From Gracilinema caldarium DSM 7334 (GTDB lineage: Bacteria > Spirochaetota > Spirochaetia > Treponematales > Breznakiellaceae), in the NCBI RefSeq assembly GCF_000219725.1, contig NC_015732.1, forward strand, positions 248,001 to 312,000: a DNA stretch of 64,000 nt, in the 5' to 3' direction. Of the stretch, positions 1 to 64,000 are shown one piece after another (position 1 is the stretch's first letter; every line of letters begins with the position of its first letter). The translations under genes were made by a program, and so were the position numbers. The notes under the pieces are model-generated. The model was not told the DNA's origin and did not search any database. It saw only the letters and a list, made by a program, of their open reading frames with translations.

Positions 1-1
1 T

Positions 2-913
2 AAGATCATTGAATATGATAATCCCGCCTACCTGCTGTTTCGCCAGGCCGCTGAACCGGTCCTTCTGGAACCCCTGAAACGGGACCTGGTGGTACGGCGG
101 CCCGCCGGAAGCCGGAGAGACCATGGCGGTACAGCCACGGCTATGCTCAGCCGGGCGGTGATGCACTATAGTGAATTCGAGGCGAAACCGGGGGATCGGC
201 TCATTTTCTTTTCCGATGGCGTGGCCCAATCCGGTATGGGAAGCCGGGCATACCCCCTTGGCTGGGGCATTCCCAGAATTCAGGCCCATGTGATGAAGCT
301 TATTCAGGAAACACCGGACATTTCGGCCCGAAAACTGGCCCAGGCAATCGTAAAGGAAGCAGAATCCCACGATGCCTACCATGCCAAGGATGACATAACC
401 TGTGCGGTGATTTACTTTAGAAAACCCCGGCGTCTGCTCTTAATGACCGGCCCTTCTATTGACCCTGAACGGGATGCGGAAATGGCTCAAATTTTCCGGG
501 ACTTTAAGGGCGCTAAGGTGCTTTGCGGCGGCACCACCGCAAGCATTATTTCCCGGGAATTAGGAAGGCCCATCAAGGTGAACCTGAAGAATATAGACCC
601 CAGCATTCCGCCAGCCTCGACCATGGAAGGGGCTGACCTGGTAACCGAGGGCATCATTACCTTGGGTAAGGTGGCAGAACTGCTGGAAAATCCCGCCACA
701 GCAGAGCGATACCGGGTAAACCCGGCGACCCAGCTAACGGAACTGCTTTTGAATTCCGATTGCATCGAATTTGTGGTGGGAACAAAAATTAATGAAGCCC
801 ACCAGGACCCGACCATGCCGGTAGAGCTGGAAATACGGAGAAATATCATCAAACGTATAGCAGGATTGCTCGAAGAAAAGTATCTTAAGGAAATCCAAAT
901 CCGTTTTATATAG
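2..913 (+). CDS. SpoIIE-type PP2C protein phosphatase (5' end outside window)
   Basis: The reading frame is open from base 2, so the N-terminus lies upstream of the window; the GTG at 89 is internal. The visible part has the end of a SpoIIE/PP2C fold: the RLIFFSDGV motif, then DDITCAVIYF, where the paired aspartates typically bind metal. About 160 further residues of no assigned domain follow. SpoIIE phosphatases dephosphorylate serine or threonine on partner-switching proteins. The gene lies 11 bp before a [2Fe-2S] protein and a hydrogenase, an arrangement known from fermentative anaerobes, so it probably signals about or regulates the hydrogenase. That role is inferred from context. Confidence 0.85.
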   Translation, partial: KIIEYDNPAYLLFRQAAEPVLLEPLKRDLVVRRPAGSRRDHGGTATAMLSRAVMHYSEFEAKPGDRLIFFSDGVAQSGMGSRAYPLGWGIPRIQAHVMKLIQETPDISARKLAQAIVKEAESHDAYHAKDDITCAVIYFRKPRRLLLMTGPSIDPERDAEMAQIFRDFKGAKVLCGGTTASIISRELGRPIKVNLKNIDPSIPPASTMEGADLVTEGIITLGKVAELLENPATAERYRVNPATQLTELLLNSDCIEFVVGTKINEAHQDPTMPVELEIRRNIIKRIAGLLEEKYLKEIQIRFI

Positions 914-924
914 AGGAGCCATAT

Positions 925-1188
925 ATGAGTGAAACCATTGTCAAAGTCGTTGTCTGTTCCGGTACGGCCTGTTACGTCATGGGCGGTTCTGAACTACTGC
1001 TTTTAGATGACCACATCCCCGCCAAATGGAAGGGCCGGGTGGAATTGGAAGGTTCACCCTGCCTTGGGTTTTGCAAGGACAAGGCCAGCGGCAAAGCCCC
1101 CTTTGCCATGATCGATGGGGAACTGATTCCCCAGGCAACAATCCCTGAAATACTGCGAAAGATTGGAGAAAAATTAGGAGACCGATGA
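925..1188 (+). CDS. Thioredoxin-like [2Fe-2S] ferredoxin
   Basis: An 87-residue protein with four cysteines arranged as C11-x4-C16 and C46-x3-C50, the pattern of the thioredoxin-like [2Fe-2S] fold (NuoE/HndA C-terminal type). A GAGGAG ribosome site precedes the ATG. The gene overlaps the hydrogenase start by 4 bp (ATGA), so the two are probably translationally coupled. It likely passes electrons to or from the hydrogenase. The partner is inferred from position. Confidence 0.88.
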   Translation: MSETIVKVVVCSGTACYVMGGSELLLLDDHIPAKWKGRVELEGSPCLGFCKDKASGKAPFAMIDGELIPQATIPEILRKIGEKLGDR

Positions 1189-2690
1189 TGCACTATAACA
1201 ACAATGCCGCCCTGGTAAAACGGGAGCTATTAATATCGCTCATCAAATTGATGCTCGAAGACCGCCTCGAAGAAGGTATCGATAAGATTCCCTATGAGAT
1301 GACCCGGGACCCGGATTATCAGCCCATACGTTGCTGTGTGCACCACGACCGGGAAATTCTTAAGAGCCGCTTGCTCGCCCGTCTGGGCTTTTCAGTAGAA
1401 CAGTATGTTGATGACGGTACCCCCCTGTCGGTCTATGCCAGGGAAGCCTTGGCGCGGGAACGCATTTCTGCCCCGATTCTTACGGTGCTCGACGAAGCCT
1501 GCAATGCCTGTGTTAAGACCCAGTTCATGGTGACCAATGCCTGTCAGGGTTGTCTTGCCCGGCCCTGTATGATGAACTGCCCCAAAAAGGCGGTGACCAT
1601 AGTGGACGGTCATGCGGTCATCGATAAGGATAAGTGTGTAAACTGCGGCATTTGTCAGCAGGTTTGTCCCTACCATGCGATTATTAAAATCCCCGTTCCC
1701 TGCGAAGAAGCCTGTCCGGTGGGGGCCATTTCAAAGGATGCAAATGGCAAAGAACGGATTGATTATGAAAAATGTATCTTCTGCGGCAATTGTATGAGGG
1801 AGTGCCCCTTCGGCGCCATGATGGACAAATCCCAGATTATCGATGTCCTTGCGGCCAAAAAGCGGGGTAAAAAACTGGCAGCCCTCTTCGCACCGGCTGT
1901 GGCAGGGCAGTTCAAGGCATCCCTGGGCAAACTGGTTGCCGCTCTGGAAAAGGCAGGATTCGACGCAGTCTATGAGGTAGCCCTGGGGGCGGATATTACC
2001 GCAGAAAAGGAAGCCCATGAGTTTGCTGAACGGATGGAACGGGGTGAACCCTTTATGACTACAAGCTGTTGTCCCGCCTATGTGGAGGCAGTCCGGAAAC
2101 ACCTGCCTGCTCTTAAACCTCGGGTTTCCGATACCAGGACACCAATGCACTATACTGCAGAAATCGCCACCAAAGAAAAGCCGGACCACCTGCGGGTCTT
2201 TATCGGCCCCTGTCTTGCAAAGCGTAAGGAAGGGATCGATGACTCCCTGGTCGATTATGTGCTTTCGGTCGAAGAAATTGGAGCCCTCTTTGTAGCCATG
2301 GGCATTGATGTAGCTGAAATGGAAGAAAAGCCCCTTGCGCAGGAAGCCCTTGCCGGGGGCCGCAGTTTTGCCTGGTCCGGCGGAGTCAGCTCTGCAGTAC
2401 AGGCCTACCTGCCCTCGCATATACCCTTTAAGCCGGAGGCTATCGACGGGCTAACCAAGGAAAGCTTTAAGGTGCTGAAAAGCTGGTCTGAAGGTAAAAA
2501 TACGGGGAACCTCCTGGAGGTGATGGCCTGTATGGGTGGCTGTGTAGCCGGCCCCTCAACTATCACCAACCCCAAAGTGGCGACCATGCAGCTGCGGAAA
2601 ATCGCCGAGTCAAGCAAGCCGGTAAATCCAGGGGCCGCGAACGCCGAAGTTAGGACCGCTGCGGCCGCAGCGCCAATAGGGGCGGTTTAA
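1185..2690 (+). CDS. [FeFe] hydrogenase catalytic subunit, group B-like
   Basis: Reversible proton reduction to H2 at an H-cluster. The N-terminal ~100 residues are unassigned. A cysteine-rich section covers residues 106-132, followed by ferredoxin motifs at 151-161 and 197-207 for [4Fe-4S] clusters. The three H-cluster signatures are TSCCP (293-297), IGPCLAKRKE (340-349) and EVMACMGGC (445-453). The second reads GPC instead of the MPC of the classical group A enzymes, which resembles the group B assignment. The last ~20 residues are an Ala-rich tail ending inside a short repeated DNA segment. Two tandem ATGs are possible starts (1185 or 1188), both behind AGGAG. Maturases HydEFG are not in the window. 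Confidence 0.92.
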   Translation: MMHYNNNAALVKRELLISLIKLMLEDRLEEGIDKIPYEMTRDPDYQPIRCCVHHDREILKSRLLARLGFSVEQYVDDGTPLSVYAREALARERISAPILTVLDEACNACVKTQFMVTNACQGCLARPCMMNCPKKAVTIVDGHAVIDKDKCVNCGICQQVCPYHAIIKIPVPCEEACPVGAISKDANGKERIDYEKCIFCGNCMRECPFGAMMDKSQIIDVLAAKKRGKKLAALFAPAVAGQFKASLGKLVAALEKAGFDAVYEVALGADITAEKEAHEFAERMERGEPFMTTSCCPAYVEAVRKHLPALKPRVSDTRTPMHYTAEIATKEKPDHLRVFIGPCLAKRKEGIDDSLVDYVLSVEEIGALFVAMGIDVAEMEEKPLAQEALAGGRSFAWSGGVSSAVQAYLPSHIPFKPEAIDGLTKESFKVLKSWSEGKNTGNLLEVMACMGGCVAGPSTITNPKVATMQLRKIAESSKPVNPGAANAEVRTAAAAAPIGAV

Positions 2691-2756
2691 GCCACTGCCC
2701 CGGTAGACCTGATAAGGCCGGTCCCGCTCGCAAAGGCGGCTTAAACCACTGCCCCG
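2681..2756. repeat. Imperfect 22-bp direct repeat at the hydrogenase stop codon
   Basis: Two copies of a 22-bp GC-rich sequence (2681-2702 and 2735-2756) differ at two positions. The first contains the hydrogenase TAA. The sequence GCGGCCGC also occurs twice nearby (about 2660 and 2820), once in the hydrogenase tail and once at the end of the SEC-C gene. This suggests local duplication that extended the hydrogenase tail. No clear terminator is visible. Confidence 0.6.
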
Positions 2757-2811
2757 TTCACGAAGGCGCCCGCAGGCCGTCTGTGCCGCTATACCAGGGA
2801 GCGGTTTGGGC

Positions 2812-3303
2812 TCAGGCGCTGCGGCCGCAGCAGTGTTTATATTTCTTGCCGCTGCCGCAGGGGCAGGGATCGTTGCGGCCCACCTTGGGGGCGGCCCGGA
2901 CGATGGTGGTGGGTACAATTTCACCCTTTTCATAAAGCCAGGTACCGTCTATTTTTTTAAAGTAAGCCCGCTCATGGTGCACATCCTTAAGTCCATCCAG
3001 GGCGTAGGCCGCCTCGAACTCAACCACCCCTTCGGTGTCGGCCGGGCCTCCCTTTTCGGTGGAAACAATCTTTAAGCCGAGCCATTGGGATTTTTCGCTC
3101 CAACTGCGGGTTTGCTCCATATCAATATCATCCCGGCCTTCGGGAACACAGGTATCCACAATATAATTGATGGCATGTTCCACATAGGCGGTGTAGCGGC
3201 TTCTCATCAGGGCTTCCGCGGTCGGGGCGGATTTTTTTCCGGAAATATAGACTTCACAGCAATCGCTGTAGGATTTTCCTGAACCGCAGGGACAGGTTTT
3301 CAT
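2812..3303 (-). CDS. YchJ-like protein with two SEC-C zinc-binding motifs
   Basis: About 163 residues. [14 protein letters not shown] motif lies at the N-terminus and [13 protein letters not shown] at the C-terminus, both SEC-C zinc-binding signatures as in the YchJ (UPF0225) family, with the NTF2-like YchJ middle between them ([14 protein letters not shown]). The ATG at 3303 is preferred over 3309, because GAGGAGG is correctly spaced only for the inner one. Molecular function is unknown; SEC-C motifs bind zinc and, in SecA, contact SecB. It converges on the hydrogenase operon. Confidence 0.88.
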
Positions 3304-3386
3304 ATACATTCCTCCTCATAGACCTTCACATGATGCTTATGGTACAAGTACAGTATACATAACTTAATTTCTTAGCAAGGTATACC

Positions 3387-4304
3387 ATGCAGACAAGAAC
3401 CATCGCATTGCTTGCCATACTCGGGGCTGTTGTTTTTTGGGGCCTTTCTTTTATTTCCATTAAAATTGCCGTGGTAGTTTTACCACCCATGACTTTAGGG
3501 GCCTTTCGGTTTTTTCTCGGAACCATCCTGCTCTTTTTTATCAAGGGCCGCCTTGCTCCGGATGAAAGGCTTCACCGGGAAGACATCCCTTATCTGGCAG
3601 GTGCTGGTTTAATCGGCGTAACCGCCTATTTTTTCTTTGAAAATAATGGGGTTGCCCGGGTCAGCGCTTCTGAAGCATCTATCATCATTGCAGCTATTCC
3701 TGTTCTTTCTATGTTGATGGAACGGTTCCTGCCCCCCAGAAAGCCCCTGCGTCTGCACCGCTGGGCTGGGGCGGCTTTGTCTATAGTCGGCGTATACCTG
3801 GTCGTTTTACCTTCTCTTCCCTCTGCGGGACCTCTCCGGACAGCTTCTGATCCAATGGGGTATCTCTTTATGCTTGGTGCAGCCCTCAGCTGGGTTGGCT
3901 ATGCCCTTCTCACCCAGGGGCTTTCGGCTAAACGGTCCCGGATCTACATTGTGTTCTGGCAGTCTGTTTTTGGCTTCCTCGGCTTTATCCCCTTTGCAGT
4001 GTTTGAAAAGCCCCTCTGGACAGAGCTTTCCTGGAGCGTCCTGGTCCATGTGGCATATCTAGGTATCTTCTGTTCTGCCCTGGGGTACTGGTTTTATGTC
4101 TATGCCCTCCAGTATCTTGGTGTCGGCACCTCCTCGGTGTTCATCAACCTGATACCGGTGGTTACAGTGGTGGCGGGCTTTTTTGTCCTTGGTGAACGCC
4201 TTGTGTCTTTACAGTGGTGGGGCGCCCTTGCGGTCATTTCCGGGGTCTATTTGGCAACCTGGCATGACCGCACTGTGGTAACGGTGCAACAGGAGACAGA
4301 TTAA
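3387..4304 (+). CDS. EamA/DMT-family transporter
   Basis: A 305-residue, strongly hydrophobic protein with about ten membrane helices forming the two EamA repeats characteristic of drug/metabolite permeases (residues ~8-140 and ~158-295). Sequences such as WGLSFISIKIAV near the start and FINLIPVVTVVAG in the second repeat are typical. The family exports amino acids, metabolites or nucleotide sugars. The substrate cannot be predicted here. It stands alone, and an AAGG ribosome site precedes the ATG. Confidence 0.88.
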   Translation: MQTRTIALLAILGAVVFWGLSFISIKIAVVVLPPMTLGAFRFFLGTILLFFIKGRLAPDERLHREDIPYLAGAGLIGVTAYFFFENNGVARVSASEASIIIAAIPVLSMLMERFLPPRKPLRLHRWAGAALSIVGVYLVVLPSLPSAGPLRTASDPMGYLFMLGAALSWVGYALLTQGLSAKRSRIYIVFWQSVFGFLGFIPFAVFEKPLWTELSWSVLVHVAYLGIFCSALGYWFYVYALQYLGVGTSSVFINLIPVVTVVAGFFVLGERLVSLQWWGALAVISGVYLATWHDRTVVTVQQETD

Positions 4305-4342
4305 AGACAGATTAAAACAGGAGCCCACGATGGGTGCCCTGC

Positions 4343-7246
4343 TTACCATTCCAGGGAAAGGGCAAAACCTAACTGAAAATCATTATTAGGTTCCTGGTCC
4401 TGTAGGTTCGACAGTTTAACCGCGGCCCAGAAATAGGGTGAGTACCGCAAGGGCGCCATAGTTATTGGTGTCGCTGATACTACAGTCCCGATCTTTAGTA
4501 GCATGGAATGATGCCCATAGATATTGTTCGATAATTCATATCCTGCCGTCTGCAGGTTGCTTTCAGCAACAGTCTCATAGAGCACCCATCGGTAGGCCGC
4601 AGTTGCGAAAAGGCGGTTCAGGTAAAGATGGGAAATATTGGACTGAGTTTCAAAGGAAAACAGTTTTACCTCAAGTTCTCCGCCTGTAACCCAGGGCAAG
4701 TTTCCAGGAGCTTGTGAAGCATATTCCGTAGCAGCCACATCAGCAAAGGGAATATTTTCAAAAGAAGGATTTTTACCATCCAACGATAGTCCTTGTTTAT
4801 CCCATGCTGCATAAAGAGAACCCCGTAGACCAAACCAGGCAAATATCGTTTCTTTGCATTCCCTCAGAGTTGTATCGAGTCTACCTGAGTTTGGTTCATT
4901 GGTTGCGCGGACATAAAGATCCAAGCCAAGACCATTCCCAAATAATTGCCAAGGTTTGCGATAGAGGTTAGAAATGCCTAGGCTTATTCCATATGTCCAA
5001 AGAGGGTGTTCATAGGTCCATTGATAGGCGCTACTCTCATTTTCTGGGTTATAAGCTGCAAGGAGCATGGCAATTGATGGTATTAGATGCAGATTAAATA
5101 TTCCGTCTCCCAGGGAAATGGTGAGAGGACTTTCAATACTAGCTCTGGTTGCCCGATACATAAGGTATCCTTTGTCTGAGTCTATCCCTTCAATTTTATC
5201 AGAAAAGGAACTTACAACTGGGAACCCCAGGTTCAGCGATGTCCAGGCAATATCAAAGTAACCGAGTTTTCCTACAAGATCACCACCAGCATTAATAAAA
5301 ATTATATTAGTGTCTGTTGGGTCCATGAAAAAGGTGATAATGCCCATACCATCAATACGAATATGGTTATCCACATTGTTGATGAGTGGTACCGGGAGCC
5401 AAAATTTAAGGGGATTTAAGTACCGCACCGGATTATACGCTGCTTCTTTTTGCTTAGGTTGAGATGATGAAAGCGAGACTGGTTGATTGATTTCTTCAGT
5501 TCCAAAATCCAATGGAACAAGCCGGAACCTTGTATATGTACCTTCATCTGACATTGGGTAACGGGCAAGGGTATCCCAGGTGCTTCCATCTGAACAATAC
5601 AGGATGCTTTCACCGGTTTGCACCGGTAATAGGACACCCCCAAAACGATCGACATTAGAGAAAAATAGAGCCTTTTCAGTATTCTCAGCATCAAGATTAA
5701 GGCTTCCTAGTTTATAAAAGCGGTAATCATGATTAAAAGCAAAGAAAAGGGTGCTTCCCTTATTGGAAAGATTTCGAATATAGCGCCAACGGTCAACATC
5801 ATCTGAAAGATCTGTCTGGACACTGTAAAAGGCTTGTTCATCAATGTTAAAAATCGCAAGCTTCCGTATGCCCTTACTACTAACAATAAGGGCAATCCGG
5901 TTATCATCAATGGGAACAGGCTTTGAGAAGAGTATCTGCTCAGTACCGGAAGCCAGGCGATGCCGCTGCCCTGCACGGTCTATATACACAAGGTCGGTGG
6001 TATGAAGATGAGCGGCGATACCGACGACCCCATCGCGGAAGTAACTTGCATTGTACAGACCGGTCCATTCTCTCCCTGTTGCCTTTCCCGCCGTGGTATA
6101 CTCCCCTACCACTGCCGTTGCACGTGCCCCTGAATACCGATAATAGGAAAGAAGTAAATGGTCCTGATTCGTATTGAGGGTAATCTCATACACAGAGTCA
6201 GGCACTGAACGAATCCGTTGTACTTTGGCCTTTTGACCTAGCTGAGGAATATCAAGTTTAAATAGAATTTGTTCTTTACTATCGATACCGTAAACCCCAT
6301 TATCAGCTGCTGTAAGGCACCTTATTTGTAATCCCTGCACGAGGATATCCGATGGTTCAAGGGGTTGAACCGTATCACTTTGATAGGTTTTTAAAAAATT
6401 CTGCCATGCATCTTTCAGTGGAGTGTGATAGGTGTCCTTAAAAATCCGAGCAAAACCATAGTTATAATAGAACAGAGAGAGGGGAATCCGCGCCCCCATA
6501 GCCCTCCAGAGTTCTCCATAGGTATCCATTCCATAGGTTTTCTGAAGCCAGGCAGAAAAAAGGCCTCCATACTCATAGTAAGCTCTATCCAATGGTGGGA
6601 GATCGTAAACGCCACTAGCCTGAAAGGGTGAAAGGGGGCGTTTTTCCAGGACGGCCTGTCGAATCCGCTGTTGTATAAGGGGATCGTTCGCTCTGCCATA
6701 CCCATCGAGACTCTCAAAACTAACCGTAACCCCCTCGATCATATACATAGGCGCTGTCAACAAAGTTGGAGTAGCCCAGGATCCAAAGATGTTATGAAGC
6801 CCTTTCAAAAAGCCTCCACGACTACTTAAGGAAATAGCATGGGTGAGTTCGTGAAGAAAGAGAGATCGGAGGGGATCCTGAAAGGTGGTCCACTCTATGT
6901 CCATAGGTGTATCAAAGAGGACTATGTGTGGATACGGTACAGCTGCCATATATCCATTAAACTCGTCCGTATCGGGAGTAATGGTCACAGGGATCCGATC
7001 TGGTACGGTAATTCCCAAAAGACTAGATACCTCTGAGTACACTTCATCGGCAAAGCTTGCAAGCCTCATGGCAGTAGGACGAGATTGTTCAGAGTAAATA
7101 ATATCAAAATGGGTTGTCTTCAGAACAAAGAGCTTTGTAAAAGGTTTAAAGTTCTGACCATAAATTATCGGGGTAATGAGAAGCAATAGACTAAAAAAAA
7201 AGAGACTCTTGTCGATACTTTTGTTCTTAGTAGTCGGTAATTTCAT
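4343..7246 (-). CDS. Exported HExxH metalloprotease-like protein with predicted propeller and barrel regions
   Basis: About 967 residues from the preferred start at 7246, which gives a clean signal peptide (charged N-terminus, FFFSLLLLITPIIYG core). The frame stays open to 7327, but the upstream residues are unlike a signal peptide and neither start has a clear ribosome site. Residues ~45-300 resemble gluzincin proteases with HELTH at 132-136. The middle (~350-640) has repeated short strand-rich segments suggestive of a beta-propeller. The rest is alternating hydrophobic/aromatic sequence ending in tryptophan, as in outer-membrane barrels. A surface or periplasmic envelope role is likely; the substrate is unknown. 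Confidence 0.75.
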   Translation of the reverse strand: MKLPTTKNKSIDKSLFFFSLLLLITPIIYGQNFKPFTKLFVLKTTHFDIIYSEQSRPTAMRLASFADEVYSEVSSLLGITVPDRIPVTITPDTDEFNGYMAAVPYPHIVLFDTPMDIEWTTFQDPLRSLFLHELTHAISLSSRGGFLKGLHNIFGSWATPTLLTAPMYMIEGVTVSFESLDGYGRANDPLIQQRIRQAVLEKRPLSPFQASGVYDLPPLDRAYYEYGGLFSAWLQKTYGMDTYGELWRAMGARIPLSLFYYNYGFARIFKDTYHTPLKDAWQNFLKTYQSDTVQPLEPSDILVQGLQIRCLTAADNGVYGIDSKEQILFKLDIPQLGQKAKVQRIRSVPDSVYEITLNTNQDHLLLSYYRYSGARATAVVGEYTTAGKATGREWTGLYNASYFRDGVVGIAAHLHTTDLVYIDRAGQRHRLASGTEQILFSKPVPIDDNRIALIVSSKGIRKLAIFNIDEQAFYSVQTDLSDDVDRWRYIRNLSNKGSTLFFAFNHDYRFYKLGSLNLDAENTEKALFFSNVDRFGGVLLPVQTGESILYCSDGSTWDTLARYPMSDEGTYTRFRLVPLDFGTEEINQPVSLSSSQPKQKEAAYNPVRYLNPLKFWLPVPLINNVDNHIRIDGMGIITFFMDPTDTNIIFINAGGDLVGKLGYFDIAWTSLNLGFPVVSSFSDKIEGIDSDKGYLMYRATRASIESPLTISLGDGIFNLHLIPSIAMLLAAYNPENESSAYQWTYEHPLWTYGISLGISNLYRKPWQLFGNGLGLDLYVRATNEPNSGRLDTTLRECKETIFAWFGLRGSLYAAWDKQGLSLDGKNPSFENIPFADVAATEYASQAPGNLPWVTGGELEVKLFSFETQSNISHLYLNRLFATAAYRWVLYETVAESNLQTAGYELSNNIYGHHSMLLKIGTVVSATPITMAPLRYSPYFWAAVKLSNLQDQEPNNDFQLGFALSLEW

Positions 7247-7389
7247 AGAAAATAAAATAGTGCAACGCTTGTAGTAATTCAAGTTAACGATAACAAAATG
7301 CTTTTCCATCGGTTTTATACCATGCATTAATTCATTGGGTGATATGTTAAACAGTTGACCAGTTTAGCATTGCAGGATATGGTACTTTT

Positions 7390-8673
7390 ATGCACGAATA
7401 CCTTATAGAAGGCGGAAAGCCCCTTTCAGGAACCATAACCGCCAGTGGAAATAAAAATGCAGCCCTTCCCTGTATTGCTGCAGCCCTCTTAACCGATCAA
7501 CCGGTCGTTTTAAAAAATATACCCGCTATCGAAGATGTCCAGGTCATGCTGGAAGTCTACAAAGCTCTTGGTGGAACCGTGGAGCCCATCGGGCACAATG
7601 CATACCGGCTCACTGTGACGAATATAGTGAGCGATGAAATTCCTGTAGCCCAGGCAAAAAAGATCCGGGCTTCCATTCTCTTTGCCGGCCCCATGCTTGC
7701 CCGTAACGGCCGGGTGGTTCTGCCACCTCCCGGCGGTGATGTTATCGGCCGTCGCCGGCTCGATACCCACTTCCTGGCCCTTACCGAACTGGGCGCCCAG
7801 GTAGAGATAAACGGTTCCTTTGTATTTACAGCATCTCGTCTGCAAGGGGCCGACATCTTCCTGGATGAAGCCTCGGTAACCGCCACCGAAAACGCAATCA
7901 TGGCTGCGGTGCTCGCGAAGGGCCGCACCCTTCTCACCAATGCGGCCAGTGAACCCCATGTGCAGGATCTCTGTAAGATGCTGGTATCCATGGGTGCTCG
8001 CATATCAGGGATTGGTTCCAATGTGCTCACCATCGATGGGGTCGAGCGGCTTTCAGGCACCGAATTTGCCATCGGTGCTGACTTTATGGAAGTTGGTTCC
8101 TTTATAGGCCTTGCTGCAGCCACCAGGAGCGAACTTACCATCACCAATACCCGTCCTGAGGATTTACGGCCTGCAAAGATAGCCTTTGGCAAACTCGGGA
8201 TTCAGTGGGAGGTTGATGGAACTACAATCCATATTTCTAAACAGCAATCCCTTAAGGTGAATACCGATTTGGGCGGTATGATACCGAAAATCGATGATGC
8301 TCCATGGCCAGGCTTTCCGCCGGATTTAACCAGTATCATTACTGTCGTCGCGACCCAGGTGGAAGGCACTGTGCTTATCCATGAAAAGATGTTCGAGTCC
8401 CGTATGTTTTTTGTGGATAAGTTAATTGGGATGGGAGCCCGGATTGTACTTTGTGATCCCCATCGGGCTGTTGTCACCGGTCCTGCCCGACTTACGGGAT
8501 CGGAGCTTACTTCTCCGGATGTGCGGGCTGGCATGGCTATGGTCATTGCAGCCCTTGCAGCAGAGGGAAAGAGCCTTATCCGTAATGTGTACCAGATTGA
8601 ACGGGGATATGAACACCTGGTGGATCGCCTTGCTACTCTGGGTGCGAATATCAAGCGGATTAACGAGTGTTAA
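7390..8673 (+). CDS. murA: UDP-N-acetylglucosamine 1-carboxyvinyltransferase
   Basis: Transfers enolpyruvate from PEP to UDP-GlcNAc, the first committed step of peptidoglycan synthesis in the cytoplasm. At 427 residues it has normal family length. The PEP-binding Lys-Asn pair is present in SGNKNAALP (19-27). The active-site loop reads PPPGGDVIGRR with Asp117 where most bacteria have cysteine (GGC). That cysteine is the fosfomycin attachment site, and an Asp at this position is known from mycobacterial, chlamydial and Borrelia MurA, which are naturally fosfomycin-insensitive. The gene appears monocistronic. Confidence 0.96.
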   Translation: MHEYLIEGGKPLSGTITASGNKNAALPCIAAALLTDQPVVLKNIPAIEDVQVMLEVYKALGGTVEPIGHNAYRLTVTNIVSDEIPVAQAKKIRASILFAGPMLARNGRVVLPPPGGDVIGRRRLDTHFLALTELGAQVEINGSFVFTASRLQGADIFLDEASVTATENAIMAAVLAKGRTLLTNAASEPHVQDLCKMLVSMGARISGIGSNVLTIDGVERLSGTEFAIGADFMEVGSFIGLAAATRSELTITNTRPEDLRPAKIAFGKLGIQWEVDGTTIHISKQQSLKVNTDLGGMIPKIDDAPWPGFPPDLTSIITVVATQVEGTVLIHEKMFESRMFFVDKLIGMGARIVLCDPHRAVVTGPARLTGSELTSPDVRAGMAMVIAALAAEGKSLIRNVYQIERGYEHLVDRLATLGANIKRINEC

Positions 8674-8719
8674 AAGTTTTACTAAAAATGCTCAGCATTT
8701 TAATAGGCTCTCCCCAGTG

Positions 8720-9514
8720 TTATAGATTGTGTTTGAATGAGGGTTCCCTATTTTCTGACAGGACTTTTTTATAGGCTTGTCGGATTGTAATAAATTGTTC
8801 CTCGGCGGCTTGTTGCTCTGCTTCTGAAAGCAAGGATAAGCGATCTGGATGGTACTGCAGGGCAAGCCGTCTGAAGCTCTTTTTTATTTCCTTAACCGAA
8901 GCCCCCGGTGCAACTCCGAGAATATACCAGGGTGAGTCTTTGTTAATCTTTTCTGTTTCCGGAGCGATTACCTGAGTAATTCTATGAAGGCGTTCCCACT
9001 TCCCTGATGAGTATTTGGTAACTAATTCCTGAAGTGTAAACAGGGCTTGTTCCGGATTTACATCCTCTTTCAATCGAGCCTTTAGGCTTTCTGCCAGAAG
9101 GTCTACATTCAGCAGGTCCTGATTATCCCGTGCAAGTCGGCAGAGCATTTCGATATGGGGCCAGTCACTGAGGGTCCCATGAAACAGATTCAGAGCCTTT
9201 TCTACTATCGCCTTTTGAGACAATTCCGTCCCCTGTGTTGGCTCCGGTATGATGCAGTACACTGCGAGAGCACAAAAGGCAGTAATGCCAGGTTTCAGTT
9301 CTTTCTTAAAACGGGGATCCGCCTGGATAAGGTAGCTTGTAATTGACCGCTCCAAAAGAAATTGCTGTAGGATAGGTTCCAGTAGGATTCCGATAAGCAG
9401 TCCAATGAAAGCGGTAAAGATCCCCCCTATGAGGCCAATTATAAATCCAAAAATTACTAGGAAATGGATTCGTATCCAGAGATTGATCCAATTCCACAGT
9501 TTTTTGAAACTCAT
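8720..9514 (-). CDS. Membrane-anchored J-domain protein (DjlA-like layout)
   Basis: A 264-residue protein. Residues ~18-48 form a glycine-rich membrane segment. Residues ~55-185 are helical, resembling the TerB-like region of DjlA. The C-terminus (~193-255) is a J-domain with the essential HPD at 222-224. J-domains stimulate DnaK ATPase, here presumably at the cytoplasmic face of the inner membrane. The start overlaps the upstream stop (TAATG), so it is translated together with the TPR protein. It is the last gene of a three-gene leftward operon. Confidence 0.88.
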   Translation of the reverse strand: MSFKKLWNWINLWIRIHFLVIFGFIIGLIGGIFTAFIGLLIGILLEPILQQFLLERSITSYLIQADPRFKKELKPGITAFCALAVYCIIPEPTQGTELSQKAIVEKALNLFHGTLSDWPHIEMLCRLARDNQDLLNVDLLAESLKARLKEDVNPEQALFTLQELVTKYSSGKWERLHRITQVIAPETEKINKDSPWYILGVAPGASVKEIKKSFRRLALQYHPDRLSLLSEAEQQAAEEQFITIRQAYKKVLSENREPSFKHNL

Positions 9515-11289
9515 TAGCTCCGTTGACCTGCAAGAAAGAAAATTGCAAAAAATAAAAGTATCAGTTCATTCAAAATACAGATAATAATAGTAAGGATCAT
9601 GTTGAAATGTAATAGTAAGGAGGTATTGATAATCGTACCGATAATCCTACTCCCTTCCAGAATCAGGAAAAAAACGATAGGCAGGAGAAGTATCATAGGA
9701 AATACAATTAATCCTGGTTTTTTAAGAGGTCGTAACCGCCAGCTTAGGGCAAGGGTGGCTATACTGAGCACCAAACATAAAAAGGGATCCATAATACGGT
9801 TTAGTAATTCAAGCTGAAAAATATGAGGAATAAAACCATAGGTTGGCAGTTTCTTTTGTGCATTGAAAAGTTCTAGAATTGAAAGGTTTTTGCTGTTAGT
9901 TTGTGCATGACTTGCAAGTAAGAAATCTTCATAGGATATAGACAGAACGAGGAAGGTTTCTTTCTTACCTGTAGTCACAGACCATCGGGGCTCCCAAACT
10001 AGATTTTTATTATTTTTATCAATTGCTTTAAGCAACATAAGGGTTTTATTTTTTGCAAATGGACTAAACTTTGCATAATCTGATTGTACCGATTGTTGCA
10101 GATCCCCTGCAGTATTGAAAATCTGGAACGTAACCTTTGTTCCATAGGATACATCAGAAAGTATGGTGAGCGTATCTGCCTTCAAAATTCCAATTCCAAG
10201 ATTACCTTCCTGGTTGTTATGGATGGGTATAGAAAACAAACCATAGGAAAGGGTTTCTCCAACTGTTTTAATCGCTTCATCCTGGAAGAATGCTACCTTT
10301 TTTGTGCCAGAGAGGGCTGTTTCTTTATATTTCTTGACATCTGGGTCTGACGGAACCTCTTGAGCAAGAGTGTTAAAAATGTAGTAGGCCTGTATGTAGT
10401 CACCAACCTGGATTGCATTATACCCTTCTAATTTATCCTTATAAACACGATATTCCTTTTCTTTTTGAGGTGTAGGTTTTTGTTCGGCGATGGTATTCCA
10501 TGCCTGAGCTGCTAGTCTTGTTGCTTCCGTAGCTTCAGGGCTTCCTGGTTTTGCCATTTTTTTTGCCATGCTTGCATACCAATGTGCATCAAAGGCGTTG
10601 TTGTGGTTTAGATTGTTCTTAGCAAGATTAAGCGCTTCTCTGATTGTTACGGGACTCTGTTGTCCTGGAAGGAGCGGAATGAGACCCTCTGGTGTTTCCA
10701 TATAGCCTTTTTCAGGGCTCTGATGTTCTAGATCGATTAGTTTTCCCCGCTCCTTTTCCTGGGCTACCGCGAGTTTATCCCGTAATTCCTGGGTTTCCTT
10801 GCTTTGTTTCCAGATTCGTTCACAGATAGCCAGGTGAATGGCCGCTTCTTTCCAATCCTCCCGCTGAATTTCTTCGGTGGCTTTTGCCTTTGCATCATTA
10901 AAGATCTGTGCCTGGGTATACATTCGATACCGGAAATCGAACAGTATTGGCTGAAAGAGGAGCAGGAGAATCCCATAAACCGCGGAAGCTCCGATAGTGG
11001 CAATAAGCGGTTTTGCCATGGTGCTGAAAAATTGTGGGGAGAATCGGCCCTGATTTTGTTCCTCAAAAATAGAAAACACGAAGACCAATGCTAACGCAGA
11101 GAAAAGTATGATAGGAAAGAGGGTAATGAATTCAATAAGTGCTCCCACTAGAGGCCAGGAAACATTAAAAATCGGGAGTGGTGTTGGTTCTGGTGAAGAG
11201 AATAACTGTTTTCCCACCAATATTATGAGGGCGATCAGCGAGTACGCCGCCAGAATTGGTATAATCGGAATAGGCTTTGTTTTATCCAT
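9514..11289 (-). CDS. TPR-containing multi-pass membrane protein, unknown function
   Basis: 591 residues. Three membrane helices lie in the first ~130 residues. A charged helical middle (~130-340) with spacing like tetratricopeptide repeats carries the segment AFDAHWYASMAKKMAKPGSP. A strand-rich section (~345-470) follows, then about four membrane helices at the C-terminus. I do not recognise a specific family. It overlaps the upstream gene by 8 bp and the J-domain gene by 1 bp, so the three products probably act together at the inner membrane. Confidence 0.75.
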   Translation of the reverse strand: MDKTKPIPIIPILAAYSLIALIILVGKQLFSSPEPTPLPIFNVSWPLVGALIEFITLFPIILFSALALVFVFSIFEEQNQGRFSPQFFSTMAKPLIATIGASAVYGILLLLFQPILFDFRYRMYTQAQIFNDAKAKATEEIQREDWKEAAIHLAICERIWKQSKETQELRDKLAVAQEKERGKLIDLEHQSPEKGYMETPEGLIPLLPGQQSPVTIREALNLAKNNLNHNNAFDAHWYASMAKKMAKPGSPEATEATRLAAQAWNTIAEQKPTPQKEKEYRVYKDKLEGYNAIQVGDYIQAYYIFNTLAQEVPSDPDVKKYKETALSGTKKVAFFQDEAIKTVGETLSYGLFSIPIHNNQEGNLGIGILKADTLTILSDVSYGTKVTFQIFNTAGDLQQSVQSDYAKFSPFAKNKTLMLLKAIDKNNKNLVWEPRWSVTTGKKETFLVLSISYEDFLLASHAQTNSKNLSILELFNAQKKLPTYGFIPHIFQLELLNRIMDPFLCLVLSIATLALSWRLRPLKKPGLIVFPMILLLPIVFFLILEGSRIIGTIINTSLLLHFNMILTIIICILNELILLFFAIFFLAGQRS

Positions 11290-12127
11290 GGGCCTGTTTC
11301 CTGTCCTTACTTAGATAAAGAAGCAATGCAAAAATATGAATGAATGTTCCCAATACAACGAGAGGAAAGAGTGCTGTATAACGATGAAATGGTTCTTGAA
11401 GAATAGGATTGATAAAAGTAGTAATAATCTGGACTACCGGTTCTAAGAATAAGAAATTTTGAATCCAGAGAGAAAATCGGGCCAGTAAAAAACCCAATAG
11501 AAGATTGGCTAGGGGCCATCCACTGATTGAAAGAACTGGTCCAAGGGAGCTTACGAAATACAGAAGTAATACTACAAAAAGTGCAAAAGAAATGTAGCCT
11601 TGAGTCCAAAATGATGCTGCATGATATCCAAGGTCTTTCCCATCTTTAATAATACTTGAAATTAACCCGTTTCCTTTCGGTAAAAGGGCTTTTATAAGAA
11701 CCGGCTCCTTTGGAGTGGTGAGTAAAACTTCTTTTTGTTGTGGGGAAATGAGAATAGTGCCCATCTTTAATGTAATAGTACTTGAACTTGTGTGCTCTGG
11801 TGGTACTAGCGGAATAATTCGTTCAAAAAGGTAGACCGAAGCGACGCTCAGTCCTGATAACAAAATAAGTAATAGGGGGACTCTAAAAATGGTAAGGACC
11901 TTTTTTCGTACAGCGTAGTGTATGCCAATAATAAGGGTCCCATAGAGGGTTAGCACAAGGTTTGTCCAAAAATGGGCTCGAAGTAGTTCTTGCATTTTGA
12001 GAGGTCCCACTGGGAAATGGATCCCATGATATAATAGTGTATAAAGATATTCCAAGCTAAAAAGCCAGAGCAATAGTCCCACAAAGAGGGCTATAACTAA
12101 TAGTATCAACCGGGGTATCCCTTTCAC
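11282..12127 (-). CDS. Multi-pass membrane protein, first gene of the TPR/J-domain operon
   Basis: 281 residues with about seven hydrophobic helices and a polar loop near residues 100-165. No enzyme motif is visible. It is the promoter-proximal gene of the leftward operon 12127-8720 and overlaps the next gene by 8 bp. The AT-rich gap just upstream (12128-12480) would hold its promoter. Function is unknown; co-translation with a J-domain protein suggests a membrane-protein quality-control or scaffolding complex, which is speculation. Confidence 0.72.
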   Translation of the reverse strand: MKGIPRLILLVIALFVGLLLWLFSLEYLYTLLYHGIHFPVGPLKMQELLRAHFWTNLVLTLYGTLIIGIHYAVRKKVLTIFRVPLLLILLSGLSVASVYLFERIIPLVPPEHTSSSTITLKMGTILISPQQKEVLLTTPKEPVLIKALLPKGNGLISSIIKDGKDLGYHAASFWTQGYISFALFVVLLLYFVSSLGPVLSISGWPLANLLLGFLLARFSLWIQNFLFLEPVVQIITTFINPILQEPFHRYTALFPLVVLGTFIHIFALLLYLSKDRKQAHG

Positions 12128-12480
12128 AATACTAACAGCCTAACATGCAATATCGGCCTATGCAAGGTAAAAAATTATAACATGTTATACCCAAAAGCTC
12201 TCAATATATTCACAGGTTATCCACAATTAAATAGTTATTACCCCTTTTTGAGTTTCGCAACATGTAAAGAAATTGGATATTTTTGTTGATATATAAAAAC
12301 TAAAGAAAAATCATATATATATAATATATATAAAGAAATAGTGTTTTAAAATCTTCAATTTAGCTTTTTGATAAAAAAGTAATGTCTACATTAATAGACA
12401 GCAAATTTGTATACTCCTATGCAAACCACAAATTATCCACAGAATTTCCACATTTTATACAGAAAGGGAGAAGTCCCTCT
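12128..12480. other. AT-rich gap with two perfect DnaA boxes
   Basis: A 353-bp gene-free stretch. TTATCCACA occurs at 12217-12225 and 12433-12441, both on the + strand and both perfect matches to the consensus DnaA box. Partial matches lie at about 12206 (ATATTCACA) and 12446 (TTTCCACAT). Between them is very AT-rich DNA with a long run of alternating A and T around 12313-12332, like a duplex-unwinding element. No dnaA or dnaN is in the window. It could be an origin-like or DnaA-regulated region; it is also the promoter region of the gene starting at 12127. Confidence 0.45.
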
Positions 12481-13098
12481 TTAATCAATCTGGTATCCAA
12501 AACCATATATTGTTTTAATCTGCAAAGGTTTATTCTGATCTGAAATGACCTTTAGTTTGTGTCGGAGCCTTGAAATCATCATATCGATACTGCGGGAATT
12601 TGGTTGTAATTCAGGATGAATGTGCTCTTTAATAATCCGCTTATGGATTCGGTGATTTTCAGACACCTCAAGAATCTTTAAGATGCAAACTTCATCATCA
12701 TTGAGTTCGATGGCCCCAGCAGGACCATATAAGGTATTTCCATGTAGAGAAACAGCATATTCTGGAAACTCGATTTCTCGATTAACAAACAACAACCGAG
12801 AAATGCGAGCTTTGAGCTCATCTTCGTCAAAGGGGTACCGGATAAAGTCTTTTGCTCCAAAAAGAAAGGCATGACCTATAGTGGATGCTTCACCATAACA
12901 GAGAAAAGGGATGTGGTTTACAAGATTGAACTTGAATGTTTCCGCTCTATTGGTAGAGATAAGGGCGATACTAGGTATATGATATGTCTCGGGAATATTA
13001 ATAGTGCATTGTACGGAAAAAGGAAACTGTCTAGATTGCAGCCAGTTTTGGTCTGACATGCTGGCTCCAACAACATACAGCAATCCCCTCTGATGCAT
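12481..13098 (-). CDS. OmpR-type winged-helix regulator with degenerate receiver
   Basis: 205 residues. The C-terminal ~95 form an OmpR/PhoB winged-helix DNA-binding domain (SIDMMISRLRHKLK, then IKTIYGFGYQID). The N-terminal ~105 have receiver-like length and an ending like alpha4-beta5 (GAKDFIRYPFDEDELKARI). The acidic cluster and phosphorylatable Asp are not visible: the equivalent strand reads SIALISTNRAET. It therefore probably works without phosphorylation. An ATG at 13059 with a better-spaced GGAG is an alternative start, but would remove the first receiver strand. It closes a four-gene operon with STAS, YbjN-like and PspA genes. Confidence 0.82.
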   Translation of the reverse strand: MHQRGLLYVVGASMSDQNWLQSRQFPFSVQCTINIPETYHIPSIALISTNRAETFKFNLVNHIPFLCYGEASTIGHAFLFGAKDFIRYPFDEDELKARISRLLFVNREIEFPEYAVSLHGNTLYGPAGAIELNDDEVCILKILEVSENHRIHKRIIKEHIHPELQPNSRSIDMMISRLRHKLKVISDQNKPLQIKTIYGFGYQID

Positions 13099-13113
13099 TC
13101 CTTACCCGAATTT

Positions 13114-13812
13114 TTAGTTTGATGAATTATCCGGCAGGGCCTTCATTTTTTCCTTTAGTTCCATCAACATAAGATCTGCGGACGCATCGGATTTCTCCAG
13201 AGCTGCAAATCGTTTTTCCAGGTTTGTGTCTTTGGAAAAATCCTCCAGCTCTTTGGCCGCATCTGCTTCGGCTTCGAGCTGGTCGACCTTCTGAGCCATA
13301 CGGTCAAAGGCTTCAAAGGCACTCTTATTACCGGTAACATTAGAGATGGTATTTTGTATTTTTTGCTGAGCCTCAGCCCGTTTAGCCCGGGCAATGAGCA
13401 GATTTTTCTTTCGCTGAGCTTCTTCAATCTTATTTTGCAGTTCCTTAAGGGATTCCTTTAGCTTTTCGACCGATGCTTTCTGGGCTTCCCACTGTTTTTT
13501 ATATTCAACGTAATTATTTTCATATTCCTGTTTGCGCAAAAGGGCTTCTTTTGCCAGATCATCCTGTCCAGCCCGGACCGCAAGCATCGCCTTTCGTTCC
13601 CATTCCTGAGCCTGGGCTTGCTGATTTAAGGTTTCCCGTTCAAGTTTTTTTTCATCCGCAATAGCCATAGCAACGGCCTTTTTGGATTCAATTAACTGCT
13701 CATTCATATCAATGATGAGCTGATTCAGCATTTTTTCAGGATTTTCTGCTTTATTAATCATATCATTCACGTTAGATGATATGAGAGTTTTCAATCTCGA
13801 AAAGATTCCCAT
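13114..13812 (-). CDS. pspA: PspA/IM30 (ESCRT-III-like) family protein
   Basis: 232 residues, almost entirely coiled-coil helix, beginning MGIFSRLKTLISSNVNDMI, which matches the amphipathic N-terminal helix of PspA/Vipp1. Family members bind stressed inner membranes and form rods or rings that preserve membrane integrity. Typical family length is about 220-255. A GGAGG site lies 9 bases before the ATG. The neighbouring STAS protein and winged-helix protein probably control it, but no PspF or PspBC is seen here. Confidence 0.9.
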   Translation of the reverse strand: MGIFSRLKTLISSNVNDMINKAENPEKMLNQLIIDMNEQLIESKKAVAMAIADEKKLERETLNQQAQAQEWERKAMLAVRAGQDDLAKEALLRKQEYENNYVEYKKQWEAQKASVEKLKESLKELQNKIEEAQRKKNLLIARAKRAEAQQKIQNTISNVTGNKSAFEAFDRMAQKVDQLEAEADAAKELEDFSKDTNLEKRFAALEKSDASADLMLMELKEKMKALPDNSSN

Positions 13813-13825
13813 AGAGAAGGTCCTC

Positions 13826-14215
13826 CTACTTTGTTTTGGGAAGATATTCAGAAAGAATAGGATAATGCTGGGTCAGAGCCAGACTTATTGCTTCCAATGA
13901 GGATCTGAAATCTTCATAGTCCATAGTGTCATATTGAAGGGTGTCAATCAAGATAATATCATTATTCTCCAATGCATAAGCCCCATGGACCACATCACTG
14001 GCATTTAATTCTAACAATTTGGTAAAGAGTTCCAGTCTGTTTTGTTCCGGTGCATGCATAACCAGAACTCTGATAATAACCAGCGGTGCTTCATACATTA
14101 CCACAACGCCGTTCAAACTGTGGTCTTCATCCTCAATGATCCACATATTGTCACCTAAATCTCTGTAGGTGAACATTAAATCGATGAGGTACCGTTCAAT
14201 CTTAGATTCCGCCAT
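13826..14215 (-). CDS. YbjN-like / secretion-chaperone-fold protein
   Basis: 129 residues with the alternating helix-strand pattern of the YbjN/CesT-like fold: NMWIIEDEDHSLNGVVVMYE, then NASDVVHGAYALENNDIILI. Such proteins have no catalytic residues and usually act as adaptors or chaperones. It starts behind AAGGAG and lies 13 bp before pspA, in the same operon as the STAS protein. A regulatory adaptor role in membrane stress is an inference. Confidence 0.7.
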   Translation of the reverse strand: MAESKIERYLIDLMFTYRDLGDNMWIIEDEDHSLNGVVVMYEAPLVIIRVLVMHAPEQNRLELFTKLLELNASDVVHGAYALENNDIILIDTLQYDTMDYEDFRSSLEAISLALTQHYPILSEYLPKTK

Positions 14216-14251
14216 GGGGAAACTCCTTCTCGGAATCGATTTCTAACAGGA

Positions 14252-14803
14252 TTATCCGAGGAACACCTGCCCCGCATTATCTATGGCTAATATCGTCTTG
14301 CATTCGGAACAGCGGAATCGGCCTGGTTTTACCGCTTTTAATTTCTTTGAACAGATCGGGCATGAAAAGATTTTGGGGAATACCGATGTCTTTTCTGTTG
14401 GAGAGCCGGAACGGAAAAAGTCGATAGACTCTTCCAGATTATCTTTGATATTGAAAAATTGAGAAAACCCTAATAGCTGAAATACTTCAAATACCTTGGG
14501 TTGAATTTCCAGGAGTACCAAATCACCCCCTCGGGGCTTAACCGATTTGAGGAAGGCGGTAAAAGAGCCAATACCGGTTGATGAAACGTAGTTAAGTCCG
14601 CCACACTGGAAGATAAGCCGAATAAAGCCAGCCTCTATTGCCTTTGCTACCCGTTTCTGAAAGTAGTTGGAGTTATAGGTGTCAATATATCCGGTAAGAT
14701 ATAGTACCAGACATCCATCAACCTCATTCACTTTCTGTAGCTTAATCTTGAGACTTTCGTCCTTTTCATCATCAAACCCAGGTACGATATCGTTATTAGT
14801 CAT
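14252..14803 (-). CDS. STAS-domain anti-sigma-antagonist-like protein with C-terminal zinc ribbon
   Basis: 183 residues from the ATG at 14803, chosen because GGAAGGAG lies just before it; the frame is open to 14830. Residues ~25-120 are a STAS domain with the switch region NYVSSTGIGSF, whose serine is the usual phosphorylation site in partner-switching. The C-terminus carries CPICSKKL and CSECKTI, a four-cysteine zinc ribbon. STAS proteins bind anti-sigma kinases and are dephosphorylated by SpoIIE-type phosphatases. It is the first gene of the operon ending at 12481. The fusion with a zinc ribbon is less common. Confidence 0.85.
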   Translation of the reverse strand: MTNNDIVPGFDDEKDESLKIKLQKVNEVDGCLVLYLTGYIDTYNSNYFQKRVAKAIEAGFIRLIFQCGGLNYVSSTGIGSFTAFLKSVKPRGGDLVLLEIQPKVFEVFQLLGFSQFFNIKDNLEESIDFFRSGSPTEKTSVFPKIFSCPICSKKLKAVKPGRFRCSECKTILAIDNAGQVFLG

Positions 14804-14980
14804 GACGCTCCTTCCGTCCTGAGGCCACACGGCTTAGAATACAAACCGCTGCTGCACTACAGAGTTATCGTCTCTATAGTATCGGCTATTGAGAGACCAA
14901 TATACACTATATTATAAGTCTCTCACTACTTTGTCAAACAGGTAGCCCCAGTTTTATTAAAAATCATAATTTGTATATAA

Positions 14981-15736
14981 CTATATTACAAGCCCCTTAT
15001 CCAATGCAATGATAGTACCATTTTGATGAGGATTATGCAGAATTGCAAGGGCGGTTTCTGCAATATCTTCACATTGTAGCAAAATGCCTCCGGGGGCTTT
15101 TCCCAGTGCATAGCGACGGGCCTGTTCATCAAGATATTCGGTCTCGGTCATACCAGGGCAAATGACATTACAGGTTACATTGACTGAGCCGCCAATCCTG
15201 GCTACTGACTTGGCAAGAACCCCAAGGCCGGTTTTTGCCGCTGAATAGGCTGTGGTGGTGGTAAAACCGCGGATGCTGTCCGTATTGGTGCCCCCAAATA
15301 AGAGGATTCGTCCCCATGCTTGCTGTATCATGGATTCCAGGTATGCGGAAACGAGGGCTCCCGGCAATGCAAGATTCATGGTAACAAGATAGTCCCAGTC
15401 TTCGGCGGTCATATGGGTGATGTCTTTTTTGAAAAAGGGGCCATAGGCACAGACAAGTATGTCTACCTCAGGTGCAAATTTGAGCAATGCAGGTACCGAT
15501 TCAGAGCCTGTGATCGGTTGTAAAAGGATGCGATGCTGTTGCTGCTCCAGGGGACATCCCTGCTTCATCTGGATCTGTTGCACCTCCTGCAGGGTGTTTT
15601 CTAGTCGAGAACGGGAATGTCCCCCGTGAATGTATAGCTGTGCCCCCGCTGCGGCAAGGGCCAGGGTTACCGCTTTTCCAATACCCCCGGAACCTCCGAT
15701 CACCAGGGCGCTTCGGTTGCTGAAAAATGTATCCAT
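14981..15736 (-). CDS. Short-chain dehydrogenase/reductase
   Basis: 251 residues, the usual classical SDR length. It shows GGSGGIG (14-20) for nucleotide binding and YSAAK (about 168-172) with catalytic Tyr and Lys. The NNAG motif reads CAYG, and the position of the catalytic serine reads GGTN, so the active site is not fully standard. Substrate is unknown. It is divergently transcribed from trmJ with a 20-bp gap, so the two share a promoter region. Confidence 0.85.
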   Translation of the reverse strand: MDTFFSNRSALVIGGSGGIGKAVTLALAAAGAQLYIHGGHSRSRLENTLQEVQQIQMKQGCPLEQQQHRILLQPITGSESVPALLKFAPEVDILVCAYGPFFKKDITHMTAEDWDYLVTMNLALPGALVSAYLESMIQQAWGRILLFGGTNTDSIRGFTTTTAYSAAKTGLGVLAKSVARIGGSVNVTCNVICPGMTETEYLDEQARRYALGKAPGGILLQCEDIAETALAILHNPHQNGTIIALDKGLVI

Positions 15737-15756
15737 GAATGATATAGTAACCTACT

Positions 15757-16509
15757 ATGCAGCTTTTGGATATTATTATAGTGCTTTGTCGTCCCGCAGA
15801 ATCGGGAAATGTTGGTGCAGTTTGCAGGGCTATGAAAAACATGGGGCTCTCGCGGCTCCGTATTGTTGCGCCTGAAGCTCCTTTAATTGAAGAACAAATT
15901 CGTGCCCGGGCTGTACATGCAGGGGATGTTTGGGAACAGGCCGAGCATTTTGCTACTCTACAAGAGGCTGTCGCCGATTGTCCCCTGGTCATTGGAACTA
16001 CCCGCCGGCGGGGGAAAAAACGAAAAAACCTGTCTATGACCCCTGAGGAAGTAGCAGAATTCTGTTTTTCCCGGCCCGGGCCAGCAGCTTTGGTCTTTGG
16101 TAATGAACGGACAGGGCTTGATGCGGATGAAATTGCCCTTTGCAACCTGGCTTCTCATATCCCTGTTGATGAAGCTTTCCCATCCCTGAATCTTTCTCAT
16201 GCGGTACAAATATACACCTATGTTTTGCACCGGTATTTTACAAGCCATGAGCTTAAGGATATTCCGGGAACATGGAAGCCGGTTTCTCAGGATGAAATAG
16301 AAAGGCTTGTACAAACCATAACCAATTCGCTGGCTTCCATTGGTTTTTATAAACAGGCGGGCAGAGATTTGCAGGAACGTTTTTTTAGGGATCTCTTTGC
16401 CCGTGCGGGGATAACCCGGGAAGAACAGATGTATCTTGAAGGCATTTTTAAGAAAATGAGTAAGCTTGCTGAGATGAATGGCTCCGCTTATTCCGAGCAA
16501 AGCAGTTAG
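15757..16509 (+). CDS. trmJ: tRNA (cytidine/uridine-2'-O-)-methyltransferase TrmJ-like
   Basis: 250 residues of the SpoU/TrmH knotted methyltransferase family. Motif 1 appears as RPAESGNVGAVCRAMKNMG near the N-terminus, motif 2 as FGNERTGL, and motif 3 as SLNLSHAVQ. The C-terminal helical extension is typical of TrmJ, which 2'-O-methylates position 32 of tRNAs using S-adenosylmethionine. The exact target nucleotide cannot be proven from sequence; other SpoU enzymes are possible. Confidence 0.88.
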   Translation: MQLLDIIIVLCRPAESGNVGAVCRAMKNMGLSRLRIVAPEAPLIEEQIRARAVHAGDVWEQAEHFATLQEAVADCPLVIGTTRRRGKKRKNLSMTPEEVAEFCFSRPGPAALVFGNERTGLDADEIALCNLASHIPVDEAFPSLNLSHAVQIYTYVLHRYFTSHELKDIPGTWKPVSQDEIERLVQTITNSLASIGFYKQAGRDLQERFFRDLFARAGITREEQMYLEGIFKKMSKLAEMNGSAYSEQSS

Positions 16510-16568
16510 TGGTGTGCTTATATAGTTCTGGCCTTGTCAAAGGGCATTTGTCACTACATACTTATGGT

Positions 16569-17051
16569 ATGAAACGGTTCTTTTTTGTATGTGTGAGTAT
16601 CTTATTGTTTGCAGGTTCCCTGTATGCTCAAACATCGACGGCTGCGGTGGGGAAACAATCCGTTACGGTAGATTTTGCGGTAACCATGAGGGATCTTGCT
16701 GTGGCTGCGAAAACCCAGGATGATCGGGCAATTCCCACCAACCGGGCTATCATTCTCGATGGGGATATAGGGACCATTATAGTTCATGAAGATACCGCTA
16801 CATCCTTTGTTGCAGAAGTAGAACTCCTAAATGGTATATGGGTTGATGAAACCCAGGTTGAATTGTACCGGACCTATATCATTTGTGAAGGTCTCCAGTT
16901 TCGGTCGCTGTTTGATTCCCAATCACCTTCACGATTAAAAAGCGGCCAGACCGTTATGGTTCTGGCTACCTATGAAGGTTTGGGCATGGATTATGATGGG
17001 AAAACCCCCGTACCGGTAGTACAAGCGCTGAGTATTCGGCGTATCTATTAA
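16569..17051 (+). CDS. Exported protein of unknown function
   Basis: 160 residues from ATG 16569, which starts a clear signal peptide (MKRFFFVCVSILLFAGSLYAQ). The frame extends back to a GTG at 16509, but that region is not signal-like. The mature part is mostly strand-forming, with repeated AVAAKTQDDRAIPT-like loops and no catalytic motif. It may be cotranscribed with trmJ. It converges on the response regulator with no gap. Confidence 0.65.
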   Translation: MKRFFFVCVSILLFAGSLYAQTSTAAVGKQSVTVDFAVTMRDLAVAAKTQDDRAIPTNRAIILDGDIGTIIVHEDTATSFVAEVELLNGIWVDETQVELYRTYIICEGLQFRSLFDSQSPSRLKSGQTVMVLATYEGLGMDYDGKTPVPVVQALSIRRIY

Positions 17052-18167
17052 TCAGAACCGGATATGCTCGGGCCGGATGGTGCTTTCAGGTCCTGCGAGA
17101 AGCTTTGCCCGTTCCAGGCACATACGCAATTGTCGGACATTCCCTGGCCAGTTATACTCACAGAGTTTTTCAATAGTTTCATTGGCAATTTCGTGTTCAT
17201 GGGATGGTACAAAATAACTTGTAAGGATAGGTATATCTTCTTTTCTCTCTCTTAGTGGTGGGATAGTGAGGGTGATACCTTCCAGTCGATATTTTAAATC
17301 AGAACGGAACTGTTTTTCTGAGATGAGGCTATCAAGATTTTTATTAGTAGCGCTAATGAGGCGGAATGATACTTCATGGATGGTCTTCCCGCCAAGATGT
17401 TGAATATATCCGTCTTCAATAACCCGTAACAGTGCTGCCTGGGCTGTGGGGCTTGCTTCGGCTATTTCATCAAGAAACAAGGTTCCCCCATTAGCCTGTT
17501 CAAAACAGCCAGCATGGGGCTTAGCGTCAGTAAATGCACCCTCATCACAACCAAATAATTCACTTTCTATGAGGGTTGGTGGAATAGCTCCCATATTTCG
17601 AACAATGTAGGGTCCCTTGTTGCGTGGAGATCGGTAATGAATTTCTCGAGCTACTAGATCTTTCCCCGTACCACTTTCTCCATAGATAAGGATGGGAAGG
17701 TTTGAATTAGCAAAGGTTTGTATTTCCAATTTTAATGTTTCAATTGGCTTAGAGTTTCCAATAAACAGGGAATGGCTTAGGGGTTGATGATGTGCGGTTT
17801 TGAAGATAGGGGATTCAGTTATTATTTTGGTTAATCGATATCGGAGCATGGTTGATGTATATGGTTTCGAAAGAAAATCTCTGGCTCCTAGGTGTAGAGA
17901 CCGGACTACGAAAAGTGGTTCTGTGTGTCCTGATAGGATGAGCACTGGCGGCGGGTTATAAAGACCAGTAATATCCGATAGGAGTTTGAAACCATTTATT
18001 TTCGGCATATGTAAATCGAGAATAACCGCCGCGGGCTGATGCTTAGTAATCTGGGCTATAGCATTCTGAGGTTTTTGGCAGGTAATCACGTGATAGGTAT
18101 CGATGAGCTGGAGTGTCAGCATTTGAAGCTGTTCCTCTGCATCATCAATACAAAGCACGGAATACAT
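17052..18167 (-). CDS. NtrC-like response regulator without DNA-binding domain
   Basis: 371 residues. A receiver domain (1-115) has Asp8/Asp9, phosphoacceptor Asp51 and Lys101. An AAA+ sigma-54 interaction domain follows: Walker A GESGTGKD (163-170), GAFTDA loop (210-215), Walker B GGTLFLDEIAE (228-238) and sensor II NWPGNVRQL (339-347). The sigma-54 contact loop is GAFTDA instead of GAFTGA. The protein ends at 371 with no Fis-type helix-turn-helix, so it probably acts without specific enhancer binding, as some AAA+ activators do. A GGGGGT site precedes the ATG. Confidence 0.9.
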   Translation of the reverse strand: MYSVLCIDDAEEQLQMLTLQLIDTYHVITCQKPQNAIAQITKHQPAAVILDLHMPKINGFKLLSDITGLYNPPPVLILSGHTEPLFVVRSLHLGARDFLSKPYTSTMLRYRLTKIITESPIFKTAHHQPLSHSLFIGNSKPIETLKLEIQTFANSNLPILIYGESGTGKDLVAREIHYRSPRNKGPYIVRNMGAIPPTLIESELFGCDEGAFTDAKPHAGCFEQANGGTLFLDEIAEASPTAQAALLRVIEDGYIQHLGGKTIHEVSFRLISATNKNLDSLISEKQFRSDLKYRLEGITLTIPPLRERKEDIPILTSYFVPSHEHEIANETIEKLCEYNWPGNVRQLRMCLERAKLLAGPESTIRPEHIRF

Positions 18168-18169
18168 GG

Positions 18170-18913
18170 TTACCCCCGACGGAACAATTTATAATATAGT
18201 AGCAGAAACTTGTAATAAAGATAGGGGAAAATTCGAAAAATGTGTAATGGATTATGGAACGTGTAGCCTATCCATTCAAAGCCACGATCAAAGGTTTTTT
18301 TGCCAGGCCGGTGTTTTCGCTCTGCAAACACATCGAAAAGATCGCTACACCATATTTTAATGCCTGGCCCAAGGGCGAGTTTGTTGCGGGCAAGCCACCG
18401 TTCTTGTCCTGGAATTCCTCTAGCCGCAAGGAGTAATGATGGGCTTGCTTTTCGAATTGCAGTGAGAATTGTAGCCTCTTCAGTCCGCTTAAAATCACCG
18501 GTACAGCGCCCTACAATCCTTAGACGAGGAAAGGTGTGTTTAAGATTTCGTTCGGCAGTTTTTAAGCTTTTAAGATGAGATCCTAAGAGATATACCGATT
18601 TTTGTCGTTCTTCCAAAGCAGTAAGGGTTTTTATGAAAAACTCAAAAGGCATGACTCGGTGAATAGTTTTGCCTGTTAAAAAACGTACTCCTCCAACAAT
18701 ACTTTTAGAAATTGGTATAACCAGGGCAGCGCTTTGTACATAGGCTCGATAATCATTATTTTTTCTTGCCCGTAATAAATCCCATAATGATAATAATACA
18801 ATATGATGACTTTCACCGGTTTCGAGTAAATTGTAAAGCAGTTCTGGTAATTGATCCAAAGATACGTTACTAATTTTAACTTTCAGGCAGCTTATATGTT
18901 CAACAGATTCCAT
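18170..18913 (-). CDS. WecG/TagA/CpsF-family glycosyltransferase
   Basis: 247 residues. The N-terminus carries KSIVGGVRFLTG and HRVMPFEFF, and the middle VYLLGSHLKSLKTAERNLK, typical of GT26 enzymes that move N-acetylmannosamine or ManNAcA onto lipid-linked sugars. The usual GxFD motif reads DLFDVFAERKHRP. The C-terminus (HIFRIFPYLYYKFLLLYYKL) is hydrophobic and may bind the membrane. It lies 2 bp before the response regulator and overlaps rsmE by 22 bp, so it is part of an operon. Confidence 0.85.
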   Translation of the reverse strand: MESVEHISCLKVKISNVSLDQLPELLYNLLETGESHHIVLLSLWDLLRARKNNDYRAYVQSAALVIPISKSIVGGVRFLTGKTIHRVMPFEFFIKTLTALEERQKSVYLLGSHLKSLKTAERNLKHTFPRLRIVGRCTGDFKRTEEATILTAIRKASPSLLLAARGIPGQERWLARNKLALGPGIKIWCSDLFDVFAERKHRPGKKTFDRGFEWIGYTFHNPLHIFRIFPYLYYKFLLLYYKLFRRG

Positions 18914-19707
18914 GATGCTTTCTCCAGCAGTAAAACTTGGACTGCGGCGGTTGCAAAGATGGCTGCGGTTTCAGTCCGTAATACATTCATACCAAGCAAC
19001 AGAGGCTTAAACCCCTGCGCAATACACTGGTTTGCTTCATCCTCGGAAAATCCACCCTCTGGTCCAACTGCAATCAAAACCGATTCAACACTCCCTTCAA
19101 GATATCCATGCAGAGTTCCCTTTGCAAGGGGGTCCTGATGAAGGAGTAATGCCCTGCAGTTGAGTGTTTTTTGTTGTAGGGTATTCCAAAAAACAAACAT
19201 ACCAGCCATATCGGTTATGGGGTGAATCTGTGTCTCCACATCGGAGCCGCTTTGCTGGCGGGCTTCTTTTATAATACGGTTCCATCGTTCGAGTTTTTGC
19301 TGGCTTGCGGTCATATCTAGTCTTGGTACTGAATGTTGGGAAACAAAGGGAATTATATGTGATACCCCTGCTTCGGTTGCCTGACGTACAATAAGGTCCA
19401 TCTTTTGACCTTTAGGAAGGGCCTGACATAGAATGATAGGTGGAACTGGCGGCAGGATCTCTCGTCGTTTCTGGTCAGCCCTGGCACTATCCGGTATGAC
19501 ACCGAGTTCGTCGATAATAGCGGCTTTGAGACTGGTTTTCCCAATTTCTATAATTTTAAACAAAGTCTCTGTCCCGTTGGGCAGCAGGGCTCTGAAATGG
19601 TCCCCTGCCTCAAGTCGTAGCACCCGCACCAGGTACCGGTACTCCCTGCTTCCCAGGTTAAGTATTCCCGAGGTACCCGGTGCTTCAGTAAGAATCAGCC
19701 GCCTCAT
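18892..19707 (-). CDS. rsmE: 16S rRNA (uracil(1498)-N3)-methyltransferase
   Basis: 271 residues, the family's usual length or slightly longer. The N-terminal PUA-like domain contains HFRALLPNG. The SPOUT knot has VSHIIPFVSQHSV, then AVGPEGGFSEDEA and LGMNVLRTETAAI, the last two forming the S-adenosylmethionine pocket. It methylates U1498 in the decoding region of 16S rRNA. Its ATG overlaps the S41 protease stop (TGATG). Confidence 0.93.
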   Translation of the reverse strand: MRRLILTEAPGTSGILNLGSREYRYLVRVLRLEAGDHFRALLPNGTETLFKIIEIGKTSLKAAIIDELGVIPDSARADQKRREILPPVPPIILCQALPKGQKMDLIVRQATEAGVSHIIPFVSQHSVPRLDMTASQQKLERWNRIIKEARQQSGSDVETQIHPITDMAGMFVFWNTLQQKTLNCRALLLHQDPLAKGTLHGYLEGSVESVLIAVGPEGGFSEDEANQCIAQGFKPLLLGMNVLRTETAAIFATAAVQVLLLEKASWNLLNI

Positions 19708-21209
19708 CAGGGTTTTTTTAGTGTTTCAGCGGCCTCTTTTGCCGTAGACTCATCCTGTAATTGTTTCAGGGTTTTCGCCGATTTGAGTAATTCGGCTACA
19801 TTTTCCTGGCGGAGAACTTTCACCGCTTCCTGTAATTGTATGTCATATTCCAGATCATAGACCGGAGCAATGGATGTCCGATTCCGTTCATCTCTGATCA
19901 GCCGTTTTAAGAGGGTTACCTCCAGTCCATATGCAGTGGACAGTTGTTTCGCAAAACTATCAATTCTTTCCTGGTTGGCAGATGGTTCAGCTTTAACGAA
20001 CGCAGGAATTTTATTGTCATTTATCAGCTTATTCAGGGCCTCTGCTTCTTTTTCCGTAAGGTCGGGAATTTTTATTTCTCGATCTGGGGGGATACCCTTT
20101 TTATCAATATTAACATCGCTTGGTGTGTAATAGCGGGCCATAGTCAATTTAAAGCCTGAACCATCTATTGGATATACTTGTTGTACGGAACCTTTCCCGA
20201 AGGACCGCTCACCGATGAGATACGCCCGACCCCGATCCTTAAAGGCTCCTGCTACAATTTCAGAGGCTGATGCGGAACCTCGATTTATAAGTACAACCAC
20301 AGGAATTGAGGTTGGCACAAGGGGGTTCTTACGGGCTGTGAAAACCGCATTTTCATCGGGCAAACGGGATTTTGTAGAGACAACTACACCGCCATCGAGG
20401 AAAAGGTCCGATACCCCGATTGCGGACGAGAGGAGACCCCCATAATTGTTCCGGAGGTCAACAATAATTGCTTTGTAGTTGTTTTTCTTAAATTCGTTTA
20501 TGGCCTGATGAACCCGTTCTGTGGTCATGGGTGTGAAGGTAATGATACGGACATAGCCGATATCGGATCCAACCATGGCATGTTTTACCGTTGGAACTTC
20601 GATAATCGCTCGGGTAAGTTTTACAGGAAATTCTAACTTATCACCCCGACGAATGAGGATGGTGACTTCTGTTCCTGGAACTCCCCGCAGTTTGGAAAGT
20701 ACCTGGTCCATGGTAAGTTTTTCGGTGTTTTCACCATTTATTTCTATAATGAGGTCGCCTGGTTGTATCCCCGCACGCCATCCGGGAGTATCCTCAATAG
20801 GTGCCGCAACCTCCACATAAGGGGGCTGGCCATCAGGTTTGGGCCCGGTGGGCTTGGAAATATAGAGACCTACCCCGCCAAAGGATCCCTGGGTGGTATC
20901 ATTGAGATCTGACATATCAGCTTCGGTCAAAAAGGTGGAATAGGGATCATTAAGGGCTTCGAACATGCCCTTCATGGCCCCTTCATAGAGGGTTTTGGGA
21001 TCAACCTCATCTACATAATGTCTGAGAATGAAATCATAGACATTTTGAATAATTGAGGGATAATTTTGTGCAGCGGTATTTTTATTCTGGGCCTGAATAT
21101 CACTGACCGCTACGAATACAAAGAGTAAGCTGAAAATGAGGGTTGATCCAATCCAGATCCTGGAGTGAAAGCCCTTGCGTTTGGGCGTTATGCTATTAGG
21201 TTCATTCAT
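19707..21209 (-). CDS. S41-family C-terminal processing peptidase
   Basis: 500 residues. A membrane anchor or uncleaved signal lies at ~18-40 (STLIFSLLFVFVAVSD). A PDZ domain covers ~115-195 (GWRAGIQPGDLIIEINGE). The S41 catalytic core has Ser in GSASASEIVAGAF and Lys in ERSFGKGSVQQVYP. CtpA/Prc proteases trim C-termini of envelope proteins in the periplasm. The last ~120 residues are a charged helical extension. Confidence 0.93.
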   Translation of the reverse strand: MNEPNSITPKRKGFHSRIWIGSTLIFSLLFVFVAVSDIQAQNKNTAAQNYPSIIQNVYDFILRHYVDEVDPKTLYEGAMKGMFEALNDPYSTFLTEADMSDLNDTTQGSFGGVGLYISKPTGPKPDGQPPYVEVAAPIEDTPGWRAGIQPGDLIIEINGENTEKLTMDQVLSKLRGVPGTEVTILIRRGDKLEFPVKLTRAIIEVPTVKHAMVGSDIGYVRIITFTPMTTERVHQAINEFKKNNYKAIIVDLRNNYGGLLSSAIGVSDLFLDGGVVVSTKSRLPDENAVFTARKNPLVPTSIPVVVLINRGSASASEIVAGAFKDRGRAYLIGERSFGKGSVQQVYPIDGSGFKLTMARYYTPSDVNIDKKGIPPDREIKIPDLTEKEAEALNKLINDNKIPAFVKAEPSANQERIDSFAKQLSTAYGLEVTLLKRLIRDERNRTSIAPVYDLEYDIQLQEAVKVLRQENVAELLKSAKTLKQLQDESTAKEAAETLKKP

Positions 21210-21299
21210 GAGTATATTCTAGAGATGAAACTGCCTTTGTCAACCAAGGAACTCATAAAACCTCTTGACCGGCAGGATGGATACCCGTAGAGTTTTAGC

Positions 21300-21713
21300 A
21301 TGAAGTTACACCAGAGCCTTAGTTTGAGCGTCCTGCTGTATGAAGTCGTACGGGTGATTGCTCTGCTTATCATTGTTTCCTCCGTGCAAACTGAGTCATT
21401 GCTCAGTCCTGTATTCATCGCCTTTTTACTGGCACCGCAAGTACTCTTTGTTTTTATGGCTCTTTTTATATGGATGGATGAACAGAAATATCATATGTAT
21501 CTTCCCCTTTATATTGCCGGTAAAGTAATAACCCTTTGGGCTGGTCTATTATGGGTAGTTGTTTCATTCCAATCCATCCTAAAGTCATGGGTTATGTATA
21601 CAGGTAATCCCACAGAAACCCTCATGCTAGCCTTTACCGTCTTGATACCCCTCGAAATTGTTACCATAATTGGTATGAGCCTAAAGCTGAAAAAATCAGC
21701 GGAGGATAAGTGA
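21300..21713 (+). CDS. Small membrane protein, unknown function
   Basis: 137 residues with four hydrophobic helices and no recognisable motif. It begins 90 bp from the divergent S41 protease gene. Its stop overlaps the start of the MinD-like ATPase (TGATG), so the two are cotranslated; that is the only functional clue. Confidence 0.7.
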   Translation: MKLHQSLSLSVLLYEVVRVIALLIIVSSVQTESLLSPVFIAFLLAPQVLFVFMALFIWMDEQKYHMYLPLYIAGKVITLWAGLLWVVVSFQSILKSWVMYTGNPTETLMLAFTVLIPLEIVTIIGMSLKLKKSAEDK

Positions 21714-22864
21714 TGCGTATTCTTCCCATAGCCAGTGGAAAAGGCGGTGTTGGCAAGTCACTCATAGCTGCAAATTTGGCTATTGCCTTTGCACAGGCAG
21801 GGAAGAAGGTGGTTCTGGCAGATCTGGATCTGGGGGCTTCCAATTTACATCTGCTGATTGGGTATCGGGCTCCTAAGATTGGAATTGGCACCTTTTTAAG
21901 CGATCTTCGGTCTGATTTCTCCCGGGTAGTCGTCGATACGGATATACCAAATCTCCGCTTTGTCCCCGGTGATGCGGAAATCCCGGGCAGTGCCAATCTT
22001 AAGCCTGCCCAGGTGAGTGCTCTAGCCCGCCGGCTTTTAGGTCTTGACTGTGATATCCTGGTACTCGACCTGGGGGCGGGTACCCATCAATCTATATTAG
22101 ACTTCTTTCTCCTATCGGGCCAGGGTATCGTAGTTACCACCCCGACGGTTACTGCCACCCTGAATGCCTACCTCTTTTTAAAAAACACCGTCTTCCGTCT
22201 TATGTATTCCTCCTTTAAAAAGGGGAGTGGTGCCTACACTTATTTGGAAAAATTGAGAAAGGACGGTTCGAGCCTTCAGCAGCTGTATATTCCTAAATTG
22301 ATGGAAGCGATTCGGGAAATTGATCCGGAATCCTATACAAAATTTAAAGAACGGATGAAGCTGTTTCATCCTCGACTTATCATGAATATGATTGAGGATC
22401 CTAAGCATGCCGAGGTGGCCCAGAAAATAAGGCGGTCCTGTGTGGAATACCTCGATCTTGAGATTGAACATCTTGGGGTTATCTATCGGGATACTCTGCA
22501 GGATACAGCTCTGGCTGCCCGGATCCCCATTATTCTCTATAAAAACCAGTCTATTCTTTCCCAAGCAATCTATCGGATTGCGGACAAAATCCTGCAGTCT
22601 GAAGAAGAACATGTGCTTCTGGAGGGCCGGAGTATCGAGGAAAGTTTCCAGGAAGCAGAGCTGGAAGCTGAGGTTGATTTTGATGCCAAGATGGAATATG
22701 TGGAGGATCTTCTGCATTGTGGTGCCCTGTCTATGGCTGATCTTGTGGAGACCGTGAAAACCCAACAACTCGAAATTAACCAGCTTCGCAAAGAGAATTT
22801 GTTTCTGAAAAGCAGACTCGTAAAACTCTTGTCGTCGAGTTCCTCTATGCAGCCGCGTAACTAG
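21713..22864 (+). CDS. MinD/ParA-family ATPase (FlhG-like)
   Basis: 383 residues from the ATG at 21713, chosen because GGAGG lies just before it; a GTG one codon earlier is also in frame. It has a deviant Walker A (GKGGVGKS, residues ~10-17), DLDLGASNLHLLIG for switch I, and DLGAGTH for Walker B. The C-terminal ~100 residues extend beyond MinD. In spirochaetes such proteins (FlhG/YlxH type) set flagellar number or position. The next gene encodes FapA, which supports the motility link, but flagellar genes are not in the window. Confidence 0.85.
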   Translation: MRILPIASGKGGVGKSLIAANLAIAFAQAGKKVVLADLDLGASNLHLLIGYRAPKIGIGTFLSDLRSDFSRVVVDTDIPNLRFVPGDAEIPGSANLKPAQVSALARRLLGLDCDILVLDLGAGTHQSILDFFLLSGQGIVVTTPTVTATLNAYLFLKNTVFRLMYSSFKKGSGAYTYLEKLRKDGSSLQQLYIPKLMEAIREIDPESYTKFKERMKLFHPRLIMNMIEDPKHAEVAQKIRRSCVEYLDLEIEHLGVIYRDTLQDTALAARIPIILYKNQSILSQAIYRIADKILQSEEEHVLLEGRSIEESFQEAELEAEVDFDAKMEYVEDLLHCGALSMADLVETVKTQQLEINQLRKENLFLKSRLVKLLSSSSSMQPRN

Positions 22865-22883
22865 TACATAGGGAGATAGGTTG

Positions 22884-25784
22884 ATGGCAGGGACTATGGT
22901 AAAGGGGGATATACAGGTACTCGTCGATGCCATGGAGATTGAGGTAGCCCTTTCCTTTACACCTGCTAAAGAAGGCCAGGAATGGTCTGGTGATGTGGTT
23001 CTAAAACTATTGGGAGAAAAACGCTTTTCTCCACTTCCCTCGCCAAAGCTGATAGAAGAGGTACTCCAGCGTTTTGCAAAAGCTAAAGGTCCTGTTAAAG
23101 AAATCATCCTTCGTGGCGAAGCCTCTCAGGATCCGATTCCGGAAAAGGTTACCTGGTCTGAGCTGCCCGTGCCACCTGAACTGGCCGCTCTGATTCCAGA
23201 AACTGCAGCCAAGGCTGGTCCGCCAGTTCTTTATCAAATCCGTGTCGAAAAAATAAAACGAGAAACAGTGGTTTTTAAACCGGGACCCCTACCTTTTTTA
23301 CCACCAAAGAAAGAAGTCGTAATTAGCTATGATAAAAAGGAAATAGAGGAGCCGATTTATGTTGATCCAACTGTCCTTGATTATGCCTATGCCCGAAAGG
23401 GTGAACGGGTTGGTCTTGTAGCTCCTCCCAAACCGGGTAAACCAGGAAAAAGTGTGTATGGAAAGCCCATACCTCCCGATACAACTATAGATACCCAATT
23501 CCATGTGGGTCAGGGTCTGGTTCGAGATAAGAATGAAATTAAAGCAGAGCGGACTGGAGTTATTCGGATTGGCAAAAATTGGGCCGATATGCTCTCCTTA
23601 AGCGGCCATAACTGGAAGGTTGAAAAAGGGAGTGATGGCATAAGTTATTTTTTATACTTGGAGCCGGGTAATCCCAAACTACCCATACCTCAGGTAGTAG
23701 ATATTATTTCAGCCGCAGTATCCCAGGGTGCCCGGTCTGAGGATCTGCTGTCTGAGTCGGAACTAAACGAGCTAGTACAAGATTGTATATCGAATGGCAC
23801 ACCTCTTGAGGCTCACCCCCTTTCGCGATTTACGGACGGTTTTTGCCAGGTAGTAGTTTCTAAGGATGCCCTTGTAGCGACTCTGCATCTCCGTAAAGCC
23901 CTGGCCGGTGGAGCCCCTCTTACGCTGAAGGCTATCTCCGATACAATTCGTAATTCACGGGTCCGGGGCTTTGATGCTGAAAAAGTAAAGGCAGATATAC
24001 TGGCCTTTATGCAAAGCCAGGATGTGGAACTGAAAGATTATATCCTCGTGCAAGGAAAAGAACCTGGTCGCGGTAAAAATAAGGAACTGCGGCTTATGGT
24101 TTCTTCGCTTCCTGAGGATGAACGTAATGCACTGGTGCAGCGGTTGTCCGGTGACCAAAAGGCAACCTCAATTTTAAGCACCAATGCGCTCTTTCCCCTA
24201 ACCGAATGTACCGATATAGCTCTAGTTCAAAAGGGTGCACGTATAGCGAATCTTTCGCAACCAACATCTGGGAATCCAGGAATGGATGTGTATGGAAAAG
24301 AAATACCTGGTCTGCCCGGTAATGATCCGGATATTGATCTGGGAGAGGGTTTAACCTTTAGACCACCCGATATAATAGCAGAAAAATCGGGTGTTCTCTG
24401 TATAAAGAATGTTCCACCGATCTTTCGAGCTTTTATCCTCGAGTATCGAGATGCACAAATTACTGTACATGTTTCTCCCGATGCTATGGAAGCCCATCTC
24501 ACGCTAGTCCGGGAGTCCGGTCCTGGAAAACCTCTTACCGCAGAGGCAATCAATCAGGCTCTGGCTGAGGCCGGAGTAATGCGGGGTATTGATGGTAGTG
24601 CTGTGGCAGAGGCTTTGAAACTTGCCCTGGAAACAGGATCCTGTGAATCCCGTCTTGTTGCCAGGGGAGAAGCCCCAGTACCTGCAGGGGAACAGTCAAT
24701 AACTTGGCTTGTAGATTTGGAGTCCGGACCGGATAGTAGTGTACTACAGAAGGCTGCAGTGAAAGAAGGCCAGATTCTTGCACGAATTATTACAACCGGT
24801 GCTGATGGCCGGGCAGGTTTTGATATAAAAGGGAATGTGATCCCTCCCGAAAAGGGAACTGGAACAAAAATCCAACATGATGACTCTATTATAGAAAAAC
24901 CTATTGCACAAGGTTTTGAATGGATTGCAAAAAAGACAGGGGATCTGGTGTTTGATGGTTGGACTGTAAAAATAAACTCGCTCTATGCCATCAAGACTGA
25001 TGTGGGCCCCGCGACGGGAAATATTAATTTTGTCGGTGAAGTGCGTATAGCCGGCTCGGTTACATCTGGTTTTGCCGTATTTGGTGGTCAGGATGTGCTT
25101 ATCGGTGGTGCGGTGGAAGCGGCCCTTGTGTCTTCTGGGGGGAAGGTTGTTATCAGTCAGGGGGTCATTGGCGGAGGTAAGGGAGTGATCCGGGCCCGAA
25201 AGACAATAGAAGCGGCTTTTGTGGAACAGGCGACCCTCCTGGCGGTGGAACATATCCGAATACAGAATAGTTGTCTTGGTAGTAACGTTAAGACCAATGG
25301 TCGCCTGTTGTTGGTAAGCGACCGAGGGAATTTGGTAGGAGGCCTTTGTCGGGCCCGGCAAGGGGTAGACGCGGCAAACATCGGCTCCGAACGGGCAATC
25401 CATACAGAGCTATCCTTCGGACAGGATTACCTGGTGATGGATCAGATAGAAGTAACCGAACGGGAAGTAGAAAAAATAAAACGAGCTCTTCAGGAAATTG
25501 AATTTAAAATTAAACGGCTAAGTACAGATGGTGCGAGCCTGGATGCAGCGAGGGCGGAGAAGGTTCGTTTGATGAAACTGCTCGAAAAATATGGGCTCCA
25601 TCTCTTTACCCTACGGGAAAAATTCGAAGAACATCACACTTCAGAAATAAGGGTCCGGGGTACGGTGTATCCAGGGGTGGTCATAGAAAGTCATGGCCGT
25701 TATTATGAGATAAAACAGAGACGAACCGGTGTTGTGTTTTTCTTTAACCGCGATACGGGTCGTATTCAAGAAAAAACACTATAA
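22884..25784 (+). CDS. FapA-like DUF342 protein with three repeated N-terminal modules
   Basis: 966 residues, longer than the ~450-650 usual for FapA. A module with a PG.(S/D)VYGK.IP-type signature occurs three times: KPGKSVYGKPIP (~187-198), NPGMDVYGKEIP (~464-475) and a weaker form RAGFDIKGNVIP (~643-654). The third leads into the right-handed beta-helix of DUF342 (repeated short strands such as GGAVEAALVSSGGKVVIS). A coiled coil (~855-920) ends it. FapA proteins affect flagellar assembly. GGGAGATAGG precedes the chosen ATG; a TTG one codon earlier is possible. Confidence 0.88.
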   Translation: MAGTMVKGDIQVLVDAMEIEVALSFTPAKEGQEWSGDVVLKLLGEKRFSPLPSPKLIEEVLQRFAKAKGPVKEIILRGEASQDPIPEKVTWSELPVPPELAALIPETAAKAGPPVLYQIRVEKIKRETVVFKPGPLPFLPPKKEVVISYDKKEIEEPIYVDPTVLDYAYARKGERVGLVAPPKPGKPGKSVYGKPIPPDTTIDTQFHVGQGLVRDKNEIKAERTGVIRIGKNWADMLSLSGHNWKVEKGSDGISYFLYLEPGNPKLPIPQVVDIISAAVSQGARSEDLLSESELNELVQDCISNGTPLEAHPLSRFTDGFCQVVVSKDALVATLHLRKALAGGAPLTLKAISDTIRNSRVRGFDAEKVKADILAFMQSQDVELKDYILVQGKEPGRGKNKELRLMVSSLPEDERNALVQRLSGDQKATSILSTNALFPLTECTDIALVQKGARIANLSQPTSGNPGMDVYGKEIPGLPGNDPDIDLGEGLTFRPPDIIAEKSGVLCIKNVPPIFRAFILEYRDAQITVHVSPDAMEAHLTLVRESGPGKPLTAEAINQALAEAGVMRGIDGSAVAEALKLALETGSCESRLVARGEAPVPAGEQSITWLVDLESGPDSSVLQKAAVKEGQILARIITTGADGRAGFDIKGNVIPPEKGTGTKIQHDDSIIEKPIAQGFEWIAKKTGDLVFDGWTVKINSLYAIKTDVGPATGNINFVGEVRIAGSVTSGFAVFGGQDVLIGGAVEAALVSSGGKVVISQGVIGGGKGVIRARKTIEAAFVEQATLLAVEHIRIQNSCLGSNVKTNGRLLLVSDRGNLVGGLCRARQGVDAANIGSERAIHTELSFGQDYLVMDQIEVTEREVEKIKRALQEIEFKIKRLSTDGASLDAARAEKVRLMKLLEKYGLHLFTLREKFEEHHTSEIRVRGTVYPGVVIESHGRYYEIKQRRTGVVFFFNRDTGRIQEKTL

Positions 25785-25841
25785 AGAATAAGGGGACCAC
25801 TAAAACTTTAGTTCTTAGCGGACCCAGAAGACGAGGAGTGT

Positions 25842-26879
25842 ATGCTATTATATGTTTCGTATCCTTCCTGGCTTAAGCCGGAAATAATACCGGGACTGCC
25901 GGTTCGCTGGTATGGGCTCATGTATCTCGTAGCCTTTGTGATTGCCTATCTCTTATTTCGCCGACAACTGAAGGAACGGTCTCTGAAACTTGATGAGGAC
26001 AGTGTCTCTTCTCTGTTTTTCTGGACTATTGTGGGGCTACTGGTTGGAGCTCGTATTTTTGCCACAATCGTCTATGATACCAGCGGCATCTATCTGCAAA
26101 AACCCTGGCGTATCTTTTGGCCCTTTGAGAATGGGAAATTTGTGGGTCTCCAGGGGATGAGCTACCACGGGGGGCTTATTGGGGCGACAATCGGCTTTAT
26201 AGCCTACTGTCAGTACCGGAAATGGGATGCCCGGGAATTGGGGGATATGCTCGTTGCAGCGGTTCCCCTGGGGTATACCTTTGGAAGACTCGGTAATTTT
26301 ATTAATGGGGAGCTGTATGGCAGAGTTACGACAGGTCCCTTCGGTATGGTTTTTCCCCTGGCAGAACAATTTCCCTACAAGCTTCCCTGGGTTAGAGAAA
26401 TTGCTGATAAGCTGGCCATTATTCCGGTTAATGGCTATGTGAACCTCCCCCGGCATCCATCCCAGCTCTATGAAGCCCTCTTTGAAGGGGTAGTCCTGTG
26501 GGTTATTCTCTGGTTACTCCGAAACCGGCGACCCTTTAAGGGGTTTCTCATCGGTTTGTATGTGATTGGTTATGGTACCTTTCGCTTTTTTATAGAGTAT
26601 CTGCGGGAACCCGACGCGGATCTGGGGTATCGGATAGAATTGGTAAAAACCGGCCTTCCGCCGGCTCTGTTTTCTTCATTTTTTAATTTCTCCACTGGAC
26701 AAATCCTCTGTTTTTTGATGATCCTTGGTGGCGGCATCTGGCTCTACATCGCATCCCGGTTGCCCCACAACAGTCCGGGGACCATAGAGCTTGGTGCACC
26801 GGCCCTCGTGGAACAGCACCAGAAGGATCGGTCTAAGCGGAAACATGCAGAACGGAAACTGCGCAAAAAATTAAAATAA
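25842..26879 (+). CDS. lgt: Prolipoprotein diacylglyceryl transferase
   Basis: Transfers diacylglyceryl from phosphatidylglycerol to the lipobox cysteine of prolipoproteins at the inner membrane. 345 residues with about seven membrane helices. The signatures are MSYHGGLIG, the Lgt motif GRLGNFINGELYGR and the RHPSQLYEA segment. The basic C-terminus (KRKHAERKLRKKLK) is a normal cytoplasmic tail. AGGAG lies before the ATG. Confidence 0.96.
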   Translation: MLLYVSYPSWLKPEIIPGLPVRWYGLMYLVAFVIAYLLFRRQLKERSLKLDEDSVSSLFFWTIVGLLVGARIFATIVYDTSGIYLQKPWRIFWPFENGKFVGLQGMSYHGGLIGATIGFIAYCQYRKWDARELGDMLVAAVPLGYTFGRLGNFINGELYGRVTTGPFGMVFPLAEQFPYKLPWVREIADKLAIIPVNGYVNLPRHPSQLYEALFEGVVLWVILWLLRNRRPFKGFLIGLYVIGYGTFRFFIEYLREPDADLGYRIELVKTGLPPALFSSFFNFSTGQILCFLMILGGGIWLYIASRLPHNSPGTIELGAPALVEQHQKDRSKRKHAERKLRKKLK

Positions 26880-26890
26880 TAAGGTTATCT

Positions 26891-28282
26891 ATGAAGTATT
26901 ACAGCACCCGTGACAAAACAACTGCCGTGCCCTTTTCTGTGGCCGCCCTCAATGGTCTTGCTGCCGATGGCGGGCTCTTTATACCCCAGGAAATTCCTCA
27001 GTTTGCGCCGGCAGTTAAAAACTCCCTCGGTTCTATGGGTTTTGCCGACATCGCCTTTGAAACGATCAGGCCCTATGTGCATGAGGATATCCCCGATTCG
27101 GTTCTGGGGAATATGGTTGAGTCGGCCTTTACCTTTTCCGCACCCCTTGTGCCGGTCCATGACCGTTTTATGCTTGAACTGTTTCATGGTCCTACGGCGG
27201 CCTTTAAGGATTTTGGCGCCCGCTTTATGGCCCGTTGTTTTGCCTATCTCAGGCGTAATGAGGACCGGGAACTGCATATCCTTGTGGCAACTTCGGGGGA
27301 TACCGGCGGTGCTGTGGCTGACGGTTTTTATGGTGTGGAAGGTATTAGGGTGACGGTTCTGTACCCCAAGGGCCGGGTAAGCCCGCTGCAGGAGCGGCAG
27401 ATTGCCGGTCTCGGCGGCAATGTCTCGGCTATTGCGGTAGAAGGCAGTTTTGATGATTGTCAGCGGCTCGTAAAAAGCGCCTTTGTTCATCCCGAACTGA
27501 ACCGGAAAATGAACCTTTCCTCGGCGAATTCCATCAATATATCCCGACTTCTTCCTCAGGCAGTGTACTATGTCGCCGCTTCAGGCCTCGCAAAATCGGG
27601 TCGCTATAGCGAAGATGGGCAAGCTACACCGCGGCTTCGGGGGAAGGCGGAGGAACAGCAGGTAGTTCGGGATGGCAGGCTGGGCAAGGATGTGCTCTTC
27701 TGTGTTCCCAGCGGTAACTTTGGTAACCTTACCGCCGGTCTCTATGCCCAGGCCATGGGGGCTCCCATTGCGGGCTTTATTGCGGCTACGAACATCAATA
27801 AAACGGTGCCTGCATATCTGGCTTCGGGGGTCTATGAGCCCCGGTCTTCGGTGGCTACCATTTCCAATGCCATGGATGTGGGAGCCCCCAGTAATTTTGA
27901 GCGGATGACCGCCCATTGGTCCTATGAAGACCTTCGCGCCACTATCAGCGGTTTCTGGGTGGATGATGATAAAACCAGATTGACAATACAACGGGTTTTT
28001 GACCAGACTGGCTATGTCCTCGATCCCCATGGTGCAGTGGGCTGGAATGCGGTTGATCAGTGGATACATACAAAAACAGATCCTGAAAACCACTTGCATG
28101 GCTTCTCAGGACCTGTGGTAGTTCTTGGAACGGCCCATCCGGCCAAATTTGCTGAAACCGTGGAACCCCTCGTGGGCTCCGTACCGGTTCCTCCATCCCT
28201 TGCTCAGGCAATGGAGCGAACCGTACAATCGGTTACCATCAGGGCCGATGTGTCAGCCCTGGTGGAAACCCTCTTGAGCTAG
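26891..28282 (+). CDS. thrC: Threonine synthase
   Basis: PLP enzyme converting O-phosphohomoserine to threonine. 463 residues, typical of the class I (E. coli type) enzyme. PLP lysine is Lys106 in GPTAAFKDFGARF, and the phosphate-binding loop is ATSGDTGGAVADGF. A poorly conserved stretch (~233-260, rich in Arg, Gly and Glu) interrupts the fold, with SGNFGNL following. It starts 11 bp after lgt behind AAGG. Confidence 0.95.
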   Translation: MKYYSTRDKTTAVPFSVAALNGLAADGGLFIPQEIPQFAPAVKNSLGSMGFADIAFETIRPYVHEDIPDSVLGNMVESAFTFSAPLVPVHDRFMLELFHGPTAAFKDFGARFMARCFAYLRRNEDRELHILVATSGDTGGAVADGFYGVEGIRVTVLYPKGRVSPLQERQIAGLGGNVSAIAVEGSFDDCQRLVKSAFVHPELNRKMNLSSANSINISRLLPQAVYYVAASGLAKSGRYSEDGQATPRLRGKAEEQQVVRDGRLGKDVLFCVPSGNFGNLTAGLYAQAMGAPIAGFIAATNINKTVPAYLASGVYEPRSSVATISNAMDVGAPSNFERMTAHWSYEDLRATISGFWVDDDKTRLTIQRVFDQTGYVLDPHGAVGWNAVDQWIHTKTDPENHLHGFSGPVVVLGTAHPAKFAETVEPLVGSVPVPPSLAQAMERTVQSVTIRADVSALVETLLS

Positions 28283-28290
28283 AATCACTC

Positions 28291-28349
28291 AACCGCAGGG
28301 CGTTAAGGTAGTCCTGCGGCGCGAAGTCCTCTACATGGCAGAGGACAAA
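28291..28349. terminator. Paired hairpins between thrC and hsp20
   Basis: Two inverted repeats lie in the 79-bp convergent gap: CCGCAGG with CCTGCGG (about 28292-28320), and TCCTCTACATGGCAGAGGA (about 28328-28347). No long U run follows on either strand, so a bidirectional terminator is likely but not certain. Confidence 0.55.
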
Positions 28350-28361
28350 GCCCCCTTTGTA

Positions 28362-28808
28362 TTACCCTTCGATTTTAATGAGTTTTCGTCGTGATTCTGG
28401 TCGTTTCTTGATATTCAGCGTCAGAAGTCCGTTCTTAAAGGTCGCGGTAATGGAATCTGAATCCACATCGTCGGGCAAGGTAAAGGACCGGCGGAAGGAT
28501 TCGCTGTACCGTTCATGGATCAGATAGGATCCTTTCTTTTCCTCTTTGCTTTCATCCTTCTTGGATTCGATGGTGAGCACCTGGCCATCCACATGGACTT
28601 CTACGCTCTTTTCGTCATAGCCGGGAAGTTCCGCTTCCAGAACATACCCTTCGTCGGTTTCCCGGACATCGACAGCAGGAACCCGGCTTGAAAGACTGGT
28701 TCGAGCGGGGGTCATGGGGGACTCACCAAAGAAGGAATTGATGAGCCGGTCAAAATCATCCAGGGCGTTCTGGATTGTTACAGGGCGATAGAGACTTAAT
28801 GCGTTCAT
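28362..28808 (-). CDS. Hsp20/alpha-crystallin family small heat-shock protein
   Basis: 148 residues from ATG 28808, which has AAGGAGG at ideal spacing; the frame runs up to 28838. The alpha-crystallin domain covers ~45-140 with AELPGYDEKSVEVHVDGQVL, the FRRSFTLPDDV strand and the conserved KNGLLTLNIKK near the end. It holds unfolding proteins in oligomers for refolding by DnaK. No CIRCE element was seen, but a 14-bp sequence in the upstream gap is repeated further toward the divergent gene. Confidence 0.95.
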   Translation of the reverse strand: MNALSLYRPVTIQNALDDFDRLINSFFGESPMTPARTSLSSRVPAVDVRETDEGYVLEAELPGYDEKSVEVHVDGQVLTIESKKDESKEEKKGSYLIHERYSESFRRSFTLPDDVDSDSITATFKNGLLTLNIKKRPESRRKLIKIEG

Positions 28809-29151
28809 AGGGTACCTCCTTATTGTAAGTTGTTTCAAATCATAGCGGGGTTTACAGCCCCTTCTTGTAGTGCATCAATATATTAGCAAAAATCGTGCCA
28901 AGTTTGCCTGTGTATATTATATATAATCTATATAAAGAAATAGCTCGTTTTATGTTGATGAAGTGCCGGGGCCGAAAGGATCCCCCAGGTCATGGGTGTG
29001 GAAAAAAGAATCAGTTGTGTTAAAAATACCCAATAATGCTGTGTATTTATGACACAATAAGCCGTTGTGTAAGGGCTGTTGGTGCATCAATATATGGTCA
29101 TTTGAACCCGCTTGATACGGTGGGCATATTCGGTCCATAGTAGGGTTGTTT
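28809..29151. promoter_or_regulatory. Divergent intergenic region with 14-bp direct repeat
   Basis: This 343-bp gap separates hsp20 from the divergent PRiA4_ORF3 gene. GTGCATCAATATAT occurs at 28870-28883 and again at 29082-29095, one copy near each gene, which would suit a shared regulator. An AT-rich run at about 28913-28945 ends in TATAAAGAAATAG, the same 13 bases found near 12330. No gene is seen here. Confidence 0.45.
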
Positions 29152-31173
29152 ATGACCATTGAACAGGAAGACAGGCTGTATACGTTTCTCGAAGAACGGA
29201 TTGAGCCCTTTCATGTGGCTGATGTGGTTGAAGCCATATATAAAACCGATTCTACCGGAGCATATCGGTTAGACGAAGAAGTGCATACCTTTCTCGAAAA
29301 ACGCCGTCTGGCCTTTCCCCTGGCGAACCGATATTACCAGACCAGGCGTGGCTATTTCGAACATGCCCGTTTTGTGATTCGGCCAACACGGCTTGAGATT
29401 CAAAATGGTATCCTGATTCCCGGGCATCGTTGTCTTCCCTTTGAAAACCCGATTTTGTTTCCCCACGAATTTCAGTTCCTCTGGAAAGGAGAGGTGGTTC
29501 CAAAAACTACTACGGAAGGGTCTCCTGAAGATTTCTATTCCTTTTACAATCTCTATGGAGAAGAGTATGCTCCGCAGTATATTGCAAGAGATAATCCTGA
29601 CAACGAAGTATCTTTTAATGCTCATCCCTATGAAGAGCCGGGAGAAGTATCCATCACTACGCTGGATTTACGAAGTTTTTATCGGGAAACTGCCTTTGTT
29701 CCGGGGTATGGGTTTATTGTAGAGGTAACCGACTGGAAAGCCGGTGTGTTTACTTTGCAGGAAGTTCTGCGTGAAGGGGAAGTTTCAGAGCCTTCCCGGG
29801 AATGGGCTCGACTGCTTGAACAGGGGTTTTTTACATCCTTTGAAATGATTGGTCCTGCTGCTTCTACCGAAGAACAGTTGGCTTTTGCATTCTGGTTTGG
29901 AGGGAGAAGATTGCTGGATCTGCCCGCTATGAGTGTCGAAACCTTTATGTATGAATATACCGAACGGATTGATACGGTTCCCTATGGGATGGAAACCCGC
30001 TTCTGGTATGCCGGCAAGGAAATCCCCGATATGAGTCACTGGACTGAAGATGGTGCTCCACCGGATAAAACTGAACTAGAAGAAATACTGTATACCTACG
30101 GACTCCCCGTGTCCGAATACGTGGTCCAATCCTATGTGCGGGATGCGCTCTATCAACAGGATAATGATCTGGCTGCTATTTTAGGCCGGATTGTTCCTGC
30201 TCCGATCAAAATGAACGGTGAGGATGAACTCATTTTAGCCCAGTACGTCATGGAGGTTTATGAAGCGTTCTCTCGAACCTACAGTATCTTTTTAGACAAG
30301 GATATGGGTCCGGTCCGGCACAGTGCCGCTGAATTACATACTGCTGTGGTCGCCCTAATGAGTCAGCTTAGCAGTCATGGTGTTGATCAATTCTGGCTGC
30401 CTCAGCATACCCTGGTGATACTTTCCCAGTTGCAGGTTCATTGTGCCCGTATTCTGGAAGATCTGGATCATGATGATCCCCATGAGGCTTCTGATCTCGA
30501 GACCATAGATATTGCTCTCGAAGGTATGATTGAAACCTATGAGGATATAAAGCATCGGGTTCAAGAGGCCCTCGATGGTTATCGGCGAAGCAGACTTTCG
30601 GTGGTTCGCTCTGAATCGCCGGATGCACTACAACCACAATGGCGGGCTCTTCAGCTTGTTATATCAGGCACTTCTATATGGCGCCGCATGCTTGTGTATG
30701 AAGCAAGTACCTTACATGAGTTGCACCAGATTATTATGGCTGTCTTAGGGTGGTCAGGACAAAAATTGCATGGATTTATCATTAATGGCGAACTCTATGA
30801 TGCGGAAGGAAATTCAAGTGATCGTGATGAGCGGCTTCTGACACTGGGTGAAATTGTTAAGAAAGGAATAACCGAATTTACCTATAATTACGATTACACT
30901 GCGGAATGGGAAATTCGTATAAGCATTTTGCATGCCCTGGAAGCTGGGGAAGCTCCTCAGCAGGTGTGTTGTGTTGCAGGAGAAGGGGCCGCTCCTCCTG
31001 AACATATAGGCGGAGCCTTGCGGTTTCGTCGTTTCCTGGCGGCCTTGGATAAGGAAAACACCGCTGAACAGGCAGAGGCACGCCAAGAATTAGGAGAAAG
31101 TTTTAATCCTCAGCTTTGTGATCTTTCTACTTGTAACAATCGCTTGTTATCTTTATCTTTAACAGGGTCTTGA
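29152..31173 (+). CDS. Large protein with C-terminal PRiA4_ORF3 domain
   Basis: 673 residues from ATG 29152 (a TTG two codons earlier is possible). Residues ~491-660 match the plasmid pRiA4b ORF-3 family: ALQLVISGTSIWRRMLV, then a charged W-S/G-Q..HGF segment and the FTYNYDYTAEWEIRI strand. That domain is usually a stand-alone ~180-residue protein near mobile elements. The first ~490 residues are acidic and contain no motif I recognise. Function is unknown. It precedes the PTS IIA gene by 52 bp. Confidence 0.72.
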   Translation: MTIEQEDRLYTFLEERIEPFHVADVVEAIYKTDSTGAYRLDEEVHTFLEKRRLAFPLANRYYQTRRGYFEHARFVIRPTRLEIQNGILIPGHRCLPFENPILFPHEFQFLWKGEVVPKTTTEGSPEDFYSFYNLYGEEYAPQYIARDNPDNEVSFNAHPYEEPGEVSITTLDLRSFYRETAFVPGYGFIVEVTDWKAGVFTLQEVLREGEVSEPSREWARLLEQGFFTSFEMIGPAASTEEQLAFAFWFGGRRLLDLPAMSVETFMYEYTERIDTVPYGMETRFWYAGKEIPDMSHWTEDGAPPDKTELEEILYTYGLPVSEYVVQSYVRDALYQQDNDLAAILGRIVPAPIKMNGEDELILAQYVMEVYEAFSRTYSIFLDKDMGPVRHSAAELHTAVVALMSQLSSHGVDQFWLPQHTLVILSQLQVHCARILEDLDHDDPHEASDLETIDIALEGMIETYEDIKHRVQEALDGYRRSRLSVVRSESPDALQPQWRALQLVISGTSIWRRMLVYEASTLHELHQIIMAVLGWSGQKLHGFIINGELYDAEGNSSDRDERLLTLGEIVKKGITEFTYNYDYTAEWEIRISILHALEAGEAPQQVCCVAGEGAAPPEHIGGALRFRRFLAALDKENTAEQAEARQELGESFNPQLCDLSTCNNRLLSLSLTGS

Positions 31174-31225
31174 ACTATTTTTTCTTATTTAACGCAACCT
31201 TAAGAATTATATACAAGGAGCGGCT

Positions 31226-31717
31226 ATGACAGGACAATCTGATATATTTTCTATAGAGCTCTCTTCTCTCATTGAGCGAGGCGGTGTTTTTTATAATATT
31301 GGCGGCTCTTCAGTTCAGGAAGTCTTAAGCAACTTGGTTGAAGTGGTTACTTTGCCTTTAGGTCTCTCTAAAGAACAACTAAAAAAAACAATTATTGAAC
31401 GGGAAGAACTCATGCCGACTGCGGTTGGTAATGGTATCGCTTTGCCGCATCCACGCAGCCCTCTTTTGGCTGACATTAAGGACCAGTTTATTACAATAGC
31501 CTTTTTACAAAAGGCTATTGACTGGAAGGCTCTGGACGGCAGGCCGGTTCAAACCCTCATTCTTATCGTTTCTGCTACTCCCAAGACTCATCTGTGGACC
31601 CTGTCCCGTATCAGTTTCCTCTGCCAGCAGGAATCGTTCCGGTCATTACTGGAACATCGGGCTTCAAAGGAAGAATTAATTGGGGCGATCCGTACTGCGG
31701 AAGTTGCCTGGAAATAA
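31226..31717 (+). CDS. PTS EIIA-type (PtsN/fructose-like) protein
   Basis: 163 residues of the fructose/nitrogen EIIA fold with the phosphorylatable His75 in GNGIALPHPR. No EIIB, EIIC or HPr gene is adjacent, so a regulatory PtsN-like role is more likely than direct sugar transport. It starts behind AAGGAG, 18 bp before transketolase, suggesting a link to carbon metabolism. Confidence 0.88.
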   Translation: MTGQSDIFSIELSSLIERGGVFYNIGGSSVQEVLSNLVEVVTLPLGLSKEQLKKTIIEREELMPTAVGNGIALPHPRSPLLADIKDQFITIAFLQKAIDWKALDGRPVQTLILIVSATPKTHLWTLSRISFLCQQESFRSLLEHRASKEELIGAIRTAEVAWK

Positions 31718-31735
31718 TTTGAGAAGGAGCAATAA

Positions 31736-33697
31736 ATGAATACAAAGGCGTTGGAAAAGGTAGCATTGAGTGTTCGTTCACTTTCGATGGATGCAATCCA
31801 AAAAGCCAATTCAGGGCATCCGGGGCTGCCCCTTGGTGCAGCCGAATTAGGTGCAATCCTTTATGGGGAAATTCTGCGGCATGATCCAAGCGATCCTGCA
31901 TGGGTAGACCGGGACCGTTTTGTGCTCTCTGCTGGACATGGTTCCATGTTTCTCTATTCCCTCTTACACCTGAGCGGATATCCCATCTCACTGGATGACA
32001 TTAAGTCCTTCCGCCAGATTGGTTCTCCCTGTGCAGGTCATCCTGAATATGGGGCTGCCCCAGGTATAGAAACCACCACCGGACCCCTTGGTCAGGGTAT
32101 TGCCACCGCGGTTGGTATGGCCATTGCCGAAGCATATTTGGCGGCACATTTTAATACCCCAGAACACAACATTATTAACCATTTTACCTATACCCTCGTC
32201 GGTGATGGATGTCTTCAGGAGGGCGTCTCTGCAGAAGCCTCAAGCCTGGCAGGGCACCTAAAGTTGGGTAAGCTCATTGCCTTTTATGATTCCAATAAGA
32301 TTACCATCGATGGCTCTACTGACCTCTCCTTTACCGAAGATGTGGCAAAACGCTACGAAGCCTATGGTTGGCAGGTGCTTAAAGGGTCCATGTACAATTT
32401 TGATGAGATCGCCCGTCTTGTGGCAGAAGCCAAGGCTGAAACTTCTAAGCCGAGCCTCATCATCCTTACCTCTGTTATTGGCAAGGGTGCCCCGAATAAA
32501 CAGGGAAGCCATTCGGTTCATGGGGCTCCCCTCGGTGCGGACGAAATCGCCGCGACCCGGCAAGCCCTCGGAATTCCCCATGAGTTCTATGTAGCCCCCG
32601 AAGCGGTGGAATACTTTGCTGTAAAACGGCAGGAATGGAAGAAAGCCCGTACCGAGTGGCAAGCCCGTTTCGATGCCTGGTCCAAGGCAAACCCTGACAA
32701 GCGTGCTGAATGGGATACGTATTTCAGCGGAAGTGCGAAACTTTTTTCGGCTCCTTCCTTCAGTCTCGGCGAAAAAATTGCTACCCGGACAGCTTCCAAC
32801 AAGGTCCTGGTTGAGGCAGCCCGGGCATTGCCGAATCTCGTGGGCGGCTCTGCGGACCTGCAAAGTCCCAACGCGGTCGCCTTGCCCGAAGTAGGCGTCT
32901 TTAGTGGTACTAACCGGAACGGACGGTATATCCATTTTGGTATCCGTGAGTTCGGTATGGCAGCCATTTCAAATGGTATCCAGCTTCATGGCGGGCTCAG
33001 GGCCTTCTGTGCTACCTTCCTTGTTTTTGCGGATTATCTCCGACCGGCCCTCAGACTTTCAGCCCTCATGAAACAGCCGGTTATCTATGTACTTACTCAT
33101 GATTCTATCTATATTGGCGAGGATGGCCCCACCCACCAGCCTGTAGAACACCTGGTAAGCCTCCGGGCTATTCCCAATGTCCGAGTCCTCCGCCCGGCCG
33201 ATGCGGAAGAGACTGCACTGGCATGGGAAATGGCCATTACACGGACCGATGGACCTACCGTATTAGCTCTGACCCGACAGAATGTGCCGGTCTTTGCAAA
33301 AGCTGATCCGGATTGGAAGGAGACTATTAAAACCGGTGCGTACATCGTAAAAAAGAGTGCCGGTAAAGCTGATCTTGTTATTATTGCTACCGGTTCTGAA
33401 GTATCTCTGGCTCTCGCCGCAGCGGAAAAGGTGCAGGGCAAGCAGATTCAGGTTGTATCGATGATAAGCCGAGAACTCTTTGAGCAGCAGCCCGATGCAA
33501 TTCGGCAGGCTATTGTTCCTGAGGGGGTACGAACCGTAGTGGTCGAAGCGGGCAGCCGTCTTGGCTGGGAATTCTGGGCAAAACGGGAGGATATCCTTTC
33601 GGTGGACCGCTTTGGCGAGTCTGGGCCGGGGGACAAGGTGGCGGAACATCTGGGCTTCACCGTGGATGCCCTGGTTGCCATCATTAACCGAGCATAG
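31736..33697 (+). CDS. tkt: Transketolase
   Basis: Thiamine-diphosphate enzyme moving two-carbon units between sugar phosphates in the pentose phosphate pathway. 653 residues, normal length. It shows SGHPGLPLG near the start, the ThDP/metal motif [13 protein letters not shown], and the pyrimidine domain with [10 protein letters not shown] and [21 protein letters not shown] precedes the ATG. It is flanked by EIIA and PlsC in the same direction. Confidence 0.96.
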
Positions 33698-33708
33698 AGG
33701 TGGGAAGC

Positions 33709-34548
33709 ATGGCCACAGTGTTTGAAGGTGATTCCTATAAGACCCCGGACAAGGTACAACGAGCCCTCCGGGAGTATATGCTCCTCGGAACTCGGTGGAG
33801 TCCCTATAGTTTTTTTATAAAGGTCATTTTTAAGTACCGGGCGCTGGCTCTTAAAGGACTCTATACTGATAATGTATGGGCCGACAGTTCCCGGGAGCTC
33901 ATGGGATACCTGGAAAGCTGTGGTGCCAAATTTGATATCCGGGGGATTGATAATATAAAAAAGGTGCCCGGTCCCATAGTTTTTGTTGCTAACCATATGG
34001 GAACCATGGAAACCACCATACTCCCCGGACTTATCTGTCCCATAAAACCGGTAACCTATGTGGTTAAAGAAAAACTGGTTCATGGTCCCATTTGGGGGCC
34101 GATTATGCGGTCCCGGGATCCCATAACGGTAACCAGAAAAGATCCCCGGCGGGATTTGGAAGCGGTTCTCACAGGAGGCTCCGAGCGGCTTGCAAAGGGA
34201 ATTTCAATTATTATATTTCCCCAGGGAACAAGGACAGAGATTTTTGATCGAACCAAGTTTAACAGTCTGGGTATTAAGCTCGCCCTTAAGGCGGGAGTAC
34301 CCATCGTTCCTGTGGCGTTGAAAACCGATTATTGGAGCAACGGGACTTTACTTAAAGGCTTCGGTCCTGTACACCGGGACCGAACCGTGTATATTGAATT
34401 CGGCAAACCCCTTATGCTTGAAGGCCGCGGCAAAGCCCAGCACGAAGCTTGTCTCGACTTTATAGAGTCCAGGCTGCGCCAGTGGGGTGCGAAGGTGGTG
34501 GAACCGGGGCAGGGTGCTGGACCCGCTCCAGAGACAGCAGACACTTAA
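33709..34548 (+). CDS. PlsC-like 1-acylglycerol-3-phosphate acyltransferase
   Basis: 279 residues from ATG 33709, chosen because GAGGTGGG is well placed; GTG 33700 is also open. The catalytic box reads NHMGTMET: the histidine is present, but the usual H-x4-D has Glu at the acidic position. The second block reads FPQGTRT, where FPEGTRS is typical. It is probably an acyltransferase with altered active-site details, so activity and substrate need caution. It follows transketolase by 11 bp. Confidence 0.8.
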   Translation: MATVFEGDSYKTPDKVQRALREYMLLGTRWSPYSFFIKVIFKYRALALKGLYTDNVWADSSRELMGYLESCGAKFDIRGIDNIKKVPGPIVFVANHMGTMETTILPGLICPIKPVTYVVKEKLVHGPIWGPIMRSRDPITVTRKDPRRDLEAVLTGGSERLAKGISIIIFPQGTRTEIFDRTKFNSLGIKLALKAGVPIVPVALKTDYWSNGTLLKGFGPVHRDRTVYIEFGKPLMLEGRGKAQHEACLDFIESRLRQWGAKVVEPGQGAGPAPETADT

Positions 34549-34561
34549 AAAGAAAAGCGCC

Positions 34562-35701
34562 TTATTGGGCACGCTTCCCTAGAAGTACAGCCCGAACCAG
34601 ATTGGCCGCTGCGAACTGCAGGTTCCTGCGGCCATGTTTCATCATAGCTTCCAAGGTTTCTTCACCGCAGGAAATAGAAACTGCATAATCAAAAAGATCT
34701 AAGAGCCGGTCCTGTTCACCCGTAAGGGCTCCGGAGAGGAGAGCTACGGGGACTCCGGCACTTTTACAGGCCCGGGAGACCACTGCACAGAGCTTTCCCT
34801 TCGCTGTTTGGCTGTCGGTTCGGCCTTCACCGGTAATGACCAGGTCCGTATGTTTAAGGGCCTGCGTCATGCCGGTGTAGTTCATCACCAAAAGAGCCCC
34901 CGATTCTATGGATGCTTTCAGGCAGATTCGCAGCGCTGCCCCCAGTCCTCCGGCGGCTCCGTCGCCAGGATGGTCCGTGTCGTCTGCAAGTCCCGCCCGA
35001 ATCCATGCCTGTCCCAGTTTTTTCAATCCCTCATCCAGAAGCGGTATCATGTCGGGGGTTGCTCCCTTTTGAGGACCAAATACTGCGGCAGCTCCCTCTG
35101 GGCCAGTTAAAGGATTGGTCACATCGCAGGCAACCTTAATGGAGACGTTTTGTATTCGGGGGTCAGCCTTATCTGAACGAAATTGCTTAATATGAAGCAA
35201 AGCTTCTCCACCCTGTCCAATCAGCGCACCGCGTTCGTCAAGGATTTCGAATCCCAGGGCCTGGAGCATGCCAATACCGCCGTCCACGGTGGCACTTCCG
35301 CCAATACCGATAACCAGTTCTTCTACACCAGCATCGAGAGCTGCCTTGATGAGCTCTCCGGTACCATAAGTACTCGCTTTAAGGGGATTGAGCTTCCCTG
35401 GAGGGACTAATTCGATGCCGGAAGCGCTGGCCATATCGAGAATAGCGGTTTTTCCCCCATTGATAAGACCATAGAATGCGGTCACAGGCTCTCCCAGCGG
35501 GCCATGAACCTGAACTGGTTTGAGTGTTCCGCCAATTGCTTCGGTTACAATCCGGGCGGTGCCCTCTCCACCATCAGCCAGGGGAAATGTTTTTATGTTG
35601 ATGGATGAATCAATGTTCCGAATACCTTCTGCGATGGCAATGCAGGCTTCCTGGGCGGTCATATTGCCTTTAAATGAGTCTGGAGCGACGATAATGGTCA
35701 T
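34562..35701 (-). CDS. Glycerate kinase (GlxK/GarK type)
   Basis: Phosphorylates D-glycerate to phosphoglycerate. 379 residues, the family's normal size. Characteristic blocks are VAPDSFKGNMTAQEAC at the start, GGEGTARIV, and GGSATVDGGIGMLQALG. GGAGG precedes the ATG. The next gene upstream encodes a CdaR-like sugar-diacid regulator, and a perfect palindrome lies between them, so induction by a sugar-acid substrate is likely. Confidence 0.94.
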   Translation of the reverse strand: MTIIVAPDSFKGNMTAQEACIAIAEGIRNIDSSINIKTFPLADGGEGTARIVTEAIGGTLKPVQVHGPLGEPVTAFYGLINGGKTAILDMASASGIELVPPGKLNPLKASTYGTGELIKAALDAGVEELVIGIGGSATVDGGIGMLQALGFEILDERGALIGQGGEALLHIKQFRSDKADPRIQNVSIKVACDVTNPLTGPEGAAAVFGPQKGATPDMIPLLDEGLKKLGQAWIRAGLADDTDHPGDGAAGGLGAALRICLKASIESGALLVMNYTGMTQALKHTDLVITGEGRTDSQTAKGKLCAVVSRACKSAGVPVALLSGALTGEQDRLLDLFDYAVSISCGEETLEAMMKHGRRNLQFAAANLVRAVLLGKRAQ

Positions 35702-35780
35702 GGTTTACCTCCGGGTAATCTTAAGTGTATATCAATCTGTTACTGATTTTGAGGGCCTAATTACCGATTTTTTCTCAAAT

Positions 35781-35801
35781 TACTGTGCACTGTGCACAGT
35801 A
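35781..35801. promoter_or_regulatory. Palindromic operator candidate upstream of glycerate kinase
   Basis: TACTGTGCAC and GTGCACAGTA form a perfect 10-bp inverted repeat around one central T. It lies 80 bp upstream of the kinase ATG and just downstream of the regulator stop. It is a plausible binding site for the CdaR-like protein, as the only regulator next to it. Confidence 0.6.
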
Positions 35802-35837
35802 TGTATATCCCTTTGCATGACGCACAGTGGAAGGTCA

Positions 35838-36995
35838 TCATGTGTGATGCATAGTCTGATTAATGTAATAGGCGAATATTCGAATATAATCTTTCCAGTC
35901 GCTTTCCTTGAGTATATCAAGACCCAGCAAATCTTCAATTTTTTTCATCCGGTTGGTCAGTGAATTTCGATGCAGATGCAGGTTGTCTGCTGTCTCTTGT
36001 ATGGAAAAATTGGTTTTTGCAAGGGCGAGAAGGGTTTCAGGAAGCCAGACCGGTAGTTTTCCGCTTAGCCTGCGTTTTATTAGTGCAAGGGTATATTCAA
36101 AGATGCTTACGAATTCAGGATGGAATATGGGATCTGTCAGCATTGCCATGATATGACAATACAACATATGTATTGGTTCATTGGTTGCCTCATAATGCCG
36201 TTTGAGCCAGAGTAGTTCCTTATATGCCAGATGAAACCTGCTCACATCATGCTGGATCATAGCCACATAGCAGTGACTTTCCGGCAGATGTTTCTGAATT
36301 GATTTCACATAACTTCGGATTGAGTTTTCCCATGCTTTTAAACTATCTGATTGTATCTCATTGGTTAATTTAAAAATCAGGATATCCTTATGGCTTGTAC
36401 TGGTTATAATATCCTGTTTACTACGTAAGGCCTGCTCTTTAAGGAGCCTGATACCAGACTCAGGGTCGATCGTTGGAGGCAAGGTAATGAGGATAGGCGT
36501 TCGTGGCTGCACAGGATCGTAGCCCATTCGGCGGGCAAGTTCGTGAAGGGCTGTACCTTCGGATGATTCGGGATTCAGCAGGTGAGCGATAAAACGGTTC
36601 ATGCCGGCCTGCTGTCGCAGCATCTGGTCCCGTAAATTTTCCAGTTCCATGAAGGTTTCTAGACTTACCTTTATAGCATAGGCAAGACTGCGGACATCGG
36701 CGGGCTTACCAGTTACACCGACAACGCCAATAAACTGTCCCTTCTGTTGGATAGGAAGATTGACTCCTGGCTTCACACCTGGGGCCAGATCAATAGTCTC
36801 TTCTATAATTTCAATTAGAGATTGGGTCAGTATAAGCCGATGGGCTGCATCATGATAAGTGCCAACCCGGCTCGGATCTCTGCTTGCGATGATGATACCA
36901 TCCTGATTCATTATATTGATATTTTGGTCTATGTGTTCTCCGAGTTTTGCTAAGAATGATCGAGCTAATTCCACCGACAGGATTTCTGATGCCAT
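35838..36995 (-). CDS. CdaR/PucR-type sugar-diacid-responsive regulator
   Basis: 385 residues. The N-terminal ~130 form a diacid-recognition domain (GTYHDAAHRLI, PGVNLPIQQKGQFIGVVGVTG). The C-terminus has the PucR-type helix-turn-helix (IQETADNLHLHRNSLTNRMKKI less than 20 residues at a time). In E. coli CdaR activates glucarate, galactarate and glycerate use. AAAGGAG lies 11 bases before the ATG. It reads in the same direction as the glycerate kinase, with 136 bp between them. Confidence 0.9.
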   Translation of the reverse strand: MASEILSVELARSFLAKLGEHIDQNINIMNQDGIIIASRDPSRVGTYHDAAHRLILTQSLIEIIEETIDLAPGVKPGVNLPIQQKGQFIGVVGVTGKPADVRSLAYAIKVSLETFMELENLRDQMLRQQAGMNRFIAHLLNPESSEGTALHELARRMGYDPVQPRTPILITLPPTIDPESGIRLLKEQALRSKQDIITSTSHKDILIFKLTNEIQSDSLKAWENSIRSYVKSIQKHLPESHCYVAMIQHDVSRFHLAYKELLWLKRHYEATNEPIHMLYCHIMAMLTDPIFHPEFVSIFEYTLALIKRRLSGKLPVWLPETLLALAKTNFSIQETADNLHLHRNSLTNRMKKIEDLLGLDILKESDWKDYIRIFAYYINQTMHHT

Positions 36996-37103
36996 TGAGC
37001 ATGCACTCCTTTCCCTTCAAGGTTTATTATCAGGGTAATAGAGAAATTTCTCAAGGAGAAGAAATTCCATACTACAGCTTAAATCTAACCTCTTGCCCTT
37101 TCT

Positions 37104-38675
37104 ATGACTATGTTTGATACTACTCCTATGCAGAAAAAAGTTGGTCTACAATGCTTCGTTAAAAGCCTATGGTTCCTCATGTTTCTATGGTTTCTTGTGC
37201 CTTTGTTTTCGCAGGATCAAACTGATCCACTGGCTCCAGGTTCAGGCAGTACCGCAGTGGTGTTACGTCAGGCCTTCTCCGGGCCTTATACGATGGTGGA
37301 ACGTTCTGATTGGGCCAGGTACGATAACGGAACATATATTGGCCATGTATACCGGGAAGTGCGCTATCAGCTGAGGCCGGTGCAGGAGTCCGCAGTCATC
37401 CGTTATAATGGAATGGTCTATGTGTTTGAAGAAACCCTGCGGGACCTGCAAAAATCAGCCCGTTCTTTGGATGACATTATACCGGTGGAGTTTACCCTCA
37501 CCCCAGCGGGGGTCATCAATATAAAACATGATTCAGGATATCCTGCTTTGCGTAATTTCCCCCAATTTGTCGATAAACCACTCCTGCCTGGAGACCGTTG
37601 GGTCGGCCAAGGGCAGCGGATTGTGGATCCCCGGAACGACGGTAATCGGGTGAATCTTCCTATTGTGGTAGAGTATGTGTTTCAGGGTACAGAGCTTTAT
37701 AAGGGAGAGCCGGTATATCGAATCCGGGCTCAATATGCTACCCGCTATAAGGCAGTTAGCCGAAGTGGTAAGAGCGGGACCGGGGCTTTTACCGAAGCGA
37801 GCGGCAAACATGTGGTGGATATTCTCCTTCGGACTTCCGATGGCAGACTGGTGCTGATGCGGGACAACCTTGACGAGACCTTCACCTGGAACGACGGCTC
37901 TTCGGTGCGTTATAAGGGGTTTACTCTGACTTTCAGTGAGGGTTTTCTGCCCTATGATCGGGGAACAGTGGTGGCCCAGCTAGAGCGCCAGTTTGGAGGT
38001 AGCAAAGATACCGCCGAGACCGGAAGGAGCGGAGACACGGGAACAGTAGCCGGGGCAGGCGGTACTGTACGTCCGGAGGCGACAGCAGGGGTCAGCAATA
38101 CTGGTTCAGGAATTGCGATGGCCGGTACTTCCGGGGATGAAAGAATAACAAGGGCTGGTTCCGAGGTGCCGCAGGCCGGGACCGGGGATTTTCAGCTGGA
38201 CCAGGGTCAAGGCGGAGCTGGGGCGGTGGACCCTATAGCAGGCGGAGCCGGTGCAGTGCTGGATATTCCAGATCAGAATATCGAAATTGCCAACGTTCCT
38301 GAGGGGGTCAAGCTCACGATCCGGGATATCCGTTTTGTAGCCGATTCAGACCAGATCCTGCCAGCAGAACGGGGTAGATTGGATTTGATAGCCCAGGCGC
38401 TGAAGTCGATTCTTCAGAGTGCTCCAAACAAGCCCATGATACTTGTAGAAGGCCATACTGCTGCGGTCGGAAAGCCCGCGGGGGAACAGGAACTATCGGT
38501 GATGCGGGCAAAAAAAATTGTTGATGAACTGGTAGTCCGGGGCATCCCGGCGGATCGATTCATGTATAAAGGCTGGGGTAGTACCAAACCCATAGCCGAC
38601 AACAGTACCGAAGCCGGCAGGGCGAAAAACCGCCGGGTGGAAATCACCATCCTCGAAGGTGTGTCAGCAAACTGA
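37104..38675 (+). CDS. OmpA-family envelope protein, long form
   Basis: 523 residues. A signal peptide (SLWFLMFLWFLVPLFSQ) follows an N-terminal extension; the ATG at 37128 is an alternative start. The middle is strand-rich, followed by a glycine-rich, repeat-like linker (~300-390). The C-terminal ~120 residues are an OmpA peptidoglycan-binding domain with VEGHTAAVGKPAG and NRRVEITIL. It should bridge peptidoglycan and outer membrane. The 58.3-59.5 kb gene is a shorter paralog ending almost identically. Confidence 0.85.
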   Translation: MTMFDTTPMQKKVGLQCFVKSLWFLMFLWFLVPLFSQDQTDPLAPGSGSTAVVLRQAFSGPYTMVERSDWARYDNGTYIGHVYREVRYQLRPVQESAVIRYNGMVYVFEETLRDLQKSARSLDDIIPVEFTLTPAGVINIKHDSGYPALRNFPQFVDKPLLPGDRWVGQGQRIVDPRNDGNRVNLPIVVEYVFQGTELYKGEPVYRIRAQYATRYKAVSRSGKSGTGAFTEASGKHVVDILLRTSDGRLVLMRDNLDETFTWNDGSSVRYKGFTLTFSEGFLPYDRGTVVAQLERQFGGSKDTAETGRSGDTGTVAGAGGTVRPEATAGVSNTGSGIAMAGTSGDERITRAGSEVPQAGTGDFQLDQGQGGAGAVDPIAGGAGAVLDIPDQNIEIANVPEGVKLTIRDIRFVADSDQILPAERGRLDLIAQALKSILQSAPNKPMILVEGHTAAVGKPAGEQELSVMRAKKIVDELVVRGIPADRFMYKGWGSTKPIADNSTEAGRAKNRRVEITILEGVSAN

Positions 38676-38740
38676 AGATTGTAGGAGACCGGTTCAATAC
38701 ATTTTAATATAGTGAGGTAGCCATGATTAATCTGCAGGCC

Positions 38741-39745
38741 CTACCCGCGGTAATCGAAGCTGTCGGGAAAGTCCGGATTGGCATCGGTACAGAGGTCCCC
38801 ATCTTCTGCAAGCAGGGCTCTAATGTAGGGGTAGGGCGCAAAGAAGGCCTGCCAGGTTTCGGGGCTTATAACCTTAAGCTTCGAAAGCCTGCGGTTCTGC
38901 ATCCGCTTGCGGATTTCATCGGCTGAAAGTTCCTGGGGTGAGGGGCTTTTATTGTCGGTGCTGGCCATCGCAAAGGACCAGAGTCCGCCGTACATGCGAA
39001 TAGAGGTGGTAGCTAGGTCGAGTCGGGGAAAGACAGAGCGGAGCGTCCGGTGTATCCGTGCAAAAGTCAGAGGACGGCAGTCTGGGGATTCACTGTGCAT
39101 GATGAAGCGGGAATTTTCATCCCGCAGGATCCGGCTCAGGGCCAGGAAAAACTCCCTGCTGTAAAGCCTGAGTGAAGGCCCCGTGGGGTCGGTCATATCC
39201 ATGATGATGACATCATAGGTTTCGGAAGTAGTTTCTACAAAACTTCGGCCATCCTGAATGTGCACCCTCGTGCGGGGGTCTTCAAAGGCGCCCTTACTGC
39301 AGAATTCGAGCATGGTTCTGGAAAAGGTAATCACCTCCTCGTCCAGCTCTACCAGGTCTGCCTGGGTCACCGTGGGATGCTTCAGTACCTCCCGAAGAAC
39401 GCCCCCGTCGCCGCCGCCTATAATCAGCACCTTCTCTGGCTTGGGGTGGCACAGGAGGGGAATGTGGGCCATGGGCTCATGGTACTGGAACTCGTTGGCC
39501 TCCATGACCTGAGTGGCCCCATCTAAAAGGAGGGTTCGGCCAAATTCTGCCGTATCCACAAGCTCAATGCTTTGGTAGGCGGTTTTCCCTCGATAGAGGG
39601 TGTCCTTAACTGTATAAAACCAGCCGGAAGCCGGGCTTACCCGTTCCCGGATTTCCCGTACCGCTTGGCCTTGAACAGACACAGGTTTATAAACAGCTTT
39701 GTTTGCGCCGCTCATCAATCTGAGACTGCTTAGAAATTTTCGCAT
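38741..39745 (-). CDS. speE: Spermidine (polyamine aminopropyl) synthase
   Basis: Transfers the aminopropyl group of decarboxylated S-adenosylmethionine to putrescine. 334 residues; the first ~45 extend beyond the usual enzyme. Core motifs are LLLDGATQVMEANEFQYHE, GGGDGGVLREVLKH and IMDMTDPTGP, the last with the catalytic acid. The start overlaps speD by 16 bp and has GGAG at proper spacing within speD. The two form the leftward operon speD-speE. Confidence 0.92.
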   Translation of the reverse strand: MRKFLSSLRLMSGANKAVYKPVSVQGQAVREIRERVSPASGWFYTVKDTLYRGKTAYQSIELVDTAEFGRTLLLDGATQVMEANEFQYHEPMAHIPLLCHPKPEKVLIIGGGDGGVLREVLKHPTVTQADLVELDEEVITFSRTMLEFCSKGAFEDPRTRVHIQDGRSFVETTSETYDVIIMDMTDPTGPSLRLYSREFFLALSRILRDENSRFIMHSESPDCRPLTFARIHRTLRSVFPRLDLATTSIRMYGGLWSFAMASTDNKSPSPQELSADEIRKRMQNRRLSKLKVISPETWQAFFAPYPYIRALLAEDGDLCTDANPDFPDSFDYRG

Positions 39746-40527
39746 TCGAAAATCTCCTGCATCTCCTTGCGGATTAGGTCCTTAATGCGTTTCCGCTCCT
39801 CCTGTCCCAGATCTTCAATCTCGGGGCCGAAGAGGTAATCGTTCAGTTCAATTTCCTTTTTGCGCATCTTCGTATGAAAAATATTGTCCGAAAGGATGTT
39901 GATGTCGTATACCAGGTAGTCAGACAGGACATCCTCATCGATAAAATCCTGTATGGATGAAATATCATGATCGATAAAGACCTTATTGCCCCGGGTATCC
40001 CGGGTAAAACCGCGGACCCGGTAATCGATGAGCACCACATCGGAGTCGAAGCAGTCGATGAGGTAATGAAGTGCCCTAAGGGGACTAATCATACCGCAGG
40101 TAGAAACATCGATATCGACCCGAAATGTGGCGAGCCCTGTAGTGCTGTCAAATTCGGGATAGGTATGGGCCGTGATGTGGCTTTTATCAAGGTGCCCCAC
40201 GATGGATGTTTCCGGCAGGTGATTGGTGGATACAGCGGGACTTAATACGGGGTGATCCTCGTTGATGAGGGCTACCACGCTGGCCCCCCGGGGATCGTAG
40301 TCCTGGGTGGTCACATTAACCAGCTTTGCATCGATGATCCGGGTTACCTCTTCTATAATTCCTTTCAGCCGTTCCGAGTCATATTCCTGGTCGATATATT
40401 CCAGATATTCAATCTGGGATTCCTGAGACCGGGCATAACACAAATCATAGATGTTAAAGCTTAAGTATTTGGTAAGATTGTTAAAGCCCTCAAGGCGAAC
40501 CTTCCGGCCCCGTACATGTTTCAGCAA
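39730..40527 (-). CDS. speD: S-adenosylmethionine decarboxylase proenzyme (E. coli type)
   Basis: 265 residues, matching the long SpeD class. The N-terminus GFNNLTKYLSFNIYDLCYA aligns with the E. coli enzyme. The self-cleavage site is VSTCG with Ser142 becoming the pyruvoyl group. VLIDYRVRGFTRDTRG follows. The start is TTG with CAGGAGG upstream. It supplies the aminopropyl donor for SpeE in spermidine synthesis. Confidence 0.93.
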   Translation of the reverse strand: MLKHVRGRKVRLEGFNNLTKYLSFNIYDLCYARSQESQIEYLEYIDQEYDSERLKGIIEEVTRIIDAKLVNVTTQDYDPRGASVVALINEDHPVLSPAVSTNHLPETSIVGHLDKSHITAHTYPEFDSTTGLATFRVDIDVSTCGMISPLRALHYLIDCFDSDVVLIDYRVRGFTRDTRGNKVFIDHDISSIQDFIDEDVLSDYLVYDINILSDNIFHTKMRKKEIELNDYLFGPEIEDLGQEERKRIKDLIRKEMQEIFECENF

Positions 40528-40835
40528 TGCTTGTATGCCTCCTGTAAATTAGTACACAAAAACCTGGCATCTCTAATAGGCAGACAACCCTTGTTAGAGA
40601 CCAGGCAAAACTTTGCAAGCCTATTTATTAGAATTTACCCCGCTTAGTCAAGGAATGCTCAGGGGCCTTCTACAAAAGGGCTCTTTTTAGGGGTACCCTT
40701 AACACATACAGCCAAATCCCGTTACGGCTTTGTATAAAGGCTAGGCGAGGTGGTGCTGCAAGTCAATACCCAAGATGGCTGTGCTATTCCTCCTGCCCAT
40801 GGCTTTGTAATGGCATACCGTATTCATATTTTAGT
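40528..40835. promoter_or_regulatory. speDE leader region with imperfect hairpin
   Basis: This 308-bp gap has no gene. CCTGGCATCTCTAA at 40563-40576 pairs imperfectly with TTAGAGACCAGG at 40594-40605, about 40-80 bp upstream of speD, so it would sit in the speD leader RNA. No U run follows, so it is not an obvious terminator. The rest shows nothing clear. Confidence 0.35.
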
Positions 40836-40869
40836 TTACAATAATATACATATATGTATATTATTGTAA
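40836..40869. promoter_or_regulatory. 34-bp perfect palindrome, AbiE operator candidate
   Basis: Each 17-base arm reads TTACAATAATATACATA and the second arm is its exact reverse complement with no spacer. It ends 3 bp before the abiEi ATG, so it overlaps the promoter or ribosome-binding region. AbiEi antitoxins are known to bind inverted repeats and repress their own operon. Confidence 0.75.
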
Positions 40870-40872
40870 TTG

Positions 40873-41511
40873 ATGAAGTTCGAAAAACTTTTGGAAGTGT
40901 TTTCCAGCCAACCATATTTTGATTATCCTTCTGTACGACTTCATTTTCAGAATGAAAAGGATCACACATCCAGGACTGCCCTCAGCCGCTTTGTAAAACG
41001 AGGAGTTTTGCACGAACTGAAACGCGGATTCTATGCATTCTCCGGGCCATACCGGACACGGCCGCTCAATCCCCTACAGCTGGCTCAAGCACTGTATGCG
41101 CCTTCCTATGTTTCAGAACTGTGGGCTCTCTCCTGGTATGGGATTATCCCTGAAAAAGTGACCCTCATAACCAGTATTACGACCAGGGTTACCCGGACTT
41201 TTAAAAATATACTTGGGGAATATCGGTACAGAACGATCGACCGGCGCTTCTTTCATTCCTGGCAGACCGAGGAAATTCTTTCGGAAAAAGTTCGAATTGC
41301 CACTCCCGAAAAGGCATTACTCGATCTCTGGTATCTTGAGAAGGGGGAATGGACCGTTGAGCGCATGGAGTCGATGCGCTTTGAACCGCGCCTTATCGAC
41401 GCAGAAAAACTGTATGCACTGGCTAAAAATTATCCACCCCGTTTGATTAGGGCTGTAAAATCGTGGGTAATCTATGCTGAACAGACAGCTAAAGGGGAGA
41501 TAATACTATGA
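40873..41511 (+). CDS. abiEi: AbiEi-family antitoxin and autorepressor
   Basis: 212 residues from ATG 40873; a TTG one codon earlier overlaps the palindrome. The N-terminal winged helix contains TSRTALSRFVKRGVLHELKR, then the AbiEi antitoxin region with LWALSWYGIIPEKVTLIT and TPEKALLDLWYL. In type IV systems AbiEi counters AbiEii without direct binding and represses transcription. It overlaps the toxin by 4 bp (ATGA). Confidence 0.88.
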   Translation: MKFEKLLEVFSSQPYFDYPSVRLHFQNEKDHTSRTALSRFVKRGVLHELKRGFYAFSGPYRTRPLNPLQLAQALYAPSYVSELWALSWYGIIPEKVTLITSITTRVTRTFKNILGEYRYRTIDRRFFHSWQTEEILSEKVRIATPEKALLDLWYLEKGEWTVERMESMRFEPRLIDAEKLYALAKNYPPRLIRAVKSWVIYAEQTAKGEIIL

Positions 41512-42296
41512 AAGAAGAAGCGATACGTTTCGCACAAAGAACTGCGGATCCCACGGGTAAGCTCAATATGTTGCGAGAATATGTTCAGGCCCAGGCCCTG
41601 CACAGTTTTCATGAATCGCGGGCCTTTGAGGCCCTATCCTTTGTAGGCGGCACCGCCCTTCGATTCCTGTTCGACTTGCCTCGCTATTCAGAAGACCTCG
41701 ATTTTTCGCTCGAAATCCCACAAAGCTATGCCCCTGAAGCCTGGATGGCAAAACTAAAAAGAGATCTCATGTTTCAAAATTTCGATGTTGAAATAAGTTG
41801 GAATTCAACAAAGCCTATACATACAGGATGGATCAGGATTGCAGGCATTATGAAAGATGCTGGATTGTCAGCCAGGCCTGAACAGAAGCTTTCAATCAAG
41901 ATCGAAATTGATACTAATCCTCCCCCAGGGGCCGTCACCATGATACGATTGGTCAACCGGCATGCACTCTTTGCCGTCCGACATCATGATCTTCCTTCGC
42001 TTATGGCAGGCAAACTAAACGCACTCATCACGAGGCCCTTTACGAAAGGCCGGGATTGGTACGATGCCGTTTGGTACTTAAGCAAAATTCCACCCATTGA
42101 TCCCAATACAGTGTTGCTCAGCTCTGCTCTGAAGCAATTTGGTATCATTTATAAAGATGACTGGCGCTCACTTTTACGAGAAAAACTACGAAACACTGAT
42201 TTTGGTGCTGTGAGAACGGATGTGCGGCCTTTCCTTGAAAGACCGGAAGATGCAAATTATCTGACACAAGAATATCTTGAACATCTGCTTGGATAG
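41508..42296 (+). CDS. abiEii: AbiEii-family nucleotidyltransferase toxin
   Basis: 262 residues with the nucleotidyltransferase signature: GGTALR at 47-52 and SEDLDF at 61-66, whose aspartates bind the metal. Family members transfer nucleotides to targets including tRNA acceptor ends and halt growth, often giving phage abortive infection. The catalytic motifs look intact. It is translationally coupled to the antitoxin. Confidence 0.9.
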   Translation: MKEEAIRFAQRTADPTGKLNMLREYVQAQALHSFHESRAFEALSFVGGTALRFLFDLPRYSEDLDFSLEIPQSYAPEAWMAKLKRDLMFQNFDVEISWNSTKPIHTGWIRIAGIMKDAGLSARPEQKLSIKIEIDTNPPPGAVTMIRLVNRHALFAVRHHDLPSLMAGKLNALITRPFTKGRDWYDAVWYLSKIPPIDPNTVLLSSALKQFGIIYKDDWRSLLREKLRNTDFGAVRTDVRPFLERPEDANYLTQEYLEHLLG

Positions 42297-42353
42297 AAAA
42301 CTCGAGTCTCCCTTATTCCATCGGTTCACATTTTATTCTATAGTAAACAAATT

Positions 42354-43601
42354 ATGATGAAAAACAGATCAGTTAAGATTGATGAACTACTGGGCACATT
42401 GCTGGCTCCCTATCAGGGTTTAGGACCCTCTCTGTGGTCCATGTTTTTTGCCACCATGATTAATCGTTTCGGGGATTTTGTTAGTTCTTTTTTAGCTCTC
42501 TATCTTTCCCGGGTCCTGGGTTTTGATGCAGCCCGTACGGGCCTTACCATATCGCTGGTGTTTACTGCCTCCATGGCGGGGTCCCTCCTTTCCGGCTGGG
42601 TCGCCGACCGGATTGGCAGAAAAAAAGCCCTCCTACTGTTCCAGAGCACCGTGGCATTCATCAATCTGATAGTAAGTTTTTATGTACAAACCTCATGGGC
42701 CCCATGGCTGATTGTTTTTGCCAGCCTGTTCCGGGGCGGGGGACGGCCCCTTATCGGTGCGGTGCTGACGGATTTGGCTCCGGCGAATAAACGGAAAGAG
42801 GTATTTGGCCTCCAGTATTGGTCCATCAATGTGGGGGTGGCCTTGGGGCCCCTGGTGGCGGCGGTCCTCTTTGAACGGTCCATACCCTGGCTGTTCCGGG
42901 GTGATGCGCTGACTACCCTGATCTCGGTGGTGCTTATTGCCCGGGGTGTTGAGATGCCTTTAGAGGCCCATGTCGCTTCTTCCCTGGAACATCATGATGA
43001 TCGGGGTGCCCTACGGGCCTTTGTGTCCCGGCCCATACTGTTGGCCTTTGCGGGGCTGGCGTTGCTGTCGAGCCTTACCTATTCACAGACTGGCTTTGGC
43101 CTTCCCATGACGGTCTCCCAGGTTATGGGGCAGGCCGGTCCCCGTTCCATGGGGTACCTTATGTCGTTGAATGCGGTGGTGGTGATTCTCTTTTCCATAC
43201 CCATCGCTCGCCTGCTCCGTTCCTGGACACCCTTGCTCTGCATGTCCTTTTCGGGGCTCTTTTATGTTATCGGCTTTGGCATGCTGGCTTTGCCGCTGGC
43301 TTTTTCGGGTTTTGCCCTTTCCACGGTGATTTGGACCACCGGTGAAATAGTGTCATCGATCAACATGGGGGTCTTCCTTGCCAGACATTCACCGGCGAAT
43401 TGGCGGGCTTCTTTCCAGTCCTTTATGGGGGTCTGCTATTCTGCGGGCTGGGTCTTCGGGCCCCTGATTGGGGGCTGGCTTTTAAAGGGCGGTAACTATG
43501 CTTTGCTTTGGCTTGCGACTGCCGCAGTATGCCTTTTATGGGCCCTGCTTGCCTTCGCAGTGGACCGGTGGGATCGGAGGATATTAGCCTATGAAGCGTA
43601 A
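42354..43601 (+). CDS. MFS transporter
   Basis: 415 residues with about twelve membrane helices. The MFS loop motif appears as GWVADRIGRKKALL between helices 2 and 3. The N-terminal ~20 residues are cytoplasmic. It most resembles multidrug or sugar efflux-type MFS proteins; the substrate is unknown. It overlaps the HD-domain gene by 11 bp. Confidence 0.88.
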   Translation: MMKNRSVKIDELLGTLLAPYQGLGPSLWSMFFATMINRFGDFVSSFLALYLSRVLGFDAARTGLTISLVFTASMAGSLLSGWVADRIGRKKALLLFQSTVAFINLIVSFYVQTSWAPWLIVFASLFRGGGRPLIGAVLTDLAPANKRKEVFGLQYWSINVGVALGPLVAAVLFERSIPWLFRGDALTTLISVVLIARGVEMPLEAHVASSLEHHDDRGALRAFVSRPILLAFAGLALLSSLTYSQTGFGLPMTVSQVMGQAGPRSMGYLMSLNAVVVILFSIPIARLLRSWTPLLCMSFSGLFYVIGFGMLALPLAFSGFALSTVIWTTGEIVSSINMGVFLARHSPANWRASFQSFMGVCYSAGWVFGPLIGGWLLKGGNYALLWLATAAVCLLWALLAFAVDRWDRRILAYEA

Positions 43602-44352
43602 ATTCCATGATGGGGAGGGAAGGCTTTTCAGAAACCGCCTGAAGGACCAGGCTTCTTCCGGAGGCCAAGCCTTTCACCCGAAGCAAGCGGTGCCTGTGGC
43701 CGAAACTGGTGCCGAATTACAACCTGCCGAAGCCCAAACTGCATCCCCGCCTGCCAAAGCCCATGCGACCGCTACCCAGGCTACTGAAGCAATGCTGCGT
43801 TCCTTTATCCGGATGATGGACCTGAAGGGCCTGTATCGGCAGGGCTGGCTCAAACGGGGGGTGCCTGAAAACCGGGCCGAGTCGGTGGCGGACCATAGCT
43901 TTGGTACGGCCCTTCTGGCTCTGCTTCTGGCGGAACAGCTTAAGGCAAGCCCGGAATTTCTGGGCCTCAATTCCCATCGATGCATTGAAATGGCCCTGGT
44001 GCATGAGTTGGGAGAGGTCTATGTAGGGGATATTACCCCTGTGGATGGGGTGTCCAGGGAAGAAAAATATGTACGGGAGCGGGAAGCTTTTATAAAAGTC
44101 GTGGAGGGCCTCCCCAATCGGGATCGGCTCATCGAACTCTGGGAGGATTTTGAAGCTGGTAGGAGCTCAGAAGCCCGTTTTGTCCGCCAGCTCGATCGGC
44201 TCGAAATGGGGTTGCAGGCGGCTCTCCTTAAAGCAGAGGGCTACCAGCGGATGGATGAATTCCTGGAGAGCGCTCACCGGACGGTTTCGGAGCCTACCCT
44301 GAAGGCCCTGCTTAATCTTGCGGAAACTAAGACAGGAGGAACAACAATATGA
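43591..44352 (+). CDS. HD-domain phosphohydrolase (YfbR-like nucleotidase)
   Basis: 253 residues. The first ~65 are a low-complexity Ala/Pro/Gln extension. The HD domain follows: ENRAESVADHSFGTALLAL, then MALVHELGEVYVGDITPVDG. HD proteins of this group hydrolyse deoxynucleoside monophosphates. GGAGG supports the long start; ATG 43792 would give only the domain. It is flanked by MFS and HAD genes with overlaps of 11 and 4 bp. Confidence 0.83.
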   Translation: MKRKFHDGEGRLFRNRLKDQASSGGQAFHPKQAVPVAETGAELQPAEAQTASPPAKAHATATQATEAMLRSFIRMMDLKGLYRQGWLKRGVPENRAESVADHSFGTALLALLLAEQLKASPEFLGLNSHRCIEMALVHELGEVYVGDITPVDGVSREEKYVREREAFIKVVEGLPNRDRLIELWEDFEAGRSSEARFVRQLDRLEMGLQAALLKAEGYQRMDEFLESAHRTVSEPTLKALLNLAETKTGGTTI

Positions 44353-45038
44353 ATCGTGAAACGATAAAGAGAGAAAAGCCGCTTTTCATTTTTGATATGG
44401 GAGGGGTAGTCGTAAAGAGCTTTCATTGCGTACATGCCATGGCGGCATCCCTTTCCTTAACGACTGAACAATTTTTTGCAATTTCAGCTTCCGTTCCAGA
44501 GCGGGACAATACGGATAATCCCTATAATATAGGCTTAATCCGCCATCTTCAGGAAGGACGTATCACCGAAACTGGCTTTTGGAATAGCTTTCAGGAAGCT
44601 ACCAAAACCGCATTTCCGTACATCAACCTGAAAATTCCTGAGGCTTACCTGCGGGGCGAGGCTTCCCTTTGGGGGGCCTATTTTTATCCTCAGCGAGACC
44701 GGGCTGTCTGGTCAATTCTGGAACAGCTTAAAAAGCAGGGCTATCGTGTTGTGTGCGGTACCAACACCTTAGAAGCCCATTACCGGTACCATAAAAAGCA
44801 GGGGGACTACGATATTTTTGATCGGGTCTACGCTTCCCACGAAATGGGACTCATTAAACCGGAAGGGTCCTTTTGGCAGTACATTCTGGAATCGGAGGGT
44901 TTTCCTGCGGCCCAGGCCTTTTTTGTGGATGATTTAGAGGAAAATGCCCAGGCCGCAGAGCGGCTCGGGCTGAGGGTACACCGTTTTATCGATGCCGCTG
45001 GTTTGGAACAGGCCCTGTCTGTCCAGGGGTATCTGTAG
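44349..45038 (+). CDS. HAD-superfamily hydrolase
   Basis: 229 residues with a HAD motif I variant, FIFDMGGVV, in which the second acid is replaced by Gly, as in several YihX-like phosphatases. Motif II is VCGTN, and motif IV is AFFVDDLEENAQAA. The substrate is unknown. It overlaps the HD gene by ATGA, so it probably acts in the same nucleotide or sugar-phosphate turnover. Confidence 0.85.
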   Translation: MNRETIKREKPLFIFDMGGVVVKSFHCVHAMAASLSLTTEQFFAISASVPERDNTDNPYNIGLIRHLQEGRITETGFWNSFQEATKTAFPYINLKIPEAYLRGEASLWGAYFYPQRDRAVWSILEQLKKQGYRVVCGTNTLEAHYRYHKKQGDYDIFDRVYASHEMGLIKPEGSFWQYILESEGFPAAQAFFVDDLEENAQAAERLGLRVHRFIDAAGLEQALSVQGYL

Positions 45039-45110
45039 ACTTTTTGTTATTGCACCCTTCCACCCGCACCGCTCTAGCTCAGGGCTGGCTATTCGGTATG
45101 TACGACAGAC

Positions 45111-45905
45111 TTACTTCTTTGCAGTGCTTTCCACGGGCTGACTGCTTCGCTGGGCAAGCTTATCCAGCCGTTTCAGATCCGGTGCAAGAAAACGGTCCGC
45201 AATTTCTTTTCGTGACAGGATAAAGAGTTCTTCGAACCAGAGGGCATCCAGCAGGGCTGAGCGGTTGGCCAGGAACGCCTCGGTGGGGATGATGACCTTC
45301 CGGGTTTCCACATATTGTACGGTTTTAGTGGCGAGCGGATACAGGGGCATCTTTTCCTGGGTAAGGTTCGAAATGTTTCCGCCCACCGTAATTGCAAAAC
45401 GGTCTGCGGCAGATTCGATGATTGCCTCTATGGTTTCCCATATAAAGTCACTGTCCGGGGTAACCTCCGGGTCAAAGTAGGAGGCGCTCAAGTCGGTCCG
45501 GCCGATCGTAATGGCATCGATGGCGGGATAGGCGGTGGCTAGAATTTCGCCGAGAAGCATTACGGCCTGTTTTGTTTCTATATTGATGGCTAGATGGTGG
45601 CCCTTGGCGGGGAACACCGACCCATAGGCGTCGAGGAATTTTTTTATGCCGAAGGGGCTTTCTACCATGGGGGCGATGATGCCATCTACCCCAAGCTCAA
45701 GACAATCCTTCAGGTCCCGGACCGCTTCGACCCCGCCGATCTTTACGAACAGTTTCACCCCCGCCTGCAGGGTAAGCCGCCGCAGGCGGACCATATCCTG
45801 GTAGCTCGTACCCTCTGCCTCAAACTCAGCCTTAATACCCTTTATATGGTATTCCTCTTTCATTAAAAATAGTTGATCCAGCAATTTTTGTTCAATTTCC
45901 AACAT
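45111..45905 (-). CDS. HpcH/HpaI aldolase / citrate lyase-family protein
   Basis: 264 residues with the TIM-barrel pattern of this family: ALINIETKQA-like strand (AINIETKQAVMLLG), then ITIGRTDLSASY, which provides metal-binding acids. GVDGIIAPMVESPFGIKKF precedes them. It is likely a class II pyruvate aldolase or a citrate-lyase beta-like enzyme; the substrate cannot be stated. GGAGG precedes the ATG. Confidence 0.8.
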   Translation of the reverse strand: MLEIEQKLLDQLFLMKEEYHIKGIKAEFEAEGTSYQDMVRLRRLTLQAGVKLFVKIGGVEAVRDLKDCLELGVDGIIAPMVESPFGIKKFLDAYGSVFPAKGHHLAINIETKQAVMLLGEILATAYPAIDAITIGRTDLSASYFDPEVTPDSDFIWETIEAIIESAADRFAITVGGNISNLTQEKMPLYPLATKTVQYVETRKVIIPTEAFLANRSALLDALWFEELFILSRKEIADRFLAPDLKRLDKLAQRSSQPVESTAKK

Positions 45906-46021
45906 AGGGTAAAGCCTCCACCTCTTTTTATATTATCGAAAAAAGGAAGCAAAAGTTAATGCTTAATCTTAGTGAGCCGTGAGTCTCACGTTTTTTATAT
46001 TACTAGTATATGAGAATTACT

Positions 46022-46447
46022 TTAGAGTAACTCTTTGTATATGCTCAAAAAATCGATGGGTGAATAAACTGCAATCTGTGAATATTTATAATCCTCAATA
46101 TTTCTTGTTACTATACAGTCACATTGATTTCTTAATGCTGCAAAGTGTTGGACACTATCTTCAAAATCAGAAATTTCATAACCTAATGCATTCAAAATAT
46201 CCGAATGCTCAACTGAAATTACTGTAAGAAATTTTAATAGTTCAGAAATAAACTTGCGTGCTTTTTCATCTCCTCCAACTTTTCTAAGGATGTAGTAAAT
46301 GTTTGTTATTTCATTTGATGTTATAAAACCTAAAGCTATATTGTTTTCAAGTAATAATAAAACCAATTTACTCAATTCAAGAAATGGCTGACGTGCCAGA
46401 GCAACATCAAGTATTATATCCGTATCAATGAGAACACGTTTAATCAT
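46022..46447 (-). CDS. PIN-domain toxin (VapC-like)
   Basis: 141 residues starting MIKRVLIDTDIILDVALARQ, with the first catalytic acids. A later acid lies in CDCIVTRNIEDYK. PIN toxins are metal-dependent RNases. It overlaps its antitoxin by 4 bp and is AT-rich compared with neighbours, suggesting horizontal acquisition. Confidence 0.87.
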   Translation of the reverse strand: MIKRVLIDTDIILDVALARQPFLELSKLVLLLLENNIALGFITSNEITNIYYILRKVGGDEKARKFISELLKFLTVISVEHSDILNALGYEISDFEDSVQHFAALRNQCDCIVTRNIEDYKYSQIAVYSPIDFLSIYKELL

Positions 46448-46698
46448 AAATACTTTTCCGACAACGCTTCTTCTAGTTGTATTTTGTAGTCTTTGCCATC
46501 ATCTTTAAACATTCCTACAAGATTATCAGTAATAGGTGCTTTCATTGTATCAGGAATCACAAACCTTTCATTCCCTACTGATATATTGCGAAGGTATTCC
46601 TCAACAATGCGAGATACACTTTTATTCTTTTTTTGAGCAAAATCTTTAGCTTTCTCAATAATAGACTGATCAATTGTCAAAGTAAGTTTTGAGAGCAT
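46444..46698 (-). CDS. Antitoxin of the PIN pair (DUF6364-like, ribbon-helix-helix)
   Basis: 84 residues. The N-terminus MLSKLTLTIDQSIIEKAKDF and the KSVSRIVEEYLRNI segment match the DUF6364/ribbon-helix-helix antitoxin pattern. The C-terminal half would wrap the toxin. It precedes the toxin, as usual for autoregulated pairs. An inverted repeat lies 11 bp upstream of the start. Confidence 0.83.
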   Translation of the reverse strand: MLSKLTLTIDQSIIEKAKDFAQKKNKSVSRIVEEYLRNISVGNERFVIPDTMKAPITDNLVGMFKDDGKDYKIQLEEALSEKYL

Positions 46699-46708
46699 AC
46701 ATCACCTC

Positions 46709-46738
46709 ACACGTATAATATAAATAATAAATACGTGT
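46709..46738. promoter_or_regulatory. Inverted repeat upstream of the PIN toxin-antitoxin pair
   Basis: ACACGTAT (46709-46716) and ATACGTGT (46731-46738) are exact complements separated by 14 AT-rich bases. The position over the likely promoter suits binding of a ribbon-helix-helix antitoxin dimer pair. The rest of 46739-46936 shows nothing clear. Confidence 0.5.
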
Positions 46739-46936
46739 CTGTAAAGGTGTTTTTAAATATTTTTAGTAGCGCCTATTAGTCGATTTTTCAGGATACTATA
46801 TAGGGCTTTCTGAAAAAGTCTAAAACCACTATTTTTGAAACATTTAATGTGAAAATGGATTGTATTTAGCACACTAAAACGTTCAAATATGACTTATGAG
46901 GCTTAAAACTTAGACCCTGTTTATGTGTTTAGCCTT

Positions 46937-47797
46937 CTATCTCTTCTTCGGCTTAAAAGAGTACAGGTATTGCATCGCAATGCCAAGCCCTTCCAGGGGA
47001 TTGGCCATGTTCTTGCTCAGCTCAATAGAAAAAGTGTTGTTCTGTTCAGTGTACCAGAGGCTACAGGAGAGACGAGCATCGTATTGTATATAGTCTGATC
47101 GCCACTGGTTTTCTGAGCGCGGGGGCAGTGAAAGGGACTGGGACAGATTGCACTGCAGGGCAACCCAGCGGTTCATCAATAGGGTAGCCCCTAAAGAGAG
47201 CCCTGCGGAAGCCGGTTCCCAGTAGGGCTTATCGTCCAGAGTTCCCGGGATGGTAGACCCAAGGTTTACCCCGACTGTAAGGCTCACCGGGTCTGTGTAA
47301 CGGGTGTAGTGCCAGGAAAGGTCAAAGCGGTGCAAGGTTCCGCCAGTCGGGATACTGTCGTGGGCCTCTGCAAGGGCTTTGGAAAGACCTGTGGGGATGG
47401 TCCAGTTGAGACTTACGCGATGTTGGCCCTGGTTTGTCTGGGATATCCACGCTCCATTAAGGTTGATGTCCCCCTGGGCTATGGCGCAGGGGACCGTGTC
47501 CTGTATGGTCAGGGGAAGCTGGACATAAACAGGTAGCGAAAAAGCCGTATACCACCGGTTATTAAGCAGGATATCCGCCTGCGGCTGCAAGTAGAATATG
47601 GTCTGATTGTCACCGTATACGATAGGAAGTATCGAAGCCTCTACCCCAAGGTTGCTTTGCCAGGGGTAGTCTGCTCTTACTGCAAGCCGGTTGTGGTCCG
47701 ATTCCTGGGCCCCCAGGGTAAGGCTCACCAGCAAAAGAATAGTGGCTATGGTACTGCTCAGTGCTAGCAACCTTGGATGTGTGAAATAATACATCAT
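46937..47797 (-). CDS. Predicted outer-membrane beta-barrel protein
   Basis: 286 residues. A signal peptide (LLALSSTIATILLLVSLTLG) is followed by alternating hydrophobic/polar strands throughout, such as HRVSLNWTIPTG and FDLSWHYTRYTDPVSLTVG, the pattern of a barrel of 12 or more strands. No residue motif identifies a family. Its start overlaps the C39-like gene by ATGA, behind CAGGAG. Pairing of a C39 protease and a barrel recalls FapD/FapF of the Pseudomonas Fap amyloid exporter; that is an analogy, not a demonstrated homology. Confidence 0.7.
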   Translation of the reverse strand: MMYYFTHPRLLALSSTIATILLLVSLTLGAQESDHNRLAVRADYPWQSNLGVEASILPIVYGDNQTIFYLQPQADILLNNRWYTAFSLPVYVQLPLTIQDTVPCAIAQGDINLNGAWISQTNQGQHRVSLNWTIPTGLSKALAEAHDSIPTGGTLHRFDLSWHYTRYTDPVSLTVGVNLGSTIPGTLDDKPYWEPASAGLSLGATLLMNRWVALQCNLSQSLSLPPRSENQWRSDYIQYDARLSCSLWYTEQNNTFSIELSKNMANPLEGLGIAMQYLYSFKPKKR

Positions 47798-48408
47798 CGT
47801 ACTCCTGAGTTAAGGTTTGAGAAGTTTTGCAGGGCAGAACGATGTGCGGTACTTTCCTGTACTGCTGTAGTAAGGGCCAGTACTTGTTTGGTGTGGATTG
47901 ATGACTGAACTAACAGGGCATAGCCTTGCCAGCGCCTTTGGAAGTCCTGCCGGGAAAGCCAGTATACACCCTCTGCCGGGTCAGCAATAACAAGAAATTC
48001 ATCATTGGCAGATAGACAGAGGACAAAGTGGCCATCTTGGTCAGCGAAATGGATGACGATTGGAGCATAGGTGGCAGCTGCCTTAATAAGCTGTTCATAG
48101 GTGAAGCGGAACCCTTTAGTTGCAAAACCATGAAGCGCTAAAAGGTCCTGCATATCTTTAAAGGAAATCGCATACTGTTCATGGTCCGTAGCCCTTTGTT
48201 GGCCCAGGGAAAGCCATTCGTTAAGGAAGGTTTCTTCTGAAACGGGACAATTCCAGTATCGGCTCACAAGATCGGAGAGGACCGAGAGCCCGCAGGAAGT
48301 ATCGTAGCCCTGTTCTGCCACATGGGAAAACCGCAACGTTTCTGAGCTTTGCACATTCTGCAAAAGAAGCAACAAGGATAGGATGCCAGCCATAGTACCC
48401 CCGCACAT
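47794..48408 (-). CDS. C39-like cysteine peptidase, exported
   Basis: 204 residues from ATG 48408; ATG 48393 with GGGGGT upstream is an alternative. A short hydrophobic stretch (AGILSLLLLLQNVQS) suggests export or membrane anchoring, though the N-terminus lacks positive charge. C39 residues: EQGYDTSCGLSVLSDLV with Cys39, DGHFVLCLSANDEFLV with His127, then the DPAEG aspartate at 143. In bacteriocin and FapD systems this domain cleaves leader peptides. The frame stays open upstream through the C/G tract but that part is not credible coding. Confidence 0.75.
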   Translation of the reverse strand: MCGGTMAGILSLLLLLQNVQSSETLRFSHVAEQGYDTSCGLSVLSDLVSRYWNCPVSEETFLNEWLSLGQQRATDHEQYAISFKDMQDLLALHGFATKGFRFTYEQLIKAAATYAPIVIHFADQDGHFVLCLSANDEFLVIADPAEGVYWLSRQDFQRRWQGYALLVQSSIHTKQVLALTTAVQESTAHRSALQNFSNLNSGVR

Positions 48409-48430
48409 GGACAAAAAATAAAAATTTGTC

Positions 48431-48465
48431 TTGACAATAGCACGGGGGGGGGGGGGTATAATCAA
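48431..48465. promoter_or_regulatory. Predicted phase-variable bidirectional promoter with a 13-G spacer
   Basis: On the + strand, TTGACA (48431-48436) and TATAAT (48457-48462) are perfect -35 and -10 boxes separated by 20 bases, of which 48444-48456 are thirteen G. Optimal spacing is 17, so a tract of ten G would be strongest and the present length weak. Read backwards, TTGATT (48465-48460) and TATTGT (48439-48434) have the same 20-base spacer and face the C39-like gene. Phase variation through such spacers is known elsewhere, such as Neisseria porA. Confidence 0.75.
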
Positions 48466-48469
48466 GTCA

Positions 48470-48485
48470 TCTTCTGGCCAGAAGA
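48470..48485. promoter_or_regulatory. 16-bp perfect palindrome after the rightward start site
   Basis: TCTTCTGGCCAGAAGA is exactly self-complementary. It begins 8 bp after the rightward -10 box, so it covers the predicted transcription start and the first leader bases. It is a likely operator or 5' leader hairpin. The binding protein is not identifiable. Confidence 0.5.
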
Positions 48486-48511
48486 ACAAAACGTACTGGA
48501 GGTATACAGAA

Positions 48512-48868
48512 ATGAAAAGGCTTATCGCATCTTTACTGGTTCTGGTTTTCGGTGCTACCATGGTGATGGCGGAAGTGTCTGCAGCAAATTCCCCTCAGGT
48601 ATTACCGAGTGCCTTTGCTGATGTAGAGGGACTTCCCCTCGACGCTCAACAAGCAGATACTGTAGAAGGGAAAGGGGTAATAGGTGCTGTGGTAGGTGCT
48701 TTTAGTGGAGCAGTAAGTGGTGCAATTACTGAAAGTTGCAGAACAGCATATAGAATGGTTACTAAACAAGAAACTAGAAGCGGAAAACAGCTTGCTAATG
48801 ATATTGTAGAAGCTGCTAAATGGGGTGCAATTACTATGGCAGTTTGGGGTGCAGTAACAGGATTATAG
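48512..48868 (+). CDS. Small secreted protein with GxxxG repeats (bacteriocin-like)
   Basis: 118 residues behind GGAGG; the ATG at 48512 is chosen and the frame's TTG at 48431 is the -35 box. A signal peptide (KRLIASLLVLVFGATMVMA) is followed by a polar pro-region, then VIGAVVGAFSGAVSGAI with four-residue-spaced glycines, one Cys in ITESC, a basic middle and a second hydrophobic segment (AAKWGAITMAVWGAVTG). Spaced glycines typify helix-packing peptides such as class IIb bacteriocins. A pore-forming or self-assembling peptide is inferred, possibly matured by the divergent C39-like protease. An amyloid-like subunit is an alternative. Confidence 0.7.
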   Translation: MKRLIASLLVLVFGATMVMAEVSAANSPQVLPSAFADVEGLPLDAQQADTVEGKGVIGAVVGAFSGAVSGAITESCRTAYRMVTKQETRSGKQLANDIVEAAKWGAITMAVWGAVTGL

Positions 48869-48883
48869 AAATAAACTATATTA

Positions 48884-48924
48884 GGCTTTCAAAAACCTAT
48901 AAAGTTTTTGAAAGCCTCTATTTT
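48884..48924 (+). terminator. Terminator or attenuator after the secreted-peptide gene
   Basis: GGCTTTCAAAAAC (48884-48896) and GTTTTTGAAAGCC (48904-48916) form a perfect 13-bp stem with a 7-base loop, followed by TCTATTTT. It lies 15 bp after the peptide stop and before the membrane-protein genes, so it should reduce their expression relative to the peptide. Confidence 0.75.
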
Positions 48925-48961
48925 AAACTAACTGAACATTGGTGATAAAAAAGGATTTCTT

Positions 48962-49144
48962 ATGAAGAAATATATAGCTTATCTTGTTAAAGGATTGGTG
49001 TTTTCAGTTCCAGTAGCGTTGATGAACTTTATTTTGTTTAATTGCAGAGATAACTTAAATGAACTTGTGTGGTATCTGTTAGGTTTTGTTCTTGTAGGTG
49101 GACCAATTTATAGTTATTTAACCGAAATGTTAAAGAAAAAATAA
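48962..49144 (+). CDS. 60-residue membrane protein, possible immunity protein
   Basis: Two membrane helices (~5-25 and ~33-52), a basic C-terminus (LTEMLKKK) and an AAGGA site before ATG. No homology is recognised. Small two-helix proteins next to bacteriocin-like genes often give immunity; here this rests on position and size only. Confidence 0.55.
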   Translation: MKKYIAYLVKGLVFSVPVALMNFILFNCRDNLNELVWYLLGFVLVGGPIYSYLTEMLKKK

Positions 49145-49167
49145 AGCTATTTATAGGAGATTTACCT

Positions 49168-49624
49168 ATGGGAAACAGATACCCTGGTGTTAAGCAAACT
49201 ATAGGTTTGCTTTTGTTGGCCTTATTTTTACAAGTTGTTTTTTCAGCCCTGTTTACGTTAATGTTTAATCTATTAAACATGCCTGTTGATTCTGTTTTTA
49301 TAACCGGGCTGGCGAATCTTATCGCCTTAGGAATTATTATTTTTAGATCTGTAAAACATTTGGGTGGGGATTTTAAAAATAGTTATGCATTAAACTCATT
49401 TAATTGGAAGTATATTATTGTAGGGATTGTCTTTGCGGTAGGGATTTCTATTATTATCTCCGAAATTGATAATCTTACCAGAGTGATCCTTCCAATGCCA
49501 CAATTTGTCCAAACTATTTATAATTCAATGGTGCATGCTGAAGTAAATGTTTGATCTGGTAGGGATTATTCTGATAGCCCTTTCTGCAGGGGTGTATTAT
49601 AAAGGTTTAATATGGAAACAATAA
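49168..49624 (+). pseudogene. Truncated, frameshifted CPBP intramembrane protease remnant
   Basis: The open part (49168-49554, 128 residues) has four membrane helices like the N-terminal half of CPBP proteases (NLTRVILPMPQFV before the active-site helix). It stops at 49552. From 49547 an alternate frame continues the fold: MFDLVGIILIALSAGVYYKG to 49624. There the CPBP motif EExxxR would fall, but the residues are GVYYK, and the rest of the protease is missing. It is therefore catalytically dead; the intact 128-residue part may still be made (AGGAG before ATG). Confidence 0.6.
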
Positions 49625-50379
49625 AAGAAAAGAATTATCGGCTATTTCCAGGCGAGCTGTTGTGGGTAACTGGAACACTATATTTTGGTTGGTTCATTTT
49701 ATATCTTTATAACCCTTTCCAATTAATAAATGGAACACTGTTGTTTTTGTTGTCGATCTATAGTTTTGGATTATCATTGTTTTTATTCATCGAAATACAT
49801 AACAAGACATATCGTATTTTAAACATAATTTTCTCTTGGGTAATAAATACCCTTGATGCGATTTTAAATTATGTGATTTTAAAAGATACAAATATTCATA
49901 ATGTTGATGGTTTTATTATTTTGAGAAACATTGATATGAAAAATTTAGTTTGGTATATCCTTGCAATAATGTTATTTAAAATAGTAATTTCGAGTATTGT
50001 TATTGTCTGTATTGAACGGGGAATGGATTCTCCAAGGGTTAGTTTACAAGGGATGACTTTTTTTGAACTTCAAAATATACCCTATAGGGCAATAAAAAAT
50101 AATTCTGCATATAGAGCCGTAAAATCGCTATTCTCTAAAGATACTGAAACCTTGATGATAGACTTTAAATTTGTTCAGGCCTATTACAAAGTGTTTTATA
50201 AGGCTTTAGGTATGGTGGTTCTTTTACTCGCCTATGTGTTTCTTCATAATTTGGTTGCTTATTTCATAAAGCCAATAAGAAGTTTGCATGTTTCAGTTTA
50301 TGTTTTGTATGGTTTAATAATCGGTAGTATCATTATGCCGGTATTTAATTACATTTATTACAAAAAGGATGCAAATTAA
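49612..50379 (+). CDS. Multi-pass membrane protein, unknown function
   Basis: 255 residues with about six membrane helices and a polar section (~140-190) containing DSPRVSLQGMTFFEL. No family is recognised. It is very AT-rich (Ile, Leu, Phe, Tyr, Asn codons dominate). Its start overlaps the CPBP remnant. A strong terminator follows at 50467, so it closes the rightward peptide operon. Export or immunity is possible. Confidence 0.6.
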   Translation: METIKEKNYRLFPGELLWVTGTLYFGWFILYLYNPFQLINGTLLFLLSIYSFGLSLFLFIEIHNKTYRILNIIFSWVINTLDAILNYVILKDTNIHNVDGFIILRNIDMKNLVWYILAIMLFKIVISSIVIVCIERGMDSPRVSLQGMTFFELQNIPYRAIKNNSAYRAVKSLFSKDTETLMIDFKFVQAYYKVFYKALGMVVLLLAYVFLHNLVAYFIKPIRSLHVSVYVLYGLIIGSIIMPVFNYIYYKKDAN

Positions 50380-50466
50380 GCATTTATATTCCACAAGCAC
50401 AAAGCCCCCATCCATATTAATAATAAAGGCTCGTTGGGAGTAGATTACATAAAGGTTTTTTGATAG

Positions 50467-50501
50467 CCCCCTCTAAAAACAATGACCGTTTTTAGAGGGG
50501 G
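50467..50501. terminator. Strong terminator hairpin
   Basis: CCCCCTCTAAAAAC (50467-50480) and GTTTTTAGAGGGGG (50488-50501) form a perfect 14-bp stem with a 7-base loop. It lies between the peptide locus and convergent aspS, so it probably terminates both directions. No long U run follows. Confidence 0.75.
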
Positions 50502-50557
50502 CCTTAATAGATTCCATACTCTGCGGCCCTGGAGCCGCAGGGGGGCTGTTGTTGGGC

Positions 50558-52432
50558 TTATTCCTTCTTCTCAGGGTATTTTATAATCAGGTGCAGTTCA
50601 TCCAGCTGTTTCTGGTCAACTTCGCTGGGGCAGTCATCCATGGGGCTGACGGCAAAGGAGTTTTTCGGGAAGGCGATGACTTCCTTAATCGAGGTTTCAC
50701 CGGCCATAAGCATGACAAGCCGGTCCAGCCCCGGGGCGATACCGCCATGGGGTGGTGCGCCGTACTTAAAGGCTTCGGTGAGGAAGCCGAACTTCTTTTC
50801 CGCATCCTCTGGGTTAAAGCCCACAATCTTGAATACCTTTTTCTGCAGTTCCGGATCATGAATACGGATGGAACCGCTGGCGAGCTCGAAGCCGTTCAGC
50901 ACCAGGTCATAGAGGTCACCCTTAACTGAACCGGGGTCGGTTTCCATGGTTGCATGGTATTTTTCCTGGGGCCAGGTAAACATGTGGTGAGCCGCTTCCC
51001 AGTGGTTTTCTTCTTCGTTGAATTCGAACATGGGGAAGTCGATGATCCAGGCGAACTCAAAACGCTTCGGATCGCAGAGGCCCAGGTCTTTGCCCAGTTT
51101 GGAACGGACCGCTCCGAGGGCGACATTCGCGATTTTCCGTTTGCTGTCGGCTACCATGAGGATCAGATCTCCTACCTTTGCTCCAAGGCCCTGTATAATT
51201 CGTCCTGCCAGGTCCGCAGGGGCCCCTGAGCCGTCTGCGGCAGGAAGGAAGAACTTGCTTGCTCCGCCTTCCAGGGTAGCCTTGCCGTCGGCCCCTGCAA
51301 CTACCTTCATCCAGGCCATACCCTTGGCCTTGTAAATCTTCGCCGCCCCTTCCAATTCATCAATCTGTTTCCGGGAATAATCGGCCTTTCCGGGCACTAC
51401 CAGGGCTTTTACGCCGCCTCCGGGGATTGTAACCCCCTTGGCAGCTGCTGCCTTTCGCTCGGCTTCGCCGTTCGACAGGGCATCCTTAAAGGCCTGAAAG
51501 GTTGAGTCGGCCACATAGGGGGCGAAGTCCTGCATTTCCATGGCAAAGCGCAGGTCCGGTTTATCGGAGCCGTAGAGTTCCATGGCATCGTCGTAACTTA
51601 TCCGGCGGAATCTTTCTGGCAGGGTGATCCCCAGGGTTTTCTTAAACACATAGCCGAAGAGTCCTTCGATCATGGTAAGGACGTCCTCGCGGCTTACGAA
51701 GGACATTTCAATATCAATCTGGGTAAACTCTGGCTGGCGGTCGCCCCGGGCGTCTTCGTCCCGGTAACAGCGGGCAATCTGGAAGTATTTGTCGAAGCCG
51801 GCCACCATCAAAATCTGCTTGTACAGCTGGGGTGACTGGGGCAGGGCGTAGAATTTCCCCGGGTAGAGACGGCTGGGGACCAGATAGTCCCGGGCGCCTT
51901 CGGGGGTCGATTTAATAAAAGTCGGGGTTTCGATTTCATAAAAACCGTGGGCCTGCATCCATTCCCGGACCGCAAAGGTAACATCGTTCCGCAGTTTTAT
52001 CCGTTTCTGCATGCCACCGGACCGGAGGTCCAGGTAGCGGTATTTCAGGCGAAGGTCTTCCTTGGCATCGGATTTTTCTTCGATCTGGAAGGGCAGAACT
52101 TCACAGCGGCTCAAGATGACCAGGTTTTTTGCCACCACTTCTATTTCACCGGTGTTCATTTCCGGGTTTACCATGCTGTCCGGCCGGGGGCGTACCGTAC
52201 CTTCGACGGCGATGCAGTATTCATTGTGCAGTTCGTCGGCAATGCGCTTCAGGCTTTCCGCCGCGTCCGCATCGACTACCACCTGGGTGACCCCATACCG
52301 ATCCCGCAGGTTGATAAAAGAAATTCCGCCATGGTCCCGTTTGCGGTGGACCCATCCATTTAAAATAACAGTTTTTCCTGCATCGGCCTTCCGCAGGTCC
52401 CCGCAGGTAACGGTGCGTTTCATTGTTTCCAT
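50558..52432 (-). CDS. aspS: Aspartyl-tRNA synthetase
   Basis: Charges tRNA-Asp (or tRNA-Asp and tRNA-Asn in non-discriminating forms). 624 residues, the bacterial long form. OB-fold anticodon domain (1-100) with VVILNGWVHRKRDHGG-like start, class II motif 2 (FQIARCYRDEDARGDRQPEF) and motif 3 (GIAPGLDRLVM). The GAD insertion domain lies at ~300-420. The second ATG at 52423 is an alternative start. Confidence 0.96.
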   Translation of the reverse strand: METMKRTVTCGDLRKADAGKTVILNGWVHRKRDHGGISFINLRDRYGVTQVVVDADAAESLKRIADELHNEYCIAVEGTVRPRPDSMVNPEMNTGEIEVVAKNLVILSRCEVLPFQIEEKSDAKEDLRLKYRYLDLRSGGMQKRIKLRNDVTFAVREWMQAHGFYEIETPTFIKSTPEGARDYLVPSRLYPGKFYALPQSPQLYKQILMVAGFDKYFQIARCYRDEDARGDRQPEFTQIDIEMSFVSREDVLTMIEGLFGYVFKKTLGITLPERFRRISYDDAMELYGSDKPDLRFAMEMQDFAPYVADSTFQAFKDALSNGEAERKAAAAKGVTIPGGGVKALVVPGKADYSRKQIDELEGAAKIYKAKGMAWMKVVAGADGKATLEGGASKFFLPAADGSGAPADLAGRIIQGLGAKVGDLILMVADSKRKIANVALGAVRSKLGKDLGLCDPKRFEFAWIIDFPMFEFNEEENHWEAAHHMFTWPQEKYHATMETDPGSVKGDLYDLVLNGFELASGSIRIHDPELQKKVFKIVGFNPEDAEKKFGFLTEAFKYGAPPHGGIAPGLDRLVMLMAGETSIKEVIAFPKNSFAVSPMDDCPSEVDQKQLDELHLIIKYPEKKE

Positions 52433-52637
52433 AGAAGCCTACTATATATGGTCCCCTTGCCTGCGCGCAAGGGGGCTAATGAATGGTGATGGGGTTGTAT
52501 GTTTGAATTATTTGCTTTCTGTTAGAAATTGGTTTATTCTATGCCGAAGGCAGTGCCGTGGCCATCACTGCGGATACGGACCGCTTGCGGCTGCTTCCGG
52601 CGAATAACCAGTAAGTCCCAGTTCCAGGAGGATAGGT

Positions 52638-53327
52638 ATGGATGTGCCGATTTTGACCGAAGTTGATATGGTGATCCGGCTGCTGGCCGGTTTTGCGGCG
52701 GGAGGCATCATCGGTTTTGAACGGGCCAGCCGGCATCAGGTGGCGGGCCTGCGGACCCATATCCTCATTGCCCTCGGTTCCACCCTGCTTATGATCCTTT
52801 CTATCTGGATCCCCCAGGAATTTAACATGCTTAAAAATGGCGACCCGGGGCGAATTGCCGCCCAGGTTGTGTCAGGTATCGGTTTCCTGGGGGCCGGGGC
52901 GATTCTGCGGCTGGGTAACAATGTAAAGGGTCTCACCACCGCGGCTTCCCTATGGTTTGTCGCAGCGGTAGGCCTCGCTGTTGGGGCCGGCCTTTTTTTC
53001 GCCGCCGCAATTGCCGAAGCCATGGGACTCTTTACCCTGGTTGCCCTGGATGTGGTCGAAAAGAAACTCTTCCCTGCAGAACGGAATAAACTTCTGGAAC
53101 TAACCTTTAAGAGCGCCATTCCCGATACCCGGAAATCCTTGGAAATCCTTGCATCCTATGGGGTACGGGTCCAATCCATCGATGTGGACCAAACCCTTAC
53201 TAAGGGAGGCGGTTCCCGGATTCGGCTTCTCGTAGGGTTACCGACAACTACGGATCTGCAAAAGTTGAGCAAAGCCCTTAAGGAAACGGGCAACATTGAA
53301 CGGATCGAGATAAAAGAAAAATATTAA
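52638..53327 (+). CDS. MgtC-family membrane protein
   Basis: 229 residues with about five membrane helices in the first ~140, including GGIIGFERASRHQVAGLRTH and GIGFLGAGAIL, which are MgtC signatures, then a ~75-residue ACT-like cytoplasmic domain. MgtC proteins affect Mg2+ homeostasis and ATP synthase. No M-box was seen upstream. Confidence 0.92.
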   Translation: MDVPILTEVDMVIRLLAGFAAGGIIGFERASRHQVAGLRTHILIALGSTLLMILSIWIPQEFNMLKNGDPGRIAAQVVSGIGFLGAGAILRLGNNVKGLTTAASLWFVAAVGLAVGAGLFFAAAIAEAMGLFTLVALDVVEKKLFPAERNKLLELTFKSAIPDTRKSLEILASYGVRVQSIDVDQTLTKGGGSRIRLLVGLPTTTDLQKLSKALKETGNIERIEIKEKY

Positions 53328-53421
53328 GTCCAGAGGCTGACCAGCGGAGTTTTCCCCGCTGTGTTTTCCCAAGGGGACACTAAAAACTTAAGTTTTAAGG
53401 GCCCTCTGCGATGCTGTTGTT

Positions 53422-53739
53422 TTAAGGTCTTGTAAGTTCTTCGAGCCTCGCAAGGTAGGCCAGGGCTTCTTCCCGATTGGTGCCGCACATGGCCGGTTCG
53501 GGCTGGAGGGAACTGCACACCGGGGGCCGTTCAGGCTTTCCAAAAAGGCGGCACCGGTAGTCCTCATCTAGGTGGGGGCAGGGGATTCCCGCCGGTTTCC
53601 CTGTGGGGAGGCCGGGCAGGGGGCTCGAGATTGATAGGGCTATGCAACAGGCCCCACAGCCTGGGCGGCACGAAAGGGGAGTGTTACCGATAGGCGGCAT
53701 ACTCGCAGAATAGTACTCGGAGCCCGATCCGTTCATCAA
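53422..53739 (-). CDS. YkgJ-family cysteine-cluster protein
   Basis: 105 residues with CRPGCGACCIALS, an IPCPHLD segment and CRLFGKPERPPVC, giving the CxxxCxxCC cluster of YkgJ proteins thought to bind zinc or iron. It overlaps the diacylglycerol-kinase-like gene by 4 bp, so it ends a leftward operon. Its function is not established in the family. Confidence 0.87.
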   Translation of the reverse strand: MMNGSGSEYYSASMPPIGNTPLSCRPGCGACCIALSISSPLPGLPTGKPAGIPCPHLDEDYRCRLFGKPERPPVCSSLQPEPAMCGTNREEALAYLARLEELTRP

Positions 53740-54884
53740 TATGACTGAATCCGTAAAGTAGGAATGCGGGGTTCGGTGAGCACCAGGTTGATGGGAAAGT
53801 CTTCCCGATCCAAAAGCACCGGCTCGCCATCCATTTGGGCAAGGATTGGTTCGCTGTAATGTACCACCAGCTTGGTCGCACTGAGCATGTGGGCTTCGCT
53901 TCGATTGGCATGCTGGCCTGAGGTAAAGAGCTTTTTGAGTTTTAACTTCTTAAGCAGGGGCATCTCTTCGACCCCGCAGATATTGTGGTCATCGGGCAGA
54001 ATGGGAATGCCCGCGCCATAGGTTCGGCGGCCGGAAATCCCAAAGGCAAGCAGTAAAAGTTCCTTCTCAAAATGGGTGATGAGCTTCCCCTGTTTATCGT
54101 AGGCTTCCACCTGCATGGTTGCCACATGATATATCCGGTCATAGAATAAGGTCGCGATGTCTACCCAGAGTTTGTAAGAGTCTCCAGGCAGGTGGCCCTT
54201 CATTTTATTGGTCATGTGGGTTACAAAGGCGTCGAGGCCGATAGAAAGGATATTAAATGCCAGGAAGGGCCCCTTCCGCTTGCTCGCGGTTTGGAGTTCT
54301 ACCGCAGGCATAAACTGCACGTTGCTTGGATGCACCAAAAGGTCCAGGGCCTTGTCCAGGTCCCGGGCATCGGCCCCGTCGTTGCCCGTCCCCATGGGAA
54401 GTCTCAGGATGGCAAAACTGTTCTGTAATTGGGGCGGCAGGTGATACAGGGCTGTCAGGGCTTCCAGGCTCGTTCCGTCGCCGCCGGCGGTGATGATAAG
54501 ATAAAAAGGGCTCCTTTCGCCGGGGTGTTTAGGTTTGTTGGCTAGGGCCTCATCGATAAGGCGGCGCACCAGGTCCCCCGCATGGTTCGGCCTTAGGGTT
54601 GGTATAAGGCCCAGGGCTCCCAGCCGGCCCGTACCATGGTCAGCTTCCAGGGCTGTTTGGGACGGCATAGCCGGTCCGGGGCGCTGAATGGTGTTTCGTG
54701 CCCGGTTTGCGTAGGTGCGCAAAATTTCCCGGTGCTGTTTCCAGCGTTTTGCTATGGTAAAGCCGCCGGCCTTGGGGTTTGCAATGATGGTCCATACCAG
54801 GGGGCGCTCTGCCATAAGCGGTGTATGGGTGCACATTTCTGACAGGTCCGTGGCAAATTCTTCTACCGCCTCGATATCGTTCAT
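53736..54884 (-). CDS. Diacylglycerol/lipid kinase family protein
   Basis: 382 residues with the DAGK catalytic motifs TIIANPKAGGF (nucleotide loop), ITAGGDGTSLEAL and LPMGTGNDGAD. The C-terminal half has the strand-rich lid. An insertion of ~40 residues (~70-115) separates the first two motifs. Members phosphorylate lipids or related alcohols in the cytoplasm or at the membrane. The substrate is unknown. Confidence 0.85.
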   Translation of the reverse strand: MNDIEAVEEFATDLSEMCTHTPLMAERPLVWTIIANPKAGGFTIAKRWKQHREILRTYANRARNTIQRPGPAMPSQTALEADHGTGRLGALGLIPTLRPNHAGDLVRRLIDEALANKPKHPGERSPFYLIITAGGDGTSLEALTALYHLPPQLQNSFAILRLPMGTGNDGADARDLDKALDLLVHPSNVQFMPAVELQTASKRKGPFLAFNILSIGLDAFVTHMTNKMKGHLPGDSYKLWVDIATLFYDRIYHVATMQVEAYDKQGKLITHFEKELLLLAFGISGRRTYGAGIPILPDDHNICGVEEMPLLKKLKLKKLFTSGQHANRSEAHMLSATKLVVHYSEPILAQMDGEPVLLDREDFPINLVLTEPRIPTLRIQSY

Positions 54885-54898
54885 AGACCTCTAGCTTC

Positions 54899-55549
54899 TC
54901 ACGGTTTTTGCAGTATCGTCAAGATTCGATGTACATCTTCTACCCCATCCACGAGGATGCCCCCCATCCCCAGCTGTAAGGGCAGGGCTATATCGATGTC
55001 GTACCGGTCCCCGATAGCCACACAGGCTGAGACCGGGGCTTTCAGGTCCTGGGCGGCCTTAAGAAAACTCTGGTCGTGGGGTTTGGATGCCTTAAAGGTG
55101 TCAAGGCCCACAATACTGTTAAAAAGGTCCAGGACGCCCAGGGTAGAAAGGGTCCGGCGGGCAATATCGGTGGGGTTATTGGTTACCACCGCAAGCCCCG
55201 CCCGCCTGCTCAGGGCAAGGAGGGTTTCCCGGAGCTGAGGGTCATGCACAAGAAAGTGTTCAGGATGGATGAGCTCACTTCGCCAGTGGATGCTTTCTTC
55301 TATGGGTATTCCAAAGGCCATCATGGTGTTGCCGAGGCTCAAGGTTTCACCCCCATGGGCTAGAGCCCAGGCGCGGCGGTATTCATCAATCTGGAAACGC
55401 ATTTCTTCATAGGAAAGGTTGCGCAGTTCTGCCAGGCGCTGAATGAGGACGATATTCTGATGTTCCGCGTACTCATGGTGGGTATAGAGGGTGCCGTCCA
55501 TATCAAAGATGAGGCCCGACACGCGGTCTGGTATGTGGTACAGCTTCAT
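54899..55549 (-). CDS. HAD-superfamily phosphatase (haloacid dehalogenase type IA)
   Basis: 216 residues with motif I DMDGTLY, motif II VTNNPT, motif III lysine in KASKPHDQS, and motif IV AIGDRYDIDIALP. All four catalytic blocks are intact. Its substrate is unknown, but a 4-bp overlap with the FGGY kinase suggests a role in the same sugar-phosphate pathway. Confidence 0.87.
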   Translation of the reverse strand: MKLYHIPDRVSGLIFDMDGTLYTHHEYAEHQNIVLIQRLAELRNLSYEEMRFQIDEYRRAWALAHGGETLSLGNTMMAFGIPIEESIHWRSELIHPEHFLVHDPQLRETLLALSRRAGLAVVTNNPTDIARRTLSTLGVLDLFNSIVGLDTFKASKPHDQSFLKAAQDLKAPVSACVAIGDRYDIDIALPLQLGMGGILVDGVEDVHRILTILQKP

Positions 55550-56952
55550 TCAAAGAACCGTTCCATTTTTTGGAGCATCGATGTATAGACTTCGAACCGT
55601 TCGGAATGCATGGCATAGTGTTGTTGGACCGGCTCAAAGACTTCTTTTATTTTTACCGTCTGTTCTATGGCCGCTTCGAGGCTGGGGGAGAGGCCCAGGC
55701 CCTTCATGGCCAGACAGGCATTGCCCGCTAGTTCCCCGTCGGTAATCTCTGGGATTGCAAGCCAGCGGCCGGTAACATCGGCCTTAAATTGGTTCCAATA
55801 GGAGTTCTTCGCCTGACCCCCGGAAAGCCGCATCCCTTCGATTCGGTAGCCCTCTTGTTCCAGTTGTTCAATGGCTCTGCGCACCATAAAGGCAATCGAT
55901 TCTATCACCGCATACCCAAGCTCGGCCCGGTTGGTAAGCCCCGCTGTAGAAAAGAAGGCGCTGGAGATTCGGAGACTGCCCGAAGAACGGATATCGGGGA
56001 AGAAATAGTCCCGGGCCTTGGTACATTGTTTGCACTGAAGAATTTCCGCCAGCATTTCCCGGTAATCCCGGTTTTCCTGCCCCGTAATGTGGCGGAACCA
56101 TTCAAAAAGCCGGCCCGTGGTGGGAAGCATGGCCCCCACATTCCAGAGTCCTTCCTGAATATGGGGCAGGGTCCGCAAGCCCCGGGCTTTGCTTCCTTGC
56201 GTGGTGCACACATTAATCCCTTCGGATGTTCCCGCCCGGTCCAATACCATGCCTGGGGCGACAACACCGGTTCCGATAAGGGCGGTGATAAAATCTGGAC
56301 CACCCGAAATGATGGGTGTGCCCGCAGGTAAGCCGGTCCGTTGGGAAGCGGCGGCAGAAATGGTTCCGATGGGTTGGCCCTGTTCAACAAAGGGTGGGAA
56401 GTGGTCCGCATCGAGTCCGTAGGCTCTGATTTGGGCCGTATCCCAATAATAGGGTATGTAGGCCCTATTGGGGATGACCGTGACCGGTTCCGCACCGAGG
56501 CGCCAGGAAAGCCATTCATGGGTTGATAAAAACCGCTCCGTGGCTTCGTATTGGGCGGGCTCTTTGCTAGCCAGGTAGGCCGCGTGGGGCAGAAAGAGGG
56601 ACGGATGGCGTTTTTCATCGGTGCTGGCGGCGACCCGGCCGTCGTGCCAGTGCAGGGGCAACAGGGCTTCTCCGGTCCGTGTTACCGGTACCAGTGTAGG
56701 CCCATTGCCGGAAATAGCGATGCCTGCAAGTTCGGCCCTGTTGCCCCGTTGCTGCATAACCCCATGGAGGGCTCCCACCGCGCGGGTAAAGGCTTCTTCC
56801 CAGTCTGCAGCGTGGACCGTCCCAGTAAGGACCCGGTCGGCGGGGTAGGGTTCGCGGACAAAGGCGAGTAATTGTCCTGATGTGGAAATACAGGCGGCTT
56901 TAAGGGAGGATGTTCCAATATCGGCACAGAGAATGTAGGCCGCCTGTTCCAT
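55546..56952 (-). CDS. FGGY-family carbohydrate kinase (xylulokinase-like)
   Basis: 468 residues in the two-domain ASKHA fold. Phosphate 1 loop: ADIGTSSLKAA; substrate region HDGRVAAS; adenosine motif: RLSGGQAKNSYWNQF. The phosphorylated sugar cannot be named; xylulose, ribulose or a similar polyol is possible. It starts 2 bp after prs, with which it may share an operon and pentose-phosphate connection. Confidence 0.87.
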   Translation of the reverse strand: MEQAAYILCADIGTSSLKAACISTSGQLLAFVREPYPADRVLTGTVHAADWEEAFTRAVGALHGVMQQRGNRAELAGIAISGNGPTLVPVTRTGEALLPLHWHDGRVAASTDEKRHPSLFLPHAAYLASKEPAQYEATERFLSTHEWLSWRLGAEPVTVIPNRAYIPYYWDTAQIRAYGLDADHFPPFVEQGQPIGTISAAASQRTGLPAGTPIISGGPDFITALIGTGVVAPGMVLDRAGTSEGINVCTTQGSKARGLRTLPHIQEGLWNVGAMLPTTGRLFEWFRHITGQENRDYREMLAEILQCKQCTKARDYFFPDIRSSGSLRISSAFFSTAGLTNRAELGYAVIESIAFMVRRAIEQLEQEGYRIEGMRLSGGQAKNSYWNQFKADVTGRWLAIPEITDGELAGNACLAMKGLGLSPSLEAAIEQTVKIKEVFEPVQQHYAMHSERFEVYTSMLQKMERFFE

Positions 56953-56954
56953 AA

Positions 56955-58187
56955 TTAGGTTTTCGCGATAAGTTTTTCTATTATGTCCCGGTTGTCCAAG
57001 AGGGAGCTTAAGGAGCGGCCATGATGGAGCCGGGAAATGGTTTGGGCAAAGAGACTAGTGATGTTTACGCTGGCATACCATTCCCGTTTCAGGAGGTCCT
57101 CGTGGTATACCGCATTGGTCCCGATGATACGGTAAAAGAGACCTTCCCGGTAGGCCTTTTCGAATAAATCTATGGCTTCACCGGAAAAGAAGGGTAGGCT
57201 GATGGCACAGATCACATCCTTTGCCCCCTGATCTTTCAGGAATTTCATTGCCTTTAGGAGGGTTCCGCCGGTACCGAGCATATCGTCGGCCATAAAGACG
57301 GTTTTCCCCTGGACATTCCCCAGCAGTTTTATCTCGGCGATATTGTTATCCAGCGCATTCTGGGTAACCCGGGAATAATCCCGTTCTTTGTAGAGCAGGG
57401 CCAGGGGTTTTTTCAGGCTGGTGGCATAGAACTTATTCCGGTCCACAGCCCCCGTGTCGGGGGATACCACCACAAAATCTTCGGTGTGTATATCGGTAAT
57501 CTGGGAAAGCTTACGGATAATCTGATAACTCGCATGGAGGTTTTCCATGTGGAGCATGTTAAAGGCGTTTTCGATTTCCCGGGAATGAATATCCAGGGTA
57601 ATAATCCGATCCACCCCCATGGATTCCAGCATTTTACCGATACGGCTTGCGGTGAGCCCTTCCCGGCCCTTCTTTTTATGCTGGCGGGAATAGGGGTATA
57701 CGGGCAAAACCAGGGTTATTCGTTCAGCCCCCGCATGTTTCGCCGCATCAACGGTAACGAGTAGGTTCATGATGTGGTCATTAACCGACAGTACCTTTAT
57801 GTTTTTACCATCATTAAAAGGAAGGGGATGATGGTTTTCTACATCCTGAAAAATAAAGATATCCTTGCCGCGGATAGATTCTAAAATTTCTGCCTTTATT
57901 TCACCGTTGGGAAAGTAGGTAAATCGGGCTGGAATTTTGAAAGGCGGGGAGCGAAATTTTTGAATATCGCCCTTTGAGTTGTTGCTCGAAATAACCACAT
58001 CATTAGCAAAGTTGATTTCACGGATAACCGCTTCCTTATCCATGGTGTAGCGTTTGGACAGGATGGTTGCTTTGTTTTCAAATCTACGACGATAAAGACG
58101 CTTGAGATGAACAATTACCTCGTTGGCAAATTGTTCACCCCCTGGACATGCCAGGATTCCAAGCCGATTGGGGTCTGCGTAGTTCAT
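56955..58187 (-). CDS. prs: Ribose-phosphate diphosphokinase, long variant
   Basis: Makes PRPP from ribose 5-phosphate and ATP for nucleotide and amino-acid synthesis. 410 residues, ~90 longer than the classical enzyme, mostly N-terminal. The ATP-binding flexible-loop region reads PYSRQHKKKG (PYARQDRK in classical enzymes). The PRPP loop reads ADDMLGTGGT rather than DDIIDTAGT. Likely active in a divergent class, but the sequence variation is notable. Confidence 0.88.
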   Translation of the reverse strand: MNYADPNRLGILACPGGEQFANEVIVHLKRLYRRRFENKATILSKRYTMDKEAVIREINFANDVVISSNNSKGDIQKFRSPPFKIPARFTYFPNGEIKAEILESIRGKDIFIFQDVENHHPLPFNDGKNIKVLSVNDHIMNLLVTVDAAKHAGAERITLVLPVYPYSRQHKKKGREGLTASRIGKMLESMGVDRIITLDIHSREIENAFNMLHMENLHASYQIIRKLSQITDIHTEDFVVVSPDTGAVDRNKFYATSLKKPLALLYKERDYSRVTQNALDNNIAEIKLLGNVQGKTVFMADDMLGTGGTLLKAMKFLKDQGAKDVICAISLPFFSGEAIDLFEKAYREGLFYRIIGTNAVYHEDLLKREWYASVNITSLFAQTISRLHHGRSLSSLLDNRDIIEKLIAKT

Positions 58188-58298
58188 GGGTATCTATGTG
58201 GTATCACAGATGTACCCATAGGGTCAAGGTAGAGAAATTTGACATTGATTTGCAAAGCATGCCCTATGGGCGAAGCCGGGCGAAATTCATCAACTTAA

Positions 58299-59504
58299 TT
58301 AATTTTCGAGGATGGTAATTTCTACCCTGCGGTTTTTCTGCCTGCCTGCTTCGGTGCTGTTATCTGCAATGGGTTTTTCTGCACCAAATCCGCGAACAAC
58401 GACCTGGGTTGGCTGTCTTGCCCCCCGGCTGATGAGGTATTCCGCCACTGCGGCGGCCCGCTCTTCAGAAAGCTTTTGCCGGCCTTCGGCGGTACCTGCC
58501 AGGGCGGTGTGGCCGCCAATCAATATATCCCGATCTGGATATCGCTTCAGGATCTCCGCAATCTGGTCAAGCTTAGCCTTTTCAGAGGGCAGTAATATTG
58601 ATGAATCTGGCTGAAACTGAATGTTTTCCAGGCTGATGGTGACGCCCTCAGGGACCACCCGCACGGTTGTATTCTGAATTCCCAGCTGGTTTATATCCTG
58701 GGCTATTTCCTGGGCTACCTTTTCCCGGTTCATCGGTGCCGCTTCGATAATATCCGCCTTGCCGCTTCCCCGGTATTCCACCGTGGTGCCATTGGAAAGT
58801 TCCAGAATGATGCGAAACTGCTCTGTATAGGCCGCAGGCTGACCCAGTTCCCGGTTCCAGTAGAGAATCTGGTCTGAGGCTCCCATAATCCGCGTGGGCC
58901 AGAGGTTGCCAGACACCCGTTTCGGTTCTTCAAAAATCCGGTAACTAATGGATATGGCAGGATACTCGGTGCCATTGTAGGACTTTAGCCCCAGATAGGT
59001 ATAGGTTGCGGTAAAGGGAATCCGATAGGGGGCTCGAATTCCAAAGCTTGTTCGGAAATCATGTACCTCTTCCCCCGGAGCGCTCCAGGTTTCCCCAACC
59101 TGGACATCCCGGTCGGGGAACAGGGGGACATCCCGGACCACGGGCATATAATAGTTTGGGCCGATGGTATATTTCCCCAGGGGGTCCCGATCAAAGACTG
59201 AGCTGTATTCCTGGCTCCACTGAAAGGTGTTTCCAGAGCCAAGGCCAACAGAGCGTTCTGAGGTCTGGAATACCGCCTCGTGGCGGCCAGCCCCGTTGGA
59301 GACGCTGGTCACGGTTACTGCGATCCGGTTGAGAATCTCCGCCTGATGGCTTAAGACGCGATTGATGTACACATCTTCCTGTACCGTAGAGAGAAAGCGG
59401 TACTTATCTCCCGCCGTATAGGAAAAGCGAAACTGCTCAGACCAAAGGCTTCCCGTCAGGCACAGGAAAACCCCGAGGACTCCTGCAAGATTATTTTTCT
59501 TCAT
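58299..59504 (-). CDS. OmpA-family envelope protein, short paralog
   Basis: 401 residues from ATG 59504, giving a clear signal peptide (KKNNLAGVLGVFLCLTGSLW); the open frame starts at a GTG 59531. The strand-rich N-terminal half matches the paralog at 37.1 kb in layout. The OmpA domain has IGGHTALAGTAEGRQKLSEE and ends NRRVEITILEN. It lacks the paralog's glycine-rich linker. It anchors the outer membrane to peptidoglycan. Confidence 0.87.
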   Translation of the reverse strand: MKKNNLAGVLGVFLCLTGSLWSEQFRFSYTAGDKYRFLSTVQEDVYINRVLSHQAEILNRIAVTVTSVSNGAGRHEAVFQTSERSVGLGSGNTFQWSQEYSSVFDRDPLGKYTIGPNYYMPVVRDVPLFPDRDVQVGETWSAPGEEVHDFRTSFGIRAPYRIPFTATYTYLGLKSYNGTEYPAISISYRIFEEPKRVSGNLWPTRIMGASDQILYWNRELGQPAAYTEQFRIILELSNGTTVEYRGSGKADIIEAAPMNREKVAQEIAQDINQLGIQNTTVRVVPEGVTISLENIQFQPDSSILLPSEKAKLDQIAEILKRYPDRDILIGGHTALAGTAEGRQKLSEERAAAVAEYLISRGARQPTQVVVRGFGAEKPIADNSTEAGRQKNRRVEITILEN

Positions 59505-59552
59505 ATTGATAAATATACCACCTTTTCTCACCTTATCGGGTATTGCGGGAAA

Positions 59553-59950
59553 CTAGTCTAATATATCTATTCCTTGTTCTTTCGCCTTTTCTCTTAATGC
59601 TTTATCCTGTGTTATTAACAGAGCTCCAGTTCGTCTAGCAACTGTCAGATAGAGTACATCATAAACAGAATGGTTTATCTTATACTTTCAATGAGTGATT
59701 CGTAATTGTTATCTGCAATATCTATGAATTCATCAATTAGATTAAGGCAGTATTGCAGCCTTTGCAGTGCTTCGTCTTTGTTTAGGAGTTTTTCTTTTAC
59801 GTACTTCCAAAGTACATTGGTAACTTCTGCTTTATATAGATCTGAAGTAATTATCTTCGTAGCTTTTTCTAATGTCTCTCGATATCGTTGAGAATTTTCT
59901 CTTCCTAATCCTATTTCAATTCCCGCACTAGCATCTAGAACTATAATCAT
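59553..59950 (-). pseudogene. VapC PIN toxin, broken by a one-base frameshift
   Basis: The first frame gives 91 residues (MIIVLDASAGIEIGLG with the first catalytic Asp) and stops at 59675. A second frame continues the PIN fold as NHSVYDVLYLTVARRTGALL and ends at a TAG, 59553. Restoring one base near 59682 would give a normal ~132-residue VapC. The second half carries the catalytic Asp of SVYDVLYL, so the product as written is inactive. Confidence 0.75.
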
Positions 59951-60192
59951 CTTTCACGATCCTCACGAATGAGAGCCGCTGGATCGGGAAAGGTTTCTAC
60001 ATTCCTAATAGGATTATTATAAATCTCATTGAGAATTCGTTTCCTTCGAGCTTGTCTGCTTTCTTTATAGTTTAAGGCTTTTTTTAGTAAAACGATGGTT
60101 TCTTGTGCAATACTACGATTATCCTGTTCTGCGATCTCTGCTAGAGTCTTATATAAGTCCTCGGGAAAATCTCTCACTTGAAGTAAAGGCAT
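59947..60192 (-). CDS. VapB/FitA-type ribbon-helix-helix antitoxin
   Basis: 81 residues. The N-terminus MPLLQVRDFPEDLYKTLAEI and the NRSIAQETIVLLKKALNY helix fit Arc/FitA-type DNA-binding. The C-terminal ~30 residues (RNVETFPDPAALIREDR) would bind the toxin. It overlaps its now broken toxin by 4 bp and may persist as a free antitoxin or repressor. Confidence 0.82.
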   Translation of the reverse strand: MPLLQVRDFPEDLYKTLAEIAEQDNRSIAQETIVLLKKALNYKESRQARRKRILNEIYNNPIRNVETFPDPAALIREDRER

Positions 60193-60350
60193 ATAAACCT
60201 CCTGTATGCAAATGTAATGTGATATGCATACCAGGTCAAGTGATTCTTAATCTTGTGCGAAAGGTCGTGATAACTGAGTTATGTACTGAAGCAATCCTTA
60301 TTTTCACAAGTTGCGGATAGGGGGCTACACATAATTTTACTAGGGGTCCT

Positions 60351-60401
60351 GTCTGTGGGAAATATGGGGGACCCCCTGTATCCCCCATATTTCCCACAGA
60401 C
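60351..60401 (+). terminator. Long perfect inverted repeat followed by T-rich DNA
   Basis: The arms at 60351-60370 and 60382-60401 are exact 20-bp complements (GTCTGTGGGAAATATGGGGG), separated by 11 bases. The DNA after the second arm contains TTATTTTTTTT. It looks like an efficient rightward terminator, but no rightward gene precedes it, so it may belong to a small element. Confidence 0.55.
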
Positions 60402-60467
60402 ACCCCATGTTATTTTTTTTGTAAGCCCCCTTTCCGCACTTTTAACTAAAATAAAGCACTTACTTCA

Positions 60468-60970
60468 ACCAGCCCAGGCTCCTCTCCACCCGCCTTCAGC
60501 AACATATTCTCTCAGCTGTAGCAAACTATCCGCTAGCTGCTACAGCCTGTCGATTTCATCTATCCCCCTCCACTGAAAGCCGGAGCCTGGGCTGAACAGA
60601 AGAAGTGCTGGGGGTGGCGTGGAAAACATAGGGAATGAAAGGGCCCCGCCCGACAGGGATGTCGGGCCACTACATTTCCGCAGAACTCTATTTCCAGAGT
60701 TCTGCGTCAGCACGGATGCTGCAGACAGGACCACCAGCAATACTTTTACAACCAGCCCAGGCTTCTCTGTGGCACTCTGACTTATATGCAACAAAATTTT
60801 CGTAAAAATTACCGCTTTCCTTTCTCTCCTTTCCGCTGAAAGCCGGAGCCTGGGCTGAACAGAAGAAGTGCTGGGGGTGGCGTGGAAAACATAGGGAATG
60901 AAAGGGCCCCTATGTTTGCAACGCCAGGACCACCAGCAATACTTTTACAACCAGCCCAGGCTCCGAGCGG
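60468..60970. repeat. Hairpin repeat block A (long unit and short unit)
   Basis: Two units share ends: GAAAGCCGGAGCCTGG on the left and CCAGCCCAGGCT on the right, which are mutually complementary. The long unit is 60574-60763, with internal hairpins CGCAGAACTCT/AGAGTTCTGCG (60679-60706) and CCCGAC/GTCGGG. The short unit is 60837-60970 and folds as one long stem, including AACATAGGG with CCCTATGTT. A right end alone lies at 60468-60484. The block closely resembles block B. No coding capacity is supported. The gap 60193-60467 otherwise shows only the perfect inverted repeat. Confidence 0.75.
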
Positions 60971-60989
60971 CATGCCCTCTTATGAAAAC

Positions 60990-61018
60990 TTGATAATGTA
61001 TATATAATTGTGTATACT
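60990..61018 (+). promoter_or_regulatory. Predicted promoter of the VapB-VapC pair
   Basis: TTGATA (60990-60995) and TATACT (61013-61018) are separated by 17 bases, and the antitoxin ATG follows at 61039 behind GAGG. This is a plausible sigma-70-like promoter in AT-rich DNA immediately after hairpin block A. Confidence 0.5.
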
Positions 61019-61038
61019 ATAATCAGGCGAGGTTCCAT

Positions 61039-61269
61039 ATGCTAAGCACTAAAGTTTTTATGAGTGGTAACAGTCAAGCGGTACGTCTCCCCAAAGAATA
61101 TCAAGTTGATGATAAGGAGCTGTACATAAAGAAAATAGGAAGCACTATTATTCTTTTCCCTAAAAAAAATCCTTGGGAAGCTTTTGAAAGGAGTCTTTCA
61201 GAATTTACAGATGATTTTATGGTCGATGGGAGGAATCAGCCCCCTGTTCAGGAGCGAGATGGCTTATAA
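61039..61269 (+). CDS. vapB: VapB antitoxin, AbrB/SpoVT type
   Basis: 76 residues. The N-terminal swapped-hairpin DNA-binding domain includes MSGNSQAVRLPKEYQ, characteristic of VapB/MazE-like proteins. The C-terminal half (WEAFERSLSEFTDDFMVDGR) neutralises the toxin by blocking its acidic pocket. It touches vapC: its last base is the first base of the toxin ATG. The pair is flanked by hairpin blocks A and B. Confidence 0.9.
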   Translation: MLSTKVFMSGNSQAVRLPKEYQVDDKELYIKKIGSTIILFPKKNPWEAFERSLSEFTDDFMVDGRNQPPVQERDGL

Positions 61270-61664
61270 TGTATCTGTTGGACACAAACATCTGCATATA
61301 TATCATAAATAACAATCCAAGAGTTGTTGTTGAAAAAATTAAACAGCTAAAACCTTCACAGGTGAAATTATCCGCTATATCGGTTGGTGAACTTGAGTAT
61401 GGTGTATGTAAAAGTAGAAACAGAGAACGAAATAAAATCGCCCTTGTCGACTTTGTTTCCGGATTTGATATTTTACCCTTTGATGATGCTGATGCGGAAG
61501 TATTTGGAATAGTCAGAGCAGAATTAGAAAAAAGAGGACAAGTAATCGGATCTTATGATATGCAAATTGCAGCACAGGCCATTGCACGGGATTTAATTTT
61601 AGTTACAAACAACACCAGAGAATTTGAAAGAATTAAAGATTTGAAATTTGAAAATTGGATTTAG
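61269..61664 (+). CDS. vapC: VapC PIN-domain toxin, intact
   Basis: 131 residues with PIN catalytic acids: Asp5 in MYLLDTNICIYII, Glu in VGELEYGV, and Asp in IGSYDMQIAAQA, followed by VTNN. VapC toxins cut tRNA or rRNA. It is complete, unlike the neighbouring leftward PIN gene. Its codon use is AT-rich compared with the surrounding repeats. Confidence 0.92.
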   Translation: MYLLDTNICIYIINNNPRVVVEKIKQLKPSQVKLSAISVGELEYGVCKSRNRERNKIALVDFVSGFDILPFDDADAEVFGIVRAELEKRGQVIGSYDMQIAAQAIARDLILVTNNTREFERIKDLKFENWI

Positions 61665-61717
61665 GAAAGCCCCTAAGCTTTTCATGATGGTATTCTTTCT
61701 GTACCCCCCCCCTCCGC

Positions 61718-62107
61718 TGAAAGCCGGAGCCTGGACAGGAAATGTGCTGGGGGTGGCTGGGGAAACTACGGGAACTAAAGGACCCCGCCCGACAGGGATG
61801 TCGGGCCACTACATTTCCGCAGAACTCTGTTCCCAGAGTTCTGCGTCAGCACGGATGCTGCAGACAGGAGCCCCAGTAGAGGCAACAAACCAGCCCAGGC
61901 TCCTCTGCGGTACTCTCACCCTATTTGCAACAAAATTTCCGTATAGCTTACCGCTTTTTACTCCCCCCTCCGCTGAAAGCCGGAGCCTGGACGGGACAGG
62001 AAATGTGCTGGGGGTGGCGCGGAGAACATAGGGAATGAAAGGGCCCCTATGTTCGCAACGCCAGGACCCCCAGCAACACTTCTATAACCCGCCCAGGCTC
62101 CGAGCTT
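61718..62107. repeat. Hairpin repeat block B (second copy of block A)
   Basis: Long unit 61718-61902 and short unit 61974-62107 are homologous to the two units of block A, and the ~70-bp spacers in both blocks also match (both contain GCAACAAAATTT). The copies have diverged by scattered substitutions. Blocks A and B are direct repeats of about 400 bp bracketing the intact VapBC pair. No open frame here is credible. Confidence 0.75.
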
Positions 62108-62144
62108 GACTTTTTTCCCTATTCAATGTAAAAAAGAGTGCCCC

Positions 62145-62218
62145 GGGCCCTTAGCTCAGTTGGTCAGAGCTGCGGACTCATAATCCGTAGGTCGCTGGTT
62201 CAAGTCCAGCAGGGCCCA
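62145..62218 (+). tRNA. tRNA-Ile(CAU) (lysidine-modified type)
   Basis: 74 bases fold into a cloverleaf. The acceptor stem GGGCCCT pairs with AGGGCCC. The anticodon loop is CTCATAA with anticodon CAT at 62179-62181. The T arm is GCTGGTTCAAGTCCAGC. The sequence around the anticodon (GACTCATAATC) matches tRNA-Ile2, whose wobble C becomes lysidine to read AUA, rather than initiator or elongator Met. CCA is not encoded. Confidence 0.92.
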
Positions 62219-62445
62219 AAAAAGCCGCCGTAAGGCGGCTTTTTTCATCTGGAGGCCCTGATGGAATTGAAACGGAGGGGCCGCCGAACGGATGTGAGGA
62301 AGAGGGGCCAGGAAGGCCCCGGCAGGCCCCGAAGACGGCCTGGAAGGGTGAAGCAGGAAGCTGAGCCCTGGAAGGCAAGTCCAGCAGGGCCCAAAAAAAG
62401 CCGCCGTAAGGCGGCTTTTTTCATCTGGAGGCCCTGCTGGACTTG
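62201..62445. repeat. Duplicated tRNA-Ile 3' end with terminator
   Basis: The segment 62201-62268 (T-arm 3' half, acceptor stem, terminator and CATCTGGAGGCCCTG) recurs at 62376-62445 with few changes and one extra A. In the second copy CAAGTCCAGCAGGGCC is mirrored by GGCCCTGCTGGACTTG, making a larger hairpin around the terminator. Duplicated tRNA 3' ends are typical of site-specific integration, but only ~107 bp separate the copies, so simple tandem duplication is equally possible. No other gene is seen in 62219-62528. Confidence 0.75.
62218..62245 (+). terminator. tRNA-Ile terminator
   Basis: AAAAAAGCCGCC, GTAA, GGCGGCTTTTTT: a perfect stem of up to 12 bp with a U run, immediately after the tRNA. 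Confidence 0.88.
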
Positions 62446-62528
62446 TACCGTGGTCCACCCGAGGTGGGCCATACAATAGGCTTCCTTGCGGTGCCGCCTG
62501 AAGGCGGAACGAAGGGGCCGTAAGTTTT

Positions 62529-62987
62529 TTACCGGTAAAAGGCAACCCGATAAATTCTCATATAGGCATTAAAGTCTTCGAAAGCCGCTACAAGGGCAAC
62601 ACTGGAAATATAGTTGGTTCGTACAGCTTTTTTCCCCGTACTTTCTGCCACAAAGGCCGACCAGGGTATACGGATGGTAGAACGGGTGGGCCCTGGGGTT
62701 AATTTGACTCCGGAATACGCAGAAGCATCGAATAAACCCTTGGTGTTTCTCAGACGCACCTGAATAAAACCGCCCCCCTTAGTAACCACCCGCCCCGCTA
62801 AAACCAGGGCCTTGGATTCATCAACCTGAATAATAAGGGGCTCTGCGAGTTCCGATTTCCCGCCCATAACCCGATCCGCAAAGGCTTCCCATACCCAGTT
62901 CGGCTGTTCCGAAGGACTCGCTGAAAGGTCTGATATTGTAAAAAACTGTGGCGGTTCTATACTTAGGGCTTCCTGAAAAACAAACAA
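62529..62987 (-). CDS. CIA30-like protein, internally shortened
   Basis: 152 residues; the start is a TTG and the true N-terminus is uncertain. It has VWEAFADRVMGGKSE and GRVVTKGGGFIQVRL, signatures of CIA30 (complex I intermediate-associated) carbohydrate-binding-like domains. After DASAYSGVKL it jumps to RSTIRIPWSAFVAES, skipping the ~40 residues usually present. The nearby transposon may have removed its native start. Function, if any, is unknown. Confidence 0.6.
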   Translation of the reverse strand: MFVFQEALSIEPPQFFTISDLSASPSEQPNWVWEAFADRVMGGKSELAEPLIIQVDESKALVLAGRVVTKGGGFIQVRLRNTKGLFDASAYSGVKLTPGPTRSTIRIPWSAFVAESTGKKAVRTNYISSVALVAAFEDFNAYMRIYRVAFYR

Positions 62988-63028
62988 CTCTTTACAAAAG
63001 AAGCAAATACAGAGATAATCTCAATAAG

Positions 63029-63072
63029 AAGTGCACGGAAGAAAGGGGTAAGGCCTTAAAAAGCGTGCACTT
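63029..63072. repeat. Inverted repeat near the transposon left end
   Basis: AAGTGCAC (63029-63036) and GTGCACTT (63065-63072) are exact complements 28 bases apart, just upstream of the transposase ATG at 63088. They may be part of the left end of the insertion sequence or a promoter operator. The right end of the element is outside the window. Confidence 0.4.
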
Positions 63073-63087
63073 TACTATGGGGTAACG

Positions 63088-64000
63088 ATGTATAAGGAAA
63101 AGGAACAGGTACCTGAGTTTGAAGACTTTTATGTACCCTTCGGAGGACATTTACGAGAAGATAATCGATGGGTACGATTAGCCGCAATTATTCCATGGGA
63201 AGAGATAGAAGCTGAATATAAAAAATGTTTTTCAAAACGAATTGGAAGAACAGCCAAGACCGTACGGCTCGCCTTGGGATCATTATTGATAAAAGAGAAA
63301 TTACAATTAACAGATGAAGAAACGGTAGAAACAATACGAGAGAACCATTACCTGCAATATTTTTTAGGATATGAATCTTACAAAGATGAAAAACCCTTTG
63401 ATCCAAGCATGATGGTTCATTTTCGAAAACGGCTTGGACCTGATGCAATAGCACAGATAAATGAGTTGATAGCGAAACGGTATCAAGAACAGGTAGAAGC
63501 AGAATCTGAAAAAAAACAGAACAAAGAAAACCAAAAGGATGACCATGATCATGGAAATCGAGGGCAACTCATTATAGATGCCACGTGCGTCCCCCAGGAT
63601 ATCCGGCATCCCCATGATGTCACTTTATTGGATGAAGCGCGAAGGAAAACAGAAAAGATAATTGATACGTTATATGAAGCGAGTGAGCTCACCATAAAAC
63701 CACGAACCTATAGAAAACAGGCCCGTATCAAATATCTCAATTTTATACGAGGGCGACGAAGAACAAAAAAGAAATACGCAGAGCGATTCGGACCCAACTC
63801 CAATACATACGACGTAATTTACGGACTATCAATGAATTACAAAACAAGGTTCCCAGTACAACGTTGAGTGCAAAACAGCGACGTGATCTTATCGTGATAC
63901 ATGAGGTTTACCGGCAACAGGTACAGATGTATAAGGGAAAGACCCATTCGATATCGGGAAAAATCGTCAGTATCAGTCAACCCCATGTACGACCAATAGC
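63088..64000 (+). mobile_element. Transposase of an IS5/IS1182-like element, in two frames (3' end outside window)
   Basis: The first frame ends at 63867 (259 residues) with a DUF772-like N-terminal domain: FRKRLGPDAIAQINELI, then LIIDATCVPQDIRHP with the first catalytic acid, and DEARRKTEKIIDTLYE. The second frame begins GAA at 63771 and runs open to the window end, continuing EIRRAIRTQLQYIRRNLRTI, later KTHSISGKIVSISQPHVRP. The two frames meet at A_AAA_AAG (63765-63771) in the correct phase for -1 frameshifting. Either programmed frameshift or a homopolymer mutation explains this. Family assignment is tentative. Confidence 0.82.
63765..63771 (+). promoter_or_regulatory. A_AAA_AAG slippery heptamer in transposase
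   Basis: In the zero frame the codons are AAA and AAG preceded by A, exactly the canonical -1 slip site used by IS3-family elements and dnaX. Slipping back one base gives GAA ATA CGC and enters the frame that encodes the transposase C-terminus. Confidence 0.65.

What the first reader, a model, noticed from the sequence alone, without database searches (positions are those of the whole stretch)
48431..48465. Bidirectional promoter with a 13-G spacer predicted to switch a whole locus on and off
Seen: TTGACA, 20 bases including 13 consecutive G, TATAAT. Read in reverse, TTGATT and TATTGT flank the same 20 bases. Known: homopolymeric G tracts slip during replication, and promoters with such spacers (for example Neisseria porA) are phase variable; poly-G tracts near promoters are also known in Treponema pallidum. 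Inferred: 10 G would give 17-bp spacing in both directions, so one tract could switch a protease-barrel operon and a peptide operon together. The 13-G state should be low.
Basis: partly seen in the sequence, partly recalled or inferred. Interest (0 to 1): 0.88.

Follow-up and report, generated by a model that had tools for sequence, protein, structure and literature searches.

The report
Poly-G spacer promoter, Fap-like secretion locus
A run of 13 G's sits exactly between the two RNA-polymerase contact sites of a strong promoter in a free-living hot-spring spirochete, and related species keep the same promoter with G runs of other lengths, so it is probably a copying-slip switch for a small secreted protein and perhaps also for its own export machinery.

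Summary
It is the longest G run in the genome (Treponema caldaria H1, finished). The divergent cassette has five complete relatives in three genomes of two genera. Four-fold sites are near saturation (0.32-0.44 identical between lineages), yet the intergenic region is 76-91% identical, forward hexamers are nearly invariant, and the G run is kept but variable: 13, 13, 13, 8, 9, and an interrupted G7TGGCG5. Spacers are 20, 20, 21, 15, 23; one copy lost its -10. None is at 17. This supports a slippage-prone, selected contingency promoter of the porA/tp0126 type. Bidirectional control (as in hifA/hifB) is plausible, not shown: the reverse hexamers are 4/6 each and their extra conservation is not significant. 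Direct evidence of length heterogeneity was not available. The genes were identified: the 'protease-barrel operon' is a FapD-like periplasmic C39 peptidase plus a 12-strand barrel whose best solved match is FapF; the 'peptide' is a Sec-exported small protein with a double-glycine-type leader, apparently monocistronic. New variant of a known kind: poly-G promoter switching of a Fap-like secretion pair and its variable substrate.

The parts
48431..48436 (+). -35 hexamer TTGACA (forward); its ACA is shared with the reverse -10
   Evidence: sequence; invariant in all six copies
48437..48443 (+). fixed part of the spacer, ATAGCAC (consensus ATAnCAC)
48444..48456 (+). 13-G tract, length-variable among related copies (7-13 uninterrupted G)
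48457..48462 (+). -10 hexamer TATAAT (forward)
   Evidence: TATAAT in three of the other five copies, TACAAT in one, deleted in one
48460..48465 (-). candidate reverse -35, TTGATT
   Evidence: invariant in the five full copies, but not significantly more than the neighbourhood
48434..48439 (-). candidate reverse -10, TATTGT (TACTGT in one copy)
48471..48484 (.). 14-bp palindrome CTTCTGGCCAGAAG just after the -10; CTTCTGCGCAGAAG in one relative; possible operator or 5' hairpin
   Evidence: RNA fold not better than shuffles
48408..48430 (+). A/T-rich stretch upstream of the -35, UP-element-like
   Evidence: sequence and conservation; function inferred
48512..48868 (+). 118-aa Sec-exported small protein with a GG-type leader (L-12, V-4, G-2) and glycine-zipper-like mature part
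   Evidence: SD TGGAGG; signal peptide and leader conserved in relatives, mature part variable
48883..48917 (+). hairpin, terminator-like, after the peptide gene
47794..48393 (-). periplasmic C39 peptidase, FapD-like (C34, H122, D138 invariant)
   Evidence: Pfam PF03412 2.7e-17; NCBIfam FapD 7e-14, FilB 1e-13, both below cut-off; alignment
46937..47797 (-). outer-membrane 12-strand barrel, FapF-like; start overlaps the end of the C39 gene
   Evidence: AlphaFold pLDDT 77.7; FapF best PDB match, Foldseek 6e-13, VIA Z 23
49168..49554 (+). truncated CPBP-protease-like remnant downstream
   Evidence: full-length counterpart at L057 2888-3796; relation seen by eye
49612..50379 (+). membrane protein shared with the relative G016:C132 (35% identity)

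Best explanation
The G tract is the slippage-prone spacer of a strong sigma-70-type promoter. When the tract gains or loses G's during replication, the distance between -35 and -10 changes, and transcription of the divergent locus goes up near 16-18 bp (9-11 G) and down elsewhere. The forward promoter drives a Sec-exported small protein with a GG-type leader. The near-palindromic arrangement (CTTGACAATA...TATAATCAAG) gives a weaker reverse promoter with the same spacer, so the FapD/FapF-like export pair is probably tuned by the same tract. Shown: anatomy, conservation of flanks and tract, length differences among related copies, gene identities at family or fold level. Inferred: slippage within a population, effect on transcription, reverse transcription from the same site, low activity at 13 G, and cleavage and export of the peptide by the C39/barrel pair.
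For: Exact anatomy. Longest G run in the genome, inside a perfect promoter. Five other complete divergent cassettes in three genomes: uninterrupted G runs of 13, 13, 8, 9 and 7 (G7TGGCG5). Between lineages 4-fold sites are 0.32-0.44 identical while intergenic DNA is 0.76-0.91 identical over all pairs. Forward hexamers 11/12 invariant against 26/46 other core columns, p=0.02. Poly-G promoter spacers recur in the family: TTGAC..G8..TANNNT 33 matches against 6 backward controls; one genome (G085) has seven TTGAC-G12..17 sites, most upstream of signal-peptide-bearing, envelope-type proteins. Genome G017 has two cytoplasmic-type GG-leader peptides, each behind TTGACA-N6-G10. Precedents: tp0126 of T. 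pallidum, optimal at 17 bp, and porA (PMC7864442); hifA/hifB, two divergent genes with one repeat (PMC2651432).
Against: No sequenced copy is at 16-18 bp: 15, 20, 20, 21, 23, and one without its -10. No reads, strains or expression data could be examined. Reverse-specific bases are not significantly more conserved than their neighbours (p=0.21), and a tract-independent reverse candidate (GTGnTA-16/17-TATTTT or TACTAT) exists in all six copies. Some copies look damaged (truncated peptide in L057, C39 and barrel fragments in L060).
Confidence: 0.5

Rival explanations
1. Forward-only switch: the tract tunes only the peptide gene; the C39/barrel operon has its own promoter that does not span the tract, such as GTGnTA-16/17-TATTTT nearer to its start.
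For: Forward hexamers are perfect while the reverse ones are 4/6 each; tract-independent reverse candidates exist in all copies; no significant extra conservation of reverse-only bases.
Against: The alternative reverse -35 is weak (3-4/6) and would leave a very short leader; CTTGATT is invariant in all five full copies and its spacing equals the forward spacing.
Confidence: 0.28
2. The G run is a fixed structural or regulatory element (G-quadruplex, A-form spacer, or part of an operator with the CTTCTGGCCAGAAG palindrome), not a slippage switch; long spacing is made good by DNA shape or by an activator.
For: No copy is at 17 bp; a palindrome follows the -10; one copy is interrupted (G7TGGCG5), which would damp slippage.
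Against: Lengths from 7 to 13 G would alter any fixed structure; in tp0126 the optimum with a poly-G spacer is still 17 bp (PMC7864442).
Confidence: 0.1
3. Decaying cassette: the promoters have drifted out of range and the loci are being lost.
For: Truncated peptide in L057, -10 deletion in L062, C39/barrel fragments in L060, CPBP remnant in the window.
Against: Signal peptides, C39 triad, barrel and flanking promoter bases are conserved beyond near-saturated 4-fold sites.
Confidence: 0.1

Closest known systems
tp0126 (OmpW homologue) promoter, Treponema pallidum
   Same: poly-G between -35 and -10; same phylum; transcription best at 17-bp spacing (PMC7864442)
   Different: one direction only; outer-membrane antigen of a host-restricted species; here a free-living thermophile and a secretion locus
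porA promoter, Neisseria meningitidis
   Same: poly-G spacer sets transcription level (PMC7864442, citing the original work)
   Different: one direction, porin gene, other phylum
hifA/hifB combined promoter, Haemophilus influenzae
   Same: one repeat between two divergent genes, proposed to alter -35/-10 spacing (PMC2651432, citing van Ham 1993 and Geluk 1998)
   Different: (TA)n instead of poly-G; fimbrial genes
Fap system (FapD, FapF), Pseudomonas
   Same: periplasmic C39 peptidase with signal peptide plus 12-strand outer-membrane barrel encoded together; best family and structure matches
   Different: no FapA/B/C/E recognised; substrate is a single small protein with a near-canonical GG-type leader; barrel lacks room for the long N-terminal coiled coil; divergent, poly-G promoter
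Class II bacteriocins with double-glycine leader
   Same: small precursor, GG-type leader (L-12, V-4, G-2), Gly-rich hydrophobic mature part
   Different: Sec signal peptide before the leader; no C39-ABC exporter alongside

Membership tests
Poly-G spacer phase-variable promoters (porA/tp0126 type) | homopolymer lies between -35 and -10 hexamers | tested here: met
Poly-G spacer phase-variable promoters (porA/tp0126 type) | tract length differs while flanks are conserved | tested here: met
   between related copies only, not within a strain
Poly-G spacer phase-variable promoters (porA/tp0126 type) | length heterogeneity within a population | not testable with these tools
   no reads or second isolate available
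Poly-G spacer phase-variable promoters (porA/tp0126 type) | transcription depends on tract length | not testable with these tools
   needs reporter or RNA data
hifA/hifB-type combined divergent promoter | both directions use hexamers flanking the same repeat | tested here: inconclusive
   geometry met; reverse hexamers 4/6 each, extra conservation p=0.21, alternative reverse promoter
Fap secretion system | periplasmic C39 peptidase related to FapD | tested here: inconclusive
   best NCBIfam match FapD, E 7e-14, 51.6 bits against a cut-off of 330; FilB almost equal
Fap secretion system | 12-strand FapF-type barrel | tested here: met
   fold level only: FapF top, Z 23, rmsd 3.1 over 240 residues, 15% identity
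Fap secretion system | amyloid subunits FapB/FapC with repeats | not tested
   no such gene recognised by eye near the locus; not searched with Fap models
Class II bacteriocin with GG leader | double-glycine leader | tested here: inconclusive
   VKGG/VRGG in three relatives, VEGKG and VQGEG in the window and L062; Pfam Bacteriocin_IIc below cut-off

The most novel reading that the evidence does not exclude
One slippage tract co-switches, in opposite directions, a Fap-like two-gene outer-membrane secretion apparatus and its own variable small-protein substrate, as a polymorphic effector cassette found in several copies per genome.
Probability: 0.35. Interest if true: 0.75.

Novelty: new variant of a known kind. 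Interest (0 to 1): 0.6.

Why it matters
Poly-G promoter switching in treponemes has been studied as immune evasion in T. pallidum. Here it is conserved in a free-living hot-spring species and relatives, in front of secreted small proteins, which suggests a role in competition or surface variation outside any host. It also links a FapD/FapF-like pair to substrates with GG-type leaders, which bears on the open question of what FapD cleaves (PMC5557850).

Tried and rejected
Translational switching: TTG-started frames run through the tract into the peptide in some copies, but L058 has a stop and no Shine-Dalgarno precedes the TTG; rejected. A long minus-strand frame through the tract into the C39 gene exists in the window only; the SD and ATG at 48393 are conserved; rejected. 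mRNA hairpin from the palindrome: folds no better than shuffles. Phage origin: no match; three viral-contig pattern hits were unrelated. Many G6 family hits are a promoter repeatedly found in front of one ~500-aa protein family, usually with the same divergent gene on the other side, and look ordinary.

Full report
Observation. The bases are as described: TTGACA 48431-48436, ATAGCAC and 13 G to 48456, TATAAT 48457-48462; reversed, TTGATT and TATTGT with the same 20 bp between them. The window is positions 248001-312000 of a single 3,239,340-bp contig, the size of the finished Treponema (Spirochaeta) caldaria H1 genome: hot spring, 48-52 C, 310x coverage, stated error rate below 1 in 100,000 (PMC3739177). 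The 13-G run is the longest in that genome, and of 19 perfect TTGACA-N12..26-TATAAT sites it is the only one with a G run.

Relatives. C39, peptide, barrel and DNA searches in up to 200 genomes of the family recover the divergent cassette in two further members of the genus (G015 one copy, G016 two plus C39/barrel fragments) and in another genus (G017, two copies). Promoter alignment A1: G13-TATAAT (window, G017:C37), G13-A-TACAAT (G017:C41), G8-TATAAT (G016:C132), G7TGGCG5-TATAAT (G015), G9 followed by a deletion that removes the -10 (G016:C219). Between lineages the C39/barrel proteins are 54-59% identical, 4-fold sites 0.32-0.44, intergenic DNA 0.76-0.86; within-genome pairs are closer at 4-fold sites. 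Forward hexamers are nearly invariant (11/12 columns against 26/46, p=0.02), reverse-only bases 5/6 (p=0.21). So the promoter and its G run appear maintained by selection while length drifts. That is what a contingency promoter predicts. It does not by itself show slippage in a population.

Spacing. Full copies have 20, 20, 21, 15 and 23 bp; none is at 16-18. Under the model all would be low or off. This fits an off-by-default locus but is also the main point against the model.

Genes. The minus operon is a C39 peptidase with hydrophobic N-terminus (Pfam C39; best NCBIfam FapD, then FilB, both well below cut-off; C34, H122 and D138 invariant) and a barrel predicted with 12 strands (pLDDT 77.7 from six sequences) whose top solved match is FapF (Foldseek 6e-13, Z 23). 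FapD is periplasmic and needed for FapC secretion, with its target unclear (PMC5557850). The plus gene encodes a signal peptide almost identical among copies (MKKLIASLLVLVFGATMVMAEV), a leader FADVEG..L...E...V.G[GKE], and a variable mature part. C39/barrel loci in other genera lie near proteins with the same kind of leader. Genes after the peptide differ between copies (CPBP protease, aspartyl protease, membrane proteins), as in polymorphic effector loci. A hairpin 15 bp after the peptide gene makes a single-gene transcript likely.

Wider pattern. Poly-G runs between TTGAC and a -10-like hexamer are enriched in the family (33 against 6 backward controls). G085 has seven TTGAC-G12..17 sites, most in front of signal-peptide-bearing, barrel-like or envelope-type proteins. 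G017 has two GG-leader peptides near a C39-type ABC exporter, each behind TTGACA-N6-G10, though there the -10 is uncertain.

Verdict. A real, conserved, length-variable poly-G spacer promoter, most likely phase variable in the tp0126/porA manner for the peptide gene; co-control of the Fap-like pair is plausible and testable. New variant of a known kind.

Noticed in passing
G085 contigs C21, C22, C58, C97, C117, C121, C181 (L116-L122): At least seven TTGAC-G12..17 promoter-like sites, most upstream of signal-peptide-bearing, barrel-like or envelope-type proteins; in L116, L117 and L122 a second G12-13 tract without TTGAC lies about 147 bp away in opposite orientation.
   Followed up: partly
L123 8337-8346 and 10006-10015 (G017:C12): Two near-identical promoter regions TTGACAAATTTC-G10-TAGGCT before different class-IIc-like GG-leader peptides, near a C39-type ABC exporter.
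   Followed up: partly
L086 (G161:C48) 1526-1556: TTGACA-TTTATGGGGGAGGGGGGGG-TATAAT (19-bp spacer) upstream of a 225-aa outer-membrane-type protein in another genus of the family.
   Followed up: no
L037, L046, L049-L052: A promoter TTGACAAG..GGGGGGCCTATAAT recurs 6 bp before the ATG of a ~500-aa protein family; possibly leaderless transcripts.
   Followed up: no
L001 6337-6348 (genome 1000336-1000347): 12-G run, second longest in the genome, with no promoter hexamers; it lies inside open frames and just upstream of a possible ATG.
   Followed up: partly
window 46022-46698: PIN-domain protein and DUF6364 partner, a likely toxin-antitoxin pair beside the barrel gene.
   Followed up: no
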